A DNA stretch of 32,720 nucleotides from Guptibacillus hwajinpoensis (lineage in GTDB: Bacteria > Bacillota > Bacilli > Bacillales > Bacillaceae_J): positions 1-32,720 of the forward strand of contig JAENZK010000006.1 in the NCBI GenBank assembly GCA_016841285.1. The letters are read 5' to 3'. The notes below the pieces were generated by a model, which did not search any database, was not told the DNA's origin, and saw nothing but the letters and a program-made list of their open reading frames with translations. The position numbers were made by a program, and so were the translations under genes. How positions within the stretch are numbered: position 1 is the stretch's first letter; each line of letters starts with the position of its first letter. This document shows positions 1-32,720 of this stretch, piece after piece.

Positions 1-554
1 CAAATTAATAATCCACACAGTAAACTTGGAATGCTAATCATAAAATAGGTGTTTTGCCAGCCAAATGCAGTTCCTAATTGGGTAGCGACAACAGGTCCGA
101 TCAAGCTAGCGATCACCGCTGCCCCGGCATAAACGATTCCGACATTGCGACCGAATTTTCCTGATTCTGAGGCCACCGCAATAATTGATATCATAATCGG
201 GAGAATAATCCCCTCAGCAGCACCCAGCAGCGCTCTAATTACAGCTAGCGAGGCAAAGGAAGTAGCGAACATGGTGGCCAGTGACAACAGCCCCGTCATG
301 ACGATTGCCCCGATTAGCAATGGTTTCTTTTTTCCTAACCGATCGGACATAATAGCAAAAACGGGTGACGCAATGGCATAACAAAGCGTCTGCCACATAT
401 TAATATTGCCAATTTGCGTATTAGTAAGGGCGATGTCATCGATCATTAACGGCAATAAAATCGATAAAAGGGAGCGGTCAAGAAATATTAACCCCCATGT
501 TAAGAAAAAGATTAACGCTAGTTTCGTAGCGTAGCTTTGTTTATTCGCAGTCAT
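1..554 (-). CDS. MFS transporter (partial, C-terminus runs off the window start)
   Basis: Minus-strand translation from ATG at 554: MTANKQSYATKLALIFFLTWGLIFLDRSLLSILLPLMIDDIALTNTQIGNINMWQTLCYAIASPVFAIMSDRLGKKKPLLIG..., with the MFS TM1-loop motif D-R-L-G-K-K-K; AAGGAT upstream as RBS. Confidence 0.85.
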   Translation of the reverse strand, partial: MTANKQSYATKLALIFFLTWGLIFLDRSLLSILLPLMIDDIALTNTQIGNINMWQTLCYAIASPVFAIMSDRLGKKKPLLIGAIVMTGLLSLATMFATSFASLAVIRALLGAAEGIILPIMISIIAVASESGKFGRNVGIVYAGAAVIASLIGPVVATQLGTAFGWQNTYFMISIPSLLCGLLI

Positions 555-651
555 CCTTCAACCTTCTTTCATAATGTGGATTATTTTTTGTATTTAACCC
601 AAAACAAGTGAAGAAATAATCAACTTCTCCACTTGTTTGGTTGTTATAGGA

Positions 652-677
652 GCCAGAGTTTCCGACCCTGTGTCTCA
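652..677 (+). repeat. Hairpin repeat copy 1
   Basis: GCCAGAGTTTCCGACCCTGTGTCTCA. Confidence 0.85.
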
Positions 678-683
678 CTTAGA

Positions 684-709
684 GCCGGAGAACCCGACCC
701 TGTGTCCCA
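684..709 (+). repeat. Hairpin repeat copy 2
   Basis: GCCGGAGAACCCGACCCTGTGTCCCA; ends 1 nt before the ALDH stop codon. Confidence 0.9.
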
Positions 710-710
710 C

Positions 711-2171
711 TTAGATTGGAAAGTCGCGATAGCCGTTTGTTACGCCAATCCATTTTACGGTTGTAAACTTTTCTATCGCCCATTCCCCATTGAAGCGGCC
801 AATACCGGATGCTTTTTCGCCACCAAATGGGACATGTGCTTCATCGTTCACAGATTGATCATTGATGTGAATCATGCCGGTTTTGATTTTTTTAGCGACC
901 TCAACACCGTGATGAAGATTTTCTATAAAAATGGAACCACTTAAACCATAAGGTGAATCATTTGCGATTTGTATAGCTTCCTCTTCATCTTTCGCTTTAA
1001 TAATAGAAGCTACTGGACCAAAGATTTCGTTTTTAGCAACTGGCATATCGTTTGTGACATTTGTTAAAATGATGGGCTCCATTAAACCATTGTTTATTGT
1101 TCCCTTTAGGTGAACGGTTGCACCTTGTACAATACTAGCTTGAATTTCTTGTTGAATTCTTTCTACTTGTTCTTTATTAATAAGTGGTCCGATGAATGTC
1201 GCTGGATCAGCAGGGTTACCTGTTTGAAGACCTTTTACAATTTCCGTAAATTTCGCAACAAATTCATCATGAATGGATTCATCAACAATAATTCGATTTA
1301 ACGCCATACAAATTTGACCCTGGTGCAAAAACTTACCGAAAGCAGCTGCTTTTGCGGCTTGTTCGATATTCGCATCTTTTAAGACGACCATCACATTATT
1401 ACCACCTAGTTCAAGGGCAACTTCTTTTAAATTTTTTCCTGCTAGTTCGCCTATACGGCGTCCTACTTCAGTCGACCCTGTAAAGGAAATCATACTTGGA
1501 ATTGGATGTGTAACGAATGCATCCCCAATTTCAGAGCCACGTCCTACAACGACGTTTACTAGACCTGCTGGGAATCCAGCTTGTTCAAATATTTCACCGA
1601 GCAATAATCCTGACGTAACAGGTGTTTCAGATGCCGGCTTAATCACTACGCTATTCCCTGTAGCGATAGCAGGAGCGATGGACCTCATCGTTAAAAGGAA
1701 TGGGAAATTCCAAGGACCAATGACACCAATGACTCCTTTTGCTGTTCGATAGACACGGTGCTCTTTATTCGGTACATAAGAAGGTAAAATTTGTCCCGTG
1801 ATCCGCGTCAAAAAGCTCGCCGATTCTTTGACCATGGTAACGGAAGCTTCAAATTCAACCGTTGCTTTTAGTAACGTGCTTCCAGATTCTTCAACAAGCC
1901 ACCCAATAATTTCTTCTCTTTTTTCCTCTAACACTTTTACTAGGCGTTCAAAAAGCACTTGCTTCTCACCAAGAGGCATACCCTCCCAGATTGGCTGGGC
2001 CTGCCCGGCTGCTGTGTAAGCTTCGTCCAGATCTTCTAAACTTGAAGCCTGGATAGTCAATAGTTCCTCGCCTGAATATGGATTAAAGTTTTGAATTGAA
2101 CTTGAGCTTCCACCTTCGATCCATCGACCATTGATAAATTGTTTTGTAAAATTTTGCAGTAATTGTTTCAT
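711..2171 (-). CDS. Aldehyde dehydrogenase family protein
   Basis: 486 aa ORF with ALDH motifs FTGSTEVGRRIGE, LELGGNN and the GQIC catalytic Cys. Confidence 0.95.
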   Translation of the reverse strand: MKQLLQNFTKQFINGRWIEGGSSSSIQNFNPYSGEELLTIQASSLEDLDEAYTAAGQAQPIWEGMPLGEKQVLFERLVKVLEEKREEIIGWLVEESGSTLLKATVEFEASVTMVKESASFLTRITGQILPSYVPNKEHRVYRTAKGVIGVIGPWNFPFLLTMRSIAPAIATGNSVVIKPASETPVTSGLLLGEIFEQAGFPAGLVNVVVGRGSEIGDAFVTHPIPSMISFTGSTEVGRRIGELAGKNLKEVALELGGNNVMVVLKDANIEQAAKAAAFGKFLHQGQICMALNRIIVDESIHDEFVAKFTEIVKGLQTGNPADPATFIGPLINKEQVERIQQEIQASIVQGATVHLKGTINNGLMEPIILTNVTNDMPVAKNEIFGPVASIIKAKDEEEAIQIANDSPYGLSGSIFIENLHHGVEVAKKIKTGMIHINDQSVNDEAHVPFGGEKASGIGRFNGEWAIEKFTTVKWIGVTNGYRDFPI

Positions 2172-2194
2172 AAGTGGTTCCCCCTTTTTATTTT

Positions 2195-3283
2195 TTATGA
2201 AAATAAAATAATTGGTTTAATCGTCTTTCCAGATTCCATATCATGAATGGCTTGATCCAGTTGTGTCATCTCGTATTTTTTAACCAGTCTATCAAAAGGA
2301 AACTTACCTTCTTTGTAATACGCGATAAGTTCAGGTATAAATAATTTTGGAATGGATTGCCCCTCTACTACTCCAACCAGTGTTTTATTCATCGGAATTA
2401 ATTCGTCATGAATATGAAACTCTAAATTTCCAGAAGCTCCTACAACGGCAATTGTGCCTAATGCTCTAACGGAGCGAATCGCCTGTAATACAACGGGTGC
2501 GACGCCTGAAGATTCAATCGCATAGTGCGCTCCACCGCTTGTAATTTCTTGAACAGCTTGAACAGCGTCAACTTCTCTGCCATTTACAACATGGGTTGCA
2601 CCTAGTTCTTTCGCTAGATTCAAGCGCTCTTCGTGCACATCAACAGCAATAATGGTTTGACAGTTTGCTAGTTTGGCACCCATAACCGCACTTAAACCAA
2701 CTGAACCACAGCCAAAAATGACAACGGATTCATTTACTCCTGGTTTTAATTTATTCAAAATGGTGCCTGCCCCTGTTTGAAGACCGCACGCCAAAGGACC
2801 TAACAAAGATAAATCGATTTCTTTGTCTTCAATTTTGACTGCATTACGAACATTGGCAACACAATATGTTGCAAGAGATGATTGACCAAATAAGTTTGAT
2901 ACCTTACGCTCGCCATCTGCAATTTTAGAATTGGATAACTCCATGGATGTCCCAAAATTCTCCTGGAAAAAGTTCTCGCATGCACTTGGAACGCCATGTA
3001 AACAGTTGTTGCATTTTCCGCAGTAGTTAAAGGAGATGACAACATGGTCGCCTTCTACAAATTCCGTTACACCTGATCCTACTTTTGCAACAATTCCTGC
3101 CCCTTCATGACCTAAGACAATGGGCATTGGTGTTGGAGTTAGTGAATGAAGAACATTAAGGTCTGTATGGCAAAGTCCGGTTCCAACCACCTTTACGATA
3201 ATTTCATCCGCCTCAATTTCCCGTAATTGGACCTCTTTAAGCGATACTACCTCATTTTCAGCTACATAAGCTTGAATGTTCAT
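2195..3283 (-). CDS. Zn-dependent alcohol dehydrogenase (aryl/benzyl-alcohol dehydrogenase-like)
   Basis: GHEGAGIVAKVGSGV, structural-zinc segment CGKCNNCLHGVPSAC, Rossmann GCGSVGLSAVMGAK. Confidence 0.93.
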   Translation of the reverse strand: MNIQAYVAENEVVSLKEVQLREIEADEIIVKVVGTGLCHTDLNVLHSLTPTPMPIVLGHEGAGIVAKVGSGVTEFVEGDHVVISFNYCGKCNNCLHGVPSACENFFQENFGTSMELSNSKIADGERKVSNLFGQSSLATYCVANVRNAVKIEDKEIDLSLLGPLACGLQTGAGTILNKLKPGVNESVVIFGCGSVGLSAVMGAKLANCQTIIAVDVHEERLNLAKELGATHVVNGREVDAVQAVQEITSGGAHYAIESSGVAPVVLQAIRSVRALGTIAVVGASGNLEFHIHDELIPMNKTLVGVVEGQSIPKLFIPELIAYYKEGKFPFDRLVKKYEMTQLDQAIHDMESGKTIKPIILFS

Positions 3284-3296
3284 ATGATTTTCCTCC

Positions 3297-4232
3297 TTAT
3301 TTTTGCTCGAAAGCTTGTTTTAAGTATTGAGAGACTTGACTGATTAAGGATTTTCCTTGATCCAACACACCTGCAAACCACGCGAAGCCATGGATCATGC
3401 CTTCATAGCACTTATATTCCACTACATTGCCGTTTTCTTTCAGTTTTTCAGCATAACGGGCACCATCATCTCGCAATGGATCATATTGAGCCGTTATAAT
3501 AAGCGCCGGTGGCAAATCGGCTAGATTATTCGAACGTAATGGCGATAAATACTCATCTTCAATATCAGCATCACTAGATAAATAGTGGCTGTTAAACCAG
3601 CGTATATCTGAAGTGGTAATATTATAGTCTGTTCCATTTTCATCAAACGACTGACTTTCACATGCAAAATCGGTCATTGGGTATATTAATACTTGTGCTG
3701 TTAGTTTCGGCCCGTTATCATTCTTTGCTTTTAAAGACAGGATCGCCGCTAAACTTCCTCCTGCACTATCCCCACCCACAGCCATTCGTGCCGGATCTCC
3801 GTTAAAACTAGTAGCATTGTTATAAGCCCATTTGATCGCTGCATAGCCATCATTGACAGCCACAGGATATTTATGTTCTGGGGCTAATCGATAATCTACA
3901 GAAATTACAATCGTTTCTGCTCGATTTGTAATGGAACGACATAAACGATCAACTAGATCAATGTCTCCCACTACATAACCGCCACCATGAAAGTAAACGA
4001 AAATAGGAAATGGTCCCGTACCATTTGGTGTGTAGAGGCGAACTTTAAATTCACCATCCTCTACATGAATTAGATGGTCTTCTACTTTTTTCACATCTTC
4101 AATTTCTCCACCAAACGCTGCCATCCCACGAAACATTTCACGTGCCTGCTCGACATTCAAAGTTGATAATGGTGGCGCCCCTGAAGATGCCATAGCTTCT
4201 AAAAATGCTTTTGCTTGTGGATCTAATGTCAT
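3297..4232 (-). CDS. Alpha/beta hydrolase, hormone-sensitive-lipase-like esterase
   Basis: HGGGYVVGD oxyanion-hole motif and GDSAGG nucleophile elbow; catalytic D/H near YDPLRDDG and MIHGFAW. Confidence 0.95.
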   Translation of the reverse strand: MTLDPQAKAFLEAMASSGAPPLSTLNVEQAREMFRGMAAFGGEIEDVKKVEDHLIHVEDGEFKVRLYTPNGTGPFPIFVYFHGGGYVVGDIDLVDRLCRSITNRAETIVISVDYRLAPEHKYPVAVNDGYAAIKWAYNNATSFNGDPARMAVGGDSAGGSLAAILSLKAKNDNGPKLTAQVLIYPMTDFACESQSFDENGTDYNITTSDIRWFNSHYLSSDADIEDEYLSPLRSNNLADLPPALIITAQYDPLRDDGARYAEKLKENGNVVEYKCYEGMIHGFAWFAGVLDQGKSLISQVSQYLKQAFEQK

Positions 4233-4249
4233 AAAAATCGTTCCTCCTC

Positions 4250-5875
4250 TTAACCTACTAAATCAGCAGATTTTTCTAATTTAAAGCCTTGATAGCCATT
4301 AGCTGCGATCTCGTTACTAACCTTGAAAAATTCATGGAATCCTGCTAAATAGATTAAAAAGCCTTTTGGTTTTGGTTTGCCTTCTACATTCGAACCGGTA
4401 AACCATGAATCTACTTTTGTAAAAAGGGTTTGATCAGCTATTTCTTTACATGTTTTGCTATATTGGATTTCATCTTTTTCATTAGCCTCAATGATGTCAA
4501 TTACTTGCGTGCGTGCATAATGAACAAAATCTGAAATCCATTCCACATGCTGTTCAATCGCTGCAACAAAATTTCCTAAAGTTGCACTTTCCGGACCAAC
4601 AATCATGAACATATTTGGGAAACCAGCTGTTGCCAGTCCAAGATAGGTTCTTACATTTGCCCCATTTTCCCATTTCTCTTTCAGAGATACTCCACCTTTA
4701 CCCCGGATATCGATTTTGAATAAAGGACCAGTAATTCCGTCATATCCTGTAGCAAAAATAATCATGTCTAAATCATAGTGTTGATTACTTGTTTGAATCC
4801 CTTTTTCTGTGATTTGTTGAATTTGATCTTTTTTTACATTCACTAAATTCACATTTTCACGATTGAACGTTTCAAAATAGTTCGTATCAAGAATGGGGCG
4901 TCTTGCTCCATAATAGTAGTCAGGTGTTAATTCCTTTGCCATTTCTGGGTCCTTCACAATTTCATGAATCTTGGATTTAATAAATTCACTTGCATGTTGA
5001 TTGGCCTCAGGATCGAAAATGATGTCATAATAAGTGTTTACAAAGGAATGGGCACCTTTTTGCCAAGTATATTCAAAGTCCCTTAGTCTTTCTTCCTTAG
5101 TAACCTCTAGGGTAGAACGTTCACCTGGCATTAAATCAATCCCCATTGGCGTTTGTGTTCGCAACATTTTTAATTCATGTGCTTTCGCTTTTGTTTCTGC
5201 TACATATTCAGGAGGTAACGGACGATTTTGAGCTGGTGTACTATATTGTGGTGTTCTCTGAAATACATAGAGTTCTTTCACTTTTGGAGCAATGGTAGGA
5301 ATGACCTGTACTCCAGTAGATCCCGTTCCGATGACACCTACTTTTTTCCCTTCAAACGACACCTCGTGTTTTGGCCATGTTCCAGTGTGATACCATTCAC
5401 CTTTATAATTTTCAAGACCTTTCATTTTTGGTACGTTGGCAGATGAGAGCTGCCCAACACCTGTGATAAAATAATGCGCTGTAACTACAGATTGATCATC
5501 TAAAGTTATCCGCCATAAATTAATCTGTTCATCATAATGGGCCGATTGTACTCTTTTGTTAAATACAATATCTTTTCTTAAGTCAAGTTCATCTGCTACG
5601 TAGTTGATATAACTTAAAATTTCAGGCTGCTCGGCAAATCTAGAGGACCACGTCCAATTGTTTGTGATCTTCTCAGAAAATGAATAGCAATAAAAAATAC
5701 TTTCGATATCACAACGTGCTCCAGGGTATCGATTCCAATACCATGTTCCTCCAACATCAGTTCCCGCCTCAAATACTCTTACTGAAAAACCATCATTACG
5801 CAATTTATGTAGCATATATAGACCAGAAAAACCTGCTCCTATGACAATTGCATCAAAATCCACTGTTTTTTTCAT
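4250..5875 (-). CDS. Flavin-containing Baeyer-Villiger-type monooxygenase
   Basis: GAGFSGLY FAD motif, BVMO fingerprint YKGEWYHTGTWP (FxGxxxHxxxWP-like), second GTGSTG nucleotide motif. Start trimmed from 6019 to ATG 5875 (MKKTVDFDAIVIGAG), which has a GGAGGGAG RBS. Confidence 0.93.
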   Translation of the reverse strand: MKKTVDFDAIVIGAGFSGLYMLHKLRNDGFSVRVFEAGTDVGGTWYWNRYPGARCDIESIFYCYSFSEKITNNWTWSSRFAEQPEILSYINYVADELDLRKDIVFNKRVQSAHYDEQINLWRITLDDQSVVTAHYFITGVGQLSSANVPKMKGLENYKGEWYHTGTWPKHEVSFEGKKVGVIGTGSTGVQVIPTIAPKVKELYVFQRTPQYSTPAQNRPLPPEYVAETKAKAHELKMLRTQTPMGIDLMPGERSTLEVTKEERLRDFEYTWQKGAHSFVNTYYDIIFDPEANQHASEFIKSKIHEIVKDPEMAKELTPDYYYGARRPILDTNYFETFNRENVNLVNVKKDQIQQITEKGIQTSNQHYDLDMIIFATGYDGITGPLFKIDIRGKGGVSLKEKWENGANVRTYLGLATAGFPNMFMIVGPESATLGNFVAAIEQHVEWISDFVHYARTQVIDIIEANEKDEIQYSKTCKEIADQTLFTKVDSWFTGSNVEGKPKPKGFLIYLAGFHEFFKVSNEIAANGYQGFKLEKSADLVG

Positions 5876-5995
5876 TTGATATAAACTCCCTCCAATAATG
5901 CTTCGTAAACGTTTACAATTAAATGATAGTTGATATAATAAAATGTATATATTCCAAAAATTCTGTATTTTAAGAACCCAAAAAAAACATTTGGA

Positions 5996-6012
5996 CCCCC
6001 TATTTTTAGGGG
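5996..6012. promoter_or_regulatory. Operator-like CCCCCTATTTTTAGGGG motif upstream of BVMO operon
   Basis: C-run/AT-rich/G-run dyad in the divergent intergenic region; a related CCCC-AAAATA-GGGGG motif recurs upstream of the 7006 ADH gene. Confidence 0.4.
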
Positions 6013-6116
6013 ATACCACCTCAATAGTTAGAGTATTTTGTAAAAAATCTAATCTTAAAACGGTTTATTACTATTTTAATAGTTTTATATTTTCAGTAGT
6101 TAGGGAGTGGAGTTTA

Positions 6117-6815
6117 ATGGATCTAGAACTTAAAAATTACATACAATCAATTTTTAATACTACCGAACATGATGAACGAGTCTTAATTGCAGCAAGGGGA
6201 TTTATCAATCTTTTTTCATTTTCTCGTGTTCATTTAATGGATTACTCTGTTATAAGCGGAAATTTAGAAGGTGTACTATATGTTAGTAACACTGGCACAA
6301 TTCCGCTACCTCTTAAAAAAGATAATATCCGTAATTATCCATTACTTCGAAAAGCTATTAGAAAGCAAGAAGCAATTTATTCATTTGGGCCCGAGTATAT
6401 TCAACAATCACCTGCTGAAATTGTTGCGCTGGACATGTATCGTTCTTATGTCATTATTGTTCCCATAACAAGTAATGGAAATGTGATTGGATATGCATGT
6501 CCAAGTTTTGATAATGAATCTGAAACTGATTCTGTTACCGATGCTCTTCTTAAGCGCTTGACCTTATACGGACGATTAGTTGGTAATGCATTAGTGTCAT
6601 TAAATTATATTGACAATGTTAGTAAACTATCAAAACGTGAGGTTGAAATTCTACAACGTGTGTCATGGGGAGAAACCGTTAAAGAAATAGCCTATTATTT
6701 GCAAATTAGTGAGTACACCATTCAAGATTATATGAAATCCTCTATCAAAAAGCTGAATGCTCACAACCGTATGCATGCTGTTTCAGAAGCTTTGCGACTA
6801 GGAATCATTACCTAA
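6117..6815 (+). CDS. LuxR-family transcriptional regulator with GAF-like N-terminal region
   Basis: C-terminal LuxR HTH (LSKREVEILQRVSWGETVKEIAYYLQISEYTIQDYMKSSIKKLN). Start at ATG 6117 preceded by AGGGAGTGGAG; divergent from the BVMO operon. Confidence 0.85.
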   Translation: MDLELKNYIQSIFNTTEHDERVLIAARGFINLFSFSRVHLMDYSVISGNLEGVLYVSNTGTIPLPLKKDNIRNYPLLRKAIRKQEAIYSFGPEYIQQSPAEIVALDMYRSYVIIVPITSNGNVIGYACPSFDNESETDSVTDALLKRLTLYGRLVGNALVSLNYIDNVSKLSKREVEILQRVSWGETVKEIAYYLQISEYTIQDYMKSSIKKLNAHNRMHAVSEALRLGIIT

Positions 6816-6872
6816 AAGATGAGTAAATTAGACATCATACCAAAAGTCCTTACCTTACTTTTAGGGAATAAC

Positions 6873-6888
6873 ACCCCAAAATAGGGGG
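6873..6888. promoter_or_regulatory. Operator-like CCCCAAAATAGGGGG motif upstream of ADH
   Basis: Reverse-complement relative of the 5996-6012 motif. Confidence 0.35.
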
Positions 6889-7005
6889 AGAAAAACAAGT
6901 TTTTCGGAGAACGTAGAACTGAATATTGGGAGTATTCAAACAAATGCACAGAAGCTATCATTATACTAAGCTAGTCTTGAAATTTAACAATAAGGGGGTA
7001 ATGAG

Positions 7006-8046
7006 ATGAAAGCATTAGTACTTAATGATTTGCACAAGTTTTCTTTAGGAGAAGTTGAAAAGCCTCAGATTGCACATCCAGGCGATGCGATCATTCGTAT
7101 GACGTTAACAACCATTTGCGGTAGCGATTTACATTTGATTCATGGTCATATCCCTTCCACTCCAGGCTATGTATTAGGGCATGAATTCGTTGGTGTTGTG
7201 GAAGCTGTGGGTAGCGATGTGAAAGATTTTAAACCCGGTGATCGCGTAACTGGACCGGCAGCTCCGTATTGTGGACAATGTGAAAATTGCCAAGCAGGTC
7301 ATGTCGCCCATTGTACACGTGGCGGAATCCTTGGAAGTGGTATAGAAGCTGGTGATTTATCTGGAACACAAAGTGAATATATTCGCATTCCGTACGCTGA
7401 TGTCAATTTAGTTCCTATTCCCGATGATTTAACTGATGAGCAAGTTCTTTTTGTAGGTGATATATTATCAACTGGTTACACTGCTGTGATCAACGCAGAA
7501 CTCCGAGCTGGAGATTCCCTTGTAGTGTACGGCGCTGGTCCAGTCGGCCTATGTGCTGTAGTAGCGGCCAAATTATTCAGTCCTGGACAAATTATCTTAG
7601 TTGATTTAGATCCTTTCCGTTTAGAAATGGGACGTAAACTTGGGGCCACGCACATCATTCGGGCTGACCAAGAGGATGTTTTAAACGTGATTGGGCAATT
7701 AACGAATAATAAAGGTGCAGATGCTGCGATTGAAGCGGTTGGTCTTCCATCCACTTTCCAGCAAGCTGTCCGCTGTGTTGGAATCGGTGGTAGAGTTTCG
7801 GTTGTTGGAATATTCGCGGAAAACGTAGAAGTGCCATTCCCTGAAATTTTCCTTAAGAACTTAAAGATTGAGATGGGTTTAGGCGACCTTAGACACATGA
7901 AACGCCTTATCCGTATGATTGAAACCGGACAGATCGACTTAACACCTCTCATCACACATCGCATGAAACTAAACGATATTCAAAGAGGATACGAAATCTT
8001 TGAAAACCGTACAGAGCCTGTTATCAAAATTGCGGTGACACCTTAA
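7006..8046 (+). CDS. Zn-dependent alcohol dehydrogenase (threonine/butanediol dehydrogenase-like)
   Basis: GHEFVGVVEAVGSDV, CGQCENCQAGHVAHC, GAGPVGLCAVVAAK; RBS AAGGGGG upstream. Confidence 0.93.
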   Translation: MKALVLNDLHKFSLGEVEKPQIAHPGDAIIRMTLTTICGSDLHLIHGHIPSTPGYVLGHEFVGVVEAVGSDVKDFKPGDRVTGPAAPYCGQCENCQAGHVAHCTRGGILGSGIEAGDLSGTQSEYIRIPYADVNLVPIPDDLTDEQVLFVGDILSTGYTAVINAELRAGDSLVVYGAGPVGLCAVVAAKLFSPGQIILVDLDPFRLEMGRKLGATHIIRADQEDVLNVIGQLTNNKGADAAIEAVGLPSTFQQAVRCVGIGGRVSVVGIFAENVEVPFPEIFLKNLKIEMGLGDLRHMKRLIRMIETGQIDLTPLITHRMKLNDIQRGYEIFENRTEPVIKIAVTP

Positions 8047-8068
8047 TTGACGTATTAATAGACATGGA

Positions 8069-8112
8069 AAAAGCCCAGTTTCTCATAGTTGGGAGTAACT
8101 GGGCTTTTTTCG
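8069..8112 (+). terminator. Rho-independent terminator
   Basis: AAAAAGCCCAGTTT...AACTGGGCTTTTTT stem with T-run. Confidence 0.85.
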
Positions 8113-8157
8113 TTCGTTTACAAACAGAGCTGGAGGCCGAGCCGGAGACCCAGAAGA

Positions 8158-8183
8158 GCCGGAGTTCCCGACCCTCTGGCCCA
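8158..8183 (+). repeat. Hairpin repeat copy 3
   Basis: GCCGGAGTTCCCGACCCTCTGGCCCA; a degenerate partial copy precedes it (~8139-8152). Confidence 0.9.
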
Positions 8184-8186
8184 AAA

Positions 8187-8210
8187 GCCGGAGAACCCGA
8201 CCTTGGCCCT
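8187..8210 (+). repeat. Hairpin repeat copy 4
   Basis: GCCGGAGAACCCGACCTTGGCCCT; ends 2 nt before the fabH stop codon. Confidence 0.85.
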
Positions 8211-8212
8211 TT

Positions 8213-9196
8213 TTAAATGTTCCAATCAATAAGGAGTCCAGCGTGTGTTAATCCGCCACCGAAGCCATAAAGCAACAATTTGTTACCATTTTTGATTTTC
8301 CCTTCAAGTACCCCTTTGTCTAGTGATAAGGGAATCGAAGCTGCAGAGGTATTACCAAAATCAACTAAACTGTATAATGTTTTCTCTATTGAAAAATCAG
8401 CTCTGTCACAAATGGATTCAATCATTCGCAAATTTGCACTATGAGGAATAAACCAATCGACATCACTCAAAGCTAGGTCGGCTTTTTCCACCACACTTTC
8501 CATACCTTTAGGAACTGTAGTAACCGCCCATTTATATACCTCACGTCCATTTTGAACGAATTTACCGCTATTGTTGACTTCTTCTTCAAACATTTGTTTT
8601 GATAAGTTTGACACATATAAGTTTTTTCCTTTTTCACCTTCTGCACCCATATGGGCCGAAAGGAAACTTGGTTGTTCTTCACTGTACTCCACGAGTACTG
8701 CTCCTCCACCGTCTCCAAATATAATGCAGGTCGTTCGATCTTCATAATCCGTGATTCTTGATAAAGTCTCTGCCCCAATAACAAGAATTTTCTTGTGTAA
8801 ACCAGCCGTAATTAATCCATTAGCCACATGCAATCCGTATGTAAACCCTGCACAAGCTGCATTTAAATCAATAGCTCCTGCATTCTTTATACCCAGTTTT
8901 GCTTGGACTAATGCAGCTGTACTTGGAGTAATGAAATCGGGTGTTAATGTACAAACAATAATCATGTCTACGTCTTCTATTGATTTTTCAAATCGTTCCA
9001 TTAAGTTCCATACAGCCTTACAGCTTATATCACTTGTAAACTCTTCTTCATTTGCGATTCTTCGTTCTTTGATACCAGTTCGCTTCAAAATCCATTCATC
9101 ATTGGTATCCACTAATCTTTCTAAATCATCATTCGTTAATTTTTTTTCAGGAACATATGAACCGATTGCCGTAATACGCGCCTTTGATCTATACAT
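8213..9196 (-). CDS. fabH: 3-oxoacyl-ACP synthase III (KAS III)
   Basis: FabH-like N-terminus ITAIGSYVPEKKLTNDDLERLVDTNDEWILKRTGIKERRIA; active-site DLNAACAGFTYGL; C-terminal NTSAASIPL and GFGGGLTHAG. Confidence 0.93.
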   Translation of the reverse strand: MYRSKARITAIGSYVPEKKLTNDDLERLVDTNDEWILKRTGIKERRIANEEEFTSDISCKAVWNLMERFEKSIEDVDMIIVCTLTPDFITPSTAALVQAKLGIKNAGAIDLNAACAGFTYGLHVANGLITAGLHKKILVIGAETLSRITDYEDRTTCIIFGDGGGAVLVEYSEEQPSFLSAHMGAEGEKGKNLYVSNLSKQMFEEEVNNSGKFVQNGREVYKWAVTTVPKGMESVVEKADLALSDVDWFIPHSANLRMIESICDRADFSIEKTLYSLVDFGNTSAASIPLSLDKGVLEGKIKNGNKLLLYGFGGGLTHAGLLIDWNI

Positions 9197-9297
9197 AAGA
9201 AACCACCTTTTAAATTTTTATAACTATTATTCAATACTTTGTATTATATTATCACTAATTATTAATAGTAGGTACTAATTTGTACAAAAAATTTTGA

Positions 9298-9323
9298 GCC
9301 ACAGTTGCCGACCCTGCGTCCCA
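9298..9323 (+). repeat. Hairpin repeat copy 5
   Basis: GCCACAGTTGCCGACCCTGCGTCCCA. Confidence 0.8.
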
Positions 9324-9330
9324 AGTGCGA

Positions 9331-9356
9331 GCCAGAGAACCCGACCCTCTGTCTCG
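9331..9356 (+). repeat. Hairpin repeat copy 6
   Basis: GCCAGAGAACCCGACCCTCTGTCTCG. Confidence 0.9.
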
Positions 9357-9456
9357 TCGGGTAAAAATTTGGCTCAAAAGTTGGACAAAACAACTTGTCA
9401 CACTGCTAATTATGGGAATAAACTATATTACTTTATTAGGAAAGGATGTGAAACAG

Positions 9457-9903
9457 GTGAATAATAATGCTACAAATAATACTGCCAAGGCAAAGGGCGT
9501 TTTAAGGCAAGAATTTAATTTTTATGCGAACGATGAAGTCCTTGACCAAATTTTTAAAGATATTGCGGATGCAGGTGTAACCCTAATTGCCTTTACCATA
9601 ACAGCGATGAACAGGAGGAATACGAACTTTGTCCGGATGGTTGTCGGACCTCCAAACGCGAATAGTTCCTATGCCAACAGGGTTGCGCGAAACGCCCTTC
9701 ATTCTGCAGGCGTACAGTACCATGAGAAAGAGGTCCTCCAGATTATTGCCGCACCTTCTCCTGGATTCGGAAGAAGTGTTTTTCAAACTTTATACAATCT
9801 AAGATTGTTTGCAACCTATTCTGCTGCTAACGGCTTCATTCTGAACATTTCCAATCCCGAAACAGCACTTAAGATACTAAAGCAAAATAACATTATTAAT
9901 TAA
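9457..9903 (+). CDS. Hypothetical protein, probable tandem ACT-like domains
   Basis: GTG start 9457 preceded by GGAAAGG. The body resembles an ACT pair (VRMVVGPPNANSSYANRVARNALHSAGVQYHEKEVLQI... then NISNPETALKILKQNNI). The 9325 upstream start is rejected because it reads through the hairpin repeat. Confidence 0.6.
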   Translation: MNNNATNNTAKAKGVLRQEFNFYANDEVLDQIFKDIADAGVTLIAFTITAMNRRNTNFVRMVVGPPNANSSYANRVARNALHSAGVQYHEKEVLQIIAAPSPGFGRSVFQTLYNLRLFATYSAANGFILNISNPETALKILKQNNIIN

Positions 9904-9928
9904 AACCGGGACGGTGGGTCTCGGGTGA

Positions 9929-9950
9929 GACAGAGGGTCGGGAAGTCTGG
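9929..9950 (-). repeat. Hairpin repeat copy 7 (only inverted copy)
   Basis: Reverse complement CCAGACTTCCCGACCCTCTGTC. Confidence 0.9.
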
Positions 9951-9981
9951 TTCAACAAGCCAGACTTCCCGACCCTCTGTC
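9929..9981. repeat. Perfect 22-bp inverted repeat made of two head-to-head hairpin-repeat copies
   Basis: GACAGAGGGTCGGGAAGTCTGG (9929-9950) / CCAGACTTCCCGACCCTCTGTC (9960-9981) with 9-nt spacer TTCAACAAG. Confidence 0.95.
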
Positions 9982-9984
9982 CCA
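9959..9984 (+). repeat. Hairpin repeat copy 8
   Basis: GCCAGACTTCCCGACCCTCTGTCCCA. Confidence 0.9.
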
Positions 9985-10068
9985 CTAGCATTGTTGGGAT
10001 AAAATAATTAATAAAAGGGAATCATACAACAGTGTTTATTAATGATACATTGGAAAGGAGAATTTCAC

Positions 10069-10569
10069 ATGCCACAAGGAGCTACTGAAACAAGCACCTT
10101 AAAAGTTGGTGATCCGGCACCGGATTTCACTTTAAATGCACATGGGAATCGTACCATTACATTAAGTGACTACCATGGATCAAAAAATGTATTTCTTTGT
10201 TTTTATCCCTTAGATTGGACCCCTGTCTGAGGCGCGCAAATGCCTTCATACGAGGATGATTTATCCCGTTTTGAAGAGTTTGATACCCAGGTCTTGGGTA
10301 TTTCAGTTGATAGCGTCCCTAGTCATGAAGCATGGCAAAAATCAATTGGGGGTATTTCTTACCCGCTTCTTTCCGATTTTTACCCACATGGAGAAGTTGC
10401 GGAAAAATATGGTGTTCTTCGCAAAAACAAAAACGATCCACCATATGGTGCAACAGAGCGTGCCCTCTTTATCATTGATAAAGAAGGCATCGTTAAGTGG
10501 ATAGATGTCCACCCGATTGGTAAGCAACCTGATAATGAAGAATTATTTGATGTTTTGCGGAAACTTTAA
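10069..10569 (+). CDS. Selenocysteine-containing peroxiredoxin (AhpC/TSA, Bcp-like), UGA at 10228-10230 read as Sec
   Basis: ORFs 10042..10230 and 10240..10569 are in the same frame and joined only by TGA: ...NVFLCFYPLDWTPV-U-GAQMPSYEDDL... The UGA sits exactly where peroxiredoxins carry the peroxidatic Cys (TPVC). ATG 10069 has AAAGGAG RBS. bSECIS-like hairpin follows. Confidence 0.9.
10251..10268 (+). promoter_or_regulatory. Candidate bacterial SECIS element (peroxiredoxin)
   Basis: CG[A]GGAU-GAUUU-AUCC-CG: 6 bp with one bulged A, 5-nt apical loop starting with G; 27 nt between UGA and loop. Confidence 0.7.
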
Positions 10570-10607
10570 GTAGATTCCTTAGTAGAAAGAAAATAAGGAG
10601 GCCGTGT

Positions 10608-11309
10608 ATGGAACTATCAAGAAAAGCTATCCCATATACACCTAGCAGTAAACCACTGCATGAAATGACCATTATGATTGTTTCAACTTCCGGCGTCCAT
10701 CTGAAGGATCAGGAACCTTTTCACACAGATCCCACTAAAGGAGATGCGACCTTCCGCATCATTCCAGGGGATGTTGATTCAAAGGATTTAATGGTAACTC
10801 ATGCAGCTCCAAAGGAACATTATAATACGGATGCTCCGAATGAGGATATTAACTGCGTTTTCCCGATCGATCGCCTGCGAGAAATGGTAGATGATGGAGA
10901 CCTTGGCGGCGTAGCTGAAAAGCATCTAACGATGATGGGCTACTCTATGAGATTAGCTAAAATTAATAATGAAACTATTCCTGCACTCGTAAAAGAAGTA
11001 GTTCGATCCAAAGCGGATGCAGTCATTTTAACGGCAGGCTGACCACTCTGTCATCGCACTGTAGTTACAGTGCAGCGTGGCATTGAATCACAGGGAATTC
11101 CAACTACATTAATTACCTTGGACGTTGAACAATCGGGCTTGATGAGGCCCCCACGGGCTATCCATCCAGTAGGGTTCGAATTCGGACATTCTTTAGGAAA
11201 GCCACATGATAAAGCAACCCAAACGAAAGTGCTAACGGCCGCTCTTGAAGAACTAAATGTAAAACAAGAGCCAGGGAACATTCATGATGTCAATTTTCCA
11301 ACTTACTAA
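10608..11309 (+). CDS. Selenoprotein of the glycine/sarcosine/betaine/D-proline reductase selenoprotein B (GrdB/PrdB) superfamily, UGA at 11040-11042 read as Sec
   Basis: ORFs 10608..11042 and 11070..11309 are in the same frame. Read-through gives ADAVILTAG-U-PLC-HRTVVTVQRGIESQGIPTTLITLDVEQSGLMRPPRAIHPVGFEFGHSLGKP, i.e. a UxxC redox motif. RBS AAGGAGG before ATG; SECIS-like hairpin follows the UGA. Confidence 0.88.
11056..11073 (+). promoter_or_regulatory. Candidate bacterial SECIS element (GrdB/PrdB-like gene)
   Basis: GCACUGU-AGUU-ACAGUGC: perfect 7-bp stem, 4-nt loop with G at second position; 20 nt between UGA and loop. Confidence 0.82.
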
Positions 11310-11331
11310 TGATTTATAAAAGAAAAAAATG

Positions 11332-11365
11332 GGCATGAGTTTCGTTACTACAGCGGACTCATGCC
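11332..11365 (+). terminator. Terminator-like hairpin after the selenoprotein pair
   Basis: GGCATGAGT...ACTCATGCC followed by a short T-rich tract. Confidence 0.55.
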
Positions 11366-11383
11366 TTTCAGTTAAGGAAAAAA

Positions 11384-11409
11384 GCCAGAGTTCCCGACCC
11401 CGTGGCCCA
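11384..11409 (+). repeat. Hairpin repeat copy 9
   Basis: GCCAGAGTTCCCGACCCCGTGGCCCA; ends 3 nt before a stop codon. Confidence 0.9.
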
Positions 11410-11412
11410 ATT

Positions 11413-12303
11413 TTAATCTCCACCCCCACCACAGCTGGAGCAGGAACTACAAGATGAGCAAGAACTACAGGAACTAACTGACCCGCAATTTGTACTGCTT
11501 GATGAACTATCGTTACTAATGTTCATGTAGCTTGAAAATTTATCATAATGAAAATAAGAAACAGATAAAAAAGGGACGAGCATTGCATTGAAATTTTTCT
11601 GAGTTTTACTTTTTCTCATCTTATCTTGAATGACGGCTTTTTCATAATCTTTTATACTATTTGCTGTGTTTTTCATGGAGGAAATAAGCGAAAGTACAGT
11701 ATTCGTATATTGGGTATCACTTTTAAAATATAGATCTATAAGTTCGTTTTCTGATAAACTTTTAAACTCCTCAATGATTTTTGGATTTACAGGATGCCTG
11801 AAAAAACCATTGTAAAGATGGATATTCTCTTTTCTTATGAAAAAAAGCTCCGCATACACCCAATCAAAAAAACCTCGCAAATCAGGATCAGACGTCTCTT
11901 TTACATTTGGACTGTGATGAAGAATACTGCCTAAATATTTTTTTGAAAAATCATCATACTCACGAGTAAACATAAGCATCTGATGCCATAGATCATCAAC
12001 TTTTTTGCTAAACATTGGCGACTCTTTTAAAAGAGCTGTCATAATAAAGTAGCGTTTTAAATCTTGTAGACGCCAATTGTATTCATTTTCTTTAAACTTA
12101 ATTTCTTTCTTTATTCGCTCTTCTACGTTGTTTATATAACTTATACTTAGGGACTGCTCCAGGTGATCACTTAGTTTTTTTAACCCTTTTAACGGTTTTA
12201 ACTCTACTGAATTTGGAGATAAACCAAATTTAAATGTGAGTTTTTTACGTAAAAATAAAACAAACACAATAACAACGGCAAGCAGGAATATCCATCCCAT
12301 CAA
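11413..12303 (-). CDS. Membrane-anchored protein with GRDP-like motif and Cys/Gly-rich tail
   Basis: N-terminal TM, VDDLWHQMLMFTREYDDFSKKYLGSILHHSPN (resembles the VDxxWHxHM...HH.P motif of glycine-rich-domain proteins), C-terminus CGSVSSCSSCSSCSSCSSCGGGGD. Confidence 0.65.
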   Translation of the reverse strand: MMGWIFLLAVVIVFVLFLRKKLTFKFGLSPNSVELKPLKGLKKLSDHLEQSLSISYINNVEERIKKEIKFKENEYNWRLQDLKRYFIMTALLKESPMFSKKVDDLWHQMLMFTREYDDFSKKYLGSILHHSPNVKETSDPDLRGFFDWVYAELFFIRKENIHLYNGFFRHPVNPKIIEEFKSLSENELIDLYFKSDTQYTNTVLSLISSMKNTANSIKDYEKAVIQDKMRKSKTQKNFNAMLVPFLSVSYFHYDKFSSYMNISNDSSSSSTNCGSVSSCSSCSSCSSCSSCGGGGD

Positions 12304-12521
12304 ATCCCCCCCTCATCTAATCTCTTTTGTTTTCCACATGTATTTTCTCCATTGTACCATGACCACAATCTTTGTTTGCTATTTCATGTTACATCTGTTA
12401 TTCTTAAGAAGAATTATTTTTGTTCTAATTCGGATTGAGAATGGAATTTGGTTTTCGTCTAAGGTATTTGAGCAAGGGTAGTAACATATTGTGCGTATTT
12501 TCGCAATTGGAGGCAACAATT

Positions 12522-12722
12522 ATGGAACAAGGTAAAGTTAAATGGTTTAATGCAGAAAAAGGTTTTGGATTCATCGAGCGTGAAGGTGGAGAGGACGTAT
12601 TCGTTCATTTCTCAGCAATCCAAAGCGAAGGTTTCAAATCTTTAGACGAAGGTCAAAGTGTAACTTTTGAAATTGAGCAAGGACAACGTGGACCACAAGC
12701 TAAAAACGTTCAAAAAGCTTAA
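12522..12722 (+). CDS. Cold-shock protein (CspA/CspB family), copy 1
   Basis: [32 protein letters not shown]1/RNP2 motifs; 66 aa; GGAGG RBS. Confidence 0.97.
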
Positions 12723-12735
12723 TAAAAGCTAATGG

Positions 12736-12763
12736 CAGACCCTATTTATAGGGTCTGTTTTTT
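12736..12763 (+). terminator. Rho-independent terminator of csp copy 1
   Basis: CAGACCC-TATTTATA-GGGTCTG-TTTTTTA. Confidence 0.88.
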
Positions 12764-12778
12764 ATTTTAATGGCAAAA

Positions 12779-12804
12779 GCCAGAGTTCCCGACCCTCTGG
12801 CCTG
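12779..12804 (+). repeat. Hairpin repeat copy 10
   Basis: GCCAGAGTTCCCGACCCTCTGGCCTG; 5 nt from a stop codon. Confidence 0.9.
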
Positions 12805-12809
12805 CCCAT

Positions 12810-13190
12810 TTAGTCTAATTCGCGCCAAGACCCGCTTGTGATCGGTTTTAAGTTCTGGGCCTTTTCTTTTGTAAAAACATAAATAAAACCTTCTCTATCT
12901 TTATAGCAGTCCTTCACCCAAACACGGTCGTAATAATTATCACCTCTATTCTCTTGGTATTCTTCAAGCCAATCCATCCGTTCCAGGCCTACTTCATTTA
13001 CAGTAAACCACTCACCTTTGATGTCCACACCTTTCTGATCTAAAACAACCGCCGGATAACCAGCGCCCACATCGTACAGGTTTCCTTTAATCGTTCCTTC
13101 CTCTACATGCTGCAAATACGGCTTCGCAACATGATGATTGGTTTCTCCAACCAACAACGTACCGTACACAAAAACCTGATATTGTTTCAC
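12810..13190 (-). CDS. Gamma-glutamylcyclotransferase (AIG2-like) family protein
   Basis: VFVYGTLLVGE...GTIKGNLYDVGAGYPAVV...EWFTVNEVGLERMDWLEEY. Confidence 0.9.
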   Translation of the reverse strand: MKQYQVFVYGTLLVGETNHHVAKPYLQHVEEGTIKGNLYDVGAGYPAVVLDQKGVDIKGEWFTVNEVGLERMDWLEEYQENRGDNYYDRVWVKDCYKDREGFIYVFTKEKAQNLKPITSGSWRELD

Positions 13191-13203
13191 GACATCTGCC
13201 CCC

Positions 13204-13659
13204 TTATAATGTTTCTGTAAATTTCTTAAAGCGTTCTTTTAATACATTCTGATATTCTTCTGATAGCTCCGTAGCCCCATCTAATATAATGTTCATATAA
13301 TCAACTGAAGGAATCACTTCCTTTGCAGCTTTTTCCACTACCGTGTAGGTTTCTGCAGTAATTTTTTCACCGGTCTTTGATAGGAGCAGTTCTACAGGAA
13401 TTCTTTTATACAACCCGATATGAACTCCTTCGCGGCGATCCAATGCTTTAAAATCCTCAACCTCAAAAACAATCCCCTCCACCTGATAGCCAAGCTTTGA
13501 TACAATGTCTGCTATCCCACCGTTCCGACCAGATGAATATCTAGTAAAAGCCAATTCATAATCTGCTAAAATTGCAGCCCCTACCAATCGCTCATCCTTC
13601 ACCGTTCTTGCTATATCTTTTAAACTCATGCAGCTTCCGTATGCAAAATAGAATGCCAT
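13204..13659 (-). CDS. Gamma-glutamylcyclotransferase family protein
   Basis: MAFYFAYGSCMSL...AFTRYSSGRNGGIADIV...VEGIVFEVEDFKALDRREG, GGCT-like fold signature. Confidence 0.85.
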   Translation of the reverse strand: MAFYFAYGSCMSLKDIARTVKDERLVGAAILADYELAFTRYSSGRNGGIADIVSKLGYQVEGIVFEVEDFKALDRREGVHIGLYKRIPVELLLSKTGEKITAETYTVVEKAAKEVIPSVDYMNIILDGATELSEEYQNVLKERFKKFTETL

Positions 13660-13743
13660 TTTATTTCCCCCTTTCTTTCATTGTACCTAATATACCAAAT
13701 TTATTGTGACCTATATGTCACTGCGAAAAACTGTTTATTGTGA

Positions 13744-13769
13744 GCCAGACTTCCCGACCCTCTGGCCCA
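13744..13769 (+). repeat. Hairpin repeat copy 11
   Basis: GCCAGACTTCCCGACCCTCTGGCCCA. Confidence 0.9.
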
Positions 13770-13884
13770 GACTTATTATTGAATACAAAAATGGTAATGT
13801 GACAAAATACTACAGTGAGTAACTGACCTGTAAATCCTTTTAATGTTGTTAGGTATTGGGAATCTATTCTTGGGAGGTGTGTCA

Positions 13885-15390
13885 ATGAAAAATATTAGTT
13901 TTGTCCAAGCATTCAGAGCAAATTTTCTAGGTAAATCTCCAAACTGGTACAAAACCACTATACTTGCTTTTCTTGTGTTGAACCCTATATTGATGTTTAC
14001 CGCCGGTAAAACTATTACCGGTTGGGTGTTGATTGTCGAATTCATCTTTACTCTAGCAATGGCGCTGAAATGTTATCCCCTCCCTGCAGGTGGACTCCTT
14101 GCGATCGAAGCCGTCGTAATCGGGCTAACTAACCCTTATTCGATCTATCACGAAATTGAATTGAACCTCCCAGTAATTTTACTTTTAATGTTCATGGTGG
14201 CCGGGATCTATTTTATGAAAGAAGGTCTTGTGTATCTGTTTTCCAAGGTTCTTACGAAAGTACGTTCTAAAGTTACGCTGTCATTCCTGTTCTCTTTACT
14301 GGGTGCGATTCTATCTGCATTTCTAGATGCCCTAACCGTAACTGCGGTGATGATCGCCGTGGGGTATGGGTTTTTCCACATTTTCCACAAGTTTGCTTCC
14401 AGCGAAAAAGTGTACGAAAAGTATGACGTCAATAATGATCATATTATTGATGACAAATATCATGAAGATCTGGACCAGTTCCGTGGTTTTCTGCGAAATC
14501 TCATTATGCATGGTGTTGTAGGTACTGCGCTAGGGGGAGCAGCAACCTTAGTTGGTGAACCACAGAATCTAATGATCGGCACCATTATGAAATGGGACTT
14601 CGTAGATTTCTTTTTATACAGTGCACCCGTGTCTATCCCGGTAATGATTGTTGGTTTTCTGACCTCAATTATCCTTGAAGTCACTAAATCTTTGGGGTAC
14701 GGTTATCAACTTCCTGAATCAGTGCGAAAGGTTATGGAAGATGAAGTAAAAGCCAAAGATTCTTCAATGGACACTCGCGCACGTGTACGCCTGCTTATTA
14801 TGGCTGTATCTGGTGTTCTGCTAGTTCTTTCACTGGCATTTCACCTGGCGGAAGTAGGTATAATCGGTCTGATGATTATCATTCTGCTTACCGCTTTCAA
14901 TGGTGTTATCGAAGAGGGGCGAATCGGCCATGCATTTGAAGAAGCACTACCATTTACTGCACTTCTGGTCGTTTTTTTCTCCATCGTTGCAGTTATTCAT
15001 GACCAGCATCTGTTTACACCGATTATTCAATGGGTACTAAATCTCGAAGGTCAGAATCAGCTTGTCGCTTTTTTTGTGGCAAACGGTGTCCTTTCTGCAA
15101 TTAGTGACAACGTATTTGTTGCTACCGTCTATATGTCAGAAACACAGAAAGCGTTTGAAGCCGGAGGTATTGAATTGGATCATTATCAAAAGATGGCAGT
15201 TTCAATTAACATGGGTACAAACATCCCGTCTGTTGCTACACCGAACGGTCAGGCTGCGTTCCTTTTCTTGTTAACTTCTGCCCTTGCACCTCTTATTCGT
15301 TTGTCCTATATGGAAATGGTGAAACTGGCTCTGCCATACGCCATTCTTATGTCTTTAACAGGTTTATTGGCAACAATGTACCTTCTGTAA
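13885..15390 (+). CDS. nhaB: Na+/H+ antiporter NhaB
   Basis: MKNISFVQAFRANFLGKSPNWYKTTILAFLVLNPI matches the NhaB N-terminus pattern; polytopic throughout; TGGGAGGTG RBS before ATG 13885. Confidence 0.9.
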   Translation: MKNISFVQAFRANFLGKSPNWYKTTILAFLVLNPILMFTAGKTITGWVLIVEFIFTLAMALKCYPLPAGGLLAIEAVVIGLTNPYSIYHEIELNLPVILLLMFMVAGIYFMKEGLVYLFSKVLTKVRSKVTLSFLFSLLGAILSAFLDALTVTAVMIAVGYGFFHIFHKFASSEKVYEKYDVNNDHIIDDKYHEDLDQFRGFLRNLIMHGVVGTALGGAATLVGEPQNLMIGTIMKWDFVDFFLYSAPVSIPVMIVGFLTSIILEVTKSLGYGYQLPESVRKVMEDEVKAKDSSMDTRARVRLLIMAVSGVLLVLSLAFHLAEVGIIGLMIIILLTAFNGVIEEGRIGHAFEEALPFTALLVVFFSIVAVIHDQHLFTPIIQWVLNLEGQNQLVAFFVANGVLSAISDNVFVATVYMSETQKAFEAGGIELDHYQKMAVSINMGTNIPSVATPNGQAAFLFLLTSALAPLIRLSYMEMVKLALPYAILMSLTGLLATMYLL

Positions 15391-15403
15391 AATATAAAAC
15401 TTG

Positions 15404-15447
15404 ATTAATGTCGAAGTGCTTTTTGTCACTTCGACATTAATTTTTTC
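15404..15447 (+). terminator. Rho-independent terminator of nhaB
   Basis: ATTAATGTCGAAGTG-CTTTTTGT-CACTTCGACATTAAT-TTTTTC. Confidence 0.92.
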
Positions 15448-15460
15448 GGTGTGATTGTGA

Positions 15461-15486
15461 GCCAGACTTCCCGATCCTGTGGCCAC
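15461..15486 (+). repeat. Hairpin repeat copy 12
   Basis: GCCAGACTTCCCGATCCTGTGGCCAC, followed by partial GCCAACCCTTTGTCCCTT. Confidence 0.85.
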
Positions 15487-15611
15487 CGCCAACCCTTTGT
15501 CCCTTAGAAAAATTTATACCATTTGCCAAGATAATTTTGGTAATATAGGGTACATGAGGTATAACTTTAATTAACTATTTAATTCAAAAAACATATAAAA
15601 GGAGATCTACC

Positions 15612-16862
15612 TTGGTTGAAATATTACTTATAAACTTCCTTTTCTTACTTTTTCCTGTTTTAATATACCTAATTTTCTTTGAAAATAAAATTCATATAAA
15701 AAAAAGAAATAGTTTTAATATTTTATTTTCAGCAATCTCAATGATCCTTTGTATGACCTTTCCGATTCGCTTGGAAATGGGGTTTATTTTTGATTTGCGA
15801 TATATTCCCTTTATAATTGCTTCTCTTCTAGGGGGATATAAAATTGCCTTGCCACTTTATGTAATACTTAATTTATATCGTTTTTATCTAGAAGGGGATG
15901 GTGTGTTTTTATCCTTCCTATATTCAACAATTGTTTTTATTGTCGTGCCTTTTTTGCATAAATTTTTCATTGATTATAATTCAAAAAAGCGCCTTTTAAC
16001 AGCAGGATCGATCACCTTTCTTTTGTTCACAATTTATCAATTGCATTTAAGTACTTTTTTAAAAAGCATTTCCTTGCAATTTTTGATAAATGCTTTCATC
16101 ATGGTTGCAACTTATGTAATCGGAATTATTACTATTATGGCTTTAATAGAAAAAATAATTGAAAATCAAAAAGCTCGTGAAAAATTGGTCGATAGTGATC
16201 GTTTAAATATTATCAGCGAACTGGCCGCTAGCATTTCACATGAAATAAGAAATCCATTAACGGTAACGAATGGTTTTCTTCAATTATTAAGAGACTCAAA
16301 AAACATTACGGAAAAAGAACAACATTATATTAATTTTTCCTTACAAGAGCTCAAACGAGCGGAAGGAATTGTAAGTGATTTTCTTTCCCTTGCCAAACCG
16401 CAGGCGGAAAACATGGTGAATACAGATCTTAAAGAAGAAATTGATTATGTAAATAACATAATGATCCCATACGCGCATATTCATCAAGTGGACCTTCAAT
16501 GTAGTTTCACAAACACCCTTACCCACTATATGGATAAGAACCAAATTCGGCAATGTTTGATTAACTTGTATAAAAATGGAATTGAAGCTATGAAAAAAGA
16601 CGGCGGAACCCTTTCAGTATTAGTATCCGAGCAAAATGGAAATATTGTCATCCAAATTAAGGATACTGGCTGCGGAATGTCCGAAGAGGAAATTCAGCAA
16701 ATTGGGAAACCTTATTATTCCACCAAAAAAGAAGGCACAGGCCTAGGCATGATGGTCGCCTATAGTACCATCCATAAATTGAATGGAAACATAGAGATTT
16801 TAAGTGAAAAAGGTAAAGGAACAACATTTGTAATAACGATTCCAGCATCCCATAAATATTAA
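15612..16862 (+). CDS. Membrane sensor histidine kinase (KinB-like, 5TM-5TMR_LYT type sensor)
   Basis: H-box SISHEIRNPLTVTNGFLQLL, N-box INLYKNGIEAM, G-boxes DTGCGMSEEEIQQIGKPYYSTKKEGTGLGMMV; TTG start with AAAAGGAGAT RBS. Confidence 0.92.
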   Translation: MVEILLINFLFLLFPVLIYLIFFENKIHIKKRNSFNILFSAISMILCMTFPIRLEMGFIFDLRYIPFIIASLLGGYKIALPLYVILNLYRFYLEGDGVFLSFLYSTIVFIVVPFLHKFFIDYNSKKRLLTAGSITFLLFTIYQLHLSTFLKSISLQFLINAFIMVATYVIGIITIMALIEKIIENQKAREKLVDSDRLNIISELAASISHEIRNPLTVTNGFLQLLRDSKNITEKEQHYINFSLQELKRAEGIVSDFLSLAKPQAENMVNTDLKEEIDYVNNIMIPYAHIHQVDLQCSFTNTLTHYMDKNQIRQCLINLYKNGIEAMKKDGGTLSVLVSEQNGNIVIQIKDTGCGMSEEEIQQIGKPYYSTKKEGTGLGMMVAYSTIHKLNGNIEILSEKGKGTTFVITIPASHKY

Positions 16863-16887
16863 TTTATCAGGCCAGAGTTCCCTATCA

Positions 16888-16912
16888 GTCCACAGTTCCC
16901 GACACTGTGGAC
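16888..16912 (+). repeat. Hairpin repeat copy 13 (stem-covariant)
   Basis: GTCCACAG-TTCCCGACA-CTGTGGAC: 8-bp perfect stem, nearly conserved loop. Confidence 0.9.
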
Positions 16913-16919
16913 TTTTTAA

Positions 16920-16944
16920 GCCAGAGTTCCCACCATCTGTCCCA
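16920..16944 (+). repeat. Hairpin repeat copy 14
   Basis: GCCAGAGTTCCCACCATCTGTCCCA; directly abuts the duplicated csp block. Confidence 0.85.
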
Positions 16945-17088
16945 TTTGCTATTTCATGTTACATCTGTTATTCTAAGGAAGAATTTTTTGTTCTAATTCA
17001 GATTGAGAATTAAATTTGATTTTCGTCTAAGGTATTTGAGCAAGGGTAGTAACATATTGTGCGATTTTCGCAATAGGAGGCAACAATA

Positions 17089-17289
17089 ATGGAACAAGGT
17101 AAAGTTAAGTGGTTTAATGCAGAAAAAGGTTTTGGATTCATCGAGCGTGAAGGTGGAGAGGACGTATTCGTTCATTTCTCAGCAATCCAAAGCGAAGGTT
17201 TCAAATCTTTAGACGAAGGTCAAAGTGTAACTTTTGAAATTGAGCAAGGACAACGTGGACCACAAGCTAAAAACGTTCAAAAAGCTTAA
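17089..17289 (+). CDS. Cold-shock protein, copy 2 (identical protein to copy 1)
   Basis: Same 66-aa translation as 12522..12722; AGGAGG RBS. Confidence 0.97.
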
Positions 17290-17301
17290 TAATAGCTGAT
17301 G

Positions 17302-17330
17302 GCAGATCCTATTTATTGGGTCTGCTTTTT
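17302..17330 (+). terminator. Terminator of csp copy 2
   Basis: GCAGATCC-TATTTATT-GGGTCTGC-TTTTT. Confidence 0.85.
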
Positions 17331-17427
17331 ATTTACTTAAGATTGGCGGCCTTCGAAATCCTGATTGGTAAATAATATAATTTAGGATGAAGAAAACGCC
17401 CATCGAGCATCCGCTGGAAAAAAAATG

Positions 17428-17455
17428 CCCTATTCAAAAAATGAATAGGGTTTTT
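17428..17455 (+). terminator. Terminator-like hairpin
   Basis: CCCTATTC-AAAAAAT-GAATAGGG-TTTTT; no clear gene directly upstream other than csp. Confidence 0.7.
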
Positions 17456-17565
17456 GCTTTTTGAAGCATCATTTATGAAACAATATCAGAAAAAATGCAA
17501 CTGGTGGACTAAGTATAGCATACGGTAGGAGTAATTCCTAATTTTTCGAGGTATTTAATTGGAAA

Positions 17566-17591
17566 GCCAGACTACCCGACCCTCTGGCCCA
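17566..17591 (+). repeat. Hairpin repeat copy 15
   Basis: GCCAGACTACCCGACCCTCTGGCCCA. Confidence 0.9.
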
Positions 17592-17607
17592 TGAAAGGAT
17601 TCTACTA

Positions 17608-17636
17608 TTGACAACATAGTAATTTAGTTTTATAGT
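17608..17636 (+). promoter_or_regulatory. Sigma-A-type promoter of PAS-protein gene
   Basis: TTGACA-17 nt-TATAGT. Confidence 0.8.
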
Positions 17637-17643
17637 AGTCTAT

Positions 17644-17663
17644 GAAAATGATTATCGTTATCA
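17644..17663. promoter_or_regulatory. Fur-box-like operator
   Basis: GAAAATGATTATCGTTATC matches 16/19 of GATAATGATAATCATTATC; core TGATTAT-C-GTTATCA is a 7-1-7 dyad near +1 of the preceding promoter. Confidence 0.75.
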
Positions 17664-17708
17664 TGTTAATACTACTCCTGTTTATCCTACTCTTAAGGAG
17701 GAATATAA

Positions 17709-18182
17709 ATGTCTGAAGAAAAATTGTCAGATTTAATTAGTCCTGAAGCTGTAATTAATTTTGAAACTGGTGCGATTAAAGCTAGCACTTTAGATTCAAT
17801 CATCAAACTATTGCCATTTGAAATGGGCTTTTGCGATGCCAATGATATTTTCCGCTGGTATTCTAATAATCCAAACCGCGTACATGGTCGCCGTAAAGAA
17901 GCAATTGGGCGCCCTGTGCTTGAGCTTCACCCAAAAGTGGCTCATCACGTTGAAAAATTGTTAAATGATTTCCGTTCAGGAACACGCGATGAATGGGAAT
18001 TTTGGTTCCCAAAACGCTCTGGTGAAACTGGTCAAATTTACCAAAAATTCATGGCAGTGCGTGATGAAAATGGAAAATACCTAGGCTGTATGGATGTGAC
18101 CGTTAATATCGACCTTTTCCAAGGAAAAGACGGCACAAATACCCCTGAAACTATTGATGAATTTATCGCGATTAAACCTTAA
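17709..18182 (+). CDS. PAS-domain protein (DUF438 C-terminal PAS-like)
   Basis: LLPFEMGFCDANDIFRWYSNN...GRPVLELHPKVAHHVEKLL...FWFPKRSGETGQIYQKFMAVRDENGKYLGCMDVTVNI; RBS AAGGAGG. Confidence 0.85.
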   Translation: MSEEKLSDLISPEAVINFETGAIKASTLDSIIKLLPFEMGFCDANDIFRWYSNNPNRVHGRRKEAIGRPVLELHPKVAHHVEKLLNDFRSGTRDEWEFWFPKRSGETGQIYQKFMAVRDENGKYLGCMDVTVNIDLFQGKDGTNTPETIDEFIAIKP

Positions 18183-18215
18183 AAAATATACCCTTCTCAT
18201 TTGAGAAATTTCTGT

Positions 18216-18250
18216 AAAACACATTGAACTCCCTATTCAATGTGTTTTTT
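18216..18250 (+). terminator. Terminator of PAS-protein gene
   Basis: AAAACACATTGA...TCAATGTGTTTT with T-run; the mobile cassette is inserted right after it. Confidence 0.85.
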
Positions 18251-18348
18251 AATTTATAGGCTCTGTTAAAGAACAATGTTGATATTTGATGCCTTTCCAT
18301 ATTCTTGCTATTATAAAATAAGAACAAACTTTCGGGGAGGTTGCAAAG

Positions 18349-18459
18349 GTGAGCAAAGCGTTTAGTAACATATTAAAGCATATCGACAAACTATCGCATA
18401 CACAAAAAGAACAAATCTATCAATGGGTTAAACGCTATGTTCAACCTTCTTCCTATTAA
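18349..18459 (+). CDS. 36-aa ORF, possible transposase N-terminal remnant
   Basis: GTG start with GGGGAGG upstream; MSKAFSNILKHIDKLSHTQKEQIYQWVKRYVQPSSY. Confidence 0.4.
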   Translation: MSKAFSNILKHIDKLSHTQKEQIYQWVKRYVQPSSY

Positions 18460-18608
18460 CATCATTTGTATTTGAGATGACAGATACTTATGATAGTTTG
18501 CGTCTGTCAAAATTCGTTGTGTAGTTAATATTTAATTAACAAAGCAGATTATCCAATGAATATTGTTATAATTATACAAATAGGTAATTAATAGGAGGTG
18601 TATCTTAT

Positions 18609-18791
18609 TTGAAAACATACACTATTTTATTTGTTGTCATAGTTTTAATGCATACTATTAATCTAATTAACGTGACACTTTTTGATGGAGAATGGAATGG
18701 AATTGTTTTAATGCTATCGAATATTTTGTTTCTCATTGGTGTGGTCTATTATGGTATAGAATACCGAGCGAACAGATGTCGTAAGGGATAA
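18609..18791 (+). CDS. 60-aa membrane protein, passenger of the mobile cassette
   Basis: TTG start preceded by AGGAGGTG; two hydrophobic helices (TYTILFVVIVLMHTINLINV, NGIVLMLSNILFLIGVVYYGIEY); followed by a terminator. Confidence 0.6.
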   Translation: MKTYTILFVVIVLMHTINLINVTLFDGEWNGIVLMLSNILFLIGVVYYGIEYRANRCRKG

Positions 18792-18803
18792 CTTATAATG
18801 ATT

Positions 18804-18837
18804 AGGAAACCGTTGTAGTCGGTTTCCTTTATTTTTA
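18804..18837 (+). terminator. Terminator inside the mobile cassette
   Basis: AGGAAACCG-TTGTAGT-CGGTTTCCT-TTATTTTT. Confidence 0.8.
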
Positions 18838-18885
18838 TAAAAAAATCAACATTAAAATTTAACAGAGCCAATTTATAAAGTAGAA

Positions 18886-18924
18886 GACACTGAAAAAGTG
18901 GATTAGTACCATTTTTTCAGTGTC
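18886..18924 (-). terminator. Terminator-like hairpin after LLM oxidoreductase
   Basis: GACACTGAAAAA...TTTTTCAGTGTC. Confidence 0.7.
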
Positions 18925-18934
18925 CTTTTGTTTT

Positions 18935-19945
18935 CTATAACCCAATTATTTCCGCTACAAGTTGATGCGAGTAGAGTCGGGCCTTTTGGTCATAGACCAT
19001 TGTGCTCACCATGATCTCGTCTGCCTTCGTCTCATCTAAGAAGGATTGTAGCTTTTTCTTTACGTTTATAGGACTTCCGATGATCGTTGAGCCTAATTGT
19101 TTTTCTAAAATTGCCTTTTCATATGGGCTCATGAGCTCATCCAAATTCTTAACTGGTGGTTGTAACTGTGATGGTGTGTTCCTAATCATGTTTAGGAAGG
19201 TTTGTTTGATGGAAGTGGCAAGCAATACTGCTTCCTCATCCGTATCTGCCGCGATAACATTAACTGCTACCATTGCGTATGGCTCTTTATAATCCTCCGA
19301 CGGTTGGAAGTTCTCATAATATAATTTTAGGGCTGGCAGTGTGTTTTCAGGTGAAAAATGACTAGCAAAAGCAAATGGCATCCCAAGTTGTGCCGATAAT
19401 CGGGCACTATATCCACTAGAACCCAACAACCAAATAGGGATATTTTCACCTTCACCAGGGATTGCTCGTACCACCCCCGAACCTTGGAAATAGGCTTGCA
19501 GTTGTACTAATTGTTCTGGGAAATCATCACCACTGGCGTAGTTTGCCCCACGAAGGGCATGGGCTGTTCGTTGGTCCGTTCCCGGTGCACGCCCTAATCC
19601 TAAATCAATTCGGCCTGGAAACATAGCTTCGAGGGTTCCAAATTGCTCCGCGATCACCAGTGGCGAATGGTTTGGAAGCATGATGCCTCCGGATCCTACA
19701 CGAATAGTAGAAGTATGTGCGGCAACATGACCAATTACTACGGATGTTGCAGAGCTTGCTATGCCAGGCATATTATGGTGCTCCGCTAACCAATACCGTT
19801 TATAGCCTAGTTTTTCCGTTAACTGGGCTAACTCTATCGAATGTTGGAAGGATTGGCTAGGTGTCCCCCCTTGCACGATAGGTGCAAGGTCAAGGACAGA
19901 AAAGGGTATTTCTTTGATGGATTTTGTCGGTCTATTTATTGGCAT
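18935..19945 (-). CDS. LLM-class flavin-dependent oxidoreductase
   Basis: [108 protein letters not shown]. Confidence 0.95.
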
Positions 19946-20215
19946 GGGATATCCACTTCTTTCTTTTTAATTTACTGGTTGGATGGATCTTGGATATGTT
20001 TGATTAGTATAGTATTTAGTATTTATGCACCCCTATTTCAAAAGGGTATTACATAATCATTTGTTTTTTTATCATAACAGGAAGAATGGATGATTTAAAA
20101 TGAAATGACTTAGTTGAATGCGGGCGTTCCCACACTAATACCTTTTCAATTAGTTGCGAAAAAATCCCTTAATCGGTATCGTTGATTTTAATACGAAAAG
20201 AAAGGAAATATCTCC

Positions 20216-21196
20216 ATGAATCTTAGCATTTTGGACCAATCCCCCATTACTCCTGGGAAAACTGCACAACAGGCACTACATGAATCCTTGAAACTAGCAC
20301 AGGCTGGTGAGTCAATGGGCTATATACGCTATTGGATTGCGGAGCACCACAGCATGGATGGCCTTGCTTGCCCAGCTCCTGAAGTCATGCTCGGCTATAT
20401 CGGTGGGCATACAAGCACGATACGCATTGGAGCGGGGGCAGTGCTACTTCCACATTACAGTCCTTATCGGGTAGCGGAGACCTATAATTTGTTGGCAACC
20501 TTATTCCCTGGTCGAGTGGATTTAGGCATTGGTCGGGCGCCTGGTGGTTCAGCGGAAGCGACGATTGCCCTTTCAGGTAATTTCATAGAGAAGGTTCGTC
20601 ACCTACCTGAATCGTTAAAAACTCTTATAAAATTTATCGATCATGATTTTTCCCATGAAGAGATGTTTTCAAAAATCAAGCCAACACCGGTTCCTAAAAC
20701 TGCCCCAAAACTATGGTTACTTGGAACGAGCGAGAAAAGCGCAAAACTTGCTGCTGAAAATGGAATGGCTTATGCGTTTGGGCAATTTATGAGTGGGAGC
20801 GATGGGAAGGCTATCCTGCAAACTTATCGAAAAAACTTTCAAGGAAGAATGCCGAATGAGAAACCAGAAGCCATATTGGCTGTTTCCGTCCTTTGTGCTG
20901 AGACAACGGACGCGGCTGAAAAACTCGCATGGCGTAGTTATCTTGGAAAAAAACAGCTTCCTAAAGATCATGAGAAAGTTTATGATCAACTGCACGATGA
21001 TGATTTTTCCATAATGAAAAAAAGAATGGTGATTGGCAATCCCGAAGAGGTAGTAAAATCACTTCGTAGTTTGAAAAAGAACTACGGGGCAGATGAAATA
21101 ATGATTATTACGATCACTGACAGCTTTGAGTCCCGAATACGTTCGTATAAGTTGATTGCGAAGGAAATATTAGGTGCCAGCCCCCCTATGTTCTAA
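20216..21196 (+). CDS. LLM-class flavin-dependent oxidoreductase (divergent paralogue)
   Basis: SILDQSPITPGKTAQQALHESLKLAQAGESMGYIRYWIAEHHSMDGLACPAPEVMLGYIGGHTSTIRIGAGAVLLPHYSPYRVAE. Confidence 0.95.
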   Translation: MNLSILDQSPITPGKTAQQALHESLKLAQAGESMGYIRYWIAEHHSMDGLACPAPEVMLGYIGGHTSTIRIGAGAVLLPHYSPYRVAETYNLLATLFPGRVDLGIGRAPGGSAEATIALSGNFIEKVRHLPESLKTLIKFIDHDFSHEEMFSKIKPTPVPKTAPKLWLLGTSEKSAKLAAENGMAYAFGQFMSGSDGKAILQTYRKNFQGRMPNEKPEAILAVSVLCAETTDAAEKLAWRSYLGKKQLPKDHEKVYDQLHDDDFSIMKKRMVIGNPEEVVKSLRSLKKNYGADEIMIITITDSFESRIRSYKLIAKEILGASPPMF

Positions 21197-21235
21197 TCTG
21201 CCATACTAGGGCTGTTTAGTACAATAACTACAAAA

Positions 21236-21268
21236 AACAGCCCCTAAAAGGGCTGTTGGGATTTTTTC
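21236..21268 (+). terminator. Rho-independent terminator
   Basis: AACAGCCC-CTAAAA-GGGCTGTT followed by GGGATTTTTT. Confidence 0.75.
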
Positions 21269-21342
21269 CAAAACAAGGTATAATTTTCATCTTCAAATCA
21301 TAACCATCACTACCATGATATCTTCACGAAGGGGGTAGTATA

Positions 21343-21822
21343 TTGACTTTTATTGGATTTGAGCTGATAGCCCAAAGAGCATGGTCTATATTGCCAAATG
21401 ATGTTTTTTCAATGTCCATCCTGTGGAATATGAAAAAGATCCCTTCTTCTATTGGTAAAGATATTTATCATGAATCTGGTATTATTCTACCCGATAAAAG
21501 AATTGCATCGACTGGAAGGATTCATTACATGTCCGAGAATACAATCAATCGATTCGAAACCTTACAATCAGCACCATGTAAGCTTGTTAAAAGCCCATTA
21601 ACTTCTCCAACCGACCTCCGAATTGAACTTTCATTTCCAAATGAAGAAGTGATAAAGCTGGTAGACCGAATGAGCCTGTTATATTTTTGGAAACAAGAAA
21701 CAGATACAACTACAAAAACTAGAACTCACCTGTACCTAGAGCCTCAATCCATAAACAGTATTCATTCACATCGATTCCTTATGAATATTTCCCACTTTAT
21801 TACTAAGATGGGTCTTTCTTAA
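21343..21822 (+). CDS. Hypothetical protein (159 aa)
   Basis: TTG start with AAGGGGG upstream; no family recognised. Confidence 0.6.
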   Translation: MTFIGFELIAQRAWSILPNDVFSMSILWNMKKIPSSIGKDIYHESGIILPDKRIASTGRIHYMSENTINRFETLQSAPCKLVKSPLTSPTDLRIELSFPNEEVIKLVDRMSLLYFWKQETDTTTKTRTHLYLEPQSINSIHSHRFLMNISHFITKMGLS

Positions 21823-21836
21823 ATTGATTTTCCCTC

Positions 21837-22961
21837 TTAAACCAAGATAGGAGTTAAGAAGTAAACAATTATGAAAGCTGTGACAAGTCTCATTGTAATC
21901 CCCAGCGTTGCAGCACCCATCGCCTCTTTCTCACTTAAATCGGAGTTAGCCGCCCATATAACTGGAATTTGCCCGAAAATAGATGATAAGGGCAAGCCAG
22001 AGGAAGCGAGTACAAAAGACCCTATGACTAACCGTGGATCCATAGTTGAGGCCACTTCAGACAGTTTAGCCATCGCAAGTGTTGGTGTGGCAAGTATTGA
22101 TAATATTCCTGTTTCAGGGTCAATATTTAAAGCCAATAAGACAGTTGACAAAATAGATTCAATTGATGGCCATACACCCACATATTCTAAAACACCAATA
22201 ACCGCAAAAACGACAGCAACAGCCGGAATAATCAATAGGAATAAAAGTTCTGCCCCTTCACGCGCTGCATTAAATAGTGTAGGTAAGAAGCCTGTAGTGG
22301 GCGTAAATTTTGGTAATTCATCAAGTTCAACGGCCTTCGTATCCCTGTAAATCGTTTTGGATAAAAGGAAAGGGACAAGTATGACAGGAAGAAAAACAGC
22401 TAGAACAACAACTATAAAAGCATTGGCACCGACCGCAGTTAAAGCAAGCATCCCAAGCATAAATGTGGAAAATGATTGTTGGGACTGTACCATTGTTGTG
22501 ACTGCTATTTTTTGTTCCGCTTTTGTTGCACCTGAGCGGATTAGGATTGGGCCAGCAATCTTTCCTGCAGCGTTAATATCACCAAGTATATTGTAAATAC
22601 TTGGAATGATTACAGCTGAATTAATCTTTAAAAGCTTAGTGATTGGAAGGAAGATTCTAATTAACGCATCAGTAAATCCGAGTCTTTCCAATGAACGACC
22701 GATAATGACACTTACAATAATTGTTACACCTACAGTTCCAGTAATGAAAACATCTACTACAACTGGAAATACCTTATCGACAACCGCACTAAATAAACCA
22801 GCCAATGTACCCGGTGATATCAACATTATTAGCAATGAAGCAATAATTAAACTAAGGCCTACTAATTCAACTCTCTCCCACCTCCTTCGTTTGGGGATTG
22901 GAAGAGAAATTGTTTCCTCAAAAGAAGAATTATCTTTGATTAGCGGTTTAATTTCAGCCAT
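21837..22961 (-). CDS. Nucleoside-recognition/Gate-domain membrane protein
   Basis: Polytopic protein with GDINAAGKIAGPILIRSGATKAEQKIAVTTMVQSQQSFSTFMLGMLAL and NAAREGAELLFLLIIPAVAVVF segments typical of Gate proteins. Confidence 0.75.
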   Translation of the reverse strand: MAEIKPLIKDNSSFEETISLPIPKRRRWERVELVGLSLIIASLLIMLISPGTLAGLFSAVVDKVFPVVVDVFITGTVGVTIIVSVIIGRSLERLGFTDALIRIFLPITKLLKINSAVIIPSIYNILGDINAAGKIAGPILIRSGATKAEQKIAVTTMVQSQQSFSTFMLGMLALTAVGANAFIVVVLAVFLPVILVPFLLSKTIYRDTKAVELDELPKFTPTTGFLPTLFNAAREGAELLFLLIIPAVAVVFAVIGVLEYVGVWPSIESILSTVLLALNIDPETGILSILATPTLAMAKLSEVASTMDPRLVIGSFVLASSGLPLSSIFGQIPVIWAANSDLSEKEAMGAATLGITMRLVTAFIIVYFLTPILV

Positions 22962-22978
22962 ATACCTTCACTTCCTTT

Positions 22979-24001
22979 TTATGATAATTTAGATACTTCC
23001 TTGTGCACAAGATACTTCGTTGCCATTTGTTCTGCATATTGTTTCATTTGAGGCGTCCCCATTGTACGTACTGGTAGACTTGTTACGCGTTCTCGAAAAA
23101 CAACAACCTCCACATCCGGGAGTAACATATCTAGAGCATAGGCAAGGGGAAGTCCATTTTCGAGAATCTCCAAAACATGACAGTTTCCAACGACAAAATT
23201 CAGTCCTAATTCTTTTGCAGTTTCAATTAAAGTATGTCCATCATAAACACGGCTAATAGAGGCAAGTACAGTATCTACTTCGGGATGTTCTTTAATAACC
23301 TGGCGCAAATGATCTGTAGTGAATCCCGTATGCGGAAAAATGTGCGCGATGTTATTAACAGAGCTGTTTTCCTCCCCACAAACGATACGTCCTCGTGTCA
23401 CAACACTTGTTTCAATTACCGAGGTATTATTTCGAATCTCCTTTTCCATAAATAATAATTCATCCTCTTCTTGCAAACCCATAAAGGTATCCAATCGGGT
23501 TAAAATATCTCCAAGTGTGTTAACTTCAGGTAGCGTTTTTCCAACGAACAAAATATTGCCGTGAACACCTCCATAAGAAATGTCTTTCCTATATACTTCG
23601 TGCCCGTGTAAATAGGAAATACCAGGGTGTAATCCATGAAATGCCTCATGTAATTCAAATACAGATATATTGTATAGATCTAAGTAGTCTTTTAATTTCA
23701 CACCACCAGAATTGGCTGCTTCAGCAATTGGATGATGTGCGATAATAGCATCAACCCCCGTTACACCTGCTAACTCAATTGACCCCTCTGTCATCGTCAT
23801 TGTAACTGCGATCTTTTTTACCTTGTTATTCATATTTCCATATACAAGACCTGGTGTTTCAATAATCTCCTTCCCAGGAAGATTAGAGGACTTTTGTATC
23901 ACAAATGGATGATCCCCCCTCGTAATATCATTTAAAGATTTAATCACTCTTCCCCCCGTAATTTTATCAAGGGCATTCAATACATCCTGCACTGTTTTCA
24001 T
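22979..24001 (-). CDS. Nif3-like dinuclear metal center protein
   Basis: VTMTMTEGSIELAGVTGVDAIIAHHPI, ELHEAFHGLHPGISYLHG, NCHVLE motif context. Confidence 0.8.
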   Translation of the reverse strand: MKTVQDVLNALDKITGGRVIKSLNDITRGDHPFVIQKSSNLPGKEIIETPGLVYGNMNNKVKKIAVTMTMTEGSIELAGVTGVDAIIAHHPIAEAANSGGVKLKDYLDLYNISVFELHEAFHGLHPGISYLHGHEVYRKDISYGGVHGNILFVGKTLPEVNTLGDILTRLDTFMGLQEEDELLFMEKEIRNNTSVIETSVVTRGRIVCGEENSSVNNIAHIFPHTGFTTDHLRQVIKEHPEVDTVLASISRVYDGHTLIETAKELGLNFVVGNCHVLEILENGLPLAYALDMLLPDVEVVVFRERVTSLPVRTMGTPQMKQYAEQMATKYLVHKEVSKLS

Positions 24002-24032
24002 TCATTTTCCCTCCATTATTTTTTTTATATAT

Positions 24033-24091
24033 AAAAAACCGTCAGCACAAATCAAACAGAGGGTATCCGTTTGTTTGTACTGACGGTTTTT
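24033..24091 (-). terminator. Terminator of 24100..24501 gene
   Basis: AAAAACCGTCAG...CTGACGGTTTTT with nested CAAACAGAGGGTATCCGTTTG. Confidence 0.8.
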
Positions 24092-24099
24092 ATGCACTC

Positions 24100-24501
24100 T
24101 TAAGAGTTCAATCTACCAGTCAATAATTCAATATTATTATATTTAGAGATGTATGCACTAGCATCACGATCCAATATAATAATTGTACCTGCTATTTCAA
24201 TCTCAGGATCGTAATCTCTCAAAATTGATAGCACATTCATTCCATATTTTTCTTTTAGAATTTTCCCCAAATGATCTTTATAACTATCGATTAGAGCTAT
24301 GTCGGTAATGCGGGTTACAAAGCGATTAATCTCGTCCAAATATTTAAGTGATGGTATTCTTTTATGATTGGCGAAGATTAATATCTTATCCCCTACAATT
24401 TCAACCTTTTGACTTTTAACCCCTATATCAAATAATCGTAAATTAATTTCATTATAATCCTTAATAAGCTCCTGTTTAAATGAACCAACAGTTTGTTTCA
24501 T
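24100..24501 (-). CDS. Hypothetical protein, possibly DUF2294-like
   Basis: 133-aa ORF with RBS-like GGTGGAA before ATG; family assignment tentative. Confidence 0.55.
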   Translation of the reverse strand: MKQTVGSFKQELIKDYNEINLRLFDIGVKSQKVEIVGDKILIFANHKRIPSLKYLDEINRFVTRITDIALIDSYKDHLGKILKEKYGMNVLSILRDYDPEIEIAGTIIILDRDASAYISKYNNIELLTGRLNS

Positions 24502-24733
24502 AGAATTTCCACCTGTATTATATTCAGAAAATTTAAAATACTATAGATGAAATTTATCATATTTTACATCAGTTGTAAACCCTTTCGAGATAGTTTTTAT
24601 ATTAAAATTTATAATTAGATTAATAATGATATGGAAAATGGATAACTAAATCCCTTATATATTGAATAGATACATCCTGATGCATTTTATCGAGGATGTG
24701 AATTTATAAATTCATGTTTGGTTAGTCCTGTTG

Positions 24734-24760
24734 AAACCACCAAATCCGATTTGGTGGTTT
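24734..24760 (-). terminator. Terminator-like hairpin
   Basis: AAACCACCAAA-TCCGA-TTTGGTGGTTT. Confidence 0.7.
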
Positions 24761-24805
24761 TGCAAGAGCTGATACAGAGATTGTCGATATAGTAGCAAGT
24801 TCGGT

Positions 24806-25258
24806 TTAGAATAATTCGGCTAAATCTAATTCATAATGATAAAATTGAGAATCCCTTTTATATCCATTTTTTTCATATAGTCTTTGAGCAGAATAATTAT
24901 CTGGTGCTGTCTCTAAAGTAATACTTTTAGCACCTGTTTCCATAGCGTATTCTTTTGCTTTATGCAAAAGCATTTCCCCTACTCCTTGTTTTCTTGCCTT
25001 TGTATCAACATATAAGTCATTTAATATCCATGCTCTTTTCAAAGATATCGATGAAAAGGTTGGATAAAGTTGAGTAAAGCCAACATAGTTTTGTTTGTCT
25101 TTAACGACAAATATAACGGAATCCTTCCTTTCTATTCGTTCTTTTATGTATGCTTTAGCACCTTCTAAATTGGATTCTTGTTGATAAAACATTCGGTATG
25201 AATTAAATAAACTTGATACGCCTTCTAAATCTTCAATTGTAGCATGAAATATTTTCAA
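24806..25258 (-). CDS. GNAT family N-acetyltransferase
   Basis: LNDLYVDTKARKQGVGEMLLHKAKEYAMETGAKSITLETAPDNYSAQRLYEKNGYKRDSQFYHYELDL. Confidence 0.95.
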   Translation of the reverse strand: MKIFHATIEDLEGVSSLFNSYRMFYQQESNLEGAKAYIKERIERKDSVIFVVKDKQNYVGFTQLYPTFSSISLKRAWILNDLYVDTKARKQGVGEMLLHKAKEYAMETGAKSITLETAPDNYSAQRLYEKNGYKRDSQFYHYELDLAELF

Positions 25259-25445
25259 AAATTTCCCACCTCATAAACAATTTATCAAGCTTTATTTTAT
25301 CAATTGGTATTAATAGCTGATACTATAAAATTCATCTTGTTCTACAATGCCGCCCCATTTTTGTTTTACTCGTAGCTAAAAACTTGCACCTGTATGTTTA
25401 ATAACAAAATTAAATGCCAATTCTTAAACTAAGGAGATGGTGATT

Positions 25446-25547
25446 TTGGAGAAAAACTTTTTTGTAGGAATATTTAACGGAATTTTGCTAAGCATTCCTT
25501 TGTGGATGTCTATTATTGGCTGGGTAAGATTGATAAAAAATCTTTAA
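25446..25547 (+). CDS. Small 33-aa membrane protein
   Basis: TTG start preceded by AAGGAGATGG; MEKNFFVGIFNGILLSIPLWMSIIGWVRLIKNL; below the ORF-track length cutoff. Confidence 0.5.
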   Translation: MEKNFFVGIFNGILLSIPLWMSIIGWVRLIKNL

Positions 25548-25675
25548 AAACCGCATGGGTTTATAATTGTTAATTAATGAAAAACTCTGTTATTGTTCGT
25601 TGTAAATTACCAGTAGGTGCAGTCGCTTAATCGGAGGAATTTCGTTTATATTGAAAAAGTAGTAGTTAGACAGAG

Positions 25676-25763
25676 AAATAAGCGGAAATTTTTCGCCTAA
25701 ATGGCCTAAACAGCCTTAAAATTAAGGAAATTTATAGTTTAACGGAAAAAAATCCGCTTATTT
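25676..25763. repeat. AT-rich inverted-repeat element (AAATAAGCGGA...TCCGCTTATTT)
   Basis: Perfect 11-bp arms at 25676-25686 and 25753-25763; similar CGGA/TTTCGCTTATTT sequence recurs at ~30968-31165. Confidence 0.6.
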
Positions 25764-25789
25764 ATAGGAAAATATGCGGATTTTTTGAT

Positions 25790-26242
25790 TTAGTAGGAAT
25801 CCTTCCTCCTATTTTTATTGTGCAATTCAAACGTTTCTTCATAGTCATCCCATTTTACATTTACTTGTATTACCTCGTCTTCATTTACTTTTGCACCGTT
25901 TCCAGATTTTCCGCCATGTTTAAATGTAACCTCTGTGGGAGGCTCATCAAATTCCATTGTACTACTTCCGCCACCTGCAGATGTTTTATAGGAGTATTCA
26001 AGAGTTTTCACTGTAGAAATCTCTTCCAAAGACCCTTTGTATGTTAGGACAAAATTATCGTTATTTTCATTAGAGTAGGTAATAGTTCCATCTTTTTTTC
26101 CCCATATTTCTGTTCCCTTAAAAGAATATTGAGCTTTCCAATATTCGCCCTCTCCATTATATTTATAATCATAATGGATTTTTTCGTTTGAACAAGCAGT
26201 TAAGACCATGATTGTAAATAATAGGGTGAGTATATTTTTCAA
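25790..26242 (-). CDS. Putative lipoprotein
   Basis: Lipobox LLFTIMVLTACSNE; TTG start at 26242 with GGGGGCGG RBS; the longer ORF start overlaps the neighbouring gene. Confidence 0.65.
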   Translation of the reverse strand: MKNILTLLFTIMVLTACSNEKIHYDYKYNGEGEYWKAQYSFKGTEIWGKKDGTITYSNENNDNFVLTYKGSLEEISTVKTLEYSYKTSAGGGSSTMEFDEPPTEVTFKHGGKSGNGAKVNEDEVIQVNVKWDDYEETFELHNKNRRKDSY

Positions 26243-26262
26243 TTTAACCGCCCCCTGAATAT

Positions 26263-26700
26263 TTATTTGATTTTCTCCGCCAACTCTAAAATAATTCCCT
26301 CTGGACCACGCACGTAGCATAATTTATATCTTTCTTCATATTGCTGGATCTCACTAAAGATTTCCGTGCCCTTCTTTTTCAACTTTGCAACAATAGCTTC
26401 GATATCATCAACAGCAAAGCAAATATGGCGGATACCGAGCGTATTTGCAAACGGTTGCTGAAGATCTCTATCATCTGATGGCGTATAAAATTTGACTAAC
26501 TCTATCCATGTCTGACCATCTGGCATCCCCAATCCTACACATGCCGTTTTAACATTATTAAGCCCAACTATACGATCCAACTGTTCTCCATCCAACTCCC
26601 ATTCCGCTTTCACTTCAAGTCCTAAATCGAGAAAAAACGCTTTAGCCCCTGAAAGATCATTTACGTTTATACTCACATGATCTATTCTATTGATCTTCAT
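26263..26700 (-). CDS. VOC (glyoxalase/bleomycin-resistance) family protein
   Basis: IDHVSINVNDLSGAKAFFLDLGLEV...IRHICFAVDDIEAIVAKLKKKGTEI...YVRGPEGIILELAE. Confidence 0.95.
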   Translation of the reverse strand: MKINRIDHVSINVNDLSGAKAFFLDLGLEVKAEWELDGEQLDRIVGLNNVKTACVGLGMPDGQTWIELVKFYTPSDDRDLQQPFANTLGIRHICFAVDDIEAIVAKLKKKGTEIFSEIQQYEERYKLCYVRGPEGIILELAEKIK

Positions 26701-26792
26701 ACTTTATACCTCCTATGTTCCTATTGTTTTCAATGCCTGTATTCGTGTGTATCTGCTTCTTCCAGATACACCCCCTTTAGTAAAAATACTGT

Positions 26793-27251
26793 TTATAGCT
26801 TATCCATAAACGATAGTACATGTTCTTTCACTTTTTCTTTATCTTCCTTTGACATATTATCTAATTTAAACTGTTCTATATTTTCATCGGGAATTAGGAT
26901 TGTTGACGGTTCCTGAAGTTCCTCTTTACGATTTTCACCATCTTCCGCTTGAGTAACATTAGATTTATTAAAACTTGAATGCATTATTTCTGTTCTTAAA
27001 TAATTTCCTTCTGTATCGTAAAAGTCCTCAATGGCTTTAATATCAGTTTTTATATGATTTTTACCTTCTTCAATACTCGTTATAGAATTTACCTTTTTGT
27101 AACCCGTTGTTTCAAAAAAACCTTCCCCGTTTTGTTCTAGTGTTTCTATAACAAACACTTCAATATGTTGAACCTTTTCCACATTACTGCACGCACTTAA
27201 AAGGAAAATGCTTAACAACAATAAACTCATGATGAAAAAATTAACCTTCAA
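26793..27251 (-). CDS. Putative lipoprotein
   Basis: MKVNFFIMSLLLLSIFLLSACSN lipobox. Confidence 0.7.
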   Translation of the reverse strand: MKVNFFIMSLLLLSIFLLSACSNVEKVQHIEVFVIETLEQNGEGFFETTGYKKVNSITSIEEGKNHIKTDIKAIEDFYDTEGNYLRTEIMHSSFNKSNVTQAEDGENRKEELQEPSTILIPDENIEQFKLDNMSKEDKEKVKEHVLSFMDKL

Positions 27252-27408
27252 ATCTTACTCCCCCCTTATTAGGGAATTTTACCATAAAACCCCATTGCAT
27301 CATTAAACATTCCTGCATTTTTACTTCAATAAAAAAAGGCACTAATCCTTTTTGGATCAAAGCCTGTTATTTTTGTATAAACGCAACCCGTTAGCTCAAC
27401 AAGTAAAT

Positions 27409-27663
27409 TTAGTTCCTTTTCTTTATTATTGGTATCTCAAGAGAAAGTATATCTTCCTCTAAATTTAGCATTTTCTGTTCAACCATCTCTTTTGTATCCT
27501 TTACACCTTGGTTATAAAAATAAGGACCAATTTCTTTTAATACAAAATCAAGTAGGTTTTCCGCGGCTATATTCCCAATTTCTTCTGATCGTTCATTGTA
27601 AAAATACTCTTGCAATAAACTAATTATCTCTTCTTTGTTCTCTTTCGGAATTCTAATAATCAT
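27409..27663 (-). CDS. DUF2164-family protein
   Basis: MIIRIPKENKEEIISLLQEYFYNERSEEIGNIAAENLLDFVLKEIGPYFYNQGVKDTKE; ATG 27663 with AAAGGAGAG RBS. Confidence 0.85.
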   Translation of the reverse strand: MIIRIPKENKEEIISLLQEYFYNERSEEIGNIAAENLLDFVLKEIGPYFYNQGVKDTKEMVEQKMLNLEEDILSLEIPIIKKRN

Positions 27664-27769
27664 CAAAATCTCTCCTTTAATCCTTTTAAAATCTTCTTCC
27701 ACTATACTCCCTTAATAAAGAAAGAAGCGAATACTCTTGTTAAGCATTCGCCCCCGTTAGTGGGATATG

Positions 27770-28075
27770 TTACTTTCCTATTAGAAAGTTTTGTGGATTA
27801 TGGAAGGAATTAACGGAGGTAAAACTTTCTATCAAGTCAAAGGTTTTCTTAATCTCATTAAATTCAAGTACCAATACTTCCCCAAGCATACCAGAATTTA
27901 AAGTATTATCAACAATTGCTATTCTATTTTCACCAAGTTGTACAACACTCTCACCAGCCGAAACATCAACCGATGACGGAAATTCAGATTGAAATGATGG
28001 AACTGGTTTTAAAGCAATTACAATTAAGCATATTAAAATACCTATCATTATATTTTTAGTTGATTTATCTGGCAT
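27770..28075 (-). CDS. Hypothetical membrane-anchored protein
   Basis: N-terminal TM NIMIGILICLIVIAL; ATG 28075 preceded by GGTGGGG. Confidence 0.5.
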   Translation of the reverse strand: MPDKSTKNIMIGILICLIVIALKPVPSFQSEFPSSVDVSAGESVVQLGENRIAIVDNTLNSGMLGEVLVLEFNEIKKTFDLIESFTSVNSFHNPQNFLIGK

Positions 28076-28259
28076 AAACCCCACCCTTTTTATACTTATT
28101 TTACCATAACGAAACCAATTGTCTTTATTGAATTAAACAGCTTCGTTGAAAGAGCGACTGCTCTACCTATGTCCTTCTTAATGAACACTGAATGTCAGTG
28201 TTAGTTTCTGAACAAATGGTTATACTAGGTATTACTTTTGAAATTTAAAGGGTGATATT

Positions 28260-28772
28260 GTGATTTATATTTATAATGATTATGCGGGAACACATAGCAC
28301 CGCATTGGCAGCAGCTTATCATTTAAAAAAATTGCCCACTGATCGAAAACTAACCAAGCAGGAAATCTTGAATGTAGACTATTTTACTAAGTTGACAAAG
28401 GATGATTTTGGGAAGATATTTTTTCATGGTATTGATGATGAGGGAAATGCTGTTTATTCAATTGGTCGTAAAAGAAGCAAATTAGTTATTCCAGCATTAA
28501 AAGAGCTAAGCCAATTATTGCAAGAAAATGATCAGAGTAAGGAAAGAATTATCTTTTCAAATACATCTCCCACAGTTCCACTTGCTATGACAATGGGAGG
28601 TTTATTTTCCAGAGGATTACATATTGATATCATTGGTGTACCTTTATTAGTGATTGGTGCCAAACAATGCTGTAATAATATTATTAGTTTAGTTGAGTAC
28701 ACTAAACAAATTGGTCAATCAACCAATGAAAAAGTTATTATATTGGAAAATAAAGAATTTAAAAAACTCTGA
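28260..28772 (+). CDS. DUF3189-family protein
   Basis: MIYIYNDYAGTHSTALAAAYHLKKLP...FFHGIDDEGNAVYSIGRKRSK...IGVPLLVIGAKQCCNNI; GTG start. Confidence 0.85.
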   Translation: MIYIYNDYAGTHSTALAAAYHLKKLPTDRKLTKQEILNVDYFTKLTKDDFGKIFFHGIDDEGNAVYSIGRKRSKLVIPALKELSQLLQENDQSKERIIFSNTSPTVPLAMTMGGLFSRGLHIDIIGVPLLVIGAKQCCNNIISLVEYTKQIGQSTNEKVIILENKEFKKL

Positions 28773-28904
28773 AGAGGATTATGAAAATTGAATGAATAAT
28801 ATTCCCTTCAGGTTCTATAAAGCTCATTGATAGGAGAAAAAGAAAGATAGGATAATACTTAAAACATCATTATCCCACTTTCTATTATCACCTAAATTCC
28901 CTTG

Positions 28905-29630
28905 TTAAAGTTTAAATTGACGAATGAGTTCGTTTAATTTTTCAGCCATTTGAGCAAGTTCATTGGCACTACTTCCTACTTCTTGCATAGCACTATTCGT
29001 TTGTTCAACAGAAGCAGAAGTTTGTTCCACACCTGCCGCTGATTCTTCCGAAGTGGCTGCTATATTTTGGATGGATGTATTCATTTCTTGGCTATTCCTT
29101 GTGATGTCTGTTAAGTTTTCAGTTATTAAGACAATATTACTTACCATTCCCGTAATGGACTCATGAATTTCATTAAAGGTTCTGTCCGTTGTTTGAATCT
29201 GTTCCGTTCCTTTTTCCACCTCTTCATATCCATCACGTAAAGAACTATTAACCATGCTAAATCCGTTTTGAATGTTGAAAACAATTCCAGTAATGTCATT
29301 CACAGATACAGCAACTTGTTCCGCAAGTTTCCTCACTTCATCTGCTACAACTGCAAAGCCTTTTCCATGTTCTCCTGCTCTTGTAGCTTCAATGGCAGCA
29401 TTTAAAGCTAATAGGTTTGTTTGGTCAGTAATATCTTTGATTACTACTACTAATTTGGAATTTCTTTTGACTGAGCATCTAAGTCATTCACCTTTTGAAC
29501 GGAATCTCTCACAATTTCGTCTGTTTTTTTCATCTGCAAGGTGGATGATTGCATCATCTGGCTACCTTCTCTAGTTTTTTGAAGGACTTCATTAGATGTT
29601 GTATTGATAAGTCCGTGTAGGAATTGTGTC
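28905..29630 (-). pseudogene. Truncated, frameshifted methyl-accepting chemotaxis protein
   Basis: C-terminal MCP signalling domain ([49 protein letters not shown]...). Upstream segment [24 protein letters not shown] is in another frame (break near 29450-29465), and no N-terminal sensor region is present. Confidence 0.8.
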
Positions 29631-29696
29631 TAGAAGCATATATCTATACCAGGTTGATATAGCCTTTTTTTGAGGTTCAATATTCCCTTACCTCTT

Positions 29697-30362
29697 TCAC
29701 TTTCTCATAATACGGGTTTTCTCACTAATATGTCTTTCACGGTAATACTGATAAAACCATATAGCAATGGTTAACCATAAAACACTAAGAAAATATCCTG
29801 CTAATATATCGCTTGGATAATGAACCCCAAGATAAATACGACTTATCCCAATTGCAAAGATCATTATGACACTCAGAACAATTAAAATTGTACGTCCCAA
29901 TCGGCTCCCAATATGTCTCCATAGAAGAAAGGTAAGAATTCCGTACAGGGTGCACGCATTGGTTGCATGACCACTAGGAAAGCTGTATCCACTAACCTCA
30001 ATGAGTCGATGTAAATCTGGTCGTGCCCTGTGAAAATACAATTTTAATAATAAAAAAAGAATGTTAGATCCCACCATTACAGCAACAAATAGTATTAACT
30101 CAGAACGATGTTTTAATACTTTGTATAAGAAGAGCAATATAAGAATGGACAGCGGAACAATGAAAACAGTAGAACCTATATTAGTAAAAAATTTCATAAT
30201 GACGGTCAGTGTTGGTGCCTCATATCCCTGAAAAAATGATATAACTATGTTATCAAAATGTATAATCTTATCGGAGGTTATCATGGTTGCTAAGAAAGCA
30301 AAACCGGCAAGCGATAATATACATATTATTAAAGCCCGAGTATGCTGAACCTTTAAATTCAT
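29697..30362 (-). CDS. PAP2-family phosphatase
   Basis: KLYFHRARPDL...SGYSFPSGHATNA...SRIYLGVHYPSDILAG. Confidence 0.95.
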   Translation of the reverse strand: MNLKVQHTRALIICILSLAGFAFLATMITSDKIIHFDNIVISFFQGYEAPTLTVIMKFFTNIGSTVFIVPLSILILLFLYKVLKHRSELILFVAVMVGSNILFLLLKLYFHRARPDLHRLIEVSGYSFPSGHATNACTLYGILTFLLWRHIGSRLGRTILIVLSVIMIFAIGISRIYLGVHYPSDILAGYFLSVLWLTIAIWFYQYYRERHISEKTRIMRK

Positions 30363-30439
30363 TGATCGTGACACCTCATTTAGCAAAATAAATTTTATTG
30401 GGCTCTGCGAAAGCTCCGATTTTAATCACCAGGGCCATC

Positions 30440-30675
30440 TCAAAATTCATGTGTATTCCGAATAAAAGCAGATAAATTCATTTCATCTTCTATAATAATT
30501 AGAATTTTATTCATCTCATTCACCTCATCCCTAAAAGGATTCCATTTGGAAGGTCATCAATACTTTCGTCCATTTTCCGTATACACTATCTATTTCAATC
30601 GTTCCTTGATACATATCTAATAATCTTTTCGTAATCGATAGTCCTAATCCGTTTCCACCATTTTTTCTACTTCTT
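30440..30675 (-). pseudogene. Remnants of a two-component system (histidine kinase C-terminus and response-regulator N-terminus)
   Basis: 30531-30675: GGNGLGLSITKRLLDMYQGTIEIDSVYGKWTKVLMTFQMESF*. 30440-30514: MNKILIIIEDEMNLSAFIRNTHEF*. Confidence 0.75.
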
Positions 30676-31033
30676 TAGCATAACGGAAGACTATGAACGG
30701 CTTACGAAAGTTAAAATAATACAACTTAAAATTTTGATTAAACTTTTTTCATAATCTCCAAAATAAATACACCGACTAAATGCTAACGGGTTTACTTGTG
30801 AGTTTCAAAATAATAAATCACATAAACTTCACAGCATAATTCACATATTTCATAGTAAAAAAGGCTTAAAGACTTAAATATCTCTAAGCACTTTCTAAAT
30901 TTTCTTTTTTCACAAAACACCCGGAAGTTGTACAGGTTCATTAGATGCTAATGCTAGTTTGATATATTAGCGGAGAAATTTCGCTTATTTAGGAAATAGC
31001 ACCGAAAATCGCATAAATAGACTGAGAGATGAA

Positions 31034-31087
31034 GCTAGAAATCCGACTATTGATTCAAAATTCATCAATAAGAGGGATTTTAGCTTG
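31034..31087. repeat. Imperfect inverted repeat (hairpin element)
   Basis: AAGCTAGAAATCCGACTATTGAT / ATCAATAAGAGGGATTTTAGCTT. Confidence 0.6.
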
Positions 31088-31325
31088 CATAATCGGAGTT
31101 TCTCCCCTTATTTTCCGCAAAATGAGCTCGATTCTGAATTTAATGGAAAAACCTCCGGTTATTTTTCAAATAATTTAAATTCTCCAAAATGTTGATAAAT
31201 CAATAAAAAACGCACTGTGAATTATATTAAGAATTCAAGTGCGTTTTGCTATGTGATTAGTATGTTTGTACCTCTAAGATAAACCCATTAAACTCAATGA
31301 TAGTGTTTTTATTTTTGGGAGGCTT

Positions 31326-31964
31326 CTACAATTTTTTTGCCGCTATTTTATTTTTAATAATTGTGAATACAACAGGAAGTAGCGAAACCACAACAATCCC
31401 AAGAATCACTATGCTAAAGTTATCTTTGACAACCGGAATATTACCGAAGAAAAAGCCAGCAAATAAGGCGATAGTAACCCATAGAATTCCACCTATTGCA
31501 TTGTACGATATAAACTTCGAATATGGCATCTTACCTACTCCAGCTACGAAAGGCGCAAATGTCCTAATGATTGGTATAAATCTGGCTAGGATGATGGTGG
31601 CAGAGCCATGCTTTTCAAAGAATTCACTGGTCTGATCCAAATATTCCTTTTTAACAAAACGAATTTTCTCACGTGCAATAACCTTGTCCCGTAAAAAATG
31701 CCCAATGGTGTAATTCACTGTATCTCCGGCTATGGCTGCAATACATAAGATTATGTAAATAGGCAGTAATTTGATGGAGCCAGCTGCCACTAGAGCCCCA
31801 GTCGCAAATAATAGGGAGTCCCCCGGTAAAAATGGCAGTATCACAAGGCCTGTTTCACAAAATACGATGGCAAACAAGATGATATAAATGTATATCCCAT
31901 ATTCATCCATATAAAGACTTAAATGTTTATCGAGATGCAAAAAAATATCAATTAGACTGCTCAC
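31326..31964 (-). CDS. DedA-family membrane protein
   Basis: FCETGLVILPFLPGDSLLFATGAL...FFEKHGSATIILARFIPIIRTFAPFVAGVGKM. Confidence 0.95.
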   Translation of the reverse strand: MSSLIDIFLHLDKHLSLYMDEYGIYIYIILFAIVFCETGLVILPFLPGDSLLFATGALVAAGSIKLLPIYIILCIAAIAGDTVNYTIGHFLRDKVIAREKIRFVKKEYLDQTSEFFEKHGSATIILARFIPIIRTFAPFVAGVGKMPYSKFISYNAIGGILWVTIALFAGFFFGNIPVVKDNFSIVILGIVVVSLLPVVFTIIKNKIAAKKL

Positions 31965-32035
31965 TTTATTATCTCCTAACGTAAAATTCGATTTTTTTCT
32001 GCTTAATAAATGGTTTAATAAAAGCTATCTCGATT

Positions 32036-32720
32036 TTATCCAAAAATAATTACCGCCATTCCAACTACGAAACAGTAGATTGAAAAGTAACCAAGTTTAC
32101 CTTTTTTCATAATATTAATAAACCACTTTAATGAAAAATAGGACGCAACTAAAGAAGCCAAAAAGGCTAGTGCATATGGTAGAAGGAGTTGTCCCATACT
32201 TGGATCGTGAATTAAATCTGAAAGCGATAAAATCATCCCACCTAAGCTCACTGGAATATAGAGAAAAAAGGAAAATTTAAGTGCCGTTTCTCGTTTTGTC
32301 CCTAGAGCCATAGACGACACTATGGTTGCACCTGAACGACTAATCCCCGGTATCAAAGCAACTGCTTGAGATAATCCGATAATGATTGCATCTTTTAATG
32401 TTAATTCACCATCGCTCTTCCTACCCTTTAAATTTCGGATAAGCCAAAGTGCAATCCCTGTTATGATTAAAGTGATACCAATAACTTTGACTCCTTTAAA
32501 TATGGCTGCTATTTGATCTTGAAATAGGACACCAATAATTCCAGCAGGAATGGTGCCAATAATAAGATATAGCACAAAATAAAAGTCCGTTTTCATTTTT
32601 TGATTTTTTTCCGAAACAACAACATATGAAATACTATTCTTTGTTAATTGAATCAAGTCTGTCCGGTAGATAAACAACACAGCTAGTAACGAGGCAAAAT
32701 TGACCAATACTTCAAAACTC
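32036..32720 (-). CDS. uppP: Undecaprenyl-diphosphatase (partial, N-terminus beyond window end)
   Basis: [52 protein letters not shown] open to the window edge. Confidence 0.92.

Follow-up and report, generated by a model that had tools for sequence, protein, structure and literature searches.

Two adjacent genes in the window, the 32,720-nt stretch of Guptibacillus hwajinpoensis DNA analysed here, are genuine selenoprotein genes, encoding an AhpE-like peroxiredoxin (Prx) and a PrdB-like protein with a UxxC motif, and their pairing is real and old. Both proteins belong to known families, here in a pairing that we have not found described, and a new role is proposed for the PrdB-like protein. 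It may act as the dedicated redox partner of the one-Sec Prx, the two forming one functional unit, a reading whose chance we rate as somewhat below even.

Layout of the gene pair and its two UGA codons

The features of the pair are the following, all on the + strand.

9997..10022 (region 9994-10027), +: promoter-like motif, GGATAA-N14-GGGAAT, ~40 nt 5' of the Prx start
10052..10060, +: RBS of the Prx gene, GGAAAGGAG, by sequence inspection; similar in relatives
10069..10569, +: AhpE-like Prx gene, 166 aa (UGA decoded as Sec); PF00578 E 2.5e-39
10228..10230, +: UGA codon 54 (Sec), peroxidatic position, TPVUGAQM; TGA in 13/13 orthologues, all 24 paired Prx with U or C in this column
10251..10268, +: SECIS-like hairpin of the Prx gene, from synonymous suppression; weaker in this genome than in relatives
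10595..10601, +: RBS of the PrdB-like gene, AAGGAGG, by sequence inspection
10608..11309, +: PrdB-like selenoprotein gene, 233 aa (UGA decoded as Sec); PF07355 32.5 bits, TIGR04483 159 bits
11040..11042, +: UGA codon 145 (Sec), UPLC motif; TGA in 13/13, U or C in 52/52 followed by Cys148 in 52/52
11056..11073, +: SECIS-like hairpin of the PrdB-like gene, 7 bp with an AGUU loop, from folding and synonymous suppression
11331..11366, +: hairpin 3' of the operon, terminator-like but with a weak run of Ts; -19.9 kcal/mol, z = -5.0 vs shuffles

The two genes lie on the same strand with a gap of 38 nt and RBS-like sequences precede both ATGs, just as the sequence-only reading had described. That reading had also placed a terminator-like hairpin 3' of the pair. 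The hairpin is indeed stable, but it is followed by TTTC only and does not appear in a terminator scan; it is thus terminator-like and not a proven terminator. Most of 28 Bacilli loci have, ~40 nt 5' of the start of Prx, a promoter-like motif of the form GGnTAA-N14-G..(G)ATAaT; the version in the window resembles a sigma-B-type promoter. No PerR-type box was found by eye upstream of the operon, and a scan of the window against Rfam at gathering level gave no match. The window further contains a dispersed intergenic repeat with the core CCCGACCCTCTGTC (9 matches vs 0.04 expected), located at 661-706, 8167-8180, 9340-9353, 9929-9981, 12788-12801, 13753-13766 and 17575-17588; two copies form an inverted pair immediately 5' of the operon.

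Sequencing error or pseudogenisation had been judged very unlikely from the two UGAs, and this judgement was borne out. Each gene has exactly one in-frame TGA, at codon 54 of the Prx gene and codon 145 of the PrdB-like gene. The 13 orthologues of each gene all keep the TGA at the catalytic position and have no further in-frame stop, and protein-level conservation runs on past the TGA in both genes. Nothing was found that would favour an artefact of either kind, and this explanation is refuted, with practically no chance left to it.

In the 13 codons past the TGA, synonymous change was 0.24 in the PrdB-like gene and 0.23 in the Prx gene, compared with 0.49 and 0.42 gene-wide, respectively, and these windows rank among the lowest of each gene. 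Such an approximate halving is expected of an overlapping SECIS element. The PrdB-like hairpin was paired in all sequences and invariant except for one pair with one two-sided change; since the helix hardly varies, its covariation was not significant in the shuffle control (93/500). In the Prx hairpin, 94% of cells were paired and there was no covariation. Conservation of the hairpin is thus clear in the PrdB-like gene and weaker in Prx. As neither hairpin is significant by covariation, the evidence for the SECIS elements consists of synonymous suppression and folding. The genome encodes SelA (E 1e-146) and a tRNA-Sec (58.9 bits, cut-off 47), together with a SelB-like C-terminal half that scores below the cut-off; the search for full-length SelB was uninformative.

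Conservation of the pairing across phyla

In the Bacillales, a PrdB-like gene of the paired clade was found in 13 genomes (82-100% identity), and in 13/13 cases it lies after a Sec-Prx gene on the same strand, with a gap of 11-136 nt. A wider scan used alignment A3 and two conserved peptides on GTDB, with one genome for each species, and the best 80 loci were kept; with this number of loci and the two-peptide query, the size of the paired clade is a lower bound. Among the matches listed, 47 of the 53 members of the clade have a Prx gene in the locus. The Prx gene is upstream on the same strand in 39 of these 47 linked loci (within ~300 nt in 38 cases and at 2.8 kb in one), downstream in four, likewise on the same strand, and convergent in another four, two of which are separated by 1.4-1.5 kb. 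The three gene arrangements indicate that the link between Prx and PrdB-like has survived rearrangement. Three Ktedonobacter genomes without the adjacency carry Prx elsewhere, one of them ~110 kb away, and the remaining three unlinked loci of the clade are contigs of MAGs, one of which is cut at the gene. The two genes, read at the outset as one system, are therefore a conserved pair both in the order and in the wider clade, and an operon-like arrangement in most relatives is supported.

The paired clade spans Bacilli, Ktedonobacteria, Methylomirabilota, Terriglobia and Planctomycetota (taxon labels of MAGs as deposited) and is fully supported on the tree. Every Prx-paired row of the tree falls inside this one PrdB-like clade, and the sampled rows outside it are all unpaired (48/48). 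The pairing label changes four times on the PrdB-like tree, compared with approximately 29 times in shuffles. The genes flanking the pair vary between genera, and no third operon member is conserved across phyla; in particular, no transporter, pyruvoyl subunit or substrate gene is conserved next to the pair, nor is a further selenoprotein gene. A mobile element was also considered and rejected, as there was no phage match and the plasmid matches were to true prdB only (38-40%).

The two genes might move as a unit for no other reason than their common need for the Sec machinery. The distribution of the pair is patchy enough for such a selenium cassette (13/349 genomes of the order, and absence from three other genomes of the window's genus), and SelA is present in 13/13 paired genomes. 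However, SelA-positive genomes are far commoner than the pair, and, as noted, it has no further conserved selenoprotein gene as a neighbour. The cassette is further weakened by the six Cys/Cys pairs that remain linked, which argue against a mere cassette, and we consider it very unlikely.

Among the matches listed, the 47 linked pairs comprise 34 with Sec in both proteins, six with Cys in both, six with Prx-Cys and PrdB-Sec, and one with Prx-Sec and PrdB-Cys. The raw counts, again among the matches listed, give a significant association of the two states (Fisher p 0.0005). On the tree, Prx changes its state once and PrdB-like five times, which leaves one independent contrast, so that the raw association is not evidence of co-variation. 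The co-variation of Cys and Sec that had been put forward as a check on the pair is hence not demonstrable.

The two proteins and their possible relationship

The sequence-only reading called the second protein GrdB-like, and this name had to be revised. NCBIfam PrdB (TIGR04483) matches along its whole length with 159.3 bits, whereas GrdB (TIGR01917) gives 51 bits; the protein is thus closer to PrdB, although both scores are below the curated cut-offs of 300 and 602. PF07355 (GRDB) is matched above its gathering threshold (32.5 vs 22 bits), over profile positions 212-346 of 347 only. With PrdB as its best NCBIfam match and true PrdB proteins 38-40% identical to it, the protein could be taken for a subunit of D-proline or glycine reductase. 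This is contradicted by the score below the family cut-off, by the absence of PrdA from 13/13 paired genomes (the control genome G020 was positive), by the absence of GrdA from the window's genome and 9/10 other paired genomes, and by the position of PrdA-linked PrdB outside the paired clade on the tree. The reductase-subunit explanation is refuted for the window's genome to the extent that its assembly, 96.6% complete, allows, and is scarcely credible in general. The control genome, a member of the Bacillales, encodes PrdA and a PrdB of the Cys form in a D-proline reductase cluster (L083 / L084, G020:C41).

The PrdB-like protein has the redox motif UPLC (Sec145-Pro-Leu-Cys148), in which C148 and position 145, with U or C, do not vary among 52 PrdB-like proteins. 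D46, D80, E160 and R183 are invariant across all sampled PrdB-like subfamilies, the unpaired ones and true PrdB included, and R50, H65 and N82 are nearly so. From this pattern of conservation, a small-molecule active site seems to fit better than a plain electron carrier. The predicted fold is confident (mean pLDDT 93.5, pTM 0.92), and in this model Sec145 sits between a strand and a long helix. A Foldseek search of the model against the PDB gave nothing significant, thioredoxin-like proteins included (best E 0.015, TM below 0.5), and sequence searches found no credible relative in the PDB; there was none among viral structures either; the PrdB superfamily thus seems to be without a solved structure in the copy searched.

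Several other PrdB-like genes were encountered. A second PrdB-like selenoprotein group in the Bacillales, 32-41% identical and without Prx, includes L064, L065, L073, L077, L079 and others; among its neighbours are a selA-like gene at L073 and, at L064, an ABC transporter with an SBP_bac_8 binding protein, as well as genes resembling the TVP38, rhodanese and mercuric-reductase families. The PrdB-like gene of L074 (G124) has two in-frame TGAs and UPIU instead of UPIC, a candidate double-Sec motif. Homologues in two Acidobacteria MAGs (L150, L160) have Asp at the Sec/Cys position and are for this reason probably without redox chemistry.

The Prx belongs to the AhpC/TSA family, and the closest solved structures are those of M. 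tuberculosis AhpE (E 2.5e-31). An alignment of 24 divergent paired Prx has a single conserved Cys position, the catalytic U/C column. Judged from these alignments, the protein is an AhpE-type one-Sec Prx without a conserved resolving Cys, and such an enzyme needs a thiol or selenol from outside. M. tuberculosis AhpE is a one-Cys Prx, the sulfenic acid of which has been reported to be reducible directly by mycoredoxin-1 (PMC4360819).

A sister Sec-Prx with 70-76% identity is encoded immediately 3' of a glutaredoxin-thioredoxin reductase (Grx-TrxR) fusion gene, with the Pfam domains Glutaredoxin and Pyr_redox_2, in 8/8 loci of the order. The window's genome has one Prx of each kind, the second Sec-Prx (G000:C479:10064-10543, loci L056 and L189) being ~72-75% identical and located directly downstream of a Grx-TrxR fusion. 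The same arrangement of fusion and downstream Sec-Prx was seen at more loci in the class. A search from the Prx side, through scans of the order and the class, yielded 46 loci, of which 23 have a PrdB-like neighbour (including L178, a partial match) and 15 a Grx-TrxR fusion, together 38/46; one has a lone Grx as its neighbour, and seven have neither partner within 1.5 kb. At L176 and L186, a lone glutaredoxin gene adjoins Prx and PrdB-like together. On the Prx tree, a branch (90/99) separates the Grx-TrxR group from the rest; the outgroup Prx had been located via their PrdB-like neighbours, so that PrdB-like cannot be claimed as the older partner.

A one-Sec Prx next to a Grx-TrxR fusion fits the AhpE/mycoredoxin-1 pattern, and by analogy the UxxC protein, which is placed likewise, suggests an equivalent role for PrdB-like. 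In the proposed mechanism, the selenol of the AhpE-type Prx would reduce a hydroperoxide and be converted to a selenenic acid. The PrdB-like protein would then supply the thiol or selenol for Prx, Sec145-Pro-Leu-Cys148 would take up the oxidising equivalents as a selenenylsulfide, and the PrdB-like protein might be re-reduced by the thioredoxin or bacillithiol pool of the cell. This is in line with PrdB itself, where a Cys has been proposed to resolve the Sec after its attack on the substrate, giving a mixed selenide-sulphide that an exchange reaction recycles (PMC3091704). What we infer in this scheme is the direction in which electrons flow, the contact between the two proteins, the peroxide that serves as substrate, and the identity of the last electron donor. 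The redox-partner reading draws on the conserved catalytic UGAs, the pairing across phyla, the missing resolving Cys, the invariant (U/C)xxC and the missing PrdA; a peroxide/thiol role of the pair, suggested by the sequence-only reading, is plausible in this light.

The main rival is that the two are parallel enzymes, with a pathway and a promoter in common but not electrons. The PrdB-like protein would attack a small electrophile or peroxide via its selenolate, as GrdB and PrdB do, and Prx would be a co-regulated second defence enzyme. The residues shared with true PrdB (D46, D80, E160, R183) point in this direction, and so does the chemistry reported for the superfamily. In PrdB, the alpha carbon of proline has been proposed as the target of the Sec (PMC3091704); the title of a study cited in that paper is 'Peroxidase activity of selenoprotein GrdB'; and a GrdB-like protein has been proposed to cleave fluoroacetate (PMC10838667). 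The glutaredoxin gene beside both genes at L176 and L186 indicates that PrdB-like does not simply replace Grx, and the seven Sec-Prx loci without a partner within 1.5 kb indicate that Prx can work without an adjacent one. The absence of a PDB match to the predicted fold, thioredoxin-like proteins included, also weighs against the electron-donor reading. Nevertheless, parallel action leaves unexplained the tie between one specific Prx subfamily and this clade alone, when many others have these residues too, and the lack of a conserved transporter, pyruvoyl subunit or substrate gene beside the pair is also against it. Since the invariant residues and the Grx beside both genes are the main counter-evidence, we advance the electron-donor reading only as a tentative preference, and parallel enzymes are a serious contender that we hold to be distinctly less than evenly probable.

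It is also conceivable that the Sec of the PrdB-like protein is sensitive to oxidation and that Prx keeps its surroundings free of peroxide. The adjacency of the genes and their operon-like order in most loci would suit such protection, and an unrelated PrdB-like reaction would explain the conserved residues. However, the Cys/Cys pairs in the Ktedonobacteria are still linked although the Sec-specific need is gone there, and other PrdB-like selenoproteins have no Prx neighbour; this explanation is thus unlikely.

In its broad form, the redox-partner reading implies that the PrdB/GrdB superfamily, whose known role to date is amino-acid reduction in anaerobes, includes a clade that has turned into a dedicated selenol-thiol reductase of one-Sec/one-Cys Prx, giving a peroxide-detoxifying couple in at least five phyla. 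We regard this extension as rather doubtful, but if it is true, peroxiredoxins would have a class of reductase distinct from thioredoxin, glutaredoxin, AhpF and AhpD. The outside reductant on which one-Cys Prx depend is often unknown, and the conserved pair offers a concrete, testable answer. The reading would also correct the misleading annotation of PrdB-like selenoproteins, which are abundant in surveys and named after an enzyme that they cannot form without PrdA.

Comparison with known systems

AhpE of Mycobacterium tuberculosis is the closest Prx of solved structure and is likewise without a resolving Cys; however, it has Cys where the window Prx has Sec, and the neighbour of the window Prx is a PrdB-like gene. 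PrdB (TIGR04483), the Sec subunit of D-proline reductase, shares with the PrdB-like protein a length of ~240 aa, collinearity over residues 10-225, a UxxC at the same place and 38-40% identity. The PrdB-like protein differs in scoring below the family cut-off, in a genome without PrdA, in having a Prx neighbour instead, and in forming its own clade. GrdB (PF07355), the Sec subunit of glycine/betaine/sarcosine reductase, aligns in the C-terminal part of the profile; the match is limited to positions 212-346, and the window's genome is without GrdA.

The two families have been met before as separate selenoproteins. Two marine surveys, GOS (PMC2398784) and Sargasso Sea (PMC1088965), count both Sec-PrdB and Sec-Prx among the abundant selenoprotein families, with the same UxxC and TxxU motifs, but a gene pair of the two does not appear in the parts consulted. 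The sequence-only reading had put the system forward as a candidate undescribed one. No mention of the pair was found in the literature examined, the coverage of which was partial, so that the pair is likely but not certain to be new. A 2026 review of selenoprotein operons lists prx with selW-like, prx-like with ahpD-like, grdA-grdB, prdB-prdC, SAO and Tso (PMC13188914). The present pair resembles these in that co-located selenoprotein genes are taken to act together, but the combination of Prx and PrdB-like is absent from that list.
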